Below, piece after piece: positions 1 through 64,000 of a DNA stretch of 64,000 bases (position 1 is the first letter of the stretch; each line of letters opens with the position of its first letter). Source of the DNA: Paraglaciecola sp. T6c (GTDB taxonomy: Bacteria > Pseudomonadota > Gammaproteobacteria > Enterobacterales > Alteromonadaceae). Where the stretch lies: assembly GCF_000014225.1 (NCBI RefSeq), contig NC_008228.1, positions 3,782,001 to 3,846,000 on the forward strand, read 5' to 3'. A model generated the notes under the pieces. The model had not been told where the DNA came from. It made no database searches and worked only from the letters and a program-made list of their open reading frames with translations. A program made the translations under genes and the position numbers.

Positions 1-50
1 GGATATAAAGAGAGTAAAACGAAATGTAACTGAGATATAAATAAGAAAGA

Positions 51-135
51 TGGTGCGGAAGGAGAGACTTGAACTCTCACGCCCTAAGGCACTGGAACCT
101 AAATCCAGCGTGTATACCAATTTCACCACTTCCGC
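51..135 (-). tRNA. tRNA-Leu (anticodon TAG)
   Basis: The minus strand folds as an 85-nt class II tRNA with an encoded CCA end. The acceptor stem GCGGAAG/CTTCCGC closes perfectly. The anticodon stem CTGGA/TCCAG holds the loop TTTAGGT, giving anticodon TAG, which reads CUN leucine codons. The extra length over its neighbours is the long variable arm expected of tRNA-Leu. It is the last gene of a Pro-Arg-His-Leu operon; no terminator is visible in the 50 bases left downstream. Confidence 0.96.
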
Positions 136-138
136 AAG

Positions 139-215
139 TGGGGTGGACGATGGGGCTCGAACCCACGACAACCGGAATCACAATCCGGGGCTCTACCAAC
201 TGAGCTACGCCCACC
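139..215 (-). tRNA. tRNA-His (anticodon GTG)
   Basis: This 77-nt minus-strand tRNA has an encoded CCA and anticodon GTG within GGATTGTGATTCC. The extra 5' G (position -1) faces a C discriminator base, the identity signature of bacterial tRNA-His. Only three bases separate it from tRNA-Leu, so the two must come from one precursor. Confidence 0.96.
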
Positions 216-242
216 AAAGCTAACATTGTTGCCAGGTTCGCG

Positions 243-319
243 TGGTGCGCCCGGCAGGATTCGAACCTGCGACCACCCGCTTAGAAGGCGGGTGCTCTAT
301 CCAGCTGAGCTACGGGCGC
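243..319 (-). tRNA. tRNA-Arg (anticodon TCT)
   Basis: This 77-nt minus-strand tRNA has acceptor stem GCGCCCG, an encoded CCA, and anticodon stem CCCGC/GCGGG around loop CTTCTAA, giving TCT. It reads AGA/AGG arginine codons. It is the second gene of the tRNA operon. Confidence 0.96.
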
Positions 320-349
320 TCTACGAATCTGTTACAATTTTAGAGAAAG

Positions 350-426
350 TGGTCGGTGAGACAGGATTCGAACCTGCGACCCCTTGGACCCAAACCAAGT
401 GCGCTACCAAGCTGCGCTACTCACCG
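350..426 (-). tRNA. tRNA-Pro (anticodon TGG)
   Basis: This 77-nt minus-strand tRNA has acceptor stem CGGTGAG/CTCACCG, an encoded CCA, and anticodon stem CTTGG/CCAAG around loop TTTGGGT, giving TGG. It is the promoter-proximal gene of the Pro-Arg-His-Leu operon. The content resembles the argX-hisR-leuT-proM group of enterics, in a different order. Confidence 0.96.
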
Positions 427-472
427 ACTTAACAACCCGAAGAGTTATTCTCTGTCTCTCAACGGGGAGCGC

Positions 473-501
473 ATAGTAAACAGATGTATTTCTGGCGTCA
501 A
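473..501 (-). promoter_or_regulatory. sigma70 promoter of the tRNA operon
   Basis: Reading the minus strand toward tRNA-Pro there is a TTGACG -35 box, a 17-bp spacer and a TACTAT -10 box. A GC-rich discriminator (GCGCTCCCC) follows, as at stringently controlled stable-RNA promoters. The predicted start is about 40 nt upstream of tRNA-Pro. Confidence 0.8.
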
Positions 502-670
502 ACACTTTTTTAAAAGAAATTTACTGACTGCTGCTTTTTTTAGCAATATGACTGCGAATCAAACAAAATGAGCATTAATCACACTGATACGCCGTCAATT
601 CTTTCGTATCGAATGATAGCTAATCATCACTCATTTCTTCAAATTCCATGCTAACAATCCTAGAACAAGC

Positions 671-1303
671 TTATTTTTCGCCATCAAATGTCCACCTGCC
701 GTTCTTTTTTGGACTAAACCCAATGCGATTTAAGTAATTTTCATGTTCATAACTGTCAGCCAGTGCCACTATTTCTGTATATCCAAACTGTTTTGCGAGT
801 TGCTGCCCCTTACCAATTACGTATTCACCGAGGTGACAATCACGATAAGCGGGGATCACGAAATCAAAATCAACCACAAACTGACCACCTTCTTCGCTAA
901 AGCCTGACAACATACCTACGACCTCGGTTCGCTCAGTAAGAAAAAAATAAGCGCGACGCGGGTCGGCTGAGACTTTCATAAAGCGCGGAAACAGGTGTTT
1001 GATTTCTTGTTTGTGGTAATCCAGAAAGAAATCCACGTAATTTGATGGGCGACTCACAGCAAGGACTGAAAATTGACGCTCAACATCAAACAGTAGCCTG
1101 CGCAGAAAAAACAAATTCGTCAGGGTGATAAAGCCATTTAATATCGCCACTGGGTAAGCCTGGATAATAATACCGTATAAGCAAAATGACGATGCTCCCG
1201 CTAAATTGAACCAACGCAGACGTACAATCGAACTGCGCGTTAAAGAATAAGCAATTACCGCTGACGCACAATAACCAAAAATTTCTACTGGAGAGAGTTC
1301 CAA
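671..1303 (-). CDS. YgjV-like membrane domain fused to a GNAT acetyltransferase domain
   Basis: The protein is about 210 residues. The first 70 residues hold three hydrophobic segments (about 8-25, 33-51 and 54-72), resembling small YgjV-type inner-membrane proteins. The rest looks like a GNAT fold: a core strand near VVGMLSGF, an acetyl-CoA-loop-like RDCHLGEYV and a C-terminal ENYLNRIGF typical of GNAT ends. The acetylated substrate is unknown. The longest frame begins with GTG at 1312, but the purine-rich AAAGG lies too close to it. TTG at 1303 is eight bases after AAAGG and is preferred here. It is a single gene between the tRNA operon and divergent folD. Domain calls are by eye. Confidence 0.72.
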   Translation of the reverse strand: MELSPVEIFGYCASAVIAYSLTRSSIVRLRWFNLAGASSFCLYGIIIQAYPVAILNGFITLTNLFFLRRLLFDVERQFSVLAVSRPSNYVDFFLDYHKQEIKHLFPRFMKVSADPRRAYFFLTERTEVVGMLSGFSEEGGQFVVDFDFVIPAYRDCHLGEYVIGKGQQLAKQFGYTEIVALADSYEHENYLNRIGFSPKKNGRWTFDGEK

Positions 1304-1472
1304 ACCACACACCTTTATAAAGAGATTAAATTACGTAGACGCATATCTTTGTTTAGAAGCCGCAAAGGGGCAAGCAGATTCGATACTATTTACTAATTAG
1401 CACAAGTCCGATTGTTGAATCTGGTACAGTATGTGACAATACAGCCCCCTAGTCTTTCAGTTACTTTATACT

Positions 1473-2330
1473 ATGCCTGCTCAAAAAATTGATGGTAAAT
1501 TAATCGCTCAACAGGTGCGTCAGCACGTAAAATCTCATGTTGAATCTATTGTTTCTTCGGGTAAACGCCCCCCTGGCTTAGCTGTCGTTTTAGTAGGTAG
1601 CGATGCGGCATCCCATGTCTATGTGACCAACAAGCGCAGAGCCTGCGAAGAAGTAGGCTTTGTTTCTAAATCCTACGACTTACCTTCAACGACGTCACAA
1701 CAGAAGCTGCTCGAACTTATCGATACTTTAAATGCAGATGAGGAAATTGACGGCATATTAGTGCAACTACCTTTACCCGCAGGCTTAGACAAGGAACAAG
1801 TTCTTGAACGGATATTACCGCATAAAGATGTAGACGGTTTCCACCCTTACAATATTGGCCGCTTGGCTCAGCGTATCCCAGCACTGCGCCCTTGTACCCC
1901 TAAAGGCATTATGACTCTCATCGAGTCGACTAAACGTCCAATAAAAGGTTTAGATGCGGTTATCGTAGGTGCCTCAAATATTGTTGGCCGACCTATGTTT
2001 ATGGAATTATTACTTGCGGGCTGCACAGTCACTAGCTGCCACAAATTCACTAAAGATTTACAGTCTCATGTTGAGCGGGCTGACTTAATAGTGGTGGCCG
2101 TGGGTATTTCTGCGTTTATACCAGGTGAATGGATTAAACCGGGCGCAATTGTGATCGATGTAGGTATTAATCGTCAAACAGACGGCACACTCATTGGCGA
2201 TGTGGATTACGCGACTGCGGAGAAACGAGCAGGCTGGATAACACCGGTTCCTGGTGGCGTAGGCCCTATGACGGTCGCGAGCCTTATCGAAAATACGTTA
2301 GAAGCTTACGTTAAGTACCACTCAAACTAA
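1473..2330 (+). CDS. folD: Bifunctional methylenetetrahydrofolate dehydrogenase / methenyltetrahydrofolate cyclohydrolase
   Basis: FolD interconverts 5,10-methylene-, 5,10-methenyl- and 10-formyl-tetrahydrofolate with NADP in the cytosol, supplying one-carbon units for purines and formyl-Met. At 285 residues it has the normal length. Visible hallmarks are Tyr50 and Lys54 in YVTNK (the catalytic YxxxK pair), the VQLPLP and DVDGFHP substrate motifs, the [10 protein letters not shown] cofactor loop and C-terminal [10 protein letters not shown]. The ATG start has only a weak Shine-Dalgarno. A DUF1415 gene follows after 16 bp and is probably co-transcribed. Confidence 0.97.
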
Positions 2331-2346
2331 GGTATACCTGCGTCAC

Positions 2347-2907
2347 GTGAATATCTGTGCACACCACCCTGATGTCATTCAATCCATTCGCACTTGGTTA
2401 AGTGACATCATCATTGGCCATAACTTTTGCCCTTTCGCGAAACGTGAATTTGAGCGCAATAGCATTAAGTATACGGTAAGCGACGCGTATTCATTAGCAG
2501 ATGCTACGGAACAATTTCTGGCTGAGCTTCAAACACTGGAAGAAAATAATACCTTTGAGACCAGCTTGATTATTTTCAGCTCAGGTTTCAAATCCTTCGA
2601 TGATTACCTAAATTTGGTTGAAATGAGTCAAGCGCTCATCGACAAAGGGGGATACGCAGGTGAGTTTCAGCTTGCCAGCTTTCATCCGGATTATTGTTTT
2701 GAGGGCGAGCCTCTAGAGGATTTGTCTCACTATACGAATCGAGCTCCCTATCCTATTTTACATGTGCTGCGAGAGAGTAGCCTTGAGCGGGTGTTAAAAA
2801 CCTTTCCTGATCCTGAAAATATTCCAACACGAAATATCGCCAAAGCACGCCAGTTAGGCAGCGAATATTGGCAACAAGTCATGCAGCGCCTGAGCCCTGT
2901 TAAATAA
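2347..2907 (+). CDS. DUF1415 family protein
   Basis: This 186-residue soluble protein has no signal peptide or membrane segment. The N-terminal Trp-rich part with NFCPFAKRE and the later ASFHPDY/NRAPYPILHVLRE motif match my recollection of the DUF1415 family, found widely in gammaproteobacteria with no assigned biochemical function. It starts with GTG, 16 bp after folD, so an operon is likely. An 11-bp stem-loop lies across the stop codon region. Confidence 0.8.
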   Translation: MNICAHHPDVIQSIRTWLSDIIIGHNFCPFAKREFERNSIKYTVSDAYSLADATEQFLAELQTLEENNTFETSLIIFSSGFKSFDDYLNLVEMSQALIDKGGYAGEFQLASFHPDYCFEGEPLEDLSHYTNRAPYPILHVLRESSLERVLKTFPDPENIPTRNIAKARQLGSEYWQQVMQRLSPVK

Positions 2908-2929
2908 GGCAGAGTACACTGCCTTATTT
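2902..2929. terminator. Bidirectional stem-loop between convergent genes
   Basis: A perfect 11-bp inverted repeat AAATAAGGCAG / CTGCCTTATTT with a 6-base loop lies between the DUF1415 gene and the convergent DUF4340 gene. The A/T-rich outer arms can serve as the U-tract on either strand, so it probably terminates both transcripts. Confidence 0.6.
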
Positions 2930-2955
2930 GGCTAACGCTGTTAAGTTCTATCGAC

Positions 2956-3996
2956 TTACTTAGGTGATTCACCTTCATCAATAGGATAAGAGCGTATAGG
3001 TTCTTGTGCTTCTTCTTGCGCTTGTTCAAGTAAAAAGTCATCTAGGTTTTTATTCAATTGTTCAGCATTGAATTTCGGTATTTGATAAATCCAATCAGCC
3101 CAATAATCAGTCGGAGTCGCATTGGCAACACGTAAATACGCGTTGTCTTGCGTTTGCGCAAGTTCAACTCGAAACGCGTGTCCATAGGCCGTGTTTACAT
3201 CTAACGTTAACATTGGCGTTAACGTTTCCCATTGAAGTGTTGATAAAGGCAAAAGCTGCTCGAAGTGCAAGCCGGCAAGATTAAGAGCGACGGCATCTAA
3301 TACCCCAGCGTACTTAAGCGCTTGATTCTGCCCTCGACCAGTTAACAAAAATGACTCATCTGGGCCGGCTCTCACAATCTGCCACGTATCGCCATCGACG
3401 CGAGAAATACTGGATAAATCCGTTTCATCAAACGGTAAGATAGGCTGCTGTAACCATTCACTATTCGTCATGGGCAAGTTTATCCCGCGGTCGCTTAGCC
3501 ACGCTTGCGACTGCTTGGGTATACGCATGTAACTTTTATTGCCTACTGAAGATTGATTGCCTACTAATACTTGCCAAGATTTACCGTTACCGCCAAGCGA
3601 AACTAAGGTGGCTAAGCTGTCTTCGGCTGAAATATCTTGTAAGCCTAAATGATGATAATTACTCGCTTTGGCTGTTTTTGGTTCGATTAACTCAGCTTGG
3701 GAAAGCGCATTCACTAATGTAGCCAGCTTCTCTCGGTCTACTGGAAACATCCCCACTTGTACACCATTGTCAGCATAGACTTCTGTCTGCCAACGATCAC
3801 CCTCGCGCCGAGCATTAAGTAAAACACCTGTGGCATTTGTCAAAGTGATACGATCTACAAAAGCTGCATTTTCATTCAGTGATGGAAGTGCCATATCTGC
3901 TGCATCTTGAGAGCTAAGGTCGTGATGCAAAAGCCAATAACCTGTCCCACACGCCAATACAGTAAGTACGCCTAATACTATTAGAGAACGATTCAT
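2956..3996 (-). CDS. DUF4340 domain protein, partner of the Gld-type ABC system
   Basis: The 346-residue protein has one N-terminal transmembrane anchor (about residues 4-23) and a long periplasmic region with repeated beta-rich stretches, as in DUF4340. It ends in an acidic, Gln/Glu-rich tail. Its start overlaps the stop of the GldG-like gene by 4 bp, so it is translated as the last gene of the four-gene ABC operon. In many bacteria DUF4340 proteins follow GldG-like genes; the molecular role is unknown. Confidence 0.78.
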   Translation of the reverse strand: MNRSLIVLGVLTVLACGTGYWLLHHDLSSQDAADMALPSLNENAAFVDRITLTNATGVLLNARREGDRWQTEVYADNGVQVGMFPVDREKLATLVNALSQAELIEPKTAKASNYHHLGLQDISAEDSLATLVSLGGNGKSWQVLVGNQSSVGNKSYMRIPKQSQAWLSDRGINLPMTNSEWLQQPILPFDETDLSSISRVDGDTWQIVRAGPDESFLLTGRGQNQALKYAGVLDAVALNLAGLHFEQLLPLSTLQWETLTPMLTLDVNTAYGHAFRVELAQTQDNAYLRVANATPTDYWADWIYQIPKFNAEQLNKNLDDFLLEQAQEEAQEPIRSYPIDEGESPK

Positions 3997-5873
3997 GATG
4001 GCTCCCCAGCACCTGCGACGGGCGACGTATTTTTAGCCTTGTAGCGACTACGTGACAAACGCCTAACCCCCATCAGTAATAGCACTAACACTAATGGAGC
4101 AATAACAATGTTGGTGAACTTAATAAGGTTGCCCAAGGTTTCAATATCCTTATCTAACTGGTGACGCACTTCTCTCAGAGATTTGCGTATTTCAATTTTC
4201 TGAGTCATAAAATCGTCAATGGCTTTTTGCTGCTGCGAAGAAATGACTAACGCCCCCCCCTCACCTTGCTGCTCTTGCAATTGCGCCAACTGCAACTCGG
4301 CCTCTTCCAACTGTTGTTGAAGTATTTTTTCCTGCTCTCGGAATTTTTGCTCCGCGACCAATTTGAGCTGCTCAACCTTATCAAAAGGCCGTGCAAAAGT
4401 GCCTCGACTTCGAATGCTAATGAGTGCATCACTGCCTGCAAGATTCTCAACCGCGTTGGTGACGAAATCACCGTTGTTGGCAAATGGCGTGGTAATGGTT
4501 TGACCAAAAAATGATGATTGCTGCACCCAAAATCTGTCTGATAGTAAATCGGTATCACCCACTAACATTACGTTTAAGTCTCTTGTGCTGGATAAAGCTC
4601 CTTCGCTTTCAATGCCCTCTGGCGGCAACTCGAAAGCCGACTTTGCATTTCCTGTGATCCTCGTGGCCAACACATACTCTTGATTACTGCTTGTATATTC
4701 CTGACTTAACGCTAAAGGCTCTCTTGTCTGTGCGTATAATGCACTATCGATCAGATCTGAGTTTTGAGTTGAATGAATAAGCGTAGCCCAGCGCTGGCCT
4801 GTACTAGCGCCTTTTTTGAAAACCCCAAAAGACGCCCCATTAATCAAATCTAAATTTGAAGTGGTTACATCTTTATCGTTCAATTCATTGGCGCTAAAGC
4901 CCACAAAACCGAAGTGCCTAGCAACATCACCGCTTTGGGTGCGCACATCTAAGCCTGCATAAGCATCGAGCAAGACGTGCTGCTCGTCGTAGTTAACGCC
5001 CCAAGCTTTAAACAAACGAGAAAGGTTCGAACTGTTCGCTCCCATGCCTGACCCCACAAGCATACTCATTTGATCTGATTCATTATGCGGATCAACAAAA
5101 ATCAGGGCTCTTCCACCTTTCATCGTGTATTGGTCGATGGCGTATAATAACTCGTCACTTAAATTTTTTGGGTGAGCGACAATTAACACATCGGTACCTT
5201 TAGGTAACTCTGTCGCATCGCTGCCGATTTTATCGACGACATATAGTTGCTGTAACTGTGTATAAAAGGTCCACGGTTGTTCGAACTCACCCGTCATCGG
5301 ATTTTGTCCGCCTGCCACTGGCAAATCAGTTAATAACGTCACTTTAACTTGCTTAGGATTAACCAGTTGATAAATCAATTTACTGATTTCGTACTCTAAA
5401 AATCGCTCCTGCTGAGGATCAAAGAACGCAATCACTTGCTGGTCATCTAGCGCATTTGTTGCGCCCAACCCTAAATAAATCGCTTCACCGGCGGTACCGA
5501 TGTTTGCGCCTGTGAGTCCAAACTGATCTGCCCTATCCTCTTTTTCAGAAAAAGGTTCGGGGTCAAGAATATGCAGTTTAATTTTACCGTTGGAACGCCC
5601 AGCATATTCTTCAAGTAAACTTTGTACCCGCACCGCGTAATTACGCAAAGTCGTCATATTCTTTGATGCTTTGTCGGAGAAGAAAAAGTACAGATTCAAC
5701 GGCTCATCAATTTCCGTTAAAATTTGCTGACTACCTTGCGACAAAGAATAAACATTGTTCTCAGTTAAATCGACACGATATACGCTAAGCAACTGATTAT
5801 TCAGTAAAACTAAGGCGCAAAACAGTATTGCGATAAAGAGCATGCTTAACCAAGTAATAAATCGAGTAGACAT
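3993..5873 (-). CDS. GldG-like ABC-system auxiliary membrane protein
   Basis: This 626-residue protein has an N-terminal membrane segment (about 7-29), a large periplasmic region, a Glu/Gln-rich coiled coil (about residues 490-545) and a C-terminal membrane segment (about 588-606). The pattern NVYSLSQGSQQIL near residue 40 and a VLIVAHP segment near residue 230 are typical of GldG-type proteins that accompany ABC-2 permeases. An eight-base C run on the plus strand (G run in the coding strand, 4253-4260) lies in the EQQGEGGA linker. Its start lies 2 bp from the permease gene. The substrate is unknown. Confidence 0.82.
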   Translation of the reverse strand: MSTRFITWLSMLFIAILFCALVLLNNQLLSVYRVDLTENNVYSLSQGSQQILTEIDEPLNLYFFFSDKASKNMTTLRNYAVRVQSLLEEYAGRSNGKIKLHILDPEPFSEKEDRADQFGLTGANIGTAGEAIYLGLGATNALDDQQVIAFFDPQQERFLEYEISKLIYQLVNPKQVKVTLLTDLPVAGGQNPMTGEFEQPWTFYTQLQQLYVVDKIGSDATELPKGTDVLIVAHPKNLSDELLYAIDQYTMKGGRALIFVDPHNESDQMSMLVGSGMGANSSNLSRLFKAWGVNYDEQHVLLDAYAGLDVRTQSGDVARHFGFVGFSANELNDKDVTTSNLDLINGASFGVFKKGASTGQRWATLIHSTQNSDLIDSALYAQTREPLALSQEYTSSNQEYVLATRITGNAKSAFELPPEGIESEGALSSTRDLNVMLVGDTDLLSDRFWVQQSSFFGQTITTPFANNGDFVTNAVENLAGSDALISIRSRGTFARPFDKVEQLKLVAEQKFREQEKILQQQLEEAELQLAQLQEQQGEGGALVISSQQQKAIDDFMTQKIEIRKSLREVRHQLDKDIETLGNLIKFTNIVIAPLVLVLLLMGVRRLSRSRYKAKNTSPVAGAGEPS

Positions 5874-5875
5874 GG

Positions 5876-6610
5876 TTAATCCGCCTTCTTTTGTTCAATA
5901 ATAAGTAAACCTGCGTACAGCCAAGCCATTGTCACGAGCAAGAAGTACCCCAAATCATTTAGTGCTATCACGCCTTTTGCCATCGCTTCAAAATGGGTCA
6001 AGAAGCTAAATGACGCCACAGTATCGAGTAATAGCGAAGGTGCCCAGCCTTTAAATGAATCCAATACGATCGAACTGCCACTGACGACGAACAAAAAACA
6101 CACCACAATAGCCAGAATAAAGGCGATAATTTGATTCTTGGACAAGGCAGACATACACATGCCGATAGCCAAAAAAGCGCCCGCCATCAACCAACTCCCT
6201 AAGTATGCCGCGACAATGATGCCATTATCAGGCTGTCCGAGATAATTAACCGTTAGCCACAATGGAAAAGTCAAAATTAAGGCTAATCCTAAAACGCTCC
6301 AGGCTGCTAAAAATTTACCTAATGTTACCTGCCAAGTGCTCACGGGCAAGGTCATTAATAATTCTATACTGCCACTTTTGCGCTCTTCGGCCCAACTACG
6401 CATGGCGATGGCGGGTACTAAGAACAAATATAACCAAGGATGAAAATTGAAGAAGGCCAATAAATCAGCTTGGCCTCGCTCATAAAAACCGCCGATAAAG
6501 AAAGCAAAGACCGAAGATAGCACTAAGAAAATGCCGATAAAGACGTAGGCGACAGGTGAGGCAAAGTAACCTGCAAACTCCCGTTTAAACAAAATAAAAA
6601 TATGTGCCAC
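5876..6610 (-). CDS. ABC-2 type permease, GldF-like
   Basis: The 244-residue protein has about six transmembrane helices. The N-terminal pattern (FKREFAGYFASPVAYVF), an early RSWAEERKSGSIELLMTLP cytoplasmic loop and the overall size match ABC-2 permeases of the GldF/NosY type. It is tightly linked (2 bp) to the ATPase gene upstream and the GldG-like gene downstream. It should form the membrane channel of the complex. The exported or translocated substrate cannot be read from sequence. Confidence 0.88.
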   Translation of the reverse strand: MAHIFILFKREFAGYFASPVAYVFIGIFLVLSSVFAFFIGGFYERGQADLLAFFNFHPWLYLFLVPAIAMRSWAEERKSGSIELLMTLPVSTWQVTLGKFLAAWSVLGLALILTFPLWLTVNYLGQPDNGIIVAAYLGSWLMAGAFLAIGMCMSALSKNQIIAFILAIVVCFLFVVSGSSIVLDSFKGWAPSLLLDTVASFSFLTHFEAMAKGVIALNDLGYFLLVTMAWLYAGLLIIEQKKAD

Positions 6611-6612
6611 AG

Positions 6613-7533
6613 CTAAGCAACCTCCGTTGTCAGATCTCTAAAGACTTGGTCTAAACGACCTTGCTCAATAAACAAAGTATCCACGGGTAATTTCGCACGC
6701 TGCACATGAGCAGTGACCTCATGCAATATGTGTTGTCCCGGTTCAGGAAAAAGCGTGACGTGACCTGTTTTTTGCTCGACCTCCATTTCAGCTACCCCTT
6801 CTAACTCCGCTAAACCAGAGATGTCAGCTAGATAACTTAAATGGATCGTAACCGCTTGATAATAACGCGACCGCTGCTGCAATCTTAAAGGCGTATCATC
6901 AAACAACAGCTTTCCTTTAGCGATGATCATCACGCGGTTACACACAGCCGTGACTTCTTCTAAAATGTGAGTGGAAATGATGACTATTTTGTCTTGGGCA
7001 AGTTGTGTGATTAACTCGCGTACTTGATGTTTCTGATTCGGGTCGAGACCGTCAGTAGGCTCGTCTAGGATTAATATATCCGGGTCATGAATCAATGCCT
7101 GAGCAAGACCAACGCGTCGTTTAAAGCCCTTTGATAAGTTCTCAATAGGTCGATTGACGACGTCTTGTAACTCAATTTTTTCGATGACGTTTCGAATGCG
7201 TTGTTCCTTTTCTTTACCCCTAAATCCTCGGACCTCGGCAATAAATTTTAGAAACTGATAAGTCGTCATATCGCTGTAGGCTGGTGCACCTTCCGGTAAA
7301 TAACCAATTCGTTCCTGAATGTCCTTCGTATGCTGCGAGATAGACATATCAAAAATATCAATACTACCGTGAGTCGGCTGCAAGAAACCCGTGAGCATTT
7401 TCATAGTGGTAGACTTACCGGCGCCGTTTGGCCCCAAAAAACCGACTATGTCTCCAGGTTTGACGTCAAAGTTGAGATCCTCGACCGCAGAAAAATGACC
7501 GAACGATTTCGACAAATTCTTAACAGATATCAT
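6613..7533 (-). CDS. ABC transporter ATP-binding protein, GldA-like
   Basis: The 306-residue ATPase has a Walker A GPNGAGKST at residues 34-42, an ABC signature ENLSKGFKRRVGLAQAL, Walker B ILILDEP followed by TDGLDPNQ, and a switch histidine in ISTHIL. A C-terminal extension of about 80 residues follows the nucleotide-binding domain, as in GldA/CcmA-type subunits. It is the first gene of the minus-strand operon ATPase-permease-GldG-like-DUF4340. Confidence 0.93.
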   Translation of the reverse strand: MISVKNLSKSFGHFSAVEDLNFDVKPGDIVGFLGPNGAGKSTTMKMLTGFLQPTHGSIDIFDMSISQHTKDIQERIGYLPEGAPAYSDMTTYQFLKFIAEVRGFRGKEKEQRIRNVIEKIELQDVVNRPIENLSKGFKRRVGLAQALIHDPDILILDEPTDGLDPNQKHQVRELITQLAQDKIVIISTHILEEVTAVCNRVMIIAKGKLLFDDTPLRLQQRSRYYQAVTIHLSYLADISGLAELEGVAEMEVEQKTGHVTLFPEPGQHILHEVTAHVQRAKLPVDTLFIEQGRLDQVFRDLTTEVA

Positions 7534-7757
7534 TGTGTTCCTAATTATGATCTAAAGACAGCGTGATTAAGATATAGCCTTCCTAGGTCTCTTTCAACGC
7601 TTGCACCTAAGAGAAAGAAGGATCAATTACGCTTAATTAATCATTCTGTAAATTTCACCAAGTTTAACGGTTAATGATCCCCAAAGGGAGTCGAATTTTG
7701 TGCTTTACGCGCGAAATTTCTTGGCAAAGAGACGCGCTTCCCTTATTGTCTCGCAAT

Positions 7758-8387
7758 ATGAGCATGGCAAAATCACTTCTACATACAGCCGACTTACACA
7801 TTCATAGTCGCTACTCAATATTCAAGCGTATCATTAATCTGATCATTGTTATCGTGATGGTATTACTGTTCGTGAACCTGTGGTTCGTGGATAACGATAA
7901 TGCGCAGAATTGGCAGAGTAAACAAAGTACTCAATTAGGTAATAGCTTAGGGTTAATCAGTAGCCAAATTATTGCCCAACCTCTAATCGATAGAGATGAA
8001 GCGCGGATTGATCAAGTGCTAAAAATATTACTCAACGATCCCCACGTAGACGCGGTTGCTGTTTATGATCAATACGGCCAACAGGTGGCGCAACAAGGTG
8101 TTGAAAGTTCTATCGTCGCTCAATACCAATCTAATGAACAGAATACGCCCTTAGTATTTGTTAGAGATATTCGAGTAGAAAAGCAGATTTATGGATATGT
8201 TCGCTTATTGTTAAACGAACAGACTGTCATGGCACTGCACAGTGAATATCAAAGCCAACTGCGTCAGCAGACTCAAGTACTCGGTATATTAGCTGCCTTA
8301 GCAGCCCTGCTAATGACGCGAATTTTCTATAAAGTACGTTACCGGCGTTATATTCATCCCAGCGACGCTGAAAAAGTTACTCATTAG
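7758..8387 (+). CDS. YtjB/AhpA-like inner membrane protein (SMP_2 family)
   Basis: The protein is about 209 residues. A transmembrane helix (about residues 25-45 from this start), a periplasmic domain containing DPHVDAVAVYDQYGQQVAQQ and GYVRLLL, and a second helix near the C-terminus followed by an Arg-rich tail match E. coli YtjB/AhpA in order and spacing. The domain looks like a small extracytoplasmic sensor fold without a signalling output. An in-frame ATG at 7674 would add 28 residues with no recognisable content, so the internal ATG is preferred. It converges with the TatD-family gene; their 3' ends overlap by 4 bp. Confidence 0.72.
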   Translation: MSMAKSLLHTADLHIHSRYSIFKRIINLIIVIVMVLLFVNLWFVDNDNAQNWQSKQSTQLGNSLGLISSQIIAQPLIDRDEARIDQVLKILLNDPHVDAVAVYDQYGQQVAQQGVESSIVAQYQSNEQNTPLVFVRDIRVEKQIYGYVRLLLNEQTVMALHSEYQSQLRQQTQVLGILAALAALLMTRIFYKVRYRRYIHPSDAEKVTH

Positions 8388-9154
8388 TTTAATATATTGG
8401 GCAAGATATCAAGGGTGTTTTGCCAACATGCCTGCTTAACGTCGTTTTCAGGTTCCGTCCTCAAAGCTTGAAGTGCATTCAAGATAATCGGTAAATAGCT
8501 CGGGCTGTTACGTTCACCTTGTTTACTATTAATAGGCATATCAGGAGCGTCGGTTTCTAACACCAAGCTCGAAAGGGGAACTTGAGCGATCACTGCGCGT
8601 GTTTTCTTCGCTCTAGGGTAGGTAATGGTGCCGCCAATGCCTAACTTAAAGCCTAGGTCAATATACGTCCGTGCTTCTTGAAGGCTACCCGAAAAAGCAT
8701 GAATAATGCCGCCATTACAAAACTTACTTTTTTTTAGCAGCCTAATCAACGCATTATGAGATTGCCTATGGTGCACAATGACAGGTAGCTGATGCTGGTG
8801 AGCCAAATTGAGCTGTTCACTAAACACTCGCTCCTGCAGCACTTCGTCAGTGGGCAGACTGAAATCCAAACCAATTTCTCCAACGGCAACGACCTTATCT
8901 TGGTGCAAGGATAGCTGTTGGTCCAACATTTGTAATTGCTCACTGCGGTAATTGTGCAAAAAGTAGGGGTGCAAACCTAACGCGAACTTAAGCTGCGAGT
9001 ACGACTCGCACAGTGAAACTTGCCGTGGCCACAGCCTTGCTTGAGTGCCTGGAATGACAATTGAATTAACCCCGAGCTGAGCACATTTTTGCAACACTTG
9101 GTCGCGATCGAGATCAAAAGCGGGGAAATCTAAGTGACAGTGACTATCGATCAC
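8384..9154 (-). CDS. TatD family metal-dependent hydrolase (YjjV-like)
   Basis: This 256-residue TIM-barrel metallohydrolase carries the metal ligands of the TatD family: HCH at residues 5-7, GEIGLDF (Glu near 93), VHHRQS, HAFSGS and LETDAPD near the C-terminus. TatD proteins are Mg-dependent 3'-5' DNA exonucleases or D-aminoacyl-type hydrolases. The closest E. coli paralogue by pattern is YjjV. It lies 12 bp downstream of pdxH in the same orientation. Confidence 0.9.
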   Translation of the reverse strand: MIDSHCHLDFPAFDLDRDQVLQKCAQLGVNSIVIPGTQARLWPRQVSLCESYSQLKFALGLHPYFLHNYRSEQLQMLDQQLSLHQDKVVAVGEIGLDFSLPTDEVLQERVFSEQLNLAHQHQLPVIVHHRQSHNALIRLLKKSKFCNGGIIHAFSGSLQEARTYIDLGFKLGIGGTITYPRAKKTRAVIAQVPLSSLVLETDAPDMPINSKQGERNSPSYLPIILNALQALRTEPENDVKQACWQNTLDILPNILN

Positions 9155-9166
9155 AGTCTTAACTCG

Positions 9167-9808
9167 TTAGGGCATCAAACGTTGGATTGACCAATTCGAG
9201 CTGTTTTCTCTGCTAAACAAGAAGCGATCGTGCAATCTATGCTCCCCACCCTGCCAGAACTCAATCTCTTGAGGTATGATTTTAAAGCCTCCCCAGAATT
9301 CTGGAGCAGGAATGTCCTTGTCAGAGAACTTTATTTTGGTGTCTTCAAAGCGAGAAAGTAATGCATCGCGGCTTTCAATTGGTTGGCTTTGTTTGGATGT
9401 CCAAGCAGCAAGCTGACTCGATAGTGGGCGAGACGAGAAATAGTGTTGTACATCTTGGCGAGGTAATAGCGAAGCGCTTCCTCTAACTAACACTTGGCGC
9501 TCTAAAATATGCCAAGGAAAGTGCAGGGAGATTTTGCTATTAGTGAGTAGGTCTTGTGCTTTGCGACTCCCCAAATTAGTGTAAAAGACAAAGCAACCGT
9601 CCATAACATCTTTCAATAAAACGATACGTTGTGACGGCTGGCCCTGACTATTAACCGTTGCTACCGTCATGGCAGTTGGATCAGGTAAGCCGGCCTCGAC
9701 TGCGTCCGCCATCCACTTATCAAACTGTGCGTAGGGATCTGCCAGCAATGACGCTTCAGTGAGATGCCCTTGGCTATATTCCCGTCTTATTTGACTTAAA
9801 GGTTGCAT
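9167..9808 (-). CDS. pdxH: Pyridoxamine 5'-phosphate oxidase
   Basis: PdxH oxidises pyridoxine- or pyridoxamine-5'-phosphate to pyridoxal 5'-phosphate with FMN. The 213-residue length is normal. Recognisable parts are the N-terminal LRREY-like IRREYSQG, QPSQRIVLLKDV for FMN binding, FYTNLGSRKAQDL, RPLSSQLAAWTSKQSQ and the C-terminal EFWQGGEHRLHDRFLF substrate loop with Arg/His. The TatD gene follows closely. Confidence 0.97.
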   Translation of the reverse strand: MQPLSQIRREYSQGHLTEASLLADPYAQFDKWMADAVEAGLPDPTAMTVATVNSQGQPSQRIVLLKDVMDGCFVFYTNLGSRKAQDLLTNSKISLHFPWHILERQVLVRGSASLLPRQDVQHYFSSRPLSSQLAAWTSKQSQPIESRDALLSRFEDTKIKFSDKDIPAPEFWGGFKIIPQEIEFWQGGEHRLHDRFLFSRENSSNWSIQRLMP

Positions 9809-9885
9809 GCTTTACTCCCTCAAAAACGCCATTCAATAAATGTTGGTTATAACACGCAAATCTAGGTGCTTACACGAACTTTAGA

Positions 9886-10788
9886 TTAATTATCCTGCCC
9901 GTACCCCAGACTGCGCAGCGCACGTTCGTCATCGGCCCAACCTGATTTTACTTTTACCCAAAGTTCTAAAAATACCTTGGTATCAAACAGGCTTTCCATG
10001 TCTTTTCGGGCTTCTGCACCAATTGTTTTTAAGCGTTGTCCGCCTTTGCCAATGACCATGCTTTTTTGACTATCGCGCTCAACCAATATCAAGCCATTGA
10101 TACGATAAACACCGTTTTCAGCCATCATGAATTGCTCGATTTCGACAGTAATTGAATAAGGTAATTCATCACCTGTGAAGCGCATCAATTTCTCACGGAT
10201 GATCTCAGCCGCCATAAAACGGCTAGAGCGGTCGGTGATGTAATCATCAGGGAAATAAAACTCACTTTCAGGAAGTGTTTCATTCACCATATCGCGTAAT
10301 TCATTCACGTTTTTGCCGTTTCTGGCTGAAATAGGCATGATTTTATCAAAGGCGTGTTGTTCACCTAACCACTTTAAATGTGGCAGCAATATTTCTTTGT
10401 CTTTTACGTTGTCTGACTTGTTGACGATCAACCAGCAAGGCACATTACTTTGCATGATTTTGGTTAATACCATTTGATCGTCTTCATTCCATTTTGTGCC
10501 CTCGACAACGAATAGCACCAAACCAACATCAGAAATAGAACTTGATGCGGCACGGTTCATAAAACGGTTAATCGCACGTTTCTCCTCAATATGTAAACCT
10601 GGGGTATCTACATATATGGCTTGGCGATTTTCATGCGTGTCGATGCCCATAATACGATGGCGGGTAGTTTGCGGTTTTCGTGAGGTAATGCTCACTTTTT
10701 GGCCTAGAAGCGCATTGAGTAGGGTTGATTTACCTACATTAGGACGGCCGACGATGGCAATCATTCCACAATAAGTGATATCAGACAT
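9886..10788 (-). CDS. era: GTPase Era
   Basis: Era is an essential GTPase that binds the 3' end of 16S rRNA during 30S maturation. The 300-residue protein has G1 GRPNVGKST at residues 14-22, DTPG (G3), NKSD (G4), and a C-terminal KH domain with [10 protein letters not shown]. Its start overlaps the stop of rnc by 8 bp, the usual rnc-era translational coupling. Confidence 0.98.
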
Positions 10789-11464
10789 TTTTTAAATTCT
10801 CGAGTGCTTGCTTTGCTGTGCGCTGTTCGGCGCGACGTCTACTTTTTCCACGACCAATAATAGGTTTGCTCAACCCTGATACGGTGCATTGCACCGTAAA
10901 AGTCTGGTCATGGGACTTGCCGCTAATATCAATGACTTCGTATTCGGGTAAAGGCAGCTGCCGACCTTGTAAATATTCCTGTAACCGCGTCTTATCATCC
11001 TTGGGTGTTGCATCTGGGTTGAGTGCATCGATGCGCTTTGCAAACCAAGCTAAAATTAATGGCTCGCAGCCCTGCATGCCCACTTCTTGATAAATAGCAC
11101 CTATAATAGCTTCGACAGCATCAGCCAATATTGAATCTCGACGATGGCCGCCGCTCTTAAGCTCACCTGGGCCAAGTAACAGCAAGTCACCTAAGGAAAA
11201 CTCTCTGGCCACTTCTGCCAAAGTATCACCTTTGACTAAACTGGAACGCATTCGCGTTAAATTGCCCTCAGGCTGTTTAGGAAAACGCTCAAAAAGTGCT
11301 TTTGCGATAACAAGGCCCAGTACGGCATCACCTAAAAATTCTAAGCGCTCGTTATGATTCGCACCCACGCTTCTATGGGTGAGAGCAACCGTTAGGTTTT
11401 TTGGGTCCTGAAACTCATAACCGAGTTTGGTGTATAAAGGTTTGTAAGGGTCAATCAACTGCAT
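10781..11464 (-). CDS. rnc: Ribonuclease III
   Basis: RNase III cleaves double-stranded RNA, including the 30S rRNA precursor. The 227-residue protein has the signature [12 protein letters not shown] (about residues 38-49) and the second catalytic region [16 protein letters not shown]-terminal double-stranded-RNA-binding domain (about 155-225) ends in [13 protein letters not shown]. It directly follows lepB, whose stop is adjacent to its ATG, in the lepA-lepB-rnc-era operon. Confidence 0.98.
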
Positions 11465-12370
11465 CTAAATAATGCTACCTACTCGATTAAAACGTACGTC
11501 GGTTGGGATCCAGCTTGGTACCCAGCTACTAGGGGCACGGTCGAACTCGAAACTGATCCAAATCGCCACGGCTTTGCCAACTAGGTTTGCATCCGGAACG
11601 AATCCCCAGAAACGACCGTCTAAGCTGTTATCACGATTATCACCCATCATGAAATACTGGCCTTCAGGGACTATCCACTCATCGGCTTGTGTGCCGGGTT
11701 GCTGATAATAATCCTGCGTACGATTCAAATTACTGGGTAAACGGAAGATATCATGTGTTACTTCACCTAGTTTTTCTTGGTACTTTTCCAGAGGCACAAA
11801 GTTTTGATAAGCCTCACCGCGATCAACAAAGTTTAATTCTACCGGTTCAATTGCGGAGCAGTCTTTACCTGAGTTACACGCTGGCTTAACAAATAGCTGC
11901 TTGTTTCGGTAAATAACCGTGTCACCTGGTAAGCCAATCACTCGCTTAATGTAATCTTGGCTAGGATTTTTGGGGTACTTAAATACCGCAACATCTCCGC
12001 GCTCTGGCACACCTGTGTCCCAAAATTTACTTCTGAAGACAGGGTCTTTTACTCCGTAGGCGTATTTTTCAACCAGAATAAAGTCACCCACTAACAAGGT
12101 AGGCATCATCGAACCTGATGGAATTTGAAACGGTTCATATAGAAACGAACGTAACACCAATACAAACGCTATGACGGGAAAAATTTGTTGAGACGTATCC
12201 ACCAGCCAAGGTAATGTTTGCTCTTCTGGGTCGCCGGTCACACTGGAGCCGTCTTCCCCTGTCACCGCTCGTTCTTTACGTTTTGGTGCGAACATTAAAG
12301 AGTCAGCAAGCCAAATGAGGCCTGATGCTAGGGTAAGTACCACTAAAAACAATGAAAAATAATTTGCCAT
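11465..12370 (-). CDS. lepB: Signal peptidase I
   Basis: LepB removes signal peptides from Sec and Tat substrates at the outer face of the inner membrane. The 301-residue protein has two N-terminal transmembrane segments (about 3-22 and 60-77). The catalytic serine is Ser87 in IPSGSMMPTL. The general-base lysine lies in QDYIKRVIGLPGD, and the box MGDNRDNSLDGRFWG is intact. A Cys pair (CNSGKDC) matches the disulfide loop of enteric LepB. Its start is adjacent to the lepA stop. Confidence 0.98.
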   Translation of the reverse strand: MANYFSLFLVVLTLASGLIWLADSLMFAPKRKERAVTGEDGSSVTGDPEEQTLPWLVDTSQQIFPVIAFVLVLRSFLYEPFQIPSGSMMPTLLVGDFILVEKYAYGVKDPVFRSKFWDTGVPERGDVAVFKYPKNPSQDYIKRVIGLPGDTVIYRNKQLFVKPACNSGKDCSAIEPVELNFVDRGEAYQNFVPLEKYQEKLGEVTHDIFRLPSNLNRTQDYYQQPGTQADEWIVPEGQYFMMGDNRDNSLDGRFWGFVPDANLVGKAVAIWISFEFDRAPSSWVPSWIPTDVRFNRVGSII

Positions 12371-14167
12371 TTACTTACCTACCTTAAGTAGAGCAAGGAA
12401 CGCTTCTTGAGGAAGTTCAACGTTACCCACTGACTTCATACGTTTCTTACCGTCTTTTTGTTTCTGAAGAAGTTTCTTCTTACGACTCACATCACCACCG
12501 TAACATTTGGCGATTACGTTTTTACGCAATTGCTTGATCGTGCTACGCGCTACTATCTGGTTGCCGATAGCAGCTTGAATAGCAATATCGAACATTTGAC
12601 GCGGGATCAGCTCACGCAACTTTTCAACCAAATCACGCCCACGAGATTGAGCATTGTCCTTATGGGTGATCATCGCAAGCGCATCCACTCGTTCGCCATT
12701 GATAAGAATATCCAGTCTAGACATTTCAGCTGTTTGGAAGTGTTTGAAATTGTAATCAAGTGATGCAAAACCACGGCTTGTGGATTTGAGCTTATCGAAA
12801 AAGTCCATAACGACTTCGGCCATAGGCAGTTCATAAGTCACCGCCACTTGCTTGCCATGATAAGTCATGCTGGTTTGTACACCACGCTTATCTACACACA
12901 AGGTAATAACGCTGCCTAAATACTCTTGCGGCACAAGTATGTGGGCTTCTACGATAGGTTCGTGGATTTCATCGATGGAGTTAACGGGTGGTAACTTTGA
13001 AGGATTATCTACGTAAAGCGTTTCACCATCAGTGGTCACAACTTCGTAAACTACCGTTGGCGCAGTGGTGATCAAATCTAAATCGTACTCGCGCTCTAAG
13101 CGCTCTTGAATAATTTCCATGTGCAACATGCCAAGGAAACCAATGCGGAAACCAAAACCCAGAGCTGATGAGCTTTCAGGTTCAAAGAACAAAGACGCAT
13201 CATTCAAACTAAGTTTAGCCAGTGCATCCCGAAAATCTTCATAGTCATCTGAGCTAATAGGGAAAAGCCCTGCGTAAACCTGAGGCTTCACTTTTTTGAA
13301 ACCCGGTAGCGCCGCATCCGCAGGTGCGCGAGCAAGAGTAATCGTATCGCCCACGGGTGCACCGTGAATTTCTTTGATGCCCGCAACGATAAAACCTACT
13401 TCGCCTGCACGTAATATACCGGTGTCTGTGGCTTTAGGCGTGAAAATACCGACTTTATCGGCTTGATGCACCACACCCGTCGACATAATTTTAATCTTAT
13501 CATTCTTGCGTAACTCGCCCTGGACGATACGCACCAACGACACGACACCTTGGTAGTTATCGAACCAAGAATCTACAATAAGGGCTTTTAGTGGGGCGTC
13601 AATATCACCTTCTGGTGGCGGAATTTGGCGTACAATCACTTCAAGTACATCTTCAATACCAATACCGGTTTTAGCAGAGCAACGTACGGCATCGATTGCG
13701 TCAATACCCACAATGTCTTCGATCTCTTCAGCTACGCGGTCAGGCTCCGCTTGAGGTAAATCGATTTTATTTAAAATCGGCACCACTTCCATATTCAAAT
13801 CGATGGCTGTGTAACAGTTAGCGAGTGTTTGCGCCTCAACACCTTGGCCTGCATCTACGACCAAAAGCGCACCTTCACAGGCAGCTAAAGAACGCGACAC
13901 CTCGTAGGAGAAATCCACGTGCCCCGGCGTATCAATGAAGTTTAGTTGGTAAGTTTCACCATCTCTCGCTTTGTAGTTGAGCGTGACACTCTGAGCCTTA
14001 ATGGTAATACCGCGTTCGCGCTCAATATCCATTGAATCGAGAACTTGCGCTGACATTTCGCGTTCGGATAGACCACCACAATGCTGGATTAAACGATCCG
14101 AAAGTGTGGATTTACCATGGTCAATATGGGCGATGATCGAGAAGTTACGTATGTGCTTGTGTTGCAT
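12371..14167 (-). CDS. lepA: Elongation factor 4 (LepA)
   Basis: LepA is a ribosome-associated GTPase linked to translation initiation and ribosome biogenesis. The 598-residue protein has HIDHGKSTL (G1), DTPGHVDF (G3), NKIDLP (G4), EF-G-like domains, and the LepA-specific C-terminal domain ending with the basic [24 protein letters not shown] stretch. It heads lepA-lepB-rnc-era. The 183-bp gap to rseC upstream probably holds its promoter. Confidence 0.98.
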
Positions 14168-14350
14168 AGACTTTTGAAATGTACCTAGTACGTTTTGCCT
14201 GCCCTAAGCGTAATTTTGCAAGCAGCAGATATGTGCTCAAGGAAATTAGGGGAACAAATTAAATTAAATAGACGCGGATTTTACAATTTTATCAGCCAAT
14301 TTGCGATAAAGAACTCAACGGATATGCATAATTAATGCTCGAAATAGCGT

Positions 14351-14854
14351 TTAAGGCTCAATGATGTTTACATCAATACAGTCAACTCGGGTTTTCAGGC
14401 TAGGTAAGACGGCTAAAAGATGGGGTTCAAACTGCGTTTTAGTGCTGCCTGAAATATAGCGTTTCACGCCTAAAAAACTGACAACGGCAGCGACCATGGA
14501 AGATAAAATCACCCAACCTTCGCCCTCAATTGAGTAGCTTGATAGCAATAAAGTACTAGTGGTTGCCACGACAATCATGGTCAAAAGCGGCAGCATATAA
14601 ACGAGCAACGAAGCACTTAGCAGCATAGATTCAGGAATGCCTAGTTTAACATCTTGCCCTACAGCGACTGATTCCTCACACGGTAACCATAGCGCGTCAC
14701 GTTTATTGGCTAGCGCTCGGGCAATCACACCCGTGCCGCAATTGTCTTTTGCATGACAACTGCCACAGGTAGATTTTACCTGAGTAGCGATTTTAATAAA
14801 TTGATGTTCATGACGCATTTGGACGTCAATGACAGTGCCAACTTCTTCAATCAT
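14351..14854 (-). CDS. rseC: RseC / SoxR-reducing system protein
   Basis: The 167-residue inner-membrane protein has a Cys-rich N-terminal part (CGSCHAKDNCGTG) and two transmembrane helices (about 75-97 and 103-122), the standard RseC architecture. RseC helps keep SoxR reduced and modulates sigmaE in E. coli. It is the last gene of rpoE-rseA-rseB-rseC, one base after the rseB stop. Confidence 0.93.
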   Translation of the reverse strand: MIEEVGTVIDVQMRHEHQFIKIATQVKSTCGSCHAKDNCGTGVIARALANKRDALWLPCEESVAVGQDVKLGIPESMLLSASLLVYMLPLLTMIVVATTSTLLLSSYSIEGEGWVILSSMVAAVVSFLGVKRYISGSTKTQFEPHLLAVLPSLKTRVDCIDVNIIEP

Positions 14855-14855
14855 C

Positions 14856-15944
14856 TCAATTAGTGGCTAAGTGGATGGAACTGGCAATATGATTAGCTGT
14901 TTCAGGGGGAAGCTTACCCACTACAGTCACATTCAGCCTCCCCTGGTTTAGGGTGAGTAAGGTATCTGATTCGTGGCGCAGCAAAATATCTTGGTTTATT
15001 CCATCGTTTTGGCTTTCACGCATGTATATAGATACATCTACAAGGCCATCGCTCAACATAACATATTCAACAGATTGCCCTGTAATTGGCAAACGATGAA
15101 TATCACGTTTAACCTCAACCATGCCAACAGGCACATAGGCAATATCCCAAATCGCTTTAGTATGCGTTTGCGGCCTTAACTTTAATACCTCTGGTAACAT
15201 AGCAGGTTCAATTTTTTCAAAAAAATCATCAGGCTGCTCTGTGACGTGACATGCTGTCACTTGTATTTGTTCTAGTAACTGGCCGTTTAAATCCACTAAG
15301 TTCATTTTAAGCATCAGGCCGGTTTCTTGGTCAAGCCAGACATTCATGCCAAATCTAGATTTATCTTTACTAACAATGCGAATTTGCTGGGCGGCTCGTC
15401 CAGATACTCTGCTACGACCCACCATAACAAAATCGTAGCTGTCTTTGATTTCATCAGGCTGTTGGAAAAACTCACTGGGAAATGGCCCATTGATAACCCT
15501 TGATTGCAAACTATATGGTGGAACATTTGGCTCAAAGTAACTTACTTTATCGTCGATTCGCACGACTTCCCTACCCGGGCCATTGAGTAAATTCAGTTGC
15601 TCCATTTTGACACCGCTAGCACTTACACCGTGACGCCATAAGTAGGGTTGAGAGTCAACGCCGGGCTTGAGCAGTACAAATGAAATACTGTAGTTCAGGT
15701 TACTGTGGGCATGAGACATCTTTTCGAGCCAGCCATGGGCGCTATCAGACGGAAAAGCTTTAGCAGGTTCACTGTGGGATGACGCTGGAAGGTCTACAGA
15801 CACTGTATTTTGGTCGTCTTCGACTGACTGACCAATGCTAGAAAAAGATAAAGACACTAGGCAGGCAAGCGTAACCTGCCTAATGCATTGGAAAGATTTA
15901 TTTTTGTGAGATGCTTTCAACGTTGTTTGACTGTTCAGTATCAT
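14856..15944 (-). CDS. rseB: Sigma-E regulatory protein RseB (MucB)
   Basis: RseB is the periplasmic protein that binds the RseA periplasmic domain and shields it from DegS, and senses mislocalised lipoprotein or LPS. The 362-residue protein has a signal peptide (hydrophobic core LACLVSLSFSS, about residues 28-38), a LolA-like N-terminal domain with WLEKMSHAHSNLNY, and a C-terminal MucB domain. The ATG used here overlaps rseA by 47 bp; a slightly later start is possible. Confidence 0.95.
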   Translation of the reverse strand: MILNSQTTLKASHKNKSFQCIRQVTLACLVSLSFSSIGQSVEDDQNTVSVDLPASSHSEPAKAFPSDSAHGWLEKMSHAHSNLNYSISFVLLKPGVDSQPYLWRHGVSASGVKMEQLNLLNGPGREVVRIDDKVSYFEPNVPPYSLQSRVINGPFPSEFFQQPDEIKDSYDFVMVGRSRVSGRAAQQIRIVSKDKSRFGMNVWLDQETGLMLKMNLVDLNGQLLEQIQVTACHVTEQPDDFFEKIEPAMLPEVLKLRPQTHTKAIWDIAYVPVGMVEVKRDIHRLPITGQSVEYVMLSDGLVDVSIYMRESQNDGINQDILLRHESDTLLTLNQGRLNVTVVGKLPPETANHIASSIHLATN

Positions 15945-16500
15945 ATAACTCTACTTCAGATTCGCCTTCGGCCGGTGCGGCTTTAAAACGTAATTGCTGC
16001 TTATGGTCATTCAAGTAGGCGTTAATGACTCTGCGCTGCTCTGATGCATCAGCTCTAGGTAGAGTACGCGTCTGCTCTAAGCTGACCGGTGATAAACCAC
16101 CTTGGATACCCAACAATGCAGGCGCAGAATTAAATGGTTGCTCTACATCAGTCTGGTTGTACTGCTGTACACCGATTATCATCGCTACTGCAACTGATGC
16201 TGCAATGGCCATTTGCCCACCTTGTTTAGCAAAGGGTACCACAGAACCAACCAAAGGTAGATCACGCCATGTTTTCTTCGGTGCAAGAATGGCAGGTTCT
16301 GATGCCAATGCGGCGGCTACATTTGCAGCAATATCAACATTGATTTGTGCTGTCATCTCTTTACGCAAACTGTCGCGTATTAAGTGATAGTTTTGCCATT
16401 TGTCGGCAAGCTCAGCATCATTTTTAATTGCATCTAGTAATTGTTCGTCGTGTAACTCACCATCAACCAGAGCAGACAAATTTTCAATCTTTTGCGTCAT
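15898..16500 (-). CDS. rseA: Anti-sigma-E factor RseA (MucA)
   Basis: RseA holds sigmaE inactive at the inner membrane and is degraded by DegS, RseP and ClpXP under envelope stress. The 200-residue protein has the N-terminal sigma-binding domain (ENLSALVDGE and WQNYHLIRDSLR), a transmembrane helix around residues 95-112 (MAIAASVAVAMIIGVQQY) and a periplasmic tail. It is separated from rpoE by 136 bp, a longer gap than usual, which contains a short tandem repeat. Confidence 0.95.
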   Translation of the reverse strand: MTQKIENLSALVDGELHDEQLLDAIKNDAELADKWQNYHLIRDSLRKEMTAQINVDIAANVAAALASEPAILAPKKTWRDLPLVGSVVPFAKQGGQMAIAASVAVAMIIGVQQYNQTDVEQPFNSAPALLGIQGGLSPVSLEQTRTLPRADASEQRRVINAYLNDHKQQLRFKAAPAEGESEVELYDTEQSNNVESISQK

Positions 16501-16577
16501 ATAACAAGCTTCCTGAATATACGCTTAAATAAACTGTCACTTGAAATAAAAATCTATCTCAAATTAACTTGCAACTG

Positions 16578-16601
16578 CAACATGTCAACATGTCAACATG
16601 A
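16578..16601. repeat. Three 8-bp tandem repeats in the rpoE-rseA spacer
   Basis: The unit CAACATGT occurs twice exactly and a third time with a final A, head to tail, in the rpoE-rseA spacer just upstream of rseA. It may only be slippage, but it lies in the leader of the anti-sigma gene. Confidence 0.75.
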
Positions 16602-16636
16602 CATTGTTACAACAGTTACCGTTCTTAATCCCCTCG

Positions 16637-17215
16637 CTAACGTTGCAGCAAAGGTTGAATAACCTTATCCAGTGCTTCACGAGCTCTGAATATCCGTGAT
16701 CGAACAGTCCCAACAGGACAATCCATCACATTAGCAATCTCTTCATAACTTAGCCCTTCTAATTCCCGCAGGCTAATGGCCATGCGTAAATCTTCGGGTA
16801 ATTTATCCATCGTATCAAACAGCAATTTTTCCATTTGATCCGACATTAAACTTTTTTCTGGCGAATTATTCTCTTTCAAGGCATCACTGCCGTCATAGAA
16901 ATCCGCGTCTTCTGCGTCCACATCGCTCGCAGGGGGCTTTCTACCTTGCGAAACTAAATAATTTTTAGCGCTGTTTACGGCTATACGGTATAACCAAGTG
17001 TAAAATGCGCTATCGCCCCTAAAATTAGGTAATGCACGGTAAGCTTTAATAAAGGCTTCTTGTGCTACGTCAGCAACGTCACCGGAGTTCTTCACATATC
17101 GTGATACCAAATAAGACACCTTGTGTTGGTACTTAACCACCAACAATCCGAATGCGTCTTTGTCTCCTCGTTGCACTTTTTCAACTATTTGTTGATCTGT
17201 TAACTGCTCGCTCAT
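16637..17215 (-). CDS. rpoE: RNA polymerase sigma-E factor
   Basis: SigmaE directs the envelope-stress response. The 192-residue ECF sigma factor has region 2 (DVAQEAFIKAYRALPNFRG) and region 4 (GLSYEEIANVMDCPVGTVRSR), with normal spacing. It is divergent from nadB, as in most gammaproteobacteria. A near-consensus sigmaE promoter lies about 55-80 bp upstream of the start, so autoregulation is expected. Confidence 0.98.
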   Translation of the reverse strand: MSEQLTDQQIVEKVQRGDKDAFGLLVVKYQHKVSYLVSRYVKNSGDVADVAQEAFIKAYRALPNFRGDSAFYTWLYRIAVNSAKNYLVSQGRKPPASDVDAEDADFYDGSDALKENNSPEKSLMSDQMEKLLFDTMDKLPEDLRMAISLRELEGLSYEEIANVMDCPVGTVRSRIFRAREALDKVIQPLLQR

Positions 17216-17267
17216 TCGAGCCGATACTCCTGCTACAAATATTATTTTGGCTCATGCAAGCACTATA

Positions 17268-17294
17268 ATTGACCATGCCTTTTGCAATAAGTTC
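17268..17294 (-). promoter_or_regulatory. SigmaE-type promoter of rpoE
   Basis: On the minus strand a GAACTT -35 box is followed by exactly 16 bp and TCAAT. SigmaE promoters have GAACTT, 16-17 bp and TCnnA/TCAAA. The site points into rpoE and fits the known autoregulation of rpoE operons. Confidence 0.75.
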
Positions 17295-17312
17295 GTTTTG
17301 TAAGAATTTTTT

Positions 17313-17342
17313 TCGAAATAAGGTCGAAATAAATTCGAAATA
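17313..17342. repeat. Three TCGAAATA motifs phased at 11 bp
   Basis: TCGAAATA occurs at 17313, 17324 and 17335, each 11 bp apart, in the rpoE/nadB divergent spacer. One-helical-turn phasing would put all copies on one DNA face, as in a multi-site operator. No regulator is identified; it could serve nadB, rpoE or neither. Confidence 0.7.
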
Positions 17343-17455
17343 TAGTTTTGTTATCATGGGCTAATAAGGGCTGATCCAACTGAATATCATTGTATTTTTT
17401 ACAACATTAATTAGTATTGCCACCCTCTATTGGCATTATTGGTGTAGTTTACCCT

Positions 17456-19060
17456 ATGCACTCCACTGTTGAACATCGTTGTGACGTACTAATTATAGGC
17501 AGCGGCGCTGCCGGACTTAGCCTAGCATTGAAATTGGCTGAGCATTGCCAAATTATCGTTTTAAGTAAAAGTAGTTTAGCGGAAGGGTCGACACGATATG
17601 CCCAAGGCGGTATCGCCGCTGTATTCGACGAAGACGATTCAATCGAATCCCACGTAAAAGATACGCTTAATGCAGGTGCAGGCTTATGCGATGAACAAGC
17701 GGTTCACTTTACTGCTTCTCGAGCAAAAACCTGCATGCAGTGGTTGATTGACTTCGGTATGCCGTTCGATCAAATGACCGACACCAACGATGGTGAACAG
17801 CGTTATCATCTTACACGTGAAGGTGGGCACAGCCACAGGCGTATCTTGCACGCAGCCGATGCGACCGGGGAAGCCGTTCAAGTCACTTTAATCGAAGCGG
17901 TCAAACAGCATCCGAATATTCATATATTTGAACGTTATAATGCGGTTGATCTAATCAAAAGCAAGGATGAGCAAAATCAGTTGTTAGGCGCCTATGTGTG
18001 GAACCGAAAACATGAACATGTTGAAGTGATCCGCAGCAAATTCACCGCACTTGCCACTGGTGGCGCCAGCAAAGTTTATCAATATACTTCCAACCCAGAT
18101 GTTTCCAGTGGTGATGGAATAGCCATGGCGTGGCGTGCTGGTTGCAGCGTTGCTAATATGGAGTTTAATCAATTCCACCCAACCTGTTTATTTCATCCTG
18201 AAGCACGCAACTTTTTGATCAGTGAAGCTCTGCGCGGTGAAGGCGCCTTTTTATGCCACGCAGATGGCACGCCTTTCATGCAAAAATTCGATGAGCGTGG
18301 TGACTTGGCTCCAAGAGATATAGTCGCACGGGCCATTGATTTCGAAATGAAACGCCTTGGTGCCGATTGCATGTATTTAGATATCAGTCATAAACCCGCT
18401 GATTTTATTAAAAAGCATTTCCCTAACATCTATCGTAAGTGTCGCGCGTTGGGCATCGATATCACCAGACAGCCCATCCCTGTCGTACCAGCAGCACATT
18501 ATAGCTGTGGCGGTGTGGTGACTGACTTTAATGCAAAAACCGACTTAGATAACCTGTACGCGCTAGGTGAGGTAGCATATACCGGTTTGCATGGTGCAAA
18601 TCGCATGGCCAGTAACTCGTTGCTTGAATGCATAGTGTTTGCTCACTCAGCCGCTGATCACATTATCAAGCGCTTGACTGACGGGGACTCAAATGAGGGT
18701 ATTCAGCCTTGGGATGAGTCACAAGTGGGCGACTCAGACGAGGAAGTTATTATTCAGCATAATTGGCATGAGTTACGTCTTTTCATGTGGGATTACGTGG
18801 GGATCGTGCGCACTGACAAGCGCTTAGCAAGAGCGCAGCATAGAATCGAACTGTTAAAACAAGAAGTGGATGAGTACTACTCTTACTTCAGAGTGAGCAA
18901 TAATTTATTGGAACTGCGTAATCTACTGACCGTTGCTGAGCTTATCGTTAAGTGTGCGCAGCAACGCAAGGAAAGCCGTGGCTTACACTACAACTTAGAC
19001 TACCCTGGCTTGCTCGAAAACCCGAGCCCGTCGGTTATCCCAGGGAAAATCACCAAATAG
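17456..19060 (+). CDS. nadB: L-aspartate oxidase
   Basis: NadB oxidises L-aspartate to iminoaspartate, the first step of de novo NAD synthesis, using FAD. It has the dinucleotide-binding [12 protein letters not shown], the [13 protein letters not shown] loop, [15 protein letters not shown] and [13 protein letters not shown] active-site segments, and the C-terminal helical domain. From the ATG at 17456 the protein is 534 residues, close to E. coli NadB. A longer frame from TTG at 17417 adds 13 unconserved residues. Confidence 0.96.
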
Positions 19061-19062
19061 TG

Positions 19063-20025
19063 TCACAGTGACTGCACCTTTCCGCTCAGGTGGGGTGCGC
19101 CTGTATCTTGGTTTTTAAGTGAAAACTTCATCGCCCTCTCCTGGGTATTCTCTGAAACCTCTTTACTATTCACTTCATCAATAGCCCCAATATCACCAGC
19201 TTTACTGTGCGTAGCCTCGTACTGTGAAAATACGACACGACCTGGCAACATTGCTGGCTTAATGAATTGAACCTGAGTGTTAAACGGCTGAATGAATAAA
19301 TCCTGATCTATCTGCTCTAGTGCAGAAAGACAACGAGACTTAGACCACATACCATGAGCGATGGCGTGTTTAAAACCGAACAATCTGGCGCTTAGCTTAG
19401 ATAAATGAATGGGGTTAAAATCCCCTGACGCTCTTGCATAATCACGCCCTAGGCCAGGATGCAATTGCCACATCTGCTTACTCTGTGCGCTCCCTTCAAG
19501 CCCAGTTGTGGCCTCATTCGCTGGGGTACTTTCTTTATTCATTGCACTAAATCGAGTACTTCGATACAAATTACTGCTGACGGATGACCAGCACAGCTCC
19601 CCATCGACGTGCACATCTGTAACGATTGAAAATACAATCCCTTTAGCATGGGACTTCATATCTTTGAAGTGGCAACGAAACACACAGGCTTCACTCGCTT
19701 GCACTGGGCGATATTGAATAATTTCATTATTAATGTGCACCAAGCCCAACAAAGCGAAGGGAAAATCTTTTTGCAGCATCAACATCAAATGCATTGGAAA
19801 ACTTACCACGTGCAAATAACACGGATGAAGATGCTTCGCTCGCCATCCTGTCACTGCATGAAACTGCTCGATACTTGAATCTAATAAACGTGCCGGAGCA
19901 AAAGACAAGGGCTGCTTGGGAAAATCGTCGAACGTAGGCGGCAATTGGGTAATATTGTCTCGTTTAAGAGCAGCCCTAAACATCAGGTTAGCAAAACGAG
20001 GTAACGTCGTTAATGGAGTCTTCAT
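19063..20025 (-). CDS. MaoC-like hot-dog dehydratase
   Basis: The 320-residue protein has two hot-dog halves. The C-terminal half carries the hydratase-2 signature: DYARASGDFNPIHLS followed by FKHAIAHGMWSKS. The Asp and His of that signature act in R-specific enoyl-CoA hydratases. The N-terminal half lacks the motif, like a degenerate duplicate. The substrate is probably an acyl-CoA or acyl-ACP; the pathway is unknown. It is convergent with nadB, with 2 bp between the stops. Confidence 0.8.
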   Translation of the reverse strand: MKTPLTTLPRFANLMFRAALKRDNITQLPPTFDDFPKQPLSFAPARLLDSSIEQFHAVTGWRAKHLHPCYLHVVSFPMHLMLMLQKDFPFALLGLVHINNEIIQYRPVQASEACVFRCHFKDMKSHAKGIVFSIVTDVHVDGELCWSSVSSNLYRSTRFSAMNKESTPANEATTGLEGSAQSKQMWQLHPGLGRDYARASGDFNPIHLSKLSARLFGFKHAIAHGMWSKSRCLSALEQIDQDLFIQPFNTQVQFIKPAMLPGRVVFSQYEATHSKAGDIGAIDEVNSKEVSENTQERAMKFSLKNQDTGAPHLSGKVQSL

Positions 20026-20047
20026 AATTTTTTGATTTTTGGCTTTT

Positions 20048-20503
20048 TTAGCAGGCTCTTGCGCGTTGCTGACTTGCTATAATACAGCGACACAATCGAC
20101 GATAGTCTTTCTCACTAACGCTGTCCTTGAATATCCAACTCCAACGAATAGAAGCTTTCTGGGGTTGATGTCGCTGTAACAGGGGTATGCGTTGCACCCA
20201 TAGTAGACTGCCGAGCATTTTAGATTGCTCACCGATCCACCAATTAGCATCTTGCCTGGCATCGAGATAATTCCACTCACCTTCGTAGCTCACCTGCACC
20301 ACAAACTTAGAATGCTCTCTTTTTCGCCACATGCTTATGCAATATACCGTAATCAAACTGCCTAATATGAACTGCAGCAAGAGCTGATAACGCAGGCTAT
20401 GAGGCTGCCAAGCAAAAACACTTGTCAATAAAACAACGTAAGCCAAACAGGCGATATACGCTTGCATTCGCGACGGTTTTACTTCAACTCTATACTTTGA
20501 CAC
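20048..20503 (-). CDS. ygfX: YgfX (CptA) family membrane protein
   Basis: The 151-residue protein has two close N-terminal transmembrane helices (about 13-31 and 37-57) and a cytoplasmic tail with conserved Trp residues, the YgfX arrangement. It overlaps sdhE by 14 bp. In E. coli YgfX/CptA has been described as a membrane toxin acting on cytoskeletal proteins, paired with YgfY (SdhE). The latter is now better known for flavinylation, so the toxin assignment is debated. Confidence 0.85.
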
Positions 20504-20741
20504 GACTTAATATGTGATCTATCAGGCGCTTGTAATCGGGATTATTACACGCTTGATGGCCCATTAGCCAAGCGTATAAATCGGGATCATCACATGTAAG
20601 CAGGCTCTCAAAAATAACTTTATCCGCTTCAGATAAATCGTTGAATCCCTCTTCAACAAACGGCATAAAGATAACATCTAATTCTAACATTCCGCGCCGG
20701 CATGCCCATTTCAGGCGCGCATATCTTTGTTTGGTAAACAT
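20490..20741 (-). CDS. sdhE: FAD assembly factor SdhE
   Basis: SdhE promotes covalent FAD attachment to SdhA and FrdA. The 83-residue protein has the normal length and the diagnostic RGxxE motif (Arg16-Gly17 to Glu20 in CRRGMLELD) and an acidic helical C-terminus. It forms a two-gene unit with ygfX and is divergent from ygfZ, the conserved arrangement in gammaproteobacteria. Confidence 0.95.
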
Positions 20742-20898
20742 GGATCATCCTATTGTGATTATTCGAGCGCAGTTTAGCATAATTTACCGTGTATATTCCT
20801 CATCTGAAACGCTATTGCTTTCTCAATATTTCCCCTTGCTAAATAGCATTTTAACCTCATATCAATTACCCATTACGAATTAAGCTGAGATAACACTT

Positions 20899-21858
20899 GT
20901 GATAAACACCATTGATACCGCGGACACCATCCCTGCAGATTTTATTTGTCGCTTAGACGACTTGCATGTATTGAACATCAGTGGTGAAGAGCGTATCAAA
21001 TACTTGCAAGGCCAAGTCACCGCTGACATGACAAAACTTAGCGCCCATGAAGCTCTGTTTGGCAGCCACTGTGACTTTAAAGGCAAGACTTGGAACATTT
21101 TTTACGCCCTAGAGCACAATGACTCTGTGCTTTTCGTAAGCCATAAAGAAAGTGCCGCGGCGTCATTGCCCGAACTTAAAAAATACGGTGTGTTTGCTAA
21201 AGTCGATTTCGTCGATGAGCCAACCCAGTGGGCATGTTTTGGTGGACAAGGGCAGCAGCTCGAGGCTGTTATCAGTCAATTATTCGGTAGTACACCGGCT
21301 GAACACTTGCAATCGCTTAGCAATGCTAACGGTGTGGTGTTAGCGCTAGGCTCAGAAAACAAACGCTTCATGCTTGTACTTACGCCTGAAGGCCAAGCTC
21401 ATTTAGCTGCACATGAAACGCTAACGTATGCTGATAAGACCCTATGGGAAGTGCTTGATATAAAAGCGGGGGTTGCTGAATTGCGCACTGCCACCAGTAA
21501 TGAATTTGTGCCGCAAATGATGAACTTACAAGCACTAGATGGCATCAGTTTTAGCAAAGGTTGTTACATGGGCCAAGAAGTGGTGGCTCGAACTAAGTTT
21601 TTGGGCAAAAACAAACGAGCGGCTTTCATCCTTAAAGCTGACGAATCAGTAAATCTGCTGCCCGGCGATAACCTTGAAATTCCGGTCGGCGAAAACTGGC
21701 GAAAGGGGGGGACAGTATTACGCAGTGCAACCCTAAACAAAGAAACTTGGTTATTAGCCGTTGTGGCAAACGACACTGAAATTAATTCGATAATGCGGTT
21801 GAAAGATCGACCTAATGCGGTATTTACCGTGCAATCTCTGCCATATTCATTAGAATAA
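20899..21858 (+). CDS. ygfZ: tRNA-modifying folate-binding protein YgfZ
   Basis: YgfZ is a tetrahydrofolate-binding GcvT-like protein that supports certain Fe-S enzymes such as MiaB. The 319-residue protein carries the family hallmark KGCYMGQEVVAR, with the redox-sensitive cysteine, and the N-terminal YLQGQVTADM segment. It starts with GTG. A run of seven Gs lies at 21705-21711 inside the gene. Confidence 0.95.
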   Translation: MINTIDTADTIPADFICRLDDLHVLNISGEERIKYLQGQVTADMTKLSAHEALFGSHCDFKGKTWNIFYALEHNDSVLFVSHKESAAASLPELKKYGVFAKVDFVDEPTQWACFGGQGQQLEAVISQLFGSTPAEHLQSLSNANGVVLALGSENKRFMLVLTPEGQAHLAAHETLTYADKTLWEVLDIKAGVAELRTATSNEFVPQMMNLQALDGISFSKGCYMGQEVVARTKFLGKNKRAAFILKADESVNLLPGDNLEIPVGENWRKGGTVLRSATLNKETWLLAVVANDTEINSIMRLKDRPNAVFTVQSLPYSLE

Positions 21859-21882
21859 AAGGCGAATACTTAATTTTTAATC

Positions 21883-21905
21883 GGTGAATATTTCATGTAT
21901 TCACC
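21883..21905 (+). terminator. Stem-loop after ygfZ
   Basis: GGTGAATA and TATTCACC form a perfect 8-bp stem with a 7-base loop, followed six bases later by TTTTT. It lies in the 68-bp gap between ygfZ and slyD and could terminate ygfZ or shape the slyD leader. Confidence 0.5.
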
Positions 21906-21926
21906 ACCAATTTTTATGGGTACCCA

Positions 21927-22412
21927 ATGAATATAACCACCAACACAGTCGTTACCATGCACTTCACTGTAAGTGCGCCAGATGGCACACAAATCGACTC
22001 GTCAAAAGAATCAGAACCAATGGTTTTCTTGCAAGGTAGTCATTACCTGATCCAAGGTTTAGAAGATCATTTGGAAGGTAAAGAGGTTGGTGAGAAATTC
22101 GTTATCGATATCGAGCCTGAACAAGCCTATGGCGAGCGCCACGACACCCTAGTTCAAGAAGTGCCACGTTCAATGTTCGAAGGTATGGAAATTGAGCCTG
22201 GCATGACATTCAGAGCAACCACAGATGAAGGTGAGCAGTCTGTGATGATCCTTGATGTTGATGACGAAACGGTTGTAGTTGATGGCAATCATCCGTTGTC
22301 TGGCTTGACGCTTACATTTGATGTAGAGGTATTAGAAGTCCGCGCAGCAACTGAAGAAGAAATAGCTCACGGCCATCCTCATACTGCTGAAGGATGTGGT
22401 CACACTCATTAG
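21927..22412 (+). CDS. slyD: FKBP-type peptidyl-prolyl isomerase, SlyD-like
   Basis: The 161-residue protein has an FKBP domain with an inserted IF chaperone domain (about residues 70-125) and a C-terminal metal-binding tail rich in His (GHPHTAEGCGHTH). SlyD combines prolyl isomerase, chaperone and Ni-handling roles. The tail is shorter than in E. coli SlyD. The ATG follows a GGGTACCC stretch. A strong terminator follows 50 bp downstream. Confidence 0.9.
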   Translation: MNITTNTVVTMHFTVSAPDGTQIDSSKESEPMVFLQGSHYLIQGLEDHLEGKEVGEKFVIDIEPEQAYGERHDTLVQEVPRSMFEGMEIEPGMTFRATTDEGEQSVMILDVDDETVVVDGNHPLSGLTLTFDVEVLEVRAATEEEIAHGHPHTAEGCGHTH

Positions 22413-22465
22413 TAGATGTTTCTAATTCTAATATTAATCGGGTAAGACTAACCGGTAATAAACAC

Positions 22466-22492
22466 AAACGAGGCCAAATGGCCTCGTTTTTT
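22466..22492. terminator. Bidirectional terminator between slyD and glnB
   Basis: AAACGAGGCCA and TGGCCTCGTTT form an 11-bp stem with a very short loop, followed by TTTTTT on the plus strand. The flanking A-rich arm gives U residues on the minus strand, so it can serve both convergent genes. Confidence 0.88.
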
Positions 22493-22516
22493 ATAGCATG
22501 TGCTCAAGCACTTAAA

Positions 22517-22879
<363 letters not shown>

Positions 22880-23710
22880 TTAATCATAAATTGTGGGAAT
22901 AGGTACACGTTTATGTTGCGTCTTTTTATAAATTTCCAATAGGCGCTCTGTCACTTGTTGTGGCACAGGCTTCCCTTCAAGAAAATCGTCAATGTCATCA
23001 TAACTCATTCCCAATGCTTGCTCGTCAGCTTTTTGCGGGCTTAAGCTCTCTAGATCAGCTGTCGGCGCTTTATGCACAAGATTATCGGGTGCGCCCAAAT
23101 AACTTGCCACCTGCCTAACCTGACGTTTATTCAGGCCAAACATTGGCGCCAAATCACAAGCGCCATCACCGTACTTAGTATAGAACCCAGTGATATTCTC
23201 AGCAGAATGATCCGTGCCTAACACTAAACCGTCAAGCATGCCTGCAATTTCGTATTGCACGACCATGCGTGTTCTCGCTTTGACATTGCCTTTAACAAAA
23301 TCACGTTTGGTATCACTAGCAGGCAATATCCCTGCATCACTTAATGCTTTGCTCGTTTGCTCATCAATCGCATCTGCGCCTGGCTGCACATTCACCGATA
23401 TTGACTGGCTCGGTTGGATGAAATCAATCGACAATTGGGCGTCGTCTTCATCGGCTTGAACTTTGTAAGGCAACCGCACAGCGACAAATTGGTAATCAGA
23501 GCTTGATGGTGAATTCAATTGATTCACCGCAATTTGTGCTAATCGACCTAAAGTGCAAGAGTCGATCCCACCACTGATCCCCAATACGAGGGTTTTTAAC
23601 CCCGAAGCAACCAAATGGGATTTAATAAAATTAACACGGGTCTGTACTTCGCTTTCAACATCAATTTGCGGTTTCACACGCATTTCGTCAATCACCGCTT
23701 GCTTGTGCAT
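22880..23710 (-). CDS. nadE: NH3-dependent NAD+ synthetase
   Basis: NadE amidates nicotinic acid adenine dinucleotide to NAD with ammonia and ATP. The PP-loop SGGIDS near residue 47 and the later [24 protein letters not shown] and KAPTADLE motifs are intact, and no glutaminase domain is present. From the ATG at 23710, preceded by GAGAG, the protein is 276 residues, matching E. coli NadE. A GTG at 23755 would add 15 unconserved residues. Confidence 0.95.
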
Positions 23711-23808
23711 TTTTCTCTCACTCTGCTGGTAAAACTGATTATTAGAATGGCCCACTGATAGCTGACATCTGCGCTATAAATTCAGTCAGAAGCCATTAGG
23801 CTGAAAAA

Positions 23809-25473
23809 TCAGGGCTGAATAACAACCTCTAGCCCATCTCCTTCTTTTACATTCAATGCTTCATAGGGTGATAAAGGTGCATGCCCAACTAATCCACTGT
23901 TAGAGCCATTCATCGATGCATATATTCTGCTTTGGCCCAACAATAGGTTTTCTATGACACCTCTTTGGTAGCTAGCATAATAATCTTGTCCAACATTCTC
24001 AACAGTTTGTATCGCTTGTTGCAGTATATTTACGCTTAGCGTATCGGATGAGCGCCAATCTGCGAGTAATGTCACATTAACATCATAAAAAGGCGCTAGG
24101 GCAATCCAGCGGTCATCATTGCTGGCAATAAGTGTGTTCAAGTACGCTAAATCTTCGGCATACAAGCGCTCTATATAGACACCATAGGCTGCTAGTTGAA
24201 ATTGCCCTAGGGGCAATGTGATATCCCGTCCTATCATCGGTGGCGGTAGCGCCGTATTTTGAATATACGCAGCCAACACTTGTTTTATATAAGCGGTATA
24301 GGCGTCACGGTTATTTTGCTGCGCTAAATGCTGAGCAGCGAATTCGGTGATCGCTAACTGCACAAGATCACTCGCCACATGATAAAAGCCATCTACTCGC
24401 TTGAATCGACAAACGTCCTGATATTCATCCCCTTCAGCGAGAGCTTCTTCAAATACATTGTCACCTATACGATTGTAGTGCTTATGCGCATCACCTGATT
24501 CGAGTCGATAATAGTTTTGAGTATTGACCATCGCACTTGTATCGTGATGGTCGTTACAGCACTGCTCACAACGGGCGTGTTGTCCTGGCTCTGCAACGCC
24601 TCTAGCTTTGAACACCTCTTGCCCTTGGGTTGTGCTCAATCTATCCCCTTGAATGACCGTCATTGCAGGCGTTTTTCCTAAGCCATTTTGCGCTACTCGG
24701 CAATCACATCCAACTACAAGCTGGCTTTCTAACCGTGTTTTCTCATACTCATTGGCAAATAATTCAACTCGATTTTGCTCAATTTTTATCGCGACATTAT
24801 CCCCCACAACATCAATAATCGGCGCCCCGCCCTGTATCGCTAAATCACTATCGATATGATGCAAAACGTCAATATTATCCCTCGTAGGCATGTACGTCAC
24901 CGGTAAAGGCTGGTTGTTCCCTATATTGGCACTCACCACATGCTGACTCCGGGTAAAAGGTACTGGCGTTAATTGACTGTGCAAAGAGACAGTTAGTGCC
25001 TCCCCAAATTGGTCTTGCCAACCAACGGTGATCTGCAACATCTTTTTAGGTGCAACAACAGGCAAAGTTTGCGGCAAATTAACATTGCCTTCAGGTAGCC
25101 AAGTATCAGGCAGTAAATCGTTATCGGTATCGACGAAGTACATGTTTTTCACTTGCCAGTGTAATTCAAAGGGGATTGTCTGGGTTTGCGATTGCCAAAG
25201 CTTTACTGCAACCTCCCCTGCGGCGATATCCCCTCCTGTGTCAGAATGTATATCTTGATAACTTTTTTGCCCAGCACTGCTATGCACAACACTGAAACTG
25301 TGCAGGTCACTTAACTTTTTCTTTGCCAGTGTGAGTGCCTGCTGGCGCAAATTTAACGTATAGTCGAGTTTTATATAATGGGATTGTAACTGCACATAAC
25401 CAGCGACACCGAACAGCATAATGGCGGTAGCAATCAACACTTCTAATAAGCTAAATCCAGAATGTGTCTTCAT
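23809..25473 (-). CDS. Large PilV/GspI-like prepilin with a Cys/His cluster
   Basis: The 554-residue protein begins with a class III prepilin signal, SG^FSLLEVLIA, so a prepilin peptidase should cleave after Gly6. It is far larger than a normal minor pilin (about 150-200 residues). A DTDNDLLPD segment at 115-123 looks Ca-binding. A Cys/His cluster includes Cys256, Cys258, Cys302, Cys305, Cys306, His309, His310 and Cys355. The C-terminal 200 residues look helical with no recognised domain. It is the last of four overlapping or abutting prepilin-type genes. Function at the pilus tip, adhesion or metal binding is inference only. Confidence 0.75.
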   Translation of the reverse strand: MKTHSGFSLLEVLIATAIMLFGVAGYVQLQSHYIKLDYTLNLRQQALTLAKKKLSDLHSFSVVHSSAGQKSYQDIHSDTGGDIAAGEVAVKLWQSQTQTIPFELHWQVKNMYFVDTDNDLLPDTWLPEGNVNLPQTLPVVAPKKMLQITVGWQDQFGEALTVSLHSQLTPVPFTRSQHVVSANIGNNQPLPVTYMPTRDNIDVLHHIDSDLAIQGGAPIIDVVGDNVAIKIEQNRVELFANEYEKTRLESQLVVGCDCRVAQNGLGKTPAMTVIQGDRLSTTQGQEVFKARGVAEPGQHARCEQCCNDHHDTSAMVNTQNYYRLESGDAHKHYNRIGDNVFEEALAEGDEYQDVCRFKRVDGFYHVASDLVQLAITEFAAQHLAQQNNRDAYTAYIKQVLAAYIQNTALPPPMIGRDITLPLGQFQLAAYGVYIERLYAEDLAYLNTLIASNDDRWIALAPFYDVNVTLLADWRSSDTLSVNILQQAIQTVENVGQDYYASYQRGVIENLLLGQSRIYASMNGSNSGLVGHAPLSPYEALNVKEGDGLEVVIQP

Positions 25474-26613
25474 CTAAAAATCACGCCAACTTCCGCTGAT
25501 TTTTCCGATACGTTGCATGTCAGCATCTTGATGCAGTTGCGTTAATACATTTAACTGGTATCGAATTGCCAATTGACTCAAAGCTGCATCAATTGGGGAG
25601 AGCAGCACTAATGCGCCATTCAGCTGTGCACTCGCTGCCATGGCTATTCTTTTCGCGTTAGGTGGGTTTTGCGTGCTCAGATAAATAACTAGACCAAAAA
25701 TTTGACTATCTTCAGGCATCAGCAAAGCTGAGTCCGCTAGAATTAACATAATTGGGGTATCAATACTGCCAATCTGTTGGCCTATTTCTAAACGGCATTC
25801 ACCTTGTATCCATATGACACGTGTATCCGCAATCGTTAATGGCTCGCAATCCGCGGCGATAAGCGACACTTCACTCTTTAAAATGTGCCAGTCAGGCACA
25901 GGTATATTGAACAGGTATTCCAATACATCCGCCGGGAACCCCTCGTGCTCTTGCAGCGTATCAATGCCTAAGTTGGTATTGTTCGAATACATATCTAAAG
26001 CACATCTGTTTTCATCAAATATCTGCAATGCACAGGTTCGACTGTCTACATCAATAGCGGAAAGGGTCTTATCCGTCCATATAGAGACCGGCACCCCATT
26101 ACCACCAGCATTCGGGTTCGCCCCTAGGACAAAACGTAAGTCACTAGGTATGTCAACGGCGCTGATCAAAGGTACTGGCGGGATAATGTGAAGAAAAGGA
26201 TAACGAAGTACCTGCTCGCTCACCTGATGTCTACTCTGCCCATCAGCAGATAAGCCAGCTGATTCGATGGTAGCCCACTGTGTATTCAAGCCGTTACGTT
26301 GGAATGGATTAAATTGAGCACTCACAATCGCACGCGCATTATTGCTGAACGTTATATTGTGCTCTTCGCCTTGCCAGATAACATCAGATTGCATAAGGCT
26401 CATACCATGCGCTAACCCGCCTTGCGCTGCAGCCGATGACAATGCTTGGTTTTGGCTGTTGAGCAGTATTTTATGTTCAAGGGACTTCACGCGCCCAGTA
26501 TGGACGGTGACTAAACTAGCAATCACTAACAACAGTGATACCGACACAAGCATCATAGCGCCTTTGCTTTCGCGCCTTGGGTGATGCCCATAGTCATACT
26601 TATTGAGCATCAT
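25474..26613 (-). CDS. PilX/GspK-like minor pilin assembly protein
   Basis: The 379-residue protein has a basic N-terminus, a single hydrophobic helix (KGAMMLVSVSLLLVIASLV, about residues 17-35) and a long periplasmic domain. The N-terminus lacks the Glu5 of ordinary pilins and resembles PilX or GspK. It overlaps the PilW-like gene by 14 bp and abuts the 554-residue prepilin gene. The large soluble part suits a tip subunit of the GspK type, which is an inference. Confidence 0.65.
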   Translation of the reverse strand: MMLNKYDYGHHPRRESKGAMMLVSVSLLLVIASLVTVHTGRVKSLEHKILLNSQNQALSSAAAQGGLAHGMSLMQSDVIWQGEEHNITFSNNARAIVSAQFNPFQRNGLNTQWATIESAGLSADGQSRHQVSEQVLRYPFLHIIPPVPLISAVDIPSDLRFVLGANPNAGGNGVPVSIWTDKTLSAIDVDSRTCALQIFDENRCALDMYSNNTNLGIDTLQEHEGFPADVLEYLFNIPVPDWHILKSEVSLIAADCEPLTIADTRVIWIQGECRLEIGQQIGSIDTPIMLILADSALLMPEDSQIFGLVIYLSTQNPPNAKRIAMAASAQLNGALVLLSPIDAALSQLAIRYQLNVLTQLHQDADMQRIGKISGSWRDF

Positions 26614-27232
26614 TGTTCACTAAAAAGCGTATTGTGCCTTGGCGTGACACATCTGGCTGAGCCTTCAAGTTAGCCACCAGATTCATCTCTACTTGCGTCA
26701 ATACCCTCTGTCCAACGATAAACTCCGTTAACGTAAAATGTAGACGCGTGACCTGCACAACATTGGGGTCTGTTACATCATGCCAGCCATTGCTGTTACA
26801 TTGCGCTCCAGTTGTGCGCATCTCTATTGCTTTACCCCGCAGGCGATAGCCATAATTTTCATTGCCATCTTGGGTATCCAGAACCCCATTAGCATTGCGA
26901 TCGTAAGCAAATAAAATACAGCTATCTTCGATTTCATTAGTAAACTGGCTAAGGGTTAACGAATCTGCGAAAGGATTTAACGCATTAATAGGGTCGATAA
27001 TTTGTGCTGATGCACCTGCGTGAAAGCCCGCTCTGGCGATATCTCGGGCTAACATCTGAGAGACTAAGGTAAACTCTTCATTCAGACGAGAGGAGGTCAA
27101 CAAATTAGCATTTACCCCGACCCCAAACCCGATAAAAGCGGTAAATGCAGACAACGCTGATACGCCCAAAGACATGGCAATCATCAGCTCTATCAATGAA
27201 CTGCCTTTGCTAAGAAATCGCGAATTCAACAT
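26600..27232 (-). CDS. PilW/GspJ-like minor pilin
   Basis: The 210-residue protein has the prepilin motif KG^SSLIELMIAMSLG at residues 9-23 and a PilW-like TSSRLNEEFTLVSQMLARDIARAGF segment after the helix. A DRNANGVLDTQDGNE stretch (about 112-126) looks like a Ca-binding loop. It overlaps the FimT-like gene upstream by 7 bp and the PilX-like gene downstream by 14 bp. Confidence 0.8.
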   Translation of the reverse strand: MLNSRFLSKGSSLIELMIAMSLGVSALSAFTAFIGFGVGVNANLLTSSRLNEEFTLVSQMLARDIARAGFHAGASAQIIDPINALNPFADSLTLSQFTNEIEDSCILFAYDRNANGVLDTQDGNENYGYRLRGKAIEMRTTGAQCNSNGWHDVTDPNVVQVTRLHFTLTEFIVGQRVLTQVEMNLVANLKAQPDVSRQGTIRFLVNNDAQ

Positions 27233-27744
27233 TGTCTGTATGCCACAATATCACCTTCGTTCACGCACAGACGAACCCGCCCCATATTACTCACAATAAG
27301 TTTGAGTTCATCCGTCGTATCACCAAAAATCAACGAGCCTGAATCCCCCATGGCCATGCCTCTTGCGCCGTCAAATACCGCACTATCATTCTGCCCAAAG
27401 CGCAATTGCGTCAGTTGTACAGAGGAAAAATCACTATGTTGAATGCGCGACTGCACTCCCAACACTGAGCAACTGTCTTCGATTCGACAATTACATACTT
27501 CGGATAGGTTCATACCTAGGCACCATGCTTGGCCGTCTTGAATAGTAACGAATATATTCTGCCCAGACGCGATAGCACTTGCGCGAGCGTGTTGCATAAA
27601 GAAATAGCTCTCTTGTGCCGCTTGCTTAATATGTAGCTGCTGTTTTGAATCTAATAATGAGGGGACGCCAAGCGTCATTAATATCATGGTAATAGATATC
27701 ACCAACATAAGTTCTAATAGAGACATTCCTTTGCACATGTTCAT
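27226..27744 (-). CDS. FimT/GspH-like minor pilin with GRVR motif
   Basis: The 172-residue protein has the prepilin motif KG^MSLLELMLVISI and the GspH/FimT-like helix QAAQESYFFMQHARASAIASG. Near the C-terminus is NMGRVRLC. FimT proteins that bind DNA during transformation have a GRxR motif at that place, so this one could take part in DNA uptake. It is the first gene of the four-gene minus-strand prepilin operon. Confidence 0.82.
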   Translation of the reverse strand: MNMCKGMSLLELMLVISITMILMTLGVPSLLDSKQQLHIKQAAQESYFFMQHARASAIASGQNIFVTIQDGQAWCLGMNLSEVCNCRIEDSCSVLGVQSRIQHSDFSSVQLTQLRFGQNDSAVFDGARGMAMGDSGSLIFGDTTDELKLIVSNMGRVRLCVNEGDIVAYRQC

Positions 27745-27970
27745 CAGTATGCGTGATCCGAAAATGGGGCTACAACATGAAAGTAACGCGCGAACTTAAG
27801 CGAGGAGCAGTGTAATCAATCAGAGGGCAACAAACCCGAGTACACAAAGCTTTGACTGCATTTTGCGTGGCGAAAAATAATAATTGAGCATATAAATATA
27901 GACTAAATCGAGAAAAATTTTAGGCTGAAGGTAAGGCCTATGTCGAAAAGAAAAATAACAAGGACAAACT

Positions 27971-28363
27971 GTGCACCAACACCTCGCGTATAATCGCTAT
28001 ATTGGATTTAGTTTGATTGAACTGATGATTGTGGTGACCATCATCGGGATACTCGCCATGGTCGCCCTGCCCAGTTATCAAAATCACATTGTACAGACTC
28101 GTCGTGTTGATGCGCAAAACGCCTTATTGAAATGGCATTTACAACAAGAGCGTTACCGGATTTCCCACACCACGTATGCTGACGAGGTCGCCTTGCCGGT
28201 ACCGACAAATGACTTATATGAATTTAGTGTTTCGAACATATCTGCAACTCGTTTTATATTGCAGGCCGAAGCGTTGTCAACGCAACTGGCAGATACTGGC
28301 TGTACAACTCTAGCTATCAATCAATCTATGACACAGTCTCCGGCAAATTGCTGGCCCCGATAA
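27971..28363 (+). CDS. PilE-like type IV pilin
   Basis: The 130-residue protein has the prepilin motif IG^FSLIELMIVVTIIG, followed by PSYQNHIVQTRRVDAQNALL and a C-terminal Cys pair (CTTLA to CWPR) that can form the pilin D-loop. The GTG start has AAGGA six bases upstream. It is divergent from the minus-strand prepilin operon and followed by a FimT-like gene. Confidence 0.85.
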   Translation: MHQHLAYNRYIGFSLIELMIVVTIIGILAMVALPSYQNHIVQTRRVDAQNALLKWHLQQERYRISHTTYADEVALPVPTNDLYEFSVSNISATRFILQAEALSTQLADTGCTTLAINQSMTQSPANCWPR

Positions 28364-28458
28364 TTCTGATATTAAAAGCTTAATCATCACTACGCTTTTA
28401 ATACCATAGCCACTTGGCTCATACGTTACCTTGCCAGTATTAACGTTACACTTTGAGC

Positions 28459-29031
28459 ATGAGAAAAGTCTATCGTTACCAAAATGAAAACCCCGCAGCG
28501 CAACGCGGTGTGACGCTTATCGAATTGATGATAAGCGTCAGTATTGCCGTTATTCTCGCCGCGAGCGTAGCACCTAGTTTACAGGCGACCATTTCCCACA
28601 ACACAATTGCAGCGCAGATGAATAAGATCAGTGCTTTAGCCCAGTATGCCAGAGGCCACTCGATAGATAATCAAATTGAAACAACCTTTTGTGCTACATC
28701 AGATTACGCAACTTGTTCTAATAATTGGGCGCTAGCCAAAATGGTCTTTGTTGATACCAACGGGGATGGTGAACGCAACGCAAACGAATCATTGCTTGCA
28801 TCCTTAAGTGTTGAGAGGAACAACATTGCTGTTCAAGGTCCTCAAAACCCCGTTGTTTTTACTATGAACGGCGGAGCTAATAATAATGCAGACATCCTAT
28901 TTTGCGGCGAAGAAACGTCATCTCACCGGGCATTGTTCATCAGTTTACAAGGTAGAGTAAAAACTAGTCGAGACAGTGACAACAACGGGGTTTATGAGGG
29001 CAGAAACGGAGAGACTTTAAGCTGTTCTTAA
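28459..29031 (+). CDS. FimT/GspH-like minor pilin
   Basis: The protein is 190 residues from the ATG; a TTG two codons earlier is possible. It has the motif RG^VTLIELMISVSI, a FimT-like N-terminal helix, a Cys pair (CATSDYATC) and SLQGRVKTS near the C-terminus, close to the GRxR motif of DNA-binding FimT. A DTNGDGERNANES loop looks Ca-binding. It converges with pilE. Confidence 0.82.
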   Translation: MRKVYRYQNENPAAQRGVTLIELMISVSIAVILAASVAPSLQATISHNTIAAQMNKISALAQYARGHSIDNQIETTFCATSDYATCSNNWALAKMVFVDTNGDGERNANESLLASLSVERNNIAVQGPQNPVVFTMNGGANNNADILFCGEETSSHRALFISLQGRVKTSRDSDNNGVYEGRNGETLSCS

Positions 29032-29055
29032 ACTGCCATTGAGTGCCAAACTCAA

Positions 29056-29538
29056 TTAGCATCGCCAACAGAACTCAGAAGCAGAAATGGCTCCGTCTGC
29101 ATTTTGATCCCACGCTTTACGCCCGTCACTATAATAGTAAAGTGCGCCTTGGCTAGCGACCAAAGGCTGCGCCTTAATTCGATAGGCAGAACCACCACCC
29201 GACAGGCTATCAATCGTCAAGTTGTACGCTTTATTATCCGCTGATTCACTGGCGGGTGAATGATGGGCGAAAATAGCTGGTTCTCCTGTATCTGCTCCCT
29301 CATTTGCCGCGCCTGCATAACTAAAGTTAGCTAACTTATGACGCTCCATTTGCGCCGCAAACGTCATTAGGTCAGCTTGGGCGACATTGCGTTTGCTGTC
29401 TACCATGTAGCTTTGATAACTTGGATAGGCAACCGTACTAACGATCCCCACAATAGCAACAGCGATCATCAACTCCATCAAAGAGAAGCCGCCATTAGCC
29501 GCCATTCTCGAGGGGGTGTTCATACGCCTTTTATTCAT
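29056..29538 (-). CDS. pilE: Type IV minor pilin PilE
   Basis: From the ATG at 29538 the protein is 160 residues, with the motif NGG^FSLMELMIAVAIVG followed by PSYQSYMVDSKRNVAQADLM, typical of PilE of the pilVWXY1E cluster. The ATG overlaps the pilY1 stop by 8 bp (ATGAATAA), so it is translationally coupled. The longer frame to 29598 lies inside pilY1 and is rejected. The last residues CWRC give adjacent cysteines. Confidence 0.88.
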   Translation of the reverse strand: MNKRRMNTPSRMAANGGFSLMELMIAVAIVGIVSTVAYPSYQSYMVDSKRNVAQADLMTFAAQMERHKLANFSYAGAANEGADTGEPAIFAHHSPASESADNKAYNLTIDSLSGGGSAYRIKAQPLVASQGALYYYSDGRKAWDQNADGAISASEFCWRC

Positions 29539-32500
29539 CTTCTTGTCTTTCAATTTCCGTTTTCCAACTGCTCTTTTGGATCCGCTCGAAGCGACCATAA
29601 ATGTTTTGTGCTAAACAGCCAAAGGCCGAAGTACAGACGACTTCATCACCTTGCTCATCTACTTCAATCACCGCTGACGCACACTCAGTTCCTAAACACA
29701 CGACAGGCTGTAAAATATCCTCAATAAGGATTTTGGTGTCTGGCGCGATACCCGTTTGCTTGAGATCAGCAAATCGATCTTGATGGGTCGTTTGATTATC
29801 ATTGTTCAGATCCACCACCGCATTACCGTTAATTAATTCCACTAAATATGCGCGGCTGTTACCACTAGGAGGGGCGCATAGGCTGTCGTTTGCTGTGGCA
29901 GGCAAATAGGTAGTGAAGAACACTTGATAATTTAATATTAACGGCGAGGCTAATACTTTCTCGCCTCCAGTGCTAAGGTCCACCAGCCAACCCGCCCTAC
30001 TGGCGAATAGTGCAGTTTGCTCCTCTACCACGGTTTCATCTGATGAGGTCAGTAGATGGGCCGTCGCATCATATAAGTCATCACGGGTAAATGCATTTTC
30101 AGGTAAGCCATAATGACCTTGTTCATCGGTTGAGAAGATGCCAAAGTCTTTTAACATATAAAAACTGTCTTGAATCTGCGCATTCAATGGATGTGCTCGA
30201 TAACCAGAACCGATTGCCACAGCATAAAAGTTTTCATCAACGGCACTTATTTGAGCAACATCAGGCGCATAGTAAAAGCGTCGATTGTCTTCTGCCAAAT
30301 CCCCCCCTAAATCAGCGAGTAAACCGCCGCTGACTAAGTTGCTACGTCCCGAACCATTATGTATGTCTAGGCGAAACAGTTGTCCTCCTGAATCGGCCAC
30401 ATACATATGATCTGCTAAGCCATCATTGTCCCGGTCAATCACCGATATACGAGCAGGAATACTGTATTGCATGTCGCTTAATAATAAGTCCGCAGCGCTG
30501 TTGCTGGCTGACCAAATTAACTCCCCGCTGTCAGCATCTACAATAAACACCGCGTTACCGACATTGTCAGCGCTGCGAGCTATTTTGTTGTCTTGCTCTG
30601 CGTCATAACCGCCACCAAAAATAAGTACATTGCGTATAGTTTCGCCCACTTTGATTTTGGTGACGGTTGGCCTTGACCATGATTGCCCAAGCTTTTCAAA
30701 CCCCGTGCTTCCCCCGATAACCTGATGCACTAAGGTAGGATTTGATTTACTGGAAATATCAAAAGTGTAGTAATTTCGACCGCCGCGGCGCATGCCCACA
30801 TAAAGATAAACCTTGTCATCAAAATGACGTAGAACCAGATCGCCGTCTAAACCATAGATATGATTCGACGTAGTGTTTTCACGGTAAAATTCATATAAAT
30901 TGCCGAGTAGCTCTTGAGGAATGACAGCAAAATTTTCACTACCCGTTTGGGCGTCAAATGAATGCAAGAATCCCTGATTAGTCGCGACAAAAATAGCGCT
31001 GTCGGTAGCTGAATAATTGACAATGACAGGCTGAGAATGAATAGGATCTCCCATTTGTAGGCGCACGTCAGATGTATCACCATCACCATCGTCATCTTTT
31101 AAGTCAACGCCTCTTACCCACTTCAGTAAGTTGCTACGTATGGTGCTCGCATCATCAAGCATATCAATGGATAAGGCTTGCTCAGTGATATTACTGTTAC
31201 TTTCATGCATACGGTTATCAGTGGTAGCGAACGCCCCTGGTGCTGAAAACGTAAATAAATTACGCGCCAAACTCATTTTACTCGCCGCCCCGCCTTGGCG
31301 AACATCATTACCATCAGTTAACACTGACCAATAGCTATGGGCTTGCTCAGAGAAAAAGCCATTGCCGTCATCCACAGCAGGCAAACCATTTTTATCTAAA
31401 ATAGTATCTCCATCGATTTTGTATTTCTTCAGGTTTCCAGGCCAGTTGCTACCCTCAGACGGTTTAAATAACGCAAAGTACAACTCGTCTTTATGGGTTA
31501 AGCGATTTAATTGATTCACCGCAACCCCTGGGGAGACAAACGTCGCGTTCACATCTTTAACGGTTTTCAAAATCGATTGAAATGCACCTAATAATTCTTG
31601 GCTGTTATCCGCTTGATAAAAACCACCGCCCCCTTGTAAGGCTATTTGATTCAAGAAACTATTGGCTTCGGTATTCGCTGCAAAACCTATGGTGTGCGTA
31701 ATAATGCGGCTGTCTATCACGGATCCCTCAGAATCTGCTACGTTTCGAACTAAACTTAAGCCGCATTTTTCACCGCCACTGCCTGTGCACGACGCGCTAA
31801 GTAAGCTCTCAATCTCATCAACACTGTGGTTATTGTTCGCTTCGCCGTCCGAGAGTAAAACGATATGATTATTCACTTGGCATTGGCGATCTGAAATGGG
31901 CGAAATATAGCGAGCCCCTTGAGGAATTTGTTGAGTGATGCAGTTAGATGAACTTAAATTGTCTTCTTCGCAGCCAGAGGGAAGCGTGGCATCTTGTCCT
32001 GAATATGAAAGTCGGTGGCTGACACGTGTGTTACGCCTAACAGTATTCGATACACTATTATTGCCCCGCGCCAGGCCATAGTTCACATCAAGCCCGCCGT
32101 AATACATCACCCCTTCATATAGAGTATCCACGATTGGGGTATAACCACTGGCACTGAGCTCATCCACCTTGCTGACTAAGTGCTCGCGCACGGTTGAGGT
32201 TTGGCCCGGTGTCGCTTGACCTTGAAATTCGATGACTAATTTAGCGGCTCCCGAAGGGCGCTCGGCATACGTATAGGCCCCCCGCGTATTGCTAAAGTCA
32301 GACAAGATAAATACCATGTCATTGCCCAACTGCCAATCATTGCGCTCTACCAACTGATTAATAATACTCGCAACTGACGGGCTCTGATAATCTCGATTTC
32401 GATACCATCGCTCAATGCCACTCCAGTTGACCGATGCGGTTTTGGCTTTATTTCTCAACAAATATCGGGGGTAGTTATTAAAGCTGTTTGGATCCGCTTC

Positions 32501-33625
32501 ATTCGCCGCTCGAATTGTCATTGATGCGCTGTTATTGCTGCTGTTTTGATAAGCAGTGAATTCAAGGTAGGCATTGCTTACCACGGCGCCTTGAGGTAAA
32601 GCGATATTACGAAAGCGCAAACCAATGTAATCGTTACTGCTGGCATTGAAGGTCAATTCGCTACCCGTTGACTGATATCCATTGCCGCGCTCTTCAGCAT
32701 TGTTAGATTGACTGTCAATTTGATACGTCAAGTCTCCAGTAACACACCCTGTAGCGGTAGTTTCATCGTACACCACCACTAGTTGCGGTGAGAGGCCTCC
32801 TCCTTGTTCGACGCTTTCAGCCAGCCGGTTGCTGGCAGCACTTAGGCCTTGGGTCGTCAGAATAATATTAAGATCATTGCCCCCACACCACTCGCTTTGA
32901 TCAACAACTTCTTGTACCACTGTACTAAAATCAATGCTCGCAACTGTGTCGCCAACTGAGGGCCAATCGTTATTTTGCTCCCAAAGCACGTAATTCGATG
33001 TTTTGGTGCGTTGGCTGATGTCTTGCTGGTTACTGGTGTAAGTCAATGCATTGGGGGTAAGTTCCGCATTAATCTGGATTTGGGCTGCTGAAGCATCAAA
33101 ACCCCGGGAGGTAAAGCGCAAGTACGCACTTGTGATGGTTGCTCCTTGAGGAATGTTTAAGCTCTGGTAGCGAAGCCCCGTAAACACAGTGTCGGTTCCT
33201 GCAGATAGGGTTAAACTACTACTGTTAAGATTAACCACACCGCTGCGCTCAGTAGCATCGTCAGTCCCAACAACGATAGGCACAATCAGTTCCGGTGAAA
33301 CCGTGTCATCTATGGGGCGCACAGGGTAAAGTATGGGACCGCCATAATCCGAAAAGCGCATTAAACCGGCATTTACGTTGGTCACCGAACGCAAGGTCTC
33401 TTTAAGGGCATTCTGTACTCTAAGCATACGCGACTCATTGGTGTCGTCATCGGCTGTCATACTCCCCGAAGTATCCATGATAAAGAGCACATTAGGGTCG
33501 TATTTGACCTGCTCAGTGCTCGCGCCAAAGTAGATTTCCAGATCGTCAGCTACTGCTTCCAGCGATGGGCACAAGCCTAATAATAGTATTAGCATGTTGA
33601 AACGGGACATCATACCTCCGGTCAT
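29531..33625 (-). CDS. pilY1: Type IV pilus tip adhesin / assembly protein PilY1
   Basis: The 1364-residue secreted protein has a signal peptide and a von Willebrand A domain whose MIDAS motif is DTSGSM at residues 51-56. The VWA fold seems interrupted by two similar beta-rich modules (about 120-288 and 297-468), then resumes with VLLSDGEAN and THTIGFA. The C-terminal half is a PilC/PilY1 beta-propeller with Ca-loop candidates (DRDNDGLADH; DLNNDNQTTHQD). PilY1 primes pilus assembly, opposes retraction and acts in adhesion and surface sensing. It overlaps pilX by 4 bp (ATGA). Confidence 0.93.
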   Translation of the reverse strand: MTGGMMSRFNMLILLLGLCPSLEAVADDLEIYFGASTEQVKYDPNVLFIMDTSGSMTADDDTNESRMLRVQNALKETLRSVTNVNAGLMRFSDYGGPILYPVRPIDDTVSPELIVPIVVGTDDATERSGVVNLNSSSLTLSAGTDTVFTGLRYQSLNIPQGATITSAYLRFTSRGFDASAAQIQINAELTPNALTYTSNQQDISQRTKTSNYVLWEQNNDWPSVGDTVASIDFSTVVQEVVDQSEWCGGNDLNIILTTQGLSAASNRLAESVEQGGGLSPQLVVVYDETTATGCVTGDLTYQIDSQSNNAEERGNGYQSTGSELTFNASSNDYIGLRFRNIALPQGAVVSNAYLEFTAYQNSSNNSASMTIRAANEADPNSFNNYPRYLLRNKAKTASVNWSGIERWYRNRDYQSPSVASIINQLVERNDWQLGNDMVFILSDFSNTRGAYTYAERPSGAAKLVIEFQGQATPGQTSTVREHLVSKVDELSASGYTPIVDTLYEGVMYYGGLDVNYGLARGNNSVSNTVRRNTRVSHRLSYSGQDATLPSGCEEDNLSSSNCITQQIPQGARYISPISDRQCQVNNHIVLLSDGEANNNHSVDEIESLLSASCTGSGGEKCGLSLVRNVADSEGSVIDSRIITHTIGFAANTEANSFLNQIALQGGGGFYQADNSQELLGAFQSILKTVKDVNATFVSPGVAVNQLNRLTHKDELYFALFKPSEGSNWPGNLKKYKIDGDTILDKNGLPAVDDGNGFFSEQAHSYWSVLTDGNDVRQGGAASKMSLARNLFTFSAPGAFATTDNRMHESNSNITEQALSIDMLDDASTIRSNLLKWVRGVDLKDDDGDGDTSDVRLQMGDPIHSQPVIVNYSATDSAIFVATNQGFLHSFDAQTGSENFAVIPQELLGNLYEFYRENTTSNHIYGLDGDLVLRHFDDKVYLYVGMRRGGRNYYTFDISSKSNPTLVHQVIGGSTGFEKLGQSWSRPTVTKIKVGETIRNVLIFGGGYDAEQDNKIARSADNVGNAVFIVDADSGELIWSASNSAADLLLSDMQYSIPARISVIDRDNDGLADHMYVADSGGQLFRLDIHNGSGRSNLVSGGLLADLGGDLAEDNRRFYYAPDVAQISAVDENFYAVAIGSGYRAHPLNAQIQDSFYMLKDFGIFSTDEQGHYGLPENAFTRDDLYDATAHLLTSSDETVVEEQTALFASRAGWLVDLSTGGEKVLASPLILNYQVFFTTYLPATANDSLCAPPSGNSRAYLVELINGNAVVDLNNDNQTTHQDRFADLKQTGIAPDTKILIEDILQPVVCLGTECASAVIEVDEQGDEVVCTSAFGCLAQNIYGRFERIQKSSWKTEIERQEDE

Positions 33626-34224
33626 TGTGACGCTGGCGCCAGTACAGCAGCCGTTAAGCTATTGGCAACAATCGAACGACTCCCTTGCATTTGGCCGCAC
33701 CCCTTAATAATAAACACATGACAAGTAATATGACTGCCACTGATAACGTTACTCGAGCCCAAACAAGCCTGCTCTCGCACGTAGGCCGTACGCGACCAAC
33801 TGTCAATAGCAGGGCTAGTGTCATAGTGCCCCTGTGCTTGATGCAAAGCTCCCTTAGAAAGCCCAGCACTGGTGACCTGCCTGTTAGTCCACGTGTCAGG
33901 ATCTTGGCAGCGAAGTGCCTCATTCTGTATGTCCAGCTCCGTGTTTTGTCGTGCTTGGGTTAATGGGTCTATCATGTTCACATCACTGATAACCGCGCTG
34001 TCTTCGGATTCAAACACCACACCCGCAATCGCCGCCTCTGCGGCGTCAAACGCAAGTGTTTGCGTTTGTAGCGATACCGCCATTTTATTTTGCAATAACC
34101 CGCTCGAGACAGACGCAATTCCCAGTACGGTTAAGCTCACCAGTACCAGCAATGCGAAAACCATCACTAAGCCTTTCTGCTTATGTCCTCGCGCCAAATT
34201 GCCACTACAAAGTGTCTGTTTCAT
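33622..34224 (-). CDS. pilX: Type IV minor pilin PilX
   Basis: The 200-residue protein has the PilX N-terminus QKG^LVMVFALLVLVSLTVLG without the pilin Glu5, followed by AFDAAEAAIAGVVFESE, the characteristic PilX helix. The C-terminal part has several cysteines. It overlaps pilW and pilY1 by 4 bp each. Confidence 0.9.
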   Translation of the reverse strand: MKQTLCSGNLARGHKQKGLVMVFALLVLVSLTVLGIASVSSGLLQNKMAVSLQTQTLAFDAAEAAIAGVVFESEDSAVISDVNMIDPLTQARQNTELDIQNEALRCQDPDTWTNRQVTSAGLSKGALHQAQGHYDTSPAIDSWSRTAYVREQACLGSSNVISGSHITCHVFIIKGCGQMQGSRSIVANSLTAAVLAPASQ

Positions 34225-35087
34225 AGCTTTCTACTGCGCATGTAATTTTTGACATTACGCAGCGTGACCGTGGTTTCAAAGGGTTTAAATAAACCAGTAC
34301 CACTTTGTGTGGTGGGCGCTTCATTGAGTAATTTAAACGCTTTTTGAGCGCTGACCTTCACTTCACCCTCCCCCCGTAAAAGCACGCCTAAGCGCAGTGC
34401 TACCACCTGACTGCCGCTCGCTAATACTAATGGGAGCTCCCCCGCTGTAACATAACGTATAGGACGCCCCGAGTTATCCCCTGACAAAATAGTATTCGTG
34501 ATCCCATAAAGCGCTTGAAAGCTGAACACATCATCAAGAATGATTTCAGCGCTGTTATCAACCTCATCATTGTTCGCCAGCATTGCCCTTAACACCCGCC
34601 CATCAAAGCCTCGGCAACGTAACGTATTGTTCTGTACAAAATAATGATTCACTACGAAGAATTCTTCCCCGTTCGCATAGCCCAAACGATTACCACGACA
34701 GTCAATACTCCCTTGCAAACCAATAACCACCTGATCATTTGCCCCTGCATTTCCATCGGTTGCGCCAAGCGCAGGCATAGCAACAAAATCGCCTGGCAAA
34801 ATAACGGGATGATTTTGTACAAAGCTAGCTTCTTCTATCACATCTACCGCTGTGTTAAGGCTTGAGGCGAGCAGATCTGAACGCCCAGCCATGAGCATTT
34901 CTGTGCGCAGACGACTAATCACAAATCGGCCATTCTCTTGAACTGACGTCACGGCTTGATTCACGCCTTGCGTCACCCGCGAACTCACCATGACTTGAAT
35001 AATGGCACCAGAGATAATCAAGCCTAATGCTAAAGCAATCATTAACTCTATTAGGCTAAAGCCCGTTTGCATTTGACCATGAGGCAC
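34221..35087 (-). CDS. pilW: Type IV minor pilin PilW
   Basis: The protein has the prepilin motif TG^FSLIELMIALALG and the PilW segment VTQGVNQAVTSVQENGRFVISRL. The open frame extends to 35126 inside pilV. A GTG at 35087 is preferred because GAGGA lies six bases upstream, overlapping the pilV stop, and it gives a normal nine-residue leader and 288 residues in all. Confidence 0.88.
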   Translation of the reverse strand: MPHGQMQTGFSLIELMIALALGLIISGAIIQVMVSSRVTQGVNQAVTSVQENGRFVISRLRTEMLMAGRSDLLASSLNTAVDVIEEASFVQNHPVILPGDFVAMPALGATDGNAGANDQVVIGLQGSIDCRGNRLGYANGEEFFVVNHYFVQNNTLRCRGFDGRVLRAMLANNDEVDNSAEIILDDVFSFQALYGITNTILSGDNSGRPIRYVTAGELPLVLASGSQVVALRLGVLLRGEGEVKVSAQKAFKLLNEAPTTQSGTGLFKPFETTVTLRNVKNYMRSRKL

Positions 35088-35098
35088 ACTTTTAGTCC

Positions 35099-35689
35099 TC
35101 ACAGCGTTAAATCCAGCGTGACACAATCATGGGCATCACTTCGATTGAGGTTGCACTCAGTGTTTAAAATACGCTCTTGTTTTTGCCAGCTCTCTACCGG
35201 CCAAGCGATCATAATCTGATGACGGGAGCCCGCGCTGCAGCTATGTGCATCTAATGTATTGTTGTCATCACAGGTTAATGAAATCGATAAGCTTGGCGCA
35301 GCAGATGTAACCGCGCAGGACATTTCGTATGCATCAAACTGGGCGAATTGTGGGCTTGTACATTGGTTTTGTAGGCAATTTGGAATACTCGCTGGCAATG
35401 CCAAGCAATAGCACTCATAAGGTAAAGCAGATGAGTCACAAGACAGGCTGGCAAAATTATAGGCATTATTCACGAAATATTGATTATCTACCGTCAGCCC
35501 TTCACCAGAAGGGGCAGCAGCAGCGCGCAAACGCTCACTGAATTGCTGAGCAACTAATACAGCTTGGCTGCGACGAAGTGCATCTGCGTTAGAAAAAGCA
35601 CTAACAAACTGTAACGATGCCACACCTAACAACCCCACCGTTAGAATAAATAACGTCACCAGGATTTCAACCATACCGACCCCCTTCAT
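35099..35689 (-). CDS. pilV: Type IV minor pilin PilV
   Basis: The 196-residue protein has a very short leader (MKG^VGMVEILVTLFILTVG) and the PilV helix SLQFVSAFSNADALRRSQAVLVAQQFSERLRAA. The rest is rich in cysteines, about ten, suggesting several disulfides. It is the first gene of pilV-pilW-pilX-pilY1-pilE. Confidence 0.88.
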   Translation of the reverse strand: MKGVGMVEILVTLFILTVGLLGVASLQFVSAFSNADALRRSQAVLVAQQFSERLRAAAAPSGEGLTVDNQYFVNNAYNFASLSCDSSALPYECYCLALPASIPNCLQNQCTSPQFAQFDAYEMSCAVTSAAPSLSISLTCDDNNTLDAHSCSAGSRHQIMIAWPVESWQKQERILNTECNLNRSDAHDCVTLDLTL

Positions 35690-35885
35690 AGTAAGGAATG
35701 AAGCTGGGTGCAGAGTGTGCTTGGCGATGAAACTTGAACCTTTAATAACGGATAACCACAGGCGTAATAGTGATATTGAAGCTTAGCGCACTAACGCGCT
35801 ACGTTAGTTATCGACTTTAGACCATAGGTATAATTGATGTGTAGGCTTATGACTAACCTATTTCAGGATGGGACAGCAGATATAA

Positions 35886-35926
35886 AAAAGTCGCTAAAGA
35901 GAAATAAAGCTCTTTTAGCGACTTGT
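35886..35926 (-). terminator. Terminator downstream of ispH
   Basis: A long inverted repeat (AAGTCGCTAAA / TTTAGCGACTT with further inner pairing and one bulge) lies 47 bp past the ispH stop. On the minus strand it is followed by TTTTTT, so it ends the ribF-ileS-lspA-fkpB-ispH transcript. The plus strand also has TTTTT after it and could end pil-region transcription from the left. Confidence 0.85.
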
Positions 35927-35972
35927 TTTTCGTGACGTGCCGGCATCTTGGATACGACCAAACCCAGTGCTT

Positions 35973-36917
35973 TTAGCTTACTTGTTTTACTCTTAACTCT
36001 TTAGGCACTGCAAACTCGATGTTTTCTAGGCGACCAGGGCGCTCAGTAGCACTGCTTGCACCCCACTCTTTTAACCTGTCGACCACACCTTGTACTAATA
36101 CCTCTGGGGCCGATGCACCTGCGGTCACACCAATATGTTTAGCGTTCGCCAACCATTCTTTTTGAATACAATTAGCATCTGCTATCAAATGCGCTTTTGC
36201 CCCAATCTTTTCAGCCAACTCTCGTAAGCGATTTGAATTAGAGCTATTTTGCGCGCCGACCACTAGCAATATATCGCAATCCGCTGACAATTCACGTACC
36301 GAATCTTGGCGATTTTGCGTGGCGTAACAAATATCGTCTTTACGTGGCCCTTCAATTGCTGGGAACTTGGCGCGCAACGCGTCAATCACGTCAGCGGTAT
36401 CATCCACAGATAAAGTGGTTTGACTACAGTAGTACAACGCGGATGGATTTTTTACCTCGAGGCGGGCAACGTCATCGACCGACTCAACTAAGTAAATACC
36501 GCCGTCTTGATTGTCGTACTGACCCATGGTGCCTTCCACTTCGGGGTGGCCCTGATGGCCAATAAGTACACATTCTGTGCCTTTTGAGCTAGCGCGCATC
36601 ACTTCCATATGCACTTTAGTGACAAGTGGACAAGTTGCATCAAACACCTTCAAGCCACGAGAGCTCGCTTCGTTGCGTACAGCTTGAGACACACCGTGGG
36701 CCGAGAAAATCACTATGCTGTCATCAGGTACTTCCACCAGCTCATCAACAAAGACCGCCCCGCGCTCTTTAAGACCATCCACCACGAATTTGTTATGTAC
36801 CACTTCGTGGCGCACGTAAATAGGCGGTGAGAAAATTTCTAACGCGCGTTCAACGATGGTGATGGCTCGGTCAACACCGGCGCAGAAGCCTCGTGGGTTA
36901 GCCAAATGAATTTGCAT
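35973..36917 (-). CDS. ispH: 4-hydroxy-3-methylbut-2-enyl diphosphate reductase
   Basis: IspH (LytB) makes IPP and DMAPP in the last step of the MEP pathway using a 4Fe-4S cluster. The 314-residue protein has the cluster cysteine Cys12 in NPRGFCAGV, a second in DATCPLVTK and a third in [10 protein letters not shown], plus [10 protein letters not shown]. It is the last gene of ileS-lspA-fkpB-ispH, 45 bp after fkpB. Confidence 0.97.
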
Positions 36918-36962
36918 AATGTTTCCTAGTGTTAACTCTTGCTTTGAGCTCAGTGGCGTAAG

Positions 36963-37406
36963 TTACGCTACTGAGATAATTTCGACATCAAAGGTAATCG
37001 TTTGCCCAGCCAAAGGATGATTAAAATCAACCGTGACTGACGCCCCCGCGACTGAGCGCACAATACCAGGCAGCTCACTTCCATCAGGTTGAGAAAAGGT
37101 CATGATCATGCCTTCTTCTGCTGGCGTTTCGCCACTGAATTTGTTGCGATCAAGATGGTAGATATTGTCTGGGTTTGGAAAACCGAACGCGTCTTGAGGC
37201 TCAAGGGTAAATGACTTTTTATCGCCTGCGCTTAATCCCAAAAGACAGGCTTCGAAGCCTGGGGTCAAATTACCATCGCCAATAACAAGCTTAGCAGGCT
37301 TATTATTGACTCGGGTGCTGTCCGCCGCTGAGCCATCAGATAATTTCAAGTCAAAGTGCAATACCACTTCACTGTTGTCTGTTATGACTACAGATGAATC
37401 ACTCAT
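36963..37406 (-). CDS. fkpB: FKBP-type peptidyl-prolyl isomerase FkpB (SlpA)
   Basis: The 147-residue FKBP has the domain order FKBP-IF-FKBP of SlpA/FkpB, with PGFEACLLGLSAGDKKSF and the C-terminal FNHPLAGQTITFDVEI, and no His-rich tail. It overlaps lspA by 8 bp. The lspA-fkpB-ispH order is conserved in gammaproteobacteria. Confidence 0.93.
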   Translation of the reverse strand: MSDSSVVITDNSEVVLHFDLKLSDGSAADSTRVNNKPAKLVIGDGNLTPGFEACLLGLSAGDKKSFTLEPQDAFGFPNPDNIYHLDRNKFSGETPAEEGMIMTFSQPDGSELPGIVRSVAGASVTVDFNHPLAGQTITFDVEIISVA

Positions 37407-37893
37407 TTACATTGTCCTTATTTTTAAACATATCTATGACTAGTAAAAACGCGCCTAAGCAGATTGCGCTATCAGCTACGTTAAACGCAGGCCAATACCA
37501 ATCTTGGTAATAAAGCACTAAGAAATCGATAACAAAACCGTGTAATAAACGGTCAAACACATTGCCGAGCGCGCCACCAATAATCAAACAAAACGCCACA
37601 GGCAACATAACCTGTTGGCGGGTGGTTTCTTTTAACCACCAGGTGACTAAACCACATACGGCGATAGCAATACCTGTGAATAACCAACGTTGCCAACCAC
37701 CAGCATCACTTAAAAAGCTAAATGCTGCCCCGTAGTTGTACACGTGAGTTAAGTTAAAAAAAGAGGTGTACTGAATCGCTTGGTACGGCTCTAAATTCGC
37801 CACGATCCAGTGCTTAGTAACCTGATCGATGACAAACACCACCACGGCTAACCACAAAAAGCGCAGACCGCTTTGTCTAAATAAATTAAGCAT
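37399..37893 (-). CDS. lspA: Lipoprotein signal peptidase
   Basis: LspA cleaves prolipoproteins at the diacylglyceryl-cysteine in the inner membrane. From the ATG at 37893 it has 164 residues, four transmembrane helices, and the two catalytic-aspartate motifs [15 protein letters not shown] and [11 protein letters not shown]. The start overlaps the ileS stop by 8 bp (ATGCTTAA). A longer frame to 38157 lies inside ileS and is rejected. Confidence 0.96.
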
Positions 37894-40714
37894 AGGCGCG
37901 CGTTTCACCTTCGCCATCAACGTTAGTGACACAGCGCTGACACAACTCAGGATGCGACTCATTTGTACCCACATCTTCACGGTGATGCCAGCAACGAGCA
38001 CATTTTTTGCCTTCTGATGCGCTGATATGTAACCACAATCCAGGCACTTCGGTTTCTGTGGCATCAGCAGGCTTGCTCTCAACCGCTTCCACTGTTGCAG
38101 ACGAGGTAATAAACACAAAGCGCGCTTCATCTTGTAATTTGCTAAGCAACTCAGCAAGCTCTGCGGTAGCGTAAATTTTCACCTCTGCTTCTAAAGAGCC
38201 ACCAATAGTGCCTTCTTTACGAGCCAGCTCAATTGTACGATTAACTTCATCTTTAACCGCTAACACCTGCTGCCAGAATGCATCGTTAAATTCGGTATTG
38301 TCCGCTTGAGCAGTCAACCCTGTATACCATGTACCGGTGAAAACGAATTCGTCTTCTTGCCATGGCATTTCTTGCCAGATTTCCTGAGCAGTAAAGCTAG
38401 TGATCGGTGCCATCCAGCGCACAAGCGCCTCAACTATATGATACAAAGCTGACTGGCATGAGCGACGTGCGTGGCTGTCACTCTTCGCGGTGTACTGACG
38501 ATCTTTGATGATATCCAGATAGAAACTGCCCATTTCAATCGAACAGAACTGCATCAATTTCTGTGTCACCACCAGCAAATCATAAGCTTCATAGGCTTTT
38601 ACGATCTCGCGTTGCATGGTGTGGGCACGGCTTACGGCCCACTTGTCCAATTCAACCATTTCTTCAAACGGAACCAAATCAGTTTTTGGGTTAAAACCGG
38701 TTAAATTGGCAAGCAAGAAGCGTGAGGTATTACGAATACGGCGATAGGCATCAGCCGAACGTTTAAGGATTTCATCTGACACCGCGATTTCACTGCGATA
38801 ATCAGTCGATGCCACCCACAAGCGCAGTATATCTGCACCCAGTTTATTGGTAACTTGTTGAGGAGCAACCGTGTTACCCAAAGACTTTGACATCTTTTTG
38901 CCTTTACCATCAACGGTAAAACCGTGAGTAAGCACTTGCTTATAAGGTGCATGGCCTTTAGTAGCAACAGAGGTCATCAGTGATGACATAAACCAACCTC
39001 GGTGCTGGTCAGAGCCCTCTAAGTACAAGTCAGCTGACGCAGGAATATCATCACGCTTATCGACCACAAAGTAGTGACTCACACCTGAATCAAACCAAAC
39101 GTCTAATGTGTCTAATACCTTAACGAACGTATCTGCATCATCCCCTAGCATTTCTTGGGGGTCAATATCCCACCACGCTTGTATGCCTTCGCTTTCAACA
39201 CGTTGAGCCACCTGTTCAATTAAGGCGTCGGTATTTGGGTGCAAATCACCTGTGTCTTTGTGCACGAATAACGCGATAGGAACGCCCCACGTACGCTGAC
39301 GTGATATACACCAATCTGGGCGACCCGCTACCATGCTTTCGATGCGGCTTTCGCCCCACTCAGGGATCCACTGAGTTTTATGAATTTCTTTAATGGACGC
39401 TGCGCGTAGGCCATTCTTGTCCATGCTAATAAACCACTGAGGTGTCGCACGGAAAATTAACGGCGTTTTATGACGCCAACAATGTGGGTAACTATGGGTG
39501 TATTTAACGTGATGCACTAGCGCGCCGCGCTCTGCTAATACTTCAACCACATGTTCATTCGCCTTAAAGACATGCTCTCCGGCAAATATCGGTGTGTTTT
39601 CAAGATAAACACCGTTAGCACCGACGGGGTTAGCAACTTCAAGGTTATATTGGCGACCGACGTTGAAATCTTCCACACCATGACCTGGCGCAGTATGTAC
39701 GCAGCCAGTACCTGAATCTGTCGTTACATGCTCACCTAAAATAAGTGGCACAGTGAAGTCGTAAAACGGATGCTGTACCTGCATGTTTTCTAGGGCTTGG
39801 CCTAAGGCAGTACCCAACACGTGAGTATTCTCAAAGCCGAAACGTTTAACGCACTCATCAAGTAGGTCTGTTGCCACAACTAAGCGCTCGTTACCATTTT
39901 CTGATTGTACTTGAACCAGGCTATATTCTAATTCTGGGTGCAATGAAACTGCGCGGTTTGCAGGCAACGTCCAAGGCGTGGTGGTCCAGATAACCACTGA
40001 GATTGTGCCTTCACCTAAACCTTCACCTATTGCGGTAAATTGTTTGGTGAAGCTGGCTTCATCGGCAATATTGAAACGCACATCGATAGACGGCGACACT
40101 TTGTCTTGGTATTCCACTTCGGCTTCAGCCAAGGCAGAGCCACAGTCTGTACACCAATGAACAGGCTTAAAGCCCTTTTCAAGGTGACCAGAGCGTACAA
40201 CGTTACCCAACTCGCGGATAATGTTCGCTTCAGAGCTGAAGTCCATTGTTCTGTAGGGCTTGTCCCATTCGCCAAGCACGCCTAAACGAATAAAGTCAGC
40301 TTTTTGCCCATTAATTTGCTTTTCGGCATAGTCTCGGCACTTTTGTCTAAACTCTGCTGCAGTGACTTTCTTACCAGGTTTTCCGACTTTTTTCTCAACC
40401 ATGAGTTCGATTGGCAAGCCGTGACAATCCCAACCGGGTACGTAAGGCGAATCAAAATCTGATAAGGTTTTTGATTTAACAATCACATCTTTAAGAATTT
40501 TATTCACTGCGTGGCCAATGTGAATATCACCATTGGCGTACGGAGGGCCATCATGCAAGATAAAAGGCGTTTTGCCTTTTTTAGCAGCGCGAATTTTGTG
40601 ATACAGCGCTTTATTCGTCCAGTCTTGCAGCATTTTAGGCTCGCGCTGAGCAAGATTCCCACGCATTGGGAACTCAGTCTCAGGCAAATTCAAAGTATGT
40701 TTGTAGTCACTCAT
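37886..40714 (-). CDS. ileS: Isoleucyl-tRNA synthetase
   Basis: This 942-residue class I synthetase has HIGH in [18 protein letters not shown] in [10 protein letters not shown], an editing (CP1) domain with [13 protein letters not shown], and a C-terminal zinc site with two Cys pairs (KCARCW and LCQRCV). Length and order match the eubacterial IleS of gammaproteobacteria. ribF lies 41 bp upstream and lspA overlaps downstream. Confidence 0.98.
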
Positions 40715-40755
40715 TGATTGCTAAATCCAAAATCGTCGTTGTTCGTCATTAAATT

Positions 40756-41682
40756 TCAGTTAACCCCAAGCAATTGTTTTGCTTGCTCGGCGTCACGTTG
40801 TATTTGTTGGTGCAACTGTTCGAACGAATCGAACTTAATTTCGTTGCGTAATTTTGCTTTTATGGCCACAGAAATAAAGTGACCATATAGGTTGCCGGTA
40901 AAATGAAAAATATGCACTTCTAACTGAGAACGTTGGCCATTTACCGTTGGGCGCGTGCCAATGTTCGCCACGCCACTATATGCCTTACCTGCTATGTCAA
41001 CTTGAACCGCAAACACACCATTAATGGGGGCATTACAGCGTTTCAGCAATAGGTTGGCAGTAGGAAAGCCAATCGTGCGGCCTTTTTTATCACCATGCAG
41101 TACCTTGCCCGAAATCGTAAACGGTCTGCCAAGCATCTTTTCAGCAAGCGAAAAGTTGTTTTCACTCAGTGCATTGCGGACTTCGGTCGAGCTAATACGG
41201 CAATCTTCTAAGCGAAAGCTTTGCGTACTCACCACACTAAAACCGCATTTTCGCCCTTCAACTTGCAGCATAGCGAAATTACCTACTCGCCCTTTGCCAA
41301 AGCGAAAGTCATCGCCCACGACTAAAAATTGCACACCTAAGTCTTTAACTAATAGCTGCTCAACAAACTGCTCTGCGGTAAAAGAGGCAAAACGTTTATC
41401 AAACTTCAAACACAATAAACGGTCTACACCTAGTGCTTTAAGTTGTACATATTTATCACGTAATAAACTGAGTCGCGCGGGTGCGTTATCCGGTGTAAAT
41501 AATTCCTCAGGCTGAGGTTCAAACACCATAACGGTAGCAGGCAAGCCCAGTTCCCTTGCCTTCACAACGACTTGACTTAACACGGCTTGATGCCCCAGAT
41601 GAACGCCGTCAAACTTTCCAATTGTCAGTACGCATCCTCGATGTTTATCTCGAAGATTATGTAAACCGCGGACTAATTCCAC
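40756..41682 (-). CDS. ribF: Bifunctional riboflavin kinase / FAD synthetase
   Basis: RibF makes FMN then FAD from riboflavin. The 308-residue protein has the N-terminal nucleotidyltransferase GKFDGVHLGHQAVL and the C-terminal kinase domain with GRTIGFPTANL and NIGTRPTVNG. The start is GTG, six bases after GAGGA. A perfect 16-bp tandem duplication lies immediately upstream. Confidence 0.96.
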   Translation of the reverse strand: MELVRGLHNLRDKHRGCVLTIGKFDGVHLGHQAVLSQVVVKARELGLPATVMVFEPQPEELFTPDNAPARLSLLRDKYVQLKALGVDRLLCLKFDKRFASFTAEQFVEQLLVKDLGVQFLVVGDDFRFGKGRVGNFAMLQVEGRKCGFSVVSTQSFRLEDCRISSTEVRNALSENNFSLAEKMLGRPFTISGKVLHGDKKGRTIGFPTANLLLKRCNAPINGVFAVQVDIAGKAYSGVANIGTRPTVNGQRSQLEVHIFHFTGNLYGHFISVAIKAKLRNEIKFDSFEQLHQQIQRDAEQAKQLLGVN

Positions 41683-41695
41683 TTCGTTCCTCTTA

Positions 41696-41727
41696 TATTA
41701 AGTACGTCATCTATTAAGTACGTCATC
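41696..41727. repeat. Perfect 16-bp tandem duplication upstream of ribF
   Basis: TATTAAGTACGTCATC occurs twice head to tail, with the near copy ending 14 bp from the ribF start. It sits in the leader or promoter region between murJ and ribF. Confidence 0.9.
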
Positions 41728-41877
41728 AAGCCAAGCCACTACATCAGCTTTTAAGCTACTCCAAGCACGTAAGTTGCCCGAGCATGTATCTCATGTTTAA
41801 TACTGTTTGGCTAAAATCAAAGCGACGGATTATAGCGAACTACGCGCAGAGATACAGCCCGTTATAGCGCAGTTCGT

Positions 41878-43449
41878 TCAATTAACGTGAATTGCTTTTG
41901 ATAGTAACTGTTTTGGGCGTATCCCGAGGGCAAATCCACTCAATAAAAACACCGCCCCAGCTCCCGCTATCATGATGGCCAATTGTGTCATTTGCATCAT
42001 CGGCTCCCACATCAGCCAATTAGCAATCGTCGGTCGGTAATAGATAAGCCCAGCAGCCATGATTAAGGTCGAAATTAAGACTTTTGTTAAGAACAACAGG
42101 GTACTCGCAGAGAGTTTGTAGACCCCTAAACGATGCAACTTGCTGTATAACAAGCCCGCGTTCATGGTGGCTGACAAACTAGTGGCTATCGCCAATCCGA
42201 GGTACCCGAATGGAATAGCGAAAATTAAGTTAAACACCATATTCGACGCCATGCACCAAATACCGTACTTCACCGGTGTTTTAGTATCTTGACGAGAGAA
42301 AAATCCCGGAGCAAGTACCTTAATTAACATAAAGCTAAGTAATCCAGTGGCATAGGCGATTAAGCTGTACGAGGCGAGAGTGGCGTCTAATGCGGTAAAT
42401 TCACCGCGTTTAAACAATACGATCAACATAGGCTCCGCTAAGATCATTAAACCAGCCGCAGCGGGAATTCCTAATAAACTTACCATCCGCAGCGCCCAGT
42501 CGATGTTGGCACTAAACGCCTTGGCATCGTTTGTCACATGATTACGCGATAAGGTCGGCAGTATGACAGTAGCAATAGCAATACCAAATAATCCTAAAGG
42601 AAATTCCAGTAAGCGGTCAGAGTAGTAAAGCCAACTAATGGAGCCTGTGACTAAGAAGCTTGCGATAAAGGTATCAAACAACAAATTAAGCTGGCCAACC
42701 GATACCCCGAACAATGCCGGTATCATCAATTTACGCACTTTAGTTACTTGTGGGTCTGACCATCCCCATTGCGGTTTTACCAGTAATCCAGCTCGGTACA
42801 AGAAAGGTAGCTGAAATGAGAATTGCACTATGCCACCAATAAATACTCCCCACGCTAATGCAAAACCTGGCTCTTCAAAGGTATCCGCCATAAAAATAGC
42901 ACAGCTAATAATGGCTACATTTAACAGCACTGGGGTGAATGCGGACACAGCAAATTGGTTTAAGGTATTTAAAATGGCGCCGGTTAAGCCTGCTAACGAA
43001 ATAAACATTAAATAAGGAAACGTGATCTTCAACATCAAGGCTGCCAGCTCGAATTTCGCTCCTTGGGGCTCATCATTGAGATACTCCATAAACCAGCCGG
43101 CGCCAAACAGCGCAGTGACCACCGGAGAACCGATGACGCCGAGAAACGTTACTACGGTCACTATTACTCCAAGCGTACCGGACACTTTGGCAATAAATTG
43201 CTTCATGGCATCTTTGTCATTTTCATTGCTAACTTCTGTCAGCACAGGGATAAACGCTTGAGCAAATGCGCCCTCAGCAAATAAACGACGAAGAAAATTG
43301 GGAATTTTATTAGCAAAGAAAAACACATCAGCTGCCGCCCCAGCACCCATTAAATTCGCCACCACAACATCTCTGACCAAACCCAAGACTCGTGATAAAA
43401 ACGTCATACAACTGACAATCAATCCGGATTTCAACAAACGATTCGACAC
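41878..43449 (-). CDS. murJ: Lipid II flippase MurJ
   Basis: MurJ flips lipid II across the inner membrane for peptidoglycan synthesis. The 523-residue MOP-superfamily protein has about 14 transmembrane helices, and the N-terminal SCMTFLSRVLGLVRDVVVA and FFFANKIPNFLRRLFAEGAF motifs contain the essential Arg residues. It is divergent from rpsT, separated by 477 bp. Confidence 0.96.
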   Translation of the reverse strand: MSNRLLKSGLIVSCMTFLSRVLGLVRDVVVANLMGAGAAADVFFFANKIPNFLRRLFAEGAFAQAFIPVLTEVSNENDKDAMKQFIAKVSGTLGVIVTVVTFLGVIGSPVVTALFGAGWFMEYLNDEPQGAKFELAALMLKITFPYLMFISLAGLTGAILNTLNQFAVSAFTPVLLNVAIISCAIFMADTFEEPGFALAWGVFIGGIVQFSFQLPFLYRAGLLVKPQWGWSDPQVTKVRKLMIPALFGVSVGQLNLLFDTFIASFLVTGSISWLYYSDRLLEFPLGLFGIAIATVILPTLSRNHVTNDAKAFSANIDWALRMVSLLGIPAAAGLMILAEPMLIVLFKRGEFTALDATLASYSLIAYATGLLSFMLIKVLAPGFFSRQDTKTPVKYGIWCMASNMVFNLIFAIPFGYLGLAIATSLSATMNAGLLYSKLHRLGVYKLSASTLLFLTKVLISTLIMAAGLIYYRPTIANWLMWEPMMQMTQLAIMIAGAGAVFLLSGFALGIRPKQLLSKAIHVN

Positions 43450-43855
43450 ACGACTTCCTTTAAAAATTAGATAACCCGAATAACACTGCGCTTAAACACA
43501 GTGCCTATTATGCGCCAAGGGTAATTTAGTTAGAAGCATTCATCTGAAAAACAATCACCTACAGGTATAAGCACACTCTCACTCGGTGTAACCGAGTTGC
43601 ACCCCTGATTAGGCGAACAGGTATGGGGTGAGCGAGTATGAGGTGAGCGGGAATGAGGTGAAGAATGTGGCGTTAATTTAACTTCTTAGTGCATTGCCTC
43701 TTCGCTCAATCACGGAACTCAGGTAAACTACTATCTGGCAGGTGCGAATGCCTATTAACATCGCTCATTTAGCTGCTTGTGAACACGATTCAAATCCAGC
43801 ATTACGATACCCTGAGAATTAACTGCAGTTTTGCACAATAAATACGCAAAAGCAT
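43450..43855. other. Noncoding region between murJ and rpsT
   Basis: About 400 bp without a credible gene. It contains a small hairpin (ACTCGGT / ACCGAGT at 43581-43597) and a three-unit tandem repeat at 43621-43665. The murJ promoter should be at its left end. Confidence 0.7.
43621..43665. repeat. Three imperfect 15-bp tandem repeats
   Basis: Units at 43621, 43636 and 43651 share the core GTATGAGGTGAGCG with one to four differences each. They lie in the murJ-rpsT spacer and have no reading frame. The meaning is unknown. Confidence 0.8.
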
Positions 43856-43884
43856 TTGACAAACACAGGTCTGATAGGCACAAT
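43856..43884 (+). promoter_or_regulatory. Sigma70 promoter of rpsT
   Basis: A perfect TTGACA -35 box is followed by 17 bp and CACAAT, then a CG-rich discriminator (CCGCACCC). The predicted start is about 35 nt before the rpsT start codon. This fits a growth-rate-controlled ribosomal protein promoter. Confidence 0.7.
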
Positions 43885-43926
43885 CCGCACCCTTGAATTT
43901 TGACTAGAATTTTTTGGGAGTTCCAC

Positions 43927-44190
43927 TTGGCTAACATTAAGTCTGCTAAGAAACGTGCACTACAATCAGAAAGACGCCGCCAGCACAACGCTAGCCGTCG
44001 TTCGATGACACGTACATCTTTGAAGAAAGTACTTGCTGCAATCGCTTCTGGCGACAAAGCATCTGCTCAAGCTGCATTTGCAGCTGCTACACCTTTGATT
44101 GACCGCATGGCAACTAAAGGTCTTATCCATAAAAACAAAGCTGCTCGTCATAAGAGCCGTTTGTCTGCACAGATTAAAGCATTAGCTTAA
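43927..44190 (+). CDS. rpsT: 30S ribosomal protein S20 (UUG start)
   Basis: S20 binds 16S rRNA early in 30S assembly. The protein is 87 residues starting [10 protein letters not shown] after Met. The start codon is TTG at 43927, preceded by GGGAG six bases upstream. The E. coli rpsT gene also uses UUG, which is part of its autoregulation. The frame opening at ATG 43900 adds nine residues that no S20 has. Confidence 0.96.
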
Positions 44191-44214
44191 TATCGGTTCA
44201 GAATTTTTATTGTC

Positions 44215-44239
44215 AAAAAAGCGCTTAGGCGCTTTTTTT
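44215..44239 (+). terminator. rpsT terminator
   Basis: AAAAAAGCGC / GCGCTTTTTTT with a TTAG loop lies 25 bp after the rpsT stop and ends in seven Ts, a canonical intrinsic terminator. Confidence 0.92.
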
Positions 44240-44349
44240 GTGCCTATAATTTACGTTTCTCACTGCCCCTCTCCTTTTTGAGCCAGATTAAAGTAACTTG
44301 AATTAAGTTAAATTAAGTTATTCATCCAAACTTGCATTAAATTGAGCTA

Positions 44350-44613
44350 GGGGCTGCTGATCTTTGGTGTGTGTTTTTGCAGCGAGTTGTGCGGTATTTA
44401 TACTATAAAGCGCGAGAGTGATGTAGTTGTTCTACTTGAGTGAGTGCTGAAGCACTAGAAATACTGCACAAACGCAGTCGGAAGGATTCTGCCTAAACAC
44501 TTTTTACTCTTTATTGCTATTTTTTGAATTAGCCCACTAGGCCAGCAAATGAGCGCCGCGATTAAAAAGCGTTTAGATTGAACAAAATTTATACCACAAA
44601 GATCTACAGCCCC
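44350..44613. mobile_element. MITE-like element or IS remnant
   Basis: The 264-bp stretch starts with GGGGCTGCTGATCTTTG and ends with the near-perfect inverse, CAAAGATCTACAGCCCC (15 of 17 bases match). Both ends are flanked by TA, which suits insertion of a Tc1/mariner-IS630-type element at TA. It contains no transposase frame, so it would be non-autonomous or decayed. It lies between the rpsT terminator and the M28 peptidase gene. Confidence 0.6.
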
Positions 44614-44616
44614 TAA

Positions 44617-44670
44617 TACCATTCCAGTAAATAATTGCTCAGTGGTTAATTATTTTTACTGGGATTGATA
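44617..44670. repeat. 54-bp imperfect palindrome
   Basis: TACCATTCCAGTAAATAATT and its imperfect inverse AATTATTTTTACTGGGATTGATA flank a 14-base centre. It stands directly beside the MITE-like element and 35 bp before the peptidase gene. It could be a short palindromic repeat family or a hairpin in the peptidase leader. The lack of a T-run on the far side argues against a simple terminator. Confidence 0.6.
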
Positions 44671-44704
44671 TAAATAAACAATAATATTCATTTAAGGAAA
44701 TCAC

Positions 44705-46123
44705 ATGAGAAGCATACATTTGTATCGTTCGCTTGCACTAACCGGCACCTTGCTGGTCAGTGCTTGTGCATCAACTGAACCAACGCACACAGCGACTACT
44801 CAACTTGCTGAACTAAGTTCGAAAGCGATGAATAGCGATACCGCTTACGAAATAGTGAAATCACTCACAGTAGAAGTTGGACCACGAATAGCGGGCAGTG
44901 AAGGTGATAAGCGCGCGGTTGAATGGGCGGAAAATAAATTTAAAGAACTGGGATTTGATAACGTCTACAAAGAGCCTGTTCGCGTAAGAAATTGGTCTCG
45001 CGGTATTGCAGATGCAAAAATCATCGCCCCTTATCAGCAGAAATTATTTATCACCGCATTAGGTGGATCAGTGGCCACTCCTGAAGGCGGCCTTACCACT
45101 CAAGTGACTATGTTCGACTCTTTGGCTTCATTAAAACAAGCTGACGCAGCGCAAGTAGATGGAAAAATCGTTTTCATTAATCAACGCATGCAACGTGATC
45201 GCGCTGGTAAAGGCTACGGCCCTGTCGTTATTGGGCGCTCACAAGGTGCTATTGAGGCGGCAAAATTAGGCGCCAAAGCGGTCCTTATTCGCTCCGTCGG
45301 TACCGATAATTCGCGTTTTGCGCATACCGGTGTTATGCAATATTCCGACGATGTACAGAAAATACCCGCAGGCGCGTTATCAAACGCTGACGCTGACAAC
45401 TTACAAGCTATGATCGACGCAGGTAATGATGTGACATTAGCAGTGGACATGCGTGCTAAAGAACACGGCTGGCAGACGTCTTATAATGTTATTGGGGAAT
45501 TTACCGGTACAGAGTCTCCTGAAGAGGTTGTGCTGATAGGTGCTCACTTAGATTCATGGGACGAAGGCACAGGTGCGTTGGATGATGGCGCAGGTGTCGG
45601 GATTGTTACCGGCGCAGCTACCTTGATAAAAACCCTAACTGGCCAACCCAAACGGACGATCAGGGTAGTACTTTATGCGTCTGAAGAATTCGGCTTAACT
45701 GGCGCGCAGGAATATACCCGTAAGCACAAAGAGGAATTAGGCAATATTATTGTTGCAGCAGAGTCTGACTTTGGTGCGGGGGAAATTTATCAAATGGATA
45801 CCCTTTTTGCGCCGGACGCTGTTGAGGCAGCTACCCCCTTATTTGCCGCCCTTGCCAAAATAGGCATTAAACAAGGCCATAACCAAGCTGGCGGCGGCCC
45901 TGATGTGTCAATGCTCCCCAAGCACGGGGTGCCCGTGGTTTCTCTGTTACAAGATGGCACCTATTATTTTGACTACCATCACACGGCGAATGACACATTA
46001 GACAAGGTTGATCCAAAAGCATTAGCACAAAACCAGGCCGCTTATGCGTTGCTTGCTTATTTTATGGCAAATAGCGATATTGAGACGCGCCCAGCACCTA
46101 AAGAACTGGCACAATCACATTAG
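44705..46123 (+). CDS. M28 family zinc aminopeptidase, lipoprotein
   Basis: The 472-residue protein has a lipoprotein signal with lipobox LVSAC (Cys20), so it is an outer- or inner-membrane lipoprotein. A PA-domain-like insert (about residues 120-250) precedes the M28 peptidase core. Zinc ligands and catalytic residues are visible in GAHLDSWDEGTGALDDGAG, ASEEFGLTGAQEY, ESDFGAGEI and YFDYHHTANDTLDKV. It probably releases N-terminal residues from peptides in the envelope. ATG follows AAGGAAAT. A strong terminator follows. Confidence 0.9.
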   Translation: MRSIHLYRSLALTGTLLVSACASTEPTHTATTQLAELSSKAMNSDTAYEIVKSLTVEVGPRIAGSEGDKRAVEWAENKFKELGFDNVYKEPVRVRNWSRGIADAKIIAPYQQKLFITALGGSVATPEGGLTTQVTMFDSLASLKQADAAQVDGKIVFINQRMQRDRAGKGYGPVVIGRSQGAIEAAKLGAKAVLIRSVGTDNSRFAHTGVMQYSDDVQKIPAGALSNADADNLQAMIDAGNDVTLAVDMRAKEHGWQTSYNVIGEFTGTESPEEVVLIGAHLDSWDEGTGALDDGAGVGIVTGAATLIKTLTGQPKRTIRVVLYASEEFGLTGAQEYTRKHKEELGNIIVAAESDFGAGEIYQMDTLFAPDAVEAATPLFAALAKIGIKQGHNQAGGGPDVSMLPKHGVPVVSLLQDGTYYFDYHHTANDTLDKVDPKALAQNQAAYALLAYFMANSDIETRPAPKELAQSH

Positions 46124-46152
46124 TGAAGTCAACGCAGTATCGTATTTCACAC

Positions 46153-46190
46153 AAAAAAGGCGAGGTGTCGACATGACATCTCGCCTTTTT
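46153..46190. terminator. Bidirectional terminator after the M28 peptidase gene
   Basis: AAAAAGGCGAGGTGTC / GACATCTCGCCTTTTT form a 16-bp stem with one G-T pair and a five-base loop. Both arms carry A/T tracts, so it can terminate the peptidase gene and the convergent flavodoxin operon. Confidence 0.88.
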
Positions 46191-46224
46191 AATGGCTTAA
46201 GTTAGGGCAACTTACGTCACAACT

Positions 46225-46671
46225 TTACGCAAATTCAGCGGCCAATGGCTCTATAAAAGCCAACGCTTCTTTTTCAGGCTCAAGAGTTTCACAAGCATCA
46301 ATCTTAAGCATACCTGCAACTGGCTTGCCTTGTAACTCAAGTAATAGCGCTTGTATTTGCTCGCCCGCCCCGCAGTACGAATCACAGTAACTACTATCAC
46401 CTAAGCCAATGACAGCAAACGGCTTCTGATCCATCAAAGGGAACATGTCCTTTAAATCTGCAACAAAAAACTCGAGATTCGGCGGAATATCCCCCTGCCC
46501 CGTAGTGGAAGAAACAAAAATGTACCCATCACAGCGTTTAAAATCATCAATGCTTGGGTCGTCATATATTTCGCTAACCACTTGTTTACTGGTGAGCAGC
46601 TCTTGTACTTGCTCTGCAACATGTTGGGCGTTACCGTAAACTGAACCAACGAAAATACCTACTTTACTCAT
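46225..46671 (-). CDS. yqcA: Flavodoxin, YqcA-like
   Basis: The 148-residue flavodoxin has the FMN phosphate loop (GSVYGNAQHVA, residues 9-19), SSTTGQGDIPPN and GLGDSSYCDSYCGAG. MioC is a close paralogue, but its place downstream of yqcC and truC matches E. coli yqcA. The electron-transfer partner is unknown. Confidence 0.85.
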   Translation of the reverse strand: MSKVGIFVGSVYGNAQHVAEQVQELLTSKQVVSEIYDDPSIDDFKRCDGYIFVSSTTGQGDIPPNLEFFVADLKDMFPLMDQKPFAVIGLGDSSYCDSYCGAGEQIQALLLELQGKPVAGMLKIDACETLEPEKEALAFIEPLAAEFA

Positions 46672-46704
46672 TTTTTACTCTTCCTTTGATAAAACAAAAT
46701 TAGT

Positions 46705-47463
46705 TTACCGACTATTTGAAAGCAGATCTAACCTATCTAACGATGGTAATTCCCAGCCCCATTGCACCATCAATGTAGACATCCTTTGATCGAAATCATT
46801 CACTATCGCCAATTTTTCGTTACTTACTGGATGTGTCATGCACATTTGTTGGCAGGTCAATGCCAAACCATTAAATGAAAACTGATCACGCATAAATTTA
46901 TTGTGTTTTCCATCACCATGAGTGGTATCACCCACGATGGGATGATTAATATGGCACATGTGCCTACGCAATTGATGTTTGCGACCCGTCTTTGGGTGCA
47001 GCCGCACGAGCGTGTATCGAGCCGAGGGATAACGACTGACAGCAAAAGGCAACTCGAATTGCTGTAGCGGCACGTATTCTGTTTGTGCTTCTTGGGCGTC
47101 TTTATCTTGTTTAGCACGCTTATCTGCTATTTTATCGAGCTTTTCTTTAAGGGCATAATCAATCAAACCCGCTTCTTTTACATGGCCGCGCACGATGGCG
47201 AAGTACGTTTTTGCAATTGTATTACCAGCAAATTGCTCCCCCAGCAGGCGCGCAATATCTGCAGATAAAGCGAACACTAGTACTCCGGAGGTTGGGCGAT
47301 CTAAACGATGAACCGGAAACACATGCTGACCGATTTGGTCTCTGAGCATCTGCATCGCAAACTGGGTTTCGTGACGGTCAATCATACTTCTGTGTACTAA
47401 TAAACCAGCGGGTTTGTGAATAGCGACTAAGCATTCGTCTTGATACAAAATAGTTAATGTCAT
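46705..47463 (-). CDS. truC: tRNA pseudouridine(65) synthase
   Basis: TruC makes pseudouridine at position 65 of tRNA-Ile and tRNA-Asp. From ATG 47463 it is 252 residues. The catalytic Asp lies in HRLDRPTSGVLVFAL, and the RluA-family motif ETQ..YVPL is followed by HPKTGRKHQLRRHM. The ATG shares one base with the yqcC stop (TAATG). The upstream extension to 47478 is not needed. Confidence 0.93.
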   Translation of the reverse strand: MTLTILYQDECLVAIHKPAGLLVHRSMIDRHETQFAMQMLRDQIGQHVFPVHRLDRPTSGVLVFALSADIARLLGEQFAGNTIAKTYFAIVRGHVKEAGLIDYALKEKLDKIADKRAKQDKDAQEAQTEYVPLQQFELPFAVSRYPSARYTLVRLHPKTGRKHQLRRHMCHINHPIVGDTTHGDGKHNKFMRDQFSFNGLALTCQQMCMTHPVSNEKLAIVNDFDQRMSTLMVQWGWELPSLDRLDLLSNSR

Positions 47464-47819
47464 TATTCTGCTCCACAAAACGCGAGGTCAATTTGCGCTA
47501 ACACGTCAAGTACAGGTTCCCGCGTTGGCTGTCCTGTCGTGTATTCTTTAGCCCACTCTTGTGCCATCGGCATAAGTGCCATTCGTGTGGGCAGTGGCTT
47601 TTCTTCTTGTAACAATTCATTCATCTTGGGAATAAAGATAAATTGCAGCCACTGAGCAAATCCCATACGATCACAAGCAAAAGGCAATTCACTTTGCATT
47701 GCCCACTGTGATGGCGGGGAATAAGTCCACTGTTCAGCTGTTTTTAGTGCCTCGGCCAATTGCGATAACAGCTTCTCTACTTGGACTTCTGAGGCGCTAC
47801 ATGGCATGCTTCCGCTCAT
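47463..47819 (-). CDS. yqcC: YqcC family protein
   Basis: The 118-residue protein is helical and acidic, with the YqcC pattern PFACDRMGFAQWLQFIFIPKM and LPTRMALMPMAQEW. The function is unknown. The yqcC-truC-yqcA operon is conserved in enterics, where csrB lies beside it, and here a csrB-like RNA lies 1.4 kb away. Confidence 0.9.
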   Translation of the reverse strand: MSGSMPCSASEVQVEKLLSQLAEALKTAEQWTYSPPSQWAMQSELPFACDRMGFAQWLQFIFIPKMNELLQEEKPLPTRMALMPMAQEWAKEYTTGQPTREPVLDVLAQIDLAFCGAE

Positions 47820-47878
47820 ATTTAATCATCTCAAAATTAGGTTGTTTCCGCGTAATGCGCGGCAGTTTATAGGTAAAC

Positions 47879-48904
47879 ATGAATCAAATCAGCTCCATCA
47901 GTGAATTTCTTCTTCACGCTCAAACTGAATACCATGTATTTGATATGGGTCGGTCTATTCGCAGCATTGATAGCCAGACTTTTTTAAACATAGAAAACGC
48001 CAGTGAAGCTGCCCCCTATCCTCGCCAGCAACACGCATGGTTTGGTATTATTTTCTTTAGTCGGCAATTGAGTCGAGAGCATTACATTTGGTTTGTAAAA
48101 CTTCCTTTAGATGAAAAAGGTTTAGTTATCAGTGCTACGCGCAATCATTTTTTACAAATAATCACTGATGCTTTAGGCGCCCAGTTAGAACACAACAAAG
48201 CGGCCCAAGGGCGGTTACCAGAAAATCCGTATACGTTCGTTCCAAACCAACAGCAACTGGCCGATTTTAATAGCATGAGCCGCAATGTATTACAGCTACC
48301 GCCCAGTGAGTATTATTCACCTGCTGTGCGTTACTTAGCTCAGCCTCAAGCCCATGACTGGCAGAATGTCGCATTGCAAGGTATTGCCGATATTGCCGCG
48401 AGCGTGCGCCGTAAAGAAGGCGCGCTGTTGATTACTGAAAATATTACTAAGGTAGCCCCTCAAGTGCAGCAAGCGTTAATGTCATCACTTGAGAATTACA
48501 CTTTAGATAAAGACACTAGCCAGTGTTTAATTGACCATGCGCACCAGCGTTTTGATGAGCCTCTGCAGATCCAGTGGACCTTACGCGCGTTAAGCCAAAG
48601 TGTTGCTAATACTGTCGTTAACACATTTATCCAGCGCGTACTGGATTCGCAGCACAGTAAAACGCCAGAGATCATGTTGTTGATTGCAGCAAGACATTGG
48701 CGCTGTTTACAAAACGAAAAAATCTTGCGCCAGTATATTAGTCAACTCGCCGACATTGATATCGAACTGTGCGCCGATTTATACAGTGACTTAGTGCAGA
48801 TCCCAGGTATTCGCCCTACTATGCTCGGTGTCATCAGATGGCAAGATAAAACTCCAGCAGTAACGCAAATGATCGGCCATTTGTTCAGTGGACAACAAAA
48901 ATGA
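47879..48904 (+). CDS. DUF3549 family protein
   Basis: The 341-residue soluble protein has a FDMGRSIRSID segment near the N-terminus and a helical, repeat-like C-terminal half. It matches what I know of DUF3549, an uncharacterised family next to yqcC in Alteromonadales and Vibrionales. It is divergent from yqcC and overlaps the DUF3301 gene by 4 bp. Confidence 0.8.
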   Translation: MNQISSISEFLLHAQTEYHVFDMGRSIRSIDSQTFLNIENASEAAPYPRQQHAWFGIIFFSRQLSREHYIWFVKLPLDEKGLVISATRNHFLQIITDALGAQLEHNKAAQGRLPENPYTFVPNQQQLADFNSMSRNVLQLPPSEYYSPAVRYLAQPQAHDWQNVALQGIADIAASVRRKEGALLITENITKVAPQVQQALMSSLENYTLDKDTSQCLIDHAHQRFDEPLQIQWTLRALSQSVANTVVNTFIQRVLDSQHSKTPEIMLLIAARHWRCLQNEKILRQYISQLADIDIELCADLYSDLVQIPGIRPTMLGVIRWQDKTPAVTQMIGHLFSGQQK

Positions 48905-49206
48905 ATTTGTTTGATTTGACCTTATTTCTGGTGATCTTATTGGTGGTATTTCAGTTTTGGCGCATGCGAGCCATTACTGAAAAGGCTAACCAATATCTCG
49001 CTCAGTATTGTGATAAGCATGGCTTGCAACTAATCAGCAATGCACGGCATAAAACCCGCTTGGGTAGTTACAGAGGAAAGCTCGATTGGCAAAGTTGCTT
49101 CGTATTTGAATTTTCAGGTAATGGTGAAAACAGTTATCAAGGCACGCTTACTATGGCCGGAAAGCACATTCTAAACGTTGATACTCCTGCTTATCGAGTA
49201 GATTAA
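48901..49206 (+). CDS. DUF3301 family membrane protein
   Basis: The 101-residue protein starts with one transmembrane helix (residues 3-20), followed by a small beta-rich domain with LDWQSCFVFEFSGNG. It matches DUF3301, uncharacterised. It overlaps the DUF3549 gene by 4 bp (ATGA), so they form an operon. Confidence 0.8.
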   Translation: MNLFDLTLFLVILLVVFQFWRMRAITEKANQYLAQYCDKHGLQLISNARHKTRLGSYRGKLDWQSCFVFEFSGNGENSYQGTLTMAGKHILNVDTPAYRVD

Positions 49207-49262
49207 TCGTTTAGAAAAGTAAATGTAAGCTGAGTTAGACACGGCCTCTTTATTGAGCCCAG

Positions 49263-49862
49263 AAACTGCAAAGGCGCGGCCTGAATCATTTCAAGCCACG
49301 CCTTTACATAAAAATTGAAGGTCCCTCTGTGCGCTCCTTCGCAACAACTACGTCACACCATCCTTGTCTTGTCCTTCTGTCATTCATCCTGAATGCGGCA
49401 CTTATCCCAAGTGTGTCCTTTTCCTTTTATCACCTTCCTAGGTGAGTGCTGTCTTCCCAACAGCGATCCTGTTTGCGTCCAATGCGCTTACATCCCTATA
49501 AGCAACTCATCCTGAGTTAGTCCATATCCTTTTAGCTCTGTCGAGCAACTTCGTCCTGAAGCATTCATTTCATCCCTGTTCCATTCATCCCGAATGAACG
49601 CTCGTCCTGAGCGGGTCCTTGTCCATAGCGCTGTCGCGCGACTTCGTCCTGAAGTATCCTTGACATCCTTTCCATTCATCCAGAATGGGCACTCGTCCTG
49701 AGTGTGTCCTTTTCCTTATTACCATTTCCAAATGGGGTGCTCATACTGAGCCTTTCCTGATAATCCTTATAACAGTTTATCCTTTAAACTGTATTGCTCG
49801 TCCTGAGCTTGTCCTAGGTCATCCTTGTGTCTTCCTGACTCGTCGTGTTTCCCTGTGACGAA
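49263..49862 (-). ncRNA. csrB: CsrB-type CsrA-sequestering small RNA
   Basis: This minus-strand region of about 600 nt has no credible gene but carries 40 GGA triplets between 49852 and 49322, against about eight expected by chance. Many lie in the loops of tiny hairpins whose arms differ from one to the next, for example CTCAGGACGAG, TTCAGGACGAA, CATTCAGGATGAATG and CACTTGGGATAAGTG. CAGGA(U/C)G loops are the known CsrA-binding elements of CsrB and CsrC. The region sits between yqcC and syd, as E. coli csrB does. A minus-strand TATATA -10 box (49874-49869) sets the start near 49862, and a 16-bp terminal hairpin gives the end. At about 600 nt it is clearly longer than E. coli CsrB (369 nt, 22 GGA). 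Confidence 0.9.
49270..49305 (-). terminator. Terminal hairpin of the CsrB-type RNA
   Basis: As minus-strand RNA the arms AAAGGCGUGGCUUGAA and UUCAGGCCGCGCCUUU pair at all 16 positions, with two G-U pairs. On the plus strand the same two places would be C-A mismatches. This shows the selected RNA is the minus strand. The U-tract is short (CCUUUGCAGUUUC). Confidence 0.8.
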
Positions 49863-49868
49863 ACAAAC

Positions 49869-49874
49869 TATATA
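49869..49874 (-). promoter_or_regulatory. Candidate -10 box of the CsrB-type RNA
   Basis: TATATA on the minus strand lies just upstream of the first GGA hairpins. No good -35 box is found at 16-18 bp, which suits a promoter that depends on an activator such as GacA/UvrY. Confidence 0.5.
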
Positions 49875-50028
49875 ACAAACAAAAACATTTTCGACATAGA
49901 TCCGTGACACTTGTGTGACACCTCTTAGCCTAAAGTCTAAATTTTGGATTAAATTACATAAATTTCAATAAGTTAAAAATATAACACAGAGAAATACTGG
50001 CGTTTAAAATGACTTTATCCTACACCCT

Positions 50029-50046
50029 TGTACGAAATCTCTTACA
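50029..50046. promoter_or_regulatory. GacA/UvrY upstream activating sequence
   Basis: TGTACG-AAATCT-CTTACA matches the GacA/UvrY consensus TGTAAG-N6-CTTACA at 11 of 12 positions. It is part of a longer inverted repeat (CACCCTTGTA / TACAAGGGGTG). Its centre is about 175 bp upstream of the predicted csrB start, near the distance known for rsmZ and csrB. It is the likely binding site of the BarA-UvrY/GacS-GacA response regulator. Confidence 0.75.
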
Positions 50047-50164
50047 AGGGGTGGAGTTTATATCCTAACGCTAAACGGTGGGGCGGGTAATTAAATTAGG
50101 CTTGGTTTACAGAAGTTCCACTTTTATTCGGCAAATTTGTAAAAAAAAGTACAAAAATTGACAA

Positions 50165-50809
50165 TTACTGGCGCTCACAAAACATTAAATGGCCTGTGAT
50201 ATGTCCTGTTTCTAATGCTTCGAGCATTTTATATTGCCCATCTTCAAAAAAAGATAAACATTTAGGTAAGGTGACGTATACACCAATCCCTTCACTGGCA
50301 GCATCTTCTTTCATCACACTATCAATGGCACTCATCAAAATATGCCCTAAGCCGTAGTGTTGGTAGTCAGGGTGCACACCTATAAACGACAACATATGGT
50401 AGCGCTGAGCCGGAATATGCTCTCGCACCTTCTGCTCTTTATCTACCATCTGCTTGGTGCCAAAGTAACCAGCAGTCAATAGCATTTTAAGACGCCAGTG
50501 CCAAAATCGGCTTGGCCCAAATTCAGCATCCGGCCCAATCAAACAGGCCACGGCGAGTAAACGCGTACCGTCAAATAGCCCTATCATAGGTTGCCTAGCT
50601 TGCCAAAAAGCATTGAGCTCTTCTCGGATGGCTGAACGCAACCGAGACTCATATCCTTCTTTGTTGTGTTGGAATATGTCCATGAACAAAGGATCATCAT
50701 GATATGCCTGATATAAAATTGACGCGGCAATCTTTAAATCTTCCGCGGCTAAATATATCGCTTTGATGTTATCCATATCTGGGGCGACAACGGTTTGAGA
50801 TAATGGCAT
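50165..50809 (-). CDS. GNAT family acetyltransferase
   Basis: The 214-residue protein has a GNAT core with FIGVHPDYQHYGLGHILMSAI (the acetyl-CoA loop Q/RxxGxG as YQHYGLG) and a following GVYVTLPKCLSFFEDGQYKM that matches the C-terminal GNAT strand. The substrate is unknown. It stands alone, upstream of csrB on the same strand, with 303 bp between its stop and the predicted csrB start. Confidence 0.82.
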   Translation of the reverse strand: MPLSQTVVAPDMDNIKAIYLAAEDLKIAASILYQAYHDDPLFMDIFQHNKEGYESRLRSAIREELNAFWQARQPMIGLFDGTRLLAVACLIGPDAEFGPSRFWHWRLKMLLTAGYFGTKQMVDKEQKVREHIPAQRYHMLSFIGVHPDYQHYGLGHILMSAIDSVMKEDAASEGIGVYVTLPKCLSFFEDGQYKMLEALETGHITGHLMFCERQ

Positions 50810-50922
50810 GCTGCTCTCTCCTAGGAGGTTTTAATTCTCATTACATTTCCATAATACATGTTAATATTTTGTAAAACGACAATTAAGTCAAACATAAACC
50901 ATTAAAATATCAGGAGTATTCA

Positions 50923-51153
50923 ATGGAAAATTATCACACGACGATGGGTGACCTCTTTCAGCAGTTGGGTTTAGGGGATCAGGAAGGTGATGTTGAGGCT
51001 TTCATTGAGGAACATAAAGGGTTGCGCCAAGGTGTGCACATAGAAGACGCAGAGTTTTGGTCAAAAACGCAAGCGGAGTTTATTCGAAATGCATTGCTAG
51101 AAGATGCGGAGTGGGCAGAGTTAATTGACCAATTGAACACGCGATTGCGTTAA
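50923..51153 (+). CDS. DUF2789 family protein
   Basis: The 76-residue acidic, helical protein has the family pattern MGDLFQQLGL and SKTQAEFIRNALLEDAEWAELIDQLN. DUF2789 is uncharacterised. AGGAG lies 8 bases before the ATG. It is followed by a stem-loop. Confidence 0.85.
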   Translation: MENYHTTMGDLFQQLGLGDQEGDVEAFIEEHKGLRQGVHIEDAEFWSKTQAEFIRNALLEDAEWAELIDQLNTRLR

Positions 51154-51192
51154 ATCATTCTTATAATTTATATCATGCTCGTACAATAATTT

Positions 51193-51219
51193 ACATCATG
51201 CTCATAGCGAGCATGATGT
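51193..51219. terminator. Stem-loop between DUF2789 and DUF3192 genes
   Basis: ACATCATGCTC / GAGCATGATGT form an 11-bp perfect stem with a 5-base loop, between two convergent genes. There is no strong T-run, so the termination role is likely but not certain. Confidence 0.55.
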
Positions 51220-51228
51220 GTTTGATAT

Positions 51229-51603
51229 CTACTGATTCAACATATTTAAAGCAGAATCCCCCCACCCCACAAGCTGATCATTTTTTATCACCAAAGGCGT
51301 GCATTCGTCTTTTGTCGTTACACCATCGTCATCTTTGCGCTGTGTGCGATAATATAAAACGTGATATTGATCATCACCTTTCTTTACGAACTCGCTAAAA
51401 TCAGCGACGCCCATACGATCCATCACCTCCCCCGTACTTAAGTTCGGCTGAAGTCGCGCCACTTCTTTGCGATTGCTTCTTTCTTTTTTCTGCCAATCAG
51501 ATTGATAACCGTCATGGCCATCACCGTCCACAGATATCACGCAGCCCGACAATAATAATGATAACCCCAATGTACCCGCCAGAATGAATGGCTTCATAAA
51601 CAA
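51229..51603 (-). CDS. DUF3192 family lipoprotein
   Basis: The 124-residue protein has a lipoprotein signal with lipobox LLSGC (Cys21). The domain contains LSTGEVMDRMGVADFSE, VLYYRTQRKDDDGVTTKDECTPLV and QLVGWGDSA, the same blocks as in the protein at 55125. DUF3192 has a SmpA/OmlA-like look (small BamE-type fold), but its role is unknown. Confidence 0.85.
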   Translation of the reverse strand: MFMKPFILAGTLGLSLLLSGCVISVDGDGHDGYQSDWQKKERSNRKEVARLQPNLSTGEVMDRMGVADFSEFVKKGDDQYHVLYYRTQRKDDDGVTTKDECTPLVIKNDQLVGWGDSALNMLNQ

Positions 51604-51787
51604 CTCCTGTTTTTAGTTTTATTCAATAACAATTTATGTGCGTCGTGATATTCACTTGATGATGAATATACAAAAACAACGCCAATATTTATCTATTTGA
51701 TTTAAAAGACTATTTTAAATTTACAAAATACCTTAGCTCAGGTTAAATAGTCGTTACCGCTAAAATTTCGCTGAATTGACCAAACTC

Positions 51788-52078
51788 ATGACAAAACCTT
51801 TATCCCAAATTGTGGCACTGTGCCAAACGCTAGCTACAGAGGGGAAAAAACCAAGTGTAGGATTAGTGCGCAGCCGCGCAGTGGGAAAATTATCAGTACC
51901 TGATGCCATAAAAGGCATTCAAAGCTGGCAAGCGCAACCCGATCAGTTAGTGGAGTCTAATAAAGAAGAAAACACAACAAGTGCTGAGCCTGCCACGCTA
52001 GAAGATAGAGTGGCTAAGCTTGAAAAGCAGCTGCTCCATTTAACTCAGCAACTGGAAAATTTGCTAGCGAAGGTGTAA
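51788..52078 (+). CDS. Small hypothetical protein with a coiled-coil tail
   Basis: The 96-residue protein has an N-terminal helical part (LSQIVALCQTLATEGKKPSVGLVRSR) that resembles the DNA-binding start of KfrA-like proteins, an acidic linker, and a C-terminal leucine-heptad coiled coil (LEDRVAKLEKQLLHLTQQLE). An ATG at 51788 is preferred over the TTG at 51776. I do not recognise a named family. Confidence 0.65.
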   Translation: MTKPLSQIVALCQTLATEGKKPSVGLVRSRAVGKLSVPDAIKGIQSWQAQPDQLVESNKEENTTSAEPATLEDRVAKLEKQLLHLTQQLENLLAKV

Positions 52079-52082
52079 ATAA

Positions 52083-52643
52083 TTAGTCAGTCGTCGTGGG
52101 CTCTATTTCATCTAAAAAAGTCGCTAAGTCGGGGGATATTTGCTCTTTAGGCTGCAAACCAACTTGCTCTAGCATCACCGCCCCCGTTTGGTTGTCCACA
52201 CTTAATACAAAATCATCTTCATCTGTGAGTGCAATAAAGATAGTCTCGGGTTGGCGTAAGCGGCGTTTCATGAGTATGTGCCCCACGATATTTTGCTGAA
52301 GTCGTTCAAAATCTTCTTCATTCCACGCCTGTAATATCTGCAACTTACCACTAGGGTGCTGCGCCACTATGTTGTCGCTCCAGTAGCGAGAATAAAATTG
52401 CGCTACATCGGGATGCAGTGTTAATTCTAACGCCTCTGATAGGTCTTTAAATTCAGATGTTTGCTCACGCAATACCGGTTTCCAAGGAATTGATGTGCCT
52501 GATTCAGGGGTCACGTCTGTAGCGTAACAAGGGGATGGCCAATCCTCGTCATACTCAATGGCCCCTGCTTCAGCATGCTCCTTAACAAAGGCTGCGAAAC
52601 GTCCCATAAAATCATCTAATGATTGATTTACTGTTGAAGTCAT
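52083..52643 (-). CDS. syd: SecY-interacting protein Syd
   Basis: The 186-residue acidic protein has the Syd pattern: EYDEDWPSPC near residue 30, LHPDVAQFYSRYWSDNI and FIALTDEDDFVLSVDNQTGAV. Syd binds SecY and checks translocon integrity. Its place between the csrB region and queF is the same as in E. coli. Confidence 0.93.
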   Translation of the reverse strand: MTSTVNQSLDDFMGRFAAFVKEHAEAGAIEYDEDWPSPCYATDVTPESGTSIPWKPVLREQTSEFKDLSEALELTLHPDVAQFYSRYWSDNIVAQHPSGKLQILQAWNEEDFERLQQNIVGHILMKRRLRQPETIFIALTDEDDFVLSVDNQTGAVMLEQVGLQPKEQISPDLATFLDEIEPTTTD

Positions 52644-52769
52644 ATTGTGAGTCCGTACTTCGTTTCAAATACGGGATAATGTAGCATTAAATTGGCTTCA
52701 TCTTCTGGTAAAATAAGGCATAACCTAATGTAATATATCGTTAACCTGTCATCAGCTAGAGGCTCTTAC

Positions 52770-53609
52770 ATGCAAGATAAATCACTTCCTTCGGATATCT
52801 TAAGCTCCTTAACATTAGGCAAAGCGACACAATATAAAGAACACTACAGCCCAGAGTTACTGCAAGGCGTTCCTCGCAGCCTAAACCGTGATGAACTCAA
52901 TTTAGGTGACACATTGCCATTTAAAGGGGTTGATCGCTGGAACGGTTACGAATTGTCGTGGCTAAACTTAAAAGGTAAGCCAGAAGTGGCTATTTTGCGC
53001 TGTGAAATACCTTGCGAGTCAGTTAATTTAATCGAGTCTAAATCGTTTAAACTTTATTTAAATAGCTTCAACCAAAGCAAAATCGAATCTATTCTTCATG
53101 TACAAAAGATGATCAGCAAAGATCTATCTGCCTGTGCAGGCTTGCCTGTAAACGTACAGCTTTTTGCGCGAGAAACGTTTCCTGGCTTACAACTTGGAAC
53201 ACTTGAGGCTCAGTGCATCGACGATTTAGATATTAGTGTCGACAACTACGACTTAGCGCCATCAATTTTGCAGGTTGAAGAAGAGCAGGTGCAAGAAACT
53301 CTGTGTAGTCACTTACTCAAATCTAATTGTTTGATCACCAATCAACCCGATTGGGGCAGTGTGTTGATCCGGTATCACGGCCGTAAAATTGACCAAGAAA
53401 GCGTATTGCGTTATTTAATATCTTTTAGACAGCATAATGAGTTTCATGAACAGTGCGTAGAACGTATTTTCAGCGACATCATGCGATATTGTGAACCACA
53501 GAAACTGACTGTGTATGCACGTTATACCCGTCGCGGCGGATTAGACATTAATCCATTTAGAAGTAATTTCGAGAGTATTTACCCAGAGCTGAGATTAGCT
53601 CGCCAATAA
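52770..53609 (+). CDS. queF: NADPH-dependent 7-cyano-7-deazaguanine reductase
   Basis: QueF reduces preQ0 to preQ1 in queuosine synthesis. The 279-residue protein is the long, two-domain (YqfC-type) form. The N-terminal half has [14 protein letters not shown], and the C-terminal half has the active-site Cys in [13 protein letters not shown]. It is divergent from syd. No preQ1 riboswitch was seen in the 126-bp leader. Confidence 0.96.
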
Positions 53610-53681
53610 AACAGCATTAGTCACATGTGAGCCACTTATTTTTCTTTCACATGTCCATGCTGTTTTCATTTAAGGAAATCA

Positions 53682-55037
53682 ATGAGAAGTATTCAGTTAA
53701 ACCCCGTTGGCGCTATGAGCCAATTGTCTAAATTAGAAGTCGACAAGCTAAACCAATCTGCTGACAGTCAGCTTTACCACTTGTTTCGAAGTTGTTGCTT
53801 AGCCGTATTAAATAGCGGTGCTGAAACAGATAACTGTGAAGACCTATTTGAAGAGAACGCCAAGTTCGATATCCGTTTAATCAGTCGTGAGCGCGGGGTA
53901 AAAATTGAGTTAATTAACCCACCTGCTATCGCCTTTGTAGATGACAAATTAATTAAAGGTGTGCACGAGCACTTGTTCTCTGTGCTGCGTGATTTGCTCC
54001 ATATGAGGGATAGCTTTGATGCGTCAGAGTTCCCTGGGGTGGCGGAATCGGCGTATATCACGCATAAAGTATTCGATATGATGCGTAATGCGCAAACCAT
54101 TAAAAATACCGCTGAATTGAACTTAGTGGTTTGTTGGGGCGGGCACTCAATTGGCGAAACGGAATACCAATACACCAAAGAGGTAGGGTATCAATTGGGC
54201 TTACGCGAGCTGAACAGTTGTACCGGTTGTGGCCCAGGCGCAATGAAAGGCCCAATGAAAGGTGCGACGATTGGCCACGCGAAACAACGTTACGAAAATC
54301 GCCGCTATTTAGGCATTACCGAACCCAGTATTATTGCGGCTGAGCCACCGAATGCGATCGTGAACGAGCTCGTCATCATGCCCGATATAGAGAAACGTTT
54401 AGAAGCATTTGTGCGCATGTCCCATGCGATTATCGTTTTTCCTGGCGGAGCGGGAACCGCAGAAGAGCTTCTTTATTTACTTGGGCTCATGCTGAATGAA
54501 GAAAATAAAGAGCAAGTGTTACCCATCATTCTTACCGGCCCCAAAATCTGTGAAGGATACTTTCACGCCATAGACAAATTCATTGGGGCAACCCTAGGTA
54601 AAGAAGCGCAGTCTCTTTACCAGATCATCGTTGATGATCCCACATTGGTCGCTCAGACCATAAATCAAAAAAGAGCAGATGTACGCGCCTATCGTAAAGC
54701 CCGCGGTGACTCGTTTGACTTTAACTGGTCATTGAAAATCGAAGAGGAGTTTCAAGTACCTTTCATTCCCAGCCATGCCAGTATGACAGCATTAAATCTG
54801 CATTTTGATCAACCCAAAGCTGAGCTGGCAGCAAATTTACGTAAGGCATTTTCCGGTATAGTCGCCGGCAACGTAAAAGCAGAAGGCGTCAAACTGATCC
54901 GCGAGCAAGGTCCATTTAAACTCAATGGCGACCGAGCACTCATGACCTTAATGGATGAATTACTGCAATCGTTTGTTGTTCAGCAGCGAATGAAATTACC
55001 AGGCAGTGAATACGTGCCTTGTTACGAAATTATGTAA
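53682..55037 (+). CDS. ppnN: Pyrimidine/purine nucleotide 5'-monophosphate nucleosidase
   Basis: PpnN (YgdH) splits nucleoside monophosphates into base and ribose 5-phosphate and is regulated by (p)ppGpp. The 451-residue protein has the LOG-type Rossmann core with CGPGAMKGPMKGA and FPGGAGTAEELLYLLGL, plus N- and C-terminal family domains. It follows queF by 72 bp, as in E. coli. The ATG has AAGGAAA upstream. Confidence 0.95.
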   Translation: MRSIQLNPVGAMSQLSKLEVDKLNQSADSQLYHLFRSCCLAVLNSGAETDNCEDLFEENAKFDIRLISRERGVKIELINPPAIAFVDDKLIKGVHEHLFSVLRDLLHMRDSFDASEFPGVAESAYITHKVFDMMRNAQTIKNTAELNLVVCWGGHSIGETEYQYTKEVGYQLGLRELNSCTGCGPGAMKGPMKGATIGHAKQRYENRRYLGITEPSIIAAEPPNAIVNELVIMPDIEKRLEAFVRMSHAIIVFPGGAGTAEELLYLLGLMLNEENKEQVLPIILTGPKICEGYFHAIDKFIGATLGKEAQSLYQIIVDDPTLVAQTINQKRADVRAYRKARGDSFDFNWSLKIEEEFQVPFIPSHASMTALNLHFDQPKAELAANLRKAFSGIVAGNVKAEGVKLIREQGPFKLNGDRALMTLMDELLQSFVVQQRMKLPGSEYVPCYEIM

Positions 55038-55124
55038 TAAAATAAAACTGGGCGTGGTATTTTTAAACATTATGAGAGATTACCCGCTCAGTTATTAAAT
55101 TTTAATCATGATAGAACGACAAAA

Positions 55125-55499
55125 ATGAATAAGAAAATAGTCACTCGTATTGGCATTGGCGTAGCTTTGTATGCTGTTTTCGTAGCAGCTGTATTGCTGT
55201 TTTACCCTGACAATGCTCAAGATATGGACTGGAAAGATCGTGAAGAGTACAACAAGGTTCAAGTTGCTAAACTTGAATTAGGGCAAACCAAACAACAAAT
55301 ATTAGCCTTGCTCGGCGGCCCTGATATCAGTGAAGCCAAAAAAACCGACGGTGGGATGTATCAAGTCATGTTCTTTCGGACGCAACATGTAAAATCCGAC
55401 GGCATCACAACTCAGGATGAGTGCACAGCACTTCTTTTGCAGAATGACGAGTTAATTGCTTGGGGTGACAGTGCCTACCAAGATTATTTAACTTTATAA
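55125..55499 (+). CDS. DUF3192 family membrane-anchored protein
   Basis: The 124-residue protein has one N-terminal transmembrane helix (about 8-27) and a periplasmic DUF3192 domain with KLELGQTKQQILALLGGPD, VMFFRTQHVKSDGITTQDECTALL and ELIAWGDSA. It is a clear paralogue of the lipoprotein at 51229, anchored by a helix instead of a lipid. The function is unknown. Confidence 0.85.
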   Translation: MNKKIVTRIGIGVALYAVFVAAVLLFYPDNAQDMDWKDREEYNKVQVAKLELGQTKQQILALLGGPDISEAKKTDGGMYQVMFFRTQHVKSDGITTQDECTALLLQNDELIAWGDSAYQDYLTL

Positions 55500-55513
55500 G
55501 GGTTACCCGCTCT

Positions 55514-57271
55514 GTGCCTGATAGTTTAATTAAACAGCAGTATCAGAGCTTACATAAGTTGCTGGCGTTCTATCGCCGCCCTGCCCCGGAACCAGACTTG
55601 GTTCAAAAAACGCTTGATTTCAATAACGCGTTATTAGGATTAGCCAAACAGTACCCAGATCTTACCTTCGCACAAATACATCTTTATAAAGCGTCGCTAC
55701 CGCGTCATTACAATTTAGCCTTCAGCGCTAGTTTGATGACAGCGCTGTTGTGCGTGCGCAATCGATTTAACGAAACAACCACGATTCAACTCATGAGCGC
55801 AGCCTTAAGTATTTTTGGGTTAGCTGAAGAAGCATCTAATGTTGACCAAAGTGAGCAGTCCGGCTTAGCAAAAGTGACACATCATGAACCACTGGCCAAA
55901 ATATCCCCTGATACAGCATTCTGTCGCATATTAACCCAGTACCAACAAGGCGTGTGGTTACAAGGATATCGCCACGGTTTGTGGCTCAATAAAACCTTCA
56001 GAGAACACCTTAACTGGTTACAGCACGAGAGCATCGACACATCTGCCTTGGCCTTGGCAATCCGACTAACTTTGATGATGCACAATCCACAAAATAAGAC
56101 GAAACAGAGCTTTCAAAGCGCCCTTGCATTAGTTGTTCAAAATTCGCCAAGTGCGCAAGCACAGTTATTAGAGCCGCTGATGGCATACCCAAGTGCTACA
56201 CCGCCTGGCACTTATGTCATGTTAGATGATGACTCACTGGCTTTAGTTATCGGCATCGCAGGTGATAAATTGCTTTGTTATCCACAAAGCACATCCCGAC
56301 ATACATCGATGCACTCCTCTCACTTTACTGTTGACAGGGTTCGCGTCAAACACGCTTACCCAGCGCAAGCAATAAAGAAACTCAGTAATCTCACAACTTG
56401 GTGGGGAAATAATTGGCAGTTATTTGAGCAAGAGTCGAGCACGAAAGCAGAGTCGCCATTTATGCAAAGTTTTAAAATGAGCCGCCCCCCTGCAACCTTA
56501 ACAGCAATACAAAGCCAGCTAAATAAACCGATTCAAGATATCAACAAATTGAGCTTAGCCATTGCACGGGAGCCTTCATTTGCCCAGCACTTACGTAAGA
56601 CCGCATCCCAAAGTAGTCGACAAAAACTTCCTATTAAAGACATTCAGCACGGCTTGATGATGCATGGATTCGAGCGCTCTGGCAGCATTATTATGCAACA
56701 GGCGCTGCTAAGTAGATTAAACCAACACCATTTCCCTTTGCAACGAGCGTTTATTAGCTTCGTACAGTTACGCGGCCACATTGCAGCGAGCTTAGCGAAA
56801 ATAGGAAATATTGGCATTCCCGAACAAGCGTGCACCTTGGCATATTTTGCCTGCGTCGGCTTATTTACCCATGTTCAACTAAAAATTCAAACCCAATGGC
56901 AAAAAAGTAACCGTACTAGCTATGATATGACGACATTAGTGCGCTGCATAAAGCCGGAACAGCTACGCAGTCATGCAGTGTCCATGGCTGAAGCTTGGCA
57001 GCAGCGGCGTCACGAGATTGTCGCATTGAATAATTACCACGATGCGAATTACCTAACCGAGAATAAGCGAAGCCCTCAGGTCGAATTGGCTGCTATTTTG
57101 GGGATCAGCTTGATGCTGGCGAGAGAACTTTATTTTAGTGATGCCAAACGATGTGTGCAAAGCCAACAATATTGTAATAGCGCCTGTAAAGCCTTACGTA
57201 TAAATGTGCAAGAATTAGCGCTTATCAAATCTGAAGCCTATGCCATCTGTCATAGTTTTTCACCGTTGTAA
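55514..57271 (+). CDS. HDOD-like protein of unknown function
   Basis: The 585-residue protein has no signal peptide or membrane helix. Residues about 330-520 look like an HDOD domain: LSLAIAREPSFAQHLRKTA, then an IQHGLMMHGFERSGSIIMQQALLSRL segment. HDOD proteins act in signalling, often on second messengers, but the N-terminal 320 residues resemble nothing I know. The start is GTG, 14 bp after the DUF3192 gene, so co-transcription is likely. Confidence 0.6.
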   Translation: MPDSLIKQQYQSLHKLLAFYRRPAPEPDLVQKTLDFNNALLGLAKQYPDLTFAQIHLYKASLPRHYNLAFSASLMTALLCVRNRFNETTTIQLMSAALSIFGLAEEASNVDQSEQSGLAKVTHHEPLAKISPDTAFCRILTQYQQGVWLQGYRHGLWLNKTFREHLNWLQHESIDTSALALAIRLTLMMHNPQNKTKQSFQSALALVVQNSPSAQAQLLEPLMAYPSATPPGTYVMLDDDSLALVIGIAGDKLLCYPQSTSRHTSMHSSHFTVDRVRVKHAYPAQAIKKLSNLTTWWGNNWQLFEQESSTKAESPFMQSFKMSRPPATLTAIQSQLNKPIQDINKLSLAIAREPSFAQHLRKTASQSSRQKLPIKDIQHGLMMHGFERSGSIIMQQALLSRLNQHHFPLQRAFISFVQLRGHIAASLAKIGNIGIPEQACTLAYFACVGLFTHVQLKIQTQWQKSNRTSYDMTTLVRCIKPEQLRSHAVSMAEAWQQRRHEIVALNNYHDANYLTENKRSPQVELAAILGISLMLARELYFSDAKRCVQSQQYCNSACKALRINVQELALIKSEAYAICHSFSPL

Positions 57272-57446
57272 TTCCGCGTTACAGCTTATCACAACTGGTT
57301 TTAATAGCGGTTTTGTGGTATAAATCGCGCCCTAAAAATAACGACTTGTGTGTTGATAAACATAGCACATATCGCTGTATTCATAGCAGCGCTCGACAGA
57401 CGACAATTGACGGCCCCCCGTCAGAATTAACTTTAAGGATTAGTTT

Positions 57447-58454
57447 ATGACTAAGCAACGCATTACTGTCATTCGTGGAGATGGTATCGGCCCAGATATT
57501 ATTGACTCTGCACTACAAATTTTAGACAAAGTAGGCTGTGATTTTGATTATGACTTTGCCGATGCAGGCTTAGTTGCCCTAGAAAACCACGGGGAACTGT
57601 TACCACAAGAAACGCTTGATTTAATCGCTAAAAATAAAGTCACCCTAAAAGGGCCACTAACCACACCCGTTGGTGAAGGCTTCACGTCAATCAACGTTAG
57701 TTTACGTAAAAAATTCCAGTTATACGCCAACCTGCGCCCTGTATTATCGTTTAAAGGTACGAAAGCGCGATATGAAGATATCGACATAGTAACCGTACGT
57801 GAAAACACAGAGGGAATGTACTCAGGTCTTGGTCAAGTCGTGTCTGAGGACGGAAACGAAGCCGAAGCCATGAGCAAAATTACGCGCACAGGTGCTGAAC
57901 GTATTTTGACCTACGCCTATGAAATGGCAATTCGTGATGGTCGCAAAAAAGTAACAGCGGTACACAAAGCGAATATTTTGAAGTCAACATCTGGTTTATT
58001 CTTAAAAGTGGCTCGTGAGGTGGCACAACGTTATCCGCAAATCGAATCGACTGAAATGATTGTCGATAACTGCTGCATGCAATTAGTAATGAACCCACAT
58101 CAGTTTGATGTCATTGTTACCACAAACTTATTCGGTGATATTTTATCTGACCTTTGTGCTGGTTTAGTTGGCGGCTTGGGTATGGCGCCAGGCGCAAACA
58201 TCGGGCAAGACTGTGCGATTTTTGAAGCCGTGCATGGCTCAGCGCCTGATATTGCAGGCAAAAACCTTGCGAACCCAACGTCGGTTATCCTTGCTTCCAT
58301 ACAAATGCTTGAATACTTAAATATGGGCGAGCAAGCTGAAAAAATCCGCTATGCACTAAAACAAGTCATTGAAACGGGCGACCGCACCACAAGAGATTTA
58401 GGTGGAGAGCACGGAACAAGTGACTTCACTCAAGCAATGTTAGAACGCTTATAA
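57447..58454 (+). CDS. Isocitrate dehydrogenase, NAD-type
   Basis: The 335-residue enzyme is a short beta-decarboxylating dehydrogenase: GDGIGPDI, the substrate motif SINVSLRKKFQLYANLRP (Ser-Asn and three Arg), VRENTEGMYSGLG, and NLFGDILSDLCAGLVGGLG. The cofactor region reads HGSAPDIAGKN, with Asp where NADP enzymes have Lys-Tyr, favouring NAD. It is shorter than E. coli Icd (416). It converts isocitrate to 2-oxoglutarate in the TCA cycle. A related homoisocitrate or tartrate enzyme is less likely. Confidence 0.88.
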   Translation: MTKQRITVIRGDGIGPDIIDSALQILDKVGCDFDYDFADAGLVALENHGELLPQETLDLIAKNKVTLKGPLTTPVGEGFTSINVSLRKKFQLYANLRPVLSFKGTKARYEDIDIVTVRENTEGMYSGLGQVVSEDGNEAEAMSKITRTGAERILTYAYEMAIRDGRKKVTAVHKANILKSTSGLFLKVAREVAQRYPQIESTEMIVDNCCMQLVMNPHQFDVIVTTNLFGDILSDLCAGLVGGLGMAPGANIGQDCAIFEAVHGSAPDIAGKNLANPTSVILASIQMLEYLNMGEQAEKIRYALKQVIETGDRTTRDLGGEHGTSDFTQAMLERL

Positions 58455-58474
58455 ATCCCAAGTCTATTTATTAC

Positions 58475-58503
58475 AAAGGGGACTCTACTGAGTCCCTTTT
58501 TTT
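58475..58503 (+). terminator. Terminator after isocitrate dehydrogenase
   Basis: AAAGGGGACTC / GAGTCCCTTT (one-base bulge) with a TACT loop, followed by TTTTTTT, lies 20 bp after the stop codon. Confidence 0.88.
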
Positions 58504-58612
58504 CGCTTAGCACTATATATAAGCCCCTTTTCTTTACCTTATTTAAAAGCGCGACTAGTCTTACTGCTGTGCAATTGCACCGAAATGGATCAATTAAACA
58601 AGGAGTTTCACT

Positions 58613-58921
58613 ATGAAGAAGTTTATCGCTACCCTATTTTTTGCAGGTGTTTTATTGTCTGGTTATGTTGGCAACGTTGTTGCTGAGGCCAAAGTAGACA
58701 AAAGCAGTGTCACACAGAAGAAGTCGCAGAAGATCAATTTGAATACGGCAACAGCCGAGCAGTTAGTCACATTGCCAGGTATTGGTAAGAAAAAAGCAGC
58801 GGCGATCATCGCCTATCGAGACAAAAGTGGTAAGTTCGCTAAAATCAGCGATCTTACTAACGTCAAAGGTATTGGTAAAAAAATGGTGGCTAAACTCGCT
58901 GCTCACGTACAGGTCAACTAA
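58613..58921 (+). CDS. ComEA-like helix-hairpin-helix protein
   Basis: The 102-residue protein has a signal peptide (about residues 1-25) and a C-terminal double HhH domain (INLNTATAEQLVTLPGIGKKKAAAI, then LTNVKGIGKKMVAKL). ComEA binds incoming double-stranded DNA in the periplasm during natural transformation. Short forms of this type also occur in species not shown to be competent. ATG follows AAGGAG. Confidence 0.88.
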   Translation: MKKFIATLFFAGVLLSGYVGNVVAEAKVDKSSVTQKKSQKINLNTATAEQLVTLPGIGKKKAAAIIAYRDKSGKFAKISDLTNVKGIGKKMVAKLAAHVQVN

Positions 58922-58947
58922 CGATTAACGTAAGATTAAGGCATAAA

Positions 58948-58982
58948 AAAAGCCCCGTGATAGAAAACATCACGGGGCTTTT
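58948..58982. terminator. Bidirectional terminator between comEA-like and galU
   Basis: AAAAGCCCCGTGAT / ATCACGGGGCTTTT form a 14-bp stem with a 7-base loop. On the minus strand it is followed by seven Us, best placed to end ugd-galU; on the plus strand by TTTTCATTT. Confidence 0.9.
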
Positions 58983-59001
58983 CATTTAATTAAGTATGTA
59001 G

Positions 59002-59895
59002 TTATTTCACAAGCGTCTGTAAAAACTCATTAAACTCAGCACCTAATTCGGGGTGGCGCATCGCATATTCAACGTTCGCCTTCATGTAGCCTAACTTGCT
59101 GCCACAATCATGGCTTTTGCCTTTCATGTAATAAGCATCAACTTGCTCGGTTTGCATCAAAGAATCGATAGCATCTGTTAGCTGAATTTCATCACCTGCA
59201 CCAGGCGTGGTTTTAGCGAGAAGATCCCAGATTTTTTCAGACAATACATAACGTCCAACAACAGCTAAATCTGATGGCGCATCTGATAGGTTAGGTTTTT
59301 CTACCATACCGTGCATCTTCGCTGATTCACCAGGTGACAGTTCTGCACCGTCTAAATCAACGATACCGTACTTGCTAACATCTTCTTGAGGAACACTTTC
59401 CACCATGATTTGGCTGACTTGACTGGTATTAAATTTAGCCGTCATGTCTGCCAAGTTATCCTTCTTAGGATTACATGTACCTTCATCAACAATAACGTCA
59501 GGTAGAACCACTGCGAAAGGCGCATCACCAACCATAGGGCGAGCACACAATACTGCGTGACCCAAGCCTTTAGCGACACCTTGGCGTACGTGCATGATGG
59601 TAACGTCTTTGGGGCAGATTGCTTGAACCGCTTCCAATAGTTGACGTTTAACACGCTTTTCTAGCGTGGCTTCAAGCTCAAAACTGGTATCAAAATGGTT
59701 CTCGATGCTGTTTTTACTCGCATGAGTCACTAAGATAATCTCTTTTATGCCTGCATTCACACATTCGGATACAACGTATTGGATAAGTGGCTTATCAACA
59801 ACTGGTAGCATTTCCTTTGGGATCGCCTTGGTTGCTGGCAACATACGCGTTCCAAGACCTGCTACTGGAATAACGGCTTTCTTTACTTGACTCAT
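59002..59895 (-). CDS. galU: UTP-glucose-1-phosphate uridylyltransferase
   Basis: GalU makes UDP-glucose from UTP and glucose 1-phosphate. The 297-residue protein has the N-terminal nucleotide-binding [39 protein letters not shown] and MVEKP motifs. It follows ugd by one base, so UDP-glucose and UDP-glucuronate synthesis are coupled, and the yjb-type operon stands divergent. Confidence 0.97.
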
Positions 59896-59896
59896 T

Positions 59897-61237
59897 TTAC
59901 TGTCCTTTTACTGATAATCCACGACCTATTGCATAGTAATGCAAGCCGTATTCCAACATCATGTTGGGTTCAAATAAATTCCGTCCGTCAAAAATTAGCG
60001 GAGAAGAAAGTTTTTCTTTAATTAGTTCAAAATCTGGTGCGCGGAATGCTTGCCACTCAGTACAAATAACCAAGAAGTCAGCACCGTTGAGAGCTGATTC
60101 TTTGGTGCCTACTAGGTCTAAATCATCACGGCTACCGTAAATACGCTGGGTTTCTTCCATCGCTTCAGGGTCGTACGCTTTAACTTTAGCGCCAGCTTTC
60201 CATAAATTTTCCATTAATACGCGGCTTGACGCTTCACGCATATCGTCGGTATTTGGTTTGAAAGACAAGCCCCAAATCGCGACTGTTTTACCTTTCACAT
60301 CACCACCGAAGTGACGCATGATGTATTCGAACAATTTCTCTTTTTGTGCGTAGTTAACTTCTTCAACTGCTTCTAGCACTTTCGCACTGTAGCCAACACC
60401 AGTGGCACTGCGTACAAGCGCTTGAACATCTTTAGGGAAGCATGAACCGCCATAACCACAGCCAGGGTAAATGAATTGATAACCGATACGTGGATCAGAG
60501 CCGATACCACGACGTACATTCTCAATGTCAGCGCCCATTAACTCGGCGATATTAGACATTTCATTCATAAAGCTGATTTTTGTTGCTAACATACAGTTGG
60601 CAGCATACTTGGTTAGCTCAGCACTGCGAATATCCATCACGATGATTTTGTCGTGATTACGGTTGAACGGTGAGTAAAGCTCGCGCAGTTTCTTCTCAGA
60701 AGATTCACTCTTAGTACCGATGATAATACGATCAGGGCGCATACAATCATTTACCGCAGCACCTTCTTTCAAAAACTCAGGGTTAGACACCACATCAAAT
60801 GTAACGCTCTTACCAAGTGATTCCAGCGTCTCTGAAACTTTTGCGATCACTTTGTCGGCAGTCCCAACTGGCACAGTTGATTTATTAATAATGATTTTGT
60901 GTGAGTCCATGTGCTCAGCAATTGTTTTTGCCACAGACAACACGTATTTCAAATCAGCAGAGCCATCTTCATCCGGCGGTGTGCCTACCGCAATAAAAAC
61001 AACTTCGCCGTGAGCAATGCCGCGAGCAGCATCGGTTGTGAAATCAACTCGCCCTGCTTCGTAGTTACTTTTCACCAATGGGGTCAAACCAGGTTCATAA
61101 ATTGGTATATGGCCTTGCTTTAATTTGTCGACTTTCTTCTGGTCTACATCAACACAAACAACATCATGACCTACTTCTGCCATTACTGCTGCTTGCACCA
61201 AACCGACATACCCAATTCCAAATACTGTAACTTTCAT
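59897..61237 (-). CDS. ugd: UDP-glucose 6-dehydrogenase
   Basis: Ugd oxidises UDP-glucose to UDP-glucuronate with two NAD. From ATG 61237 the protein is 446 residues: [18 protein letters not shown] (NAD), [10 protein letters not shown], and the catalytic Cys in [16 protein letters not shown]. The frame open to 61285 adds 16 residues unlike Ugd. The product feeds acidic exopolysaccharides. Confidence 0.96.
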
Positions 61238-61667
61238 CGAAGTAATATTCCTTAAATGTAAATTCAGGCGAATCATACCGCCCAATTATGACAAACTTTT
61301 GATCCTATCAGCTAAAGCAAAAACAATGCCTAGACGCCACATAAGGCTTTCATAGCATTCATTACTCTCAACTGTCTTTTTTTCGCGACTAACTTTGTAT
61401 TTTACCCTTTAATGTACGCATTTGGGAATGCCTAAAAAATAAATGAAACCATTTAACCAAAGAACATCTATTAAAACGTTAAATTAGTTGGCACACACCC
61501 AGTAAAATATGGGTTGTTGATATCTTTCGAAATCGCTAGATATCATTGCGCTATGTTACTAACTAAAGAATTTAATGATTGTTTTATCTACGCCTATTGA
61601 GGTCAGTAAATTATTCCATTAGAATCGGGACAGTCTTGATTTTTACTTAACATGAAGGGAATGTATT
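61238..61667. promoter_or_regulatory. Divergent control region between ugd and the yjbE-like gene
   Basis: A 430-bp noncoding, AT-rich region between two exopolysaccharide units. The clearest element is TGATATCT-N12-AGATATCA at 61518-61545, an inverted repeat with half-sites two helical turns apart, which could be an operator. No strong sigma70 promoter was recognised. Confidence 0.5.
61518..61545. promoter_or_regulatory. Inverted repeat TGATATCT-N12-AGATATCA
   Basis: Two perfect 8-bp half-sites in inverted orientation are spaced 20 bp centre to centre, 123 bp before the yjbE-like gene. A dimeric regulator could bind. No known regulator was matched. Confidence 0.5.
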
Positions 61668-62024
61668 ATGAAAAAGATTCTTATGGCTGCAAGCGCAGCA
61701 TTAGCACTTGCTGGTAACCCAGTAATCGCTCAAGAAGTTGCTGGAGGTCAAGATTCGTCTGATTCAGCATTTGGTAATGTTTCTACTGGCACTATCGCGG
61801 CTGGTGTAGCAGGCCTAGCTATCGCAGCGGCAATAGTATCAAATAACCGTGGTTCTTCTTCTGTCGATGATGGTGGTGACCCAGATCCAACTTGTAATGG
61901 TGATGATGCTTTGGTTGACGGTGTATGTGTTGGCACAACAACAACTGTTACCGTAACAGGTACTGGTTCTATGACTAGCACAACTACTGTGCCGGTAACG
62001 TTTACCTACTCTCCAACTATTTAA
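61668..62024 (+). CDS. YjbE/GfcA-like small secreted Thr/Ser-rich protein
   Basis: The 118-residue protein has a signal peptide (cleavage near NPVIAQ-EV), a Gly/Ala-rich hydrophobic helix (GTIAAGVAGLAIAAAIV, about 41-57), a Cys pair (CNGDDALVDGVC) and a Thr-rich tail (TTTTVTVTGTGSMTSTTT). Its place before a YjbF-type lipoprotein fits YjbE or GfcA of exopolysaccharide operons. A terminator follows, so it may be made in excess of the downstream genes. Confidence 0.7.
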   Translation: MKKILMAASAALALAGNPVIAQEVAGGQDSSDSAFGNVSTGTIAAGVAGLAIAAAIVSNNRGSSSVDDGGDPDPTCNGDDALVDGVCVGTTTTVTVTGTGSMTSTTTVPVTFTYSPTI

Positions 62025-62041
62025 GTTTTATTAAAAGTTTT

Positions 62042-62069
62042 AAAAGCCGCCAATAAAGGCGGCTTTTTT
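62042..62069 (+). terminator. Intra-operon terminator after the yjbE-like gene
   Basis: AAAAGCCGCC / GGCGGCTTTT with an AATAAA loop and TTTTTT lies 18 bp after the stop and 43 bp before the YjbF-like gene. It either ends the transcript or partly attenuates it. Confidence 0.88.
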
Positions 62070-62111
62070 ATTGGTTATAAACAATTACCTCAAGCGGAAA
62101 CGCCGTTCATC

Positions 62112-62786
62112 ATGCATTTTAAACCTTTGATTATTATTTTTATTTCCGTCATCGCTCTTTGTAGTTGTGGTGGGACATATCATGCCTATTACGAAACCTT
62201 AAAAATTGCTTTGAAAGAACCTAAAAATGCAAGTCTGAGTTTAGATGATGTCAAAGTATCCAAAACTGATATCATGTCAGTGATACGTGGTGATCGACCT
62301 ACCGCAGTTATGGCGCTAGCATACCTCGAAAACGGTAAACATAAGTGGCTATCTAGTGATAATGCACTGTTAGTTTTAGAAAAAGGACGGATAGTCAGGA
62401 CAATTGGATTTGAACGAGACCTGTTACACGTTTCAAACTCCTTTGCAGATCCCCTTAAACGTTCTCATCATCACTTGGCAAATCAGCAGTGGAAAATGGC
62501 GCTAGATTGGGAAAATGACGAATATGGTTACCCAGTTACATCTACATTCGGTCAGCCGAAATCAGAAGCGCTAACCATATTGACCAAATCAATCGATTCG
62601 ATACGTTTTACCGAAACGTTGCGCTTTGAAGCCCCATCAGAATATATCCAAACAAAGCACGAATGGCATAATTACTACTGGTATGAGAAAACCACCGGCA
62701 CGCTTATCAAATCTAAGCAGACTCTCTCACCTTTGTCAGAACCAATTGAAATGACGTACTTAAGCCGCATTGCGCGTTTAGATTAA
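62112..62786 (+). CDS. YjbF/GfcB family lipoprotein
   Basis: The 224-residue protein has a lipoprotein signal (ALCSCGG, Cys residues at 17 and 19). The domain contains RPTAVMALAYLENGKHKWLSSDN and a YYWYEKTTGTLIKSKQTLSP segment, as in YjbF/GfcB (YmcC) lipoproteins encoded in group 4 capsule and yjb exopolysaccharide operons. It is probably an outer-membrane component of polysaccharide export or assembly. Confidence 0.85.
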   Translation: MHFKPLIIIFISVIALCSCGGTYHAYYETLKIALKEPKNASLSLDDVKVSKTDIMSVIRGDRPTAVMALAYLENGKHKWLSSDNALLVLEKGRIVRTIGFERDLLHVSNSFADPLKRSHHHLANQQWKMALDWENDEYGYPVTSTFGQPKSEALTILTKSIDSIRFTETLRFEAPSEYIQTKHEWHNYYWYEKTTGTLIKSKQTLSPLSEPIEMTYLSRIARLD

Positions 62787-62804
62787 TTATTTGAGCTTTA
62801 AACA

Positions 62805-63548
62805 ATGATCAAGAAATATAAATCGATATTGTTCGCAGCGATTACCAGTTTTAGCTGTGTAACGAGTGCGAACGTCACCATAAAATGGAATGAAGTTGAC
62901 TACACTTTCGACTCCACCGTCCGTTTAACTGATGTCCTTTCTAAATTAGATTTGAACACTAATATTTATTGGCCATCAGCTGCTTTATTTATCCCTAATG
63001 ATGTCACTCTTGAGCGAGCGCGGCGGTCCTCGTTAAGTAATCTTAATATTCTTGCTAGTCATTTGCCAAGTGATACTCACGAACAAAAAAGCGTCTTCAC
63101 AAATTTAATCAATGAACTTGAACATTGGCATTTGGCCAATCGCCTATCCGTTAAGATTGATTATGACTTAGCCCGTATCTCTGAGGCTCACAACCCGCAG
63201 TTTGATAACGGCTATTATGTTGTAAGTCTACATGAGCGCCAAGAATCAGTAGAAATAATTGGCGCTGTAACTAATACCGTAGAGACAAAGCACTTACCTC
63301 ATACTGATGTGAGTGAATATCTGAACAGTGCGAATATTGCATCTTTTGCCAATAGAGACACCGTTATAATCATACAAGCAGATGGACGAATAATAGAAGC
63401 CCCGACAGCTTACTGGAACCGACAACACCAAGAAGTCATGCCCGGCAGCATCATTTATGTTCCATTTAAAGAATCATTGTTTACACCTCAATACAAAGAA
63501 TTGAATCAATTAATTGTGACGTTAGCCAAAAACAGGCTACACAAATGA
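62805..63548 (+). CDS. YjbG/GfcC family capsule/exopolysaccharide protein
   Basis: The 247-residue protein has a signal peptide (cleavage near TSANV-T). The rest has the GfcC pattern: RLTDVLSKLDLNTNIYWPSAALF, a SLHERQESVEIIGAV strand, and a C-terminal PGSIIYVPF block related to SLBB/ubiquitin-like folds. It overlaps the YjbH-like gene by 4 bp (ATGA). Confidence 0.85.
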   Translation: MIKKYKSILFAAITSFSCVTSANVTIKWNEVDYTFDSTVRLTDVLSKLDLNTNIYWPSAALFIPNDVTLERARRSSLSNLNILASHLPSDTHEQKSVFTNLINELEHWHLANRLSVKIDYDLARISEAHNPQFDNGYYVVSLHERQESVEIIGAVTNTVETKHLPHTDVSEYLNSANIASFANRDTVIIIQADGRIIEAPTAYWNRQHQEVMPGSIIYVPFKESLFTPQYKELNQLIVTLAKNRLHK

Positions 63549-64000
63549 GTCGTATGAAAAGAATAAATAGCAAACGCTTTTGTATTGCCTATGTCAGCGC
63601 CGCTTTGTGCTTTACCTCAAATGTAAACGCACAGTCTAACAACGAGAATTGGAATGTCGCTCCTGTCGGCAGCTCATTAATGGTTCATGGTGGAACAGGC
63701 TTAATTCAAACTCCAACATCTCGAATGTTAACCGATGGCGACTTACGAGTGAGCTATACCGACAACAATGAGTATCGTTTTTGGTCGGGAACACTGCAGT
63801 TGTTCCCCTGGATGCAAACAACGGTAAGATACACTGACGTGCGAACCCGCCTCTACAGTCCTGTGCCAGAGTTTAGCGGGAATCAGACTTTAAAAGACAA
63901 GGGGATAGACGTTAAGTTTCGCGTATTAAACGAGAGCTACTATCTACCTGAACTATCAGTTGGCTTCAGAGATTTTGGTGGAACTGGTTTTTTTGAAAGT
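63545..64000 (+). CDS. YjbH/GfcD family outer-membrane protein (partial)
   Basis: The frame starts at ATG 63545 and is open to the end of the window, giving 152 codons. A signal peptide (basic MSRMKRIN, then a hydrophobic core, cleavage near NAQSN) is followed by GGTGLIQTPTSRM and YTDNNEYRFWSGTLQLFPWMQTT, the typical start of YjbH/GfcD (DUF940) beta-barrel proteins. It is the fourth gene of the yjbEFGH-like set and continues outside the window. Confidence 0.88.
   Translation, partial: MSRMKRINSKRFCIAYVSAALCFTSNVNAQSNNENWNVAPVGSSLMVHGGTGLIQTPTSRMLTDGDLRVSYTDNNEYRFWSGTLQLFPWMQTTVRYTDVRTRLYSPVPEFSGNQTLKDKGIDVKFRVLNESYYLPELSVGFRDFGGTGFFES

Follow-up and report, generated by a model that had tools for sequence, protein, structure and literature searches.

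The window analyzed here, a stretch of 64,000 nucleotides (nt) from the single-contig 5.19-Mb genome of Paraglaciecola sp. T6c, carries a GGA-rich sequence flanked on one side by genes for flavodoxin, TruC, YqcC, DUF3549, and DUF3301 and on the other side by genes for a GNAT protein, DUF2789, DUF3192, and Syd. The DUF3549 protein is 94% identical to that of Paraglaciecola mesophila KMM 241, the nearest named relative among the matches. In Escherichia coli K-12, the gene order is yqcA-truC-yqcC-csrB-syd-queF, and the preliminary description had placed the sequence between yqcC and syd as in that species. That placement is correct, although yqcC and syd are here separated by at least five genes matching Pfam families (DUF3549, DUF3301, GNAT, DUF2789, and DUF3192), none of which E. 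coli has at this place. Gene order (truC-yqcC ... syd) and strand, which is that of syd as in E. coli, identify the locus as that of csrB, with extra genes in between. The features at this locus are as follows.

47463..47819, minus strand: yqcC (DUF446), from ORF and Pfam match
48901..49206, plus strand: DUF3301 gene, convergent neighbor, from ORF and Pfam match
49262..49859, minus strand: predicted csrB transcript of ~598 nt with 40 GGA, both ends predicted
49267..49308, minus strand: terminator-like hairpin of 19 pairs with a weak U tract, from folding; the RNA 3' end was set here
49324..49852, minus strand: GGA array, given by the first bases of the last and first GGA triplet, from triplet count
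49376..49427, minus strand: CsrA-site module 4 (58.2 bits with covariance model R1)
49480..49532, minus strand: CsrA-site module 3 (R1, 39.2 bits)
49533..49715, minus strand: 91-nt tandem duplication, 2.0 copies, 81% match, from TRF and alignment
49577..49627, minus strand: CsrA-site module 2 (R1, 47.1 bits)
49668..49718, minus strand: CsrA-site module 1, composed of linker GGA, linker GGA, and two GGA hairpins (R1, 56.2 bits)
49867..49894, minus strand: sigma-70-like promoter TCGAAA-16-TATAGT, a consensus match only (9/12)
50029..50046, minus strand: UvrY/GacA box TGTAAGAGATTTCGTACA, centered at ~ -178, from pattern search
50165..50809, minus strand: GNAT acetyltransferase gene, upstream neighbor, from ORF and Pfam match
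52083..52643, minus strand: syd, from ORF and Pfam match

The 40 GGA triplets reported in the preliminary description were recovered by an exact count of the minus strand in 49263-49862, with the first triplet at 49852, the last at 49324, and start-to-start spacings of consecutive triplets of 5 to 28 nt; CAGGA occurs 10 times. Dinucleotide-preserving shuffles of these 600 nt contained 21.2 GGA on average (SD, 3.0; maximum, 31; n = 2,000) and mononucleotide shuffles contained 17.3 (maximum, 29; n = 2,000), and the next-richest 600-nt stretch in the window has 13 GGA on the minus strand, with at most 11 on the plus strand. GGA chains were otherwise delimited by allowing gaps of ≤45 or ≤60 nt; the 60-nt gap gives 41 GGA for the T6c RNA, i.e., one more, and the rule overruns the terminator in L045 and L046. 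The minimum free energy of the predicted RNA is -175.4 kcal/mol, compared to a mean of -146.6 kcal/mol for 100 shuffles (z = -4.3). Many of the triplets had been assigned to hairpins. Their number is indeed above control, but they make up less than half of the array: 16 of the 40 lie in loops closed by a stem of at least 4 pairs (spacer-shuffled control: mean, 6.0; maximum, 13; n = 200) and 14 in loops with a stem of at least 5 pairs (control: mean, 2.1; maximum, 9), whereas 24 are outside hairpin loops of at least 4 pairs.

The predicted 5' end, GTCACAGGGA (GTCACAGGGAAAC), is kept in relatives and resembles the annotated start of E. coli csrB, GTCGACAGGGA (GTCGACAGGGAG). Upstream of it, TGTAAGAGATTTCGTACA is similar both to TGTGAGAGATCTCTTACA, which precedes E. 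coli csrB, and to the UvrY box published as TGTAAGN6CTTACA (PMC3171408); the hand-counted centers in T6c and E. coli are at ~ -178 and ~ -182, respectively. Apart from TGTAAGAGATTTCGTACA, the genome contains no site that fits the typed 18-nt pattern without a mismatch. Sites with one or two mismatches elsewhere were discarded, the reversed control pattern having given 15; a UvrY-like site at 3023303 was likewise rejected, being located inside an ATG-started open frame with 570 codons to the locus end and without an adjoining GGA chain. A promoter scan of both strands gave 4 sites versus 1.7 expected. At the other end of the predicted RNA, the genus alignment shows two-sided changes in two pairs of the terminator-like hairpin (columns 679-706 and 681-704); the terminator scan, which needs 5 T in 8, does not list this hairpin at 49267-49308. 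The genome has a single-copy CsrA gene (71 amino acids) and a UvrY homolog with 62% identity to E. coli UvrY (E = 1.9e-84). GGA in hairpin loops, an upstream UvrY/GacA-type box, and genes for CsrA and UvrY, all expected of a CsrB/RsmB-type small RNA, are present together.

The GGA triplets are better conserved than other triplets. In six relatives, 40/40, 39/40, 33/33, 30/33, 36/40, and 36/40 of them are kept, the last two values including aligned modules that are perhaps in part paralogous owing to an insertion; other triplets are kept at 85, 61, 69, 60, 51, and 49%, respectively. Within the genus, a chain of 24 to 50 GGA adjoins the DUF3549 gene in 16 of 21 loci, that of T6c included. The other five are without a long chain at this place; in four of these genomes, the 5' end or a chain is located at another place, and in genome G017 neither a csrB 5' end nor a GGA chain was seen. 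In L004, L043, L076, and G015, csrB is ~1.4 to 57 kb away from the DUF3549 gene (distances determined by hand) and not adjacent to it.

The recurring unit of the array, which combines two linker GGA with two GGA hairpins, was picked by GGA spacing without use of structure. It is repeated every 91 to 105 nt in the T6c RNA, and 70 instances, 68 of them different, were found in 46 RNAs of the family. Among the 44 of 68 that were aligned, 12 of 12 pairs changed on both sides, and there were 75 double-change cells, whereas shuffles gave 18.3 and slid versions no more than 26; the cells are not independent, as the modules share relationships among themselves. The proposal that the arms vary while the loops are kept therefore holds in the two-hairpin module. 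RNAalifold applied to seven whole RNAs found double changes in 10 of 136 pairs, with a covariation term of -3.66 of -133 kcal/mol, and gives weaker support to the structure than the module covariation. The four T6c modules belong to the training set of R1, so that their matches arise by construction; across the T6c genome, with 150 of 489 first-look candidates scored, R1 found only these four places, all in the csrB RNA, and none elsewhere at E ≤ 1. Across the family, it matched in 45 of 147 genomes.

With the Rfam CsrB model (RF00018), the search suggested in the preliminary description returned a match of 49.9 bits at 49387-49723 (E = 2.9e-12) and another of 24.5 bits at 49739-49815, yet the gathering score of 71 bits is not reached, so that by Rfam's own cutoff the RNA is not a member of the family. 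The E value and the locus nevertheless argue for homology to CsrB. A default Rfam scan of the window reported four tRNAs and no CsrB, as default scanning misses a score below the gathering cutoff; this makes it plausible that the RNA, as supposed in the preliminary description, is probably unannotated. Genus-wide, the model finds a match at E ≤ 0.001 in 12 of 22 genomes, and none of the 22, that of T6c included, passes the cutoff, which shows that Rfam's model misses larger CsrB forms. The remaining 10 of 22 are without a match at E 0.001. Among these Rfam-silent genomes, G002, G007, G013, G018, and G020 carry a chain of 24 to 50 GGA at the csrB locus. In the T6c genome, the Rfam CsrB model and R1 (150 of 489 candidates scored) match only the csrB locus; a divergent short second Csr RNA is possible. 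A match to the RsmZ model at 874960 (E = 3.6e-4, below the cutoff) was rejected, as it spans the end of a 491-amino-acid ORF and a terminator-like hairpin and has no GGA chain; this model also matched in 8 of 14 control genomes.

The RNA had been called unusually large, which is true in relation to E. coli CsrB (369 nt, 22 GGA) but not in relation to its relatives. The 5'-end pattern (≤3 mismatches) was found in 35 of 196 family genomes, the reversed control being absent among the matches listed. Loci with the 5' end at ≤4 substitutions, with duplicates of one RNA dropped, yielded 46 distinct RNAs with 18 to 53 GGA and 219 to 787 nt from the 5' end to the last GGA; three of the 35 genomes (G015, G051, and G035) gave no locus and are outside this set, and the L009/L025 RNA is cut by the contig end. 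Length and GGA number are closely correlated over the 46 RNAs (r = 0.96; ~13 nt per GGA). The largest RNA seen here in the family of T6c, L171 from genome G101, has 57 GGA in 681 nt; the chain rule gives 60 GGA in 719 nt, and the count by hand is 57 because three of these lie upstream of the 5' end. Order-wide, the Rfam CsrB model matched at least 157 of 295 genomes, a lower bound because the stricter filters miss the T6c locus itself, and 20 chosen stretches from 12 matching genomes had chains of 15 to 46 GGA. Twelve loci in genus g85 of family f25 have chains of 35 to 42 GGA, and 35 to 62 GGA are present in three other families. Given these ranges, 40 GGA are large in comparison with the 22 of E. 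coli, yet not rare. A fixed total of GGA per genome, with a single long RNA taking the place of several short ones, was considered and set aside: genomes of the order with several copies carry, e.g., 3 × 20, 26 + 30 + 26, or 46 + 21 + 18, and with totals varying in this way no constant total is seen.

That the T6c RNA exceeds E. coli CsrB in size is probably due, at least in part, to tandem duplication of whole modules. The 91-nt duplication at 49533..49715 was found by TRF but was missing from the output of a second run of the program, made on the extracted RNA. In the alignment with relatives, seven sequences in all, the large gaps correspond to whole modules carrying 7, 8, or 15 GGA: 91 to 95 nt with 7 or 8 GGA are present in T6c, L003, and L008 (Paraglaciecola chathamensis) and absent from L005, L012, L010, and L022, and the latter two carry a further 206 nt with 15 GGA. 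L008 and L005 share 95.7% identity over 442 aligned positions and are one module apart, and the DUF3549 tree joins their genomes as sisters (100/100 support). GGA numbers differ between sister species (33 versus 40). Since the module is common to the T6c pair and P. chathamensis, the simplest course would be an ancestral gain followed by loss in the line of L005. TRF detected further arrays in L009 (92 nt × 3.5, 99%), Paraglaciecola arctica L019 (92 nt × 3.7, 93%), and L022 (206 nt × 2.3, 90%).

A different unit recurs in csrB-like RNAs of genus g53 of family f2, outside the family of T6c and the most extreme example seen, where 9 of 11 genomes have a 50- to 52-nt unit of linker GGA and two GGA hairpins. 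One or two arrays per genome, read in nine genomes, comprise 2.8 to 12.6 copies with 73 to 98% match (the array count of L177 is approximate, as the locus contains 9 N), are alike at both ends, and have a terminator-like hairpin; neighboring units differ by paired changes, e.g., TTACAGGATGTAA versus TTGCAGGATGCGA. The 11 RNAs uncut by contig ends have 22 to 62 GGA, counted with the 45-nt gap (the 60-nt gap adds about one GGA past the terminator), and two others are cut. In this genus, L173, L174, and L176-L181 reach up to 62 GGA in 801 nt, and four of the nine genomes read carry two adjacent arrays.

TRF reported no repeat in many large RNAs, e.g., L171, L058, and the four f25 loci tested, so that recent tandem duplication cannot account for every large csrB; old, decayed duplications or other routes are possible sources of some. 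Self-alignment, with lenient scoring and six shuffles per RNA, clearly exceeded the controls in many long Paraglaciecola RNAs and exceeded them little or not at all in most RNAs of ~300 nt; the 530-nt RNA of A. hispanica (L047), L059, and L030 did not exceed them. The account of module growth given above is based on the alignment of relatives and on TRF.

The tandem duplications are real, and it could be argued that the sequence is a degenerate minisatellite that owes its many GGA to the chance composition of its founding unit and lacks any regulatory role. However, retention of GGA is far above that of other triplets, the hairpin arms covary, and the 5' end and the UvrY-type box are conserved in relatives, which renders this origin extremely improbable. 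We attach just as little credence to a small protein, encoded either by the 63-amino-acid minus-strand ORF at 49488-49679 or by the plus-strand frame opposite the 3' part of the RNA. The ORF exists, but it matches no Pfam family, and minus-strand stop-free stretches differ in frame and position among the seven aligned sequences, in which no coding signal was found on either strand. In T6c, L003, and L005, the plus-strand frame has no stop over ~61 codons, and in L008 and L012 it is open over most of that length; its start codon leaves 38 amino acids, and stops interrupt it in four of six relatives (L008, L012, L010, and L022). Its substitutions at codon positions 1/2/3 relative to T6c, 0/1/2 in L003, 8/3/4 in L008, 6/4/3 in L005, 4/7/8 in L012, 18/18/15 in L010, and 18/18/14 in L022, reveal no clear third-position excess in these six comparisons. 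Moreover, module indels such as those of 91, 94, 95, and 206 nt have lengths not divisible by three. A conserved ORF across relatives, named in the preliminary description as evidence against the RNA, was thus looked for on both strands and none was found; with no coding signal and no Pfam hit, the RNA is probably untranslated.

More serious, albeit still improbable, is the possibility that the locus produces several short CsrA-binding RNAs by internal starts or processing, as in the case of Aln1a-c, instead of one 600-nt RNA. For a related genus, three start sites have been described within 404 bp of intergenic DNA (PMC5864184), and the T6c modules recur every 91 to 105 nt. In contrast, the locus has a single conserved 5' end, a single UvrY box, and a single 3' hairpin, and the scan lists no minus-strand promoter- or terminator-like site within 49309-49860, a result tempered by the fact that the expected terminator is also unlisted. 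Aln1 may correspond to this locus. We infer that a single transcript is produced.

Taken together, synteny, the 5' end, the UvrY box, the covarying GGA hairpins, the Rfam E value of 2.9e-12, and lack of a coding signal bear out the CsrB-type nature of the RNA put forward in the preliminary description. We are strongly convinced that this is the csrB gene of Paraglaciecola, encoding one CsrA sponge of ~600 nt whose number of sites changes by whole modules. In the proposed mechanism, phosphorylated UvrY would bind the box near -178 and drive one minus-strand RNA of ~600 nt, whose GGA sites, partly in repeated modules, would bind CsrA dimers and keep CsrA off mRNAs; with UvrY off, the RNA would decay and CsrA would be freed. 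E. coli CsrB with its 22 GGA has been reported to bind ~18 CsrA subunits (PMC7652899). Provided that this ratio holds, the T6c RNA would accommodate ~33 subunits, i.e., ~16 dimers. A CsrA dimer can reportedly bridge two sites 10 to 63 nt apart on one RNA (PMC7652899).

An RNA of the CsrB type at this locus is in itself of a known kind, and the interest lies in its growth by tandem modules, whose number would be gained and lost between species. It is tempting to speculate that CsrB behaves like a minisatellite in which gain and loss of whole modules set CsrA-sponge capacity, a proposition that we consider evenly balanced between right and wrong. If true, the repeat number of csrB would be a dial by which evolution can adjust the global Csr switch, CsrB-type RNAs being described as setting the level of free CsrA and thereby governing motility, biofilm formation, and carbon use (PMC7652899). 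Natural RNAs with constant ends but differing numbers of whole modules represent a ready series for relating site number to sponge capacity. In the open-access papers searched, we found no account of module copy-number change in csrB; the key prediction paper (Kulkarni 2006) is outside this scope, and earlier notice is possible.

Compared with known Csr RNAs, the T6c RNA shares with E. coli CsrB the truC-yqcC-csrB-syd locus, the strand, the 5' end, the UvrY-type box, and GGA hairpins; it differs in size (~598 nt and 40 GGA versus 369 nt and 22 GGA) and in the five intervening genes, which the E. coli locus lacks. Shewanella oneidensis possesses two csrB genes instead of one long RNA, CsrB1 and CsrB2 (420 and 421 bp), described as rich in AGGA/ARGGA, preceded by a UvrY box, and UvrY dependent (PMC3171408). 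In the marine relative Pseudoalteromonas fuliginea, Pf1 to Pf3 are likewise CsrB-family sponges, with 25, 21, and 9 GGA, but encoded at three loci, and Pf2 and Pf3 are reported to have bound CsrA in gel shifts (PMC11882849). Aln1a-c of Alteromonas macleodii Te101 are of the same GGA-rich type; as described, these A(N)GGA-rich, very highly expressed small RNAs, proposed to sequester CsrA, arise as three RNAs from three start sites in 404 bp (PMC5864184), in contrast to the predicted single RNA of T6c. The CsrB-like g53 arrays resemble the T6c RNA in their growth by tandem units of linker GGA and GGA hairpins, albeit with a different unit of 50 to 52 nt. In Vibrio tasmaniensis, whole-gene duplication reportedly gave rise to csrB1 to csrB4 (cited in PMC11882849), so that the amount of csrB is raised through copies of the entire gene, whereas in Paraglaciecola modules are multiplied within one RNA.
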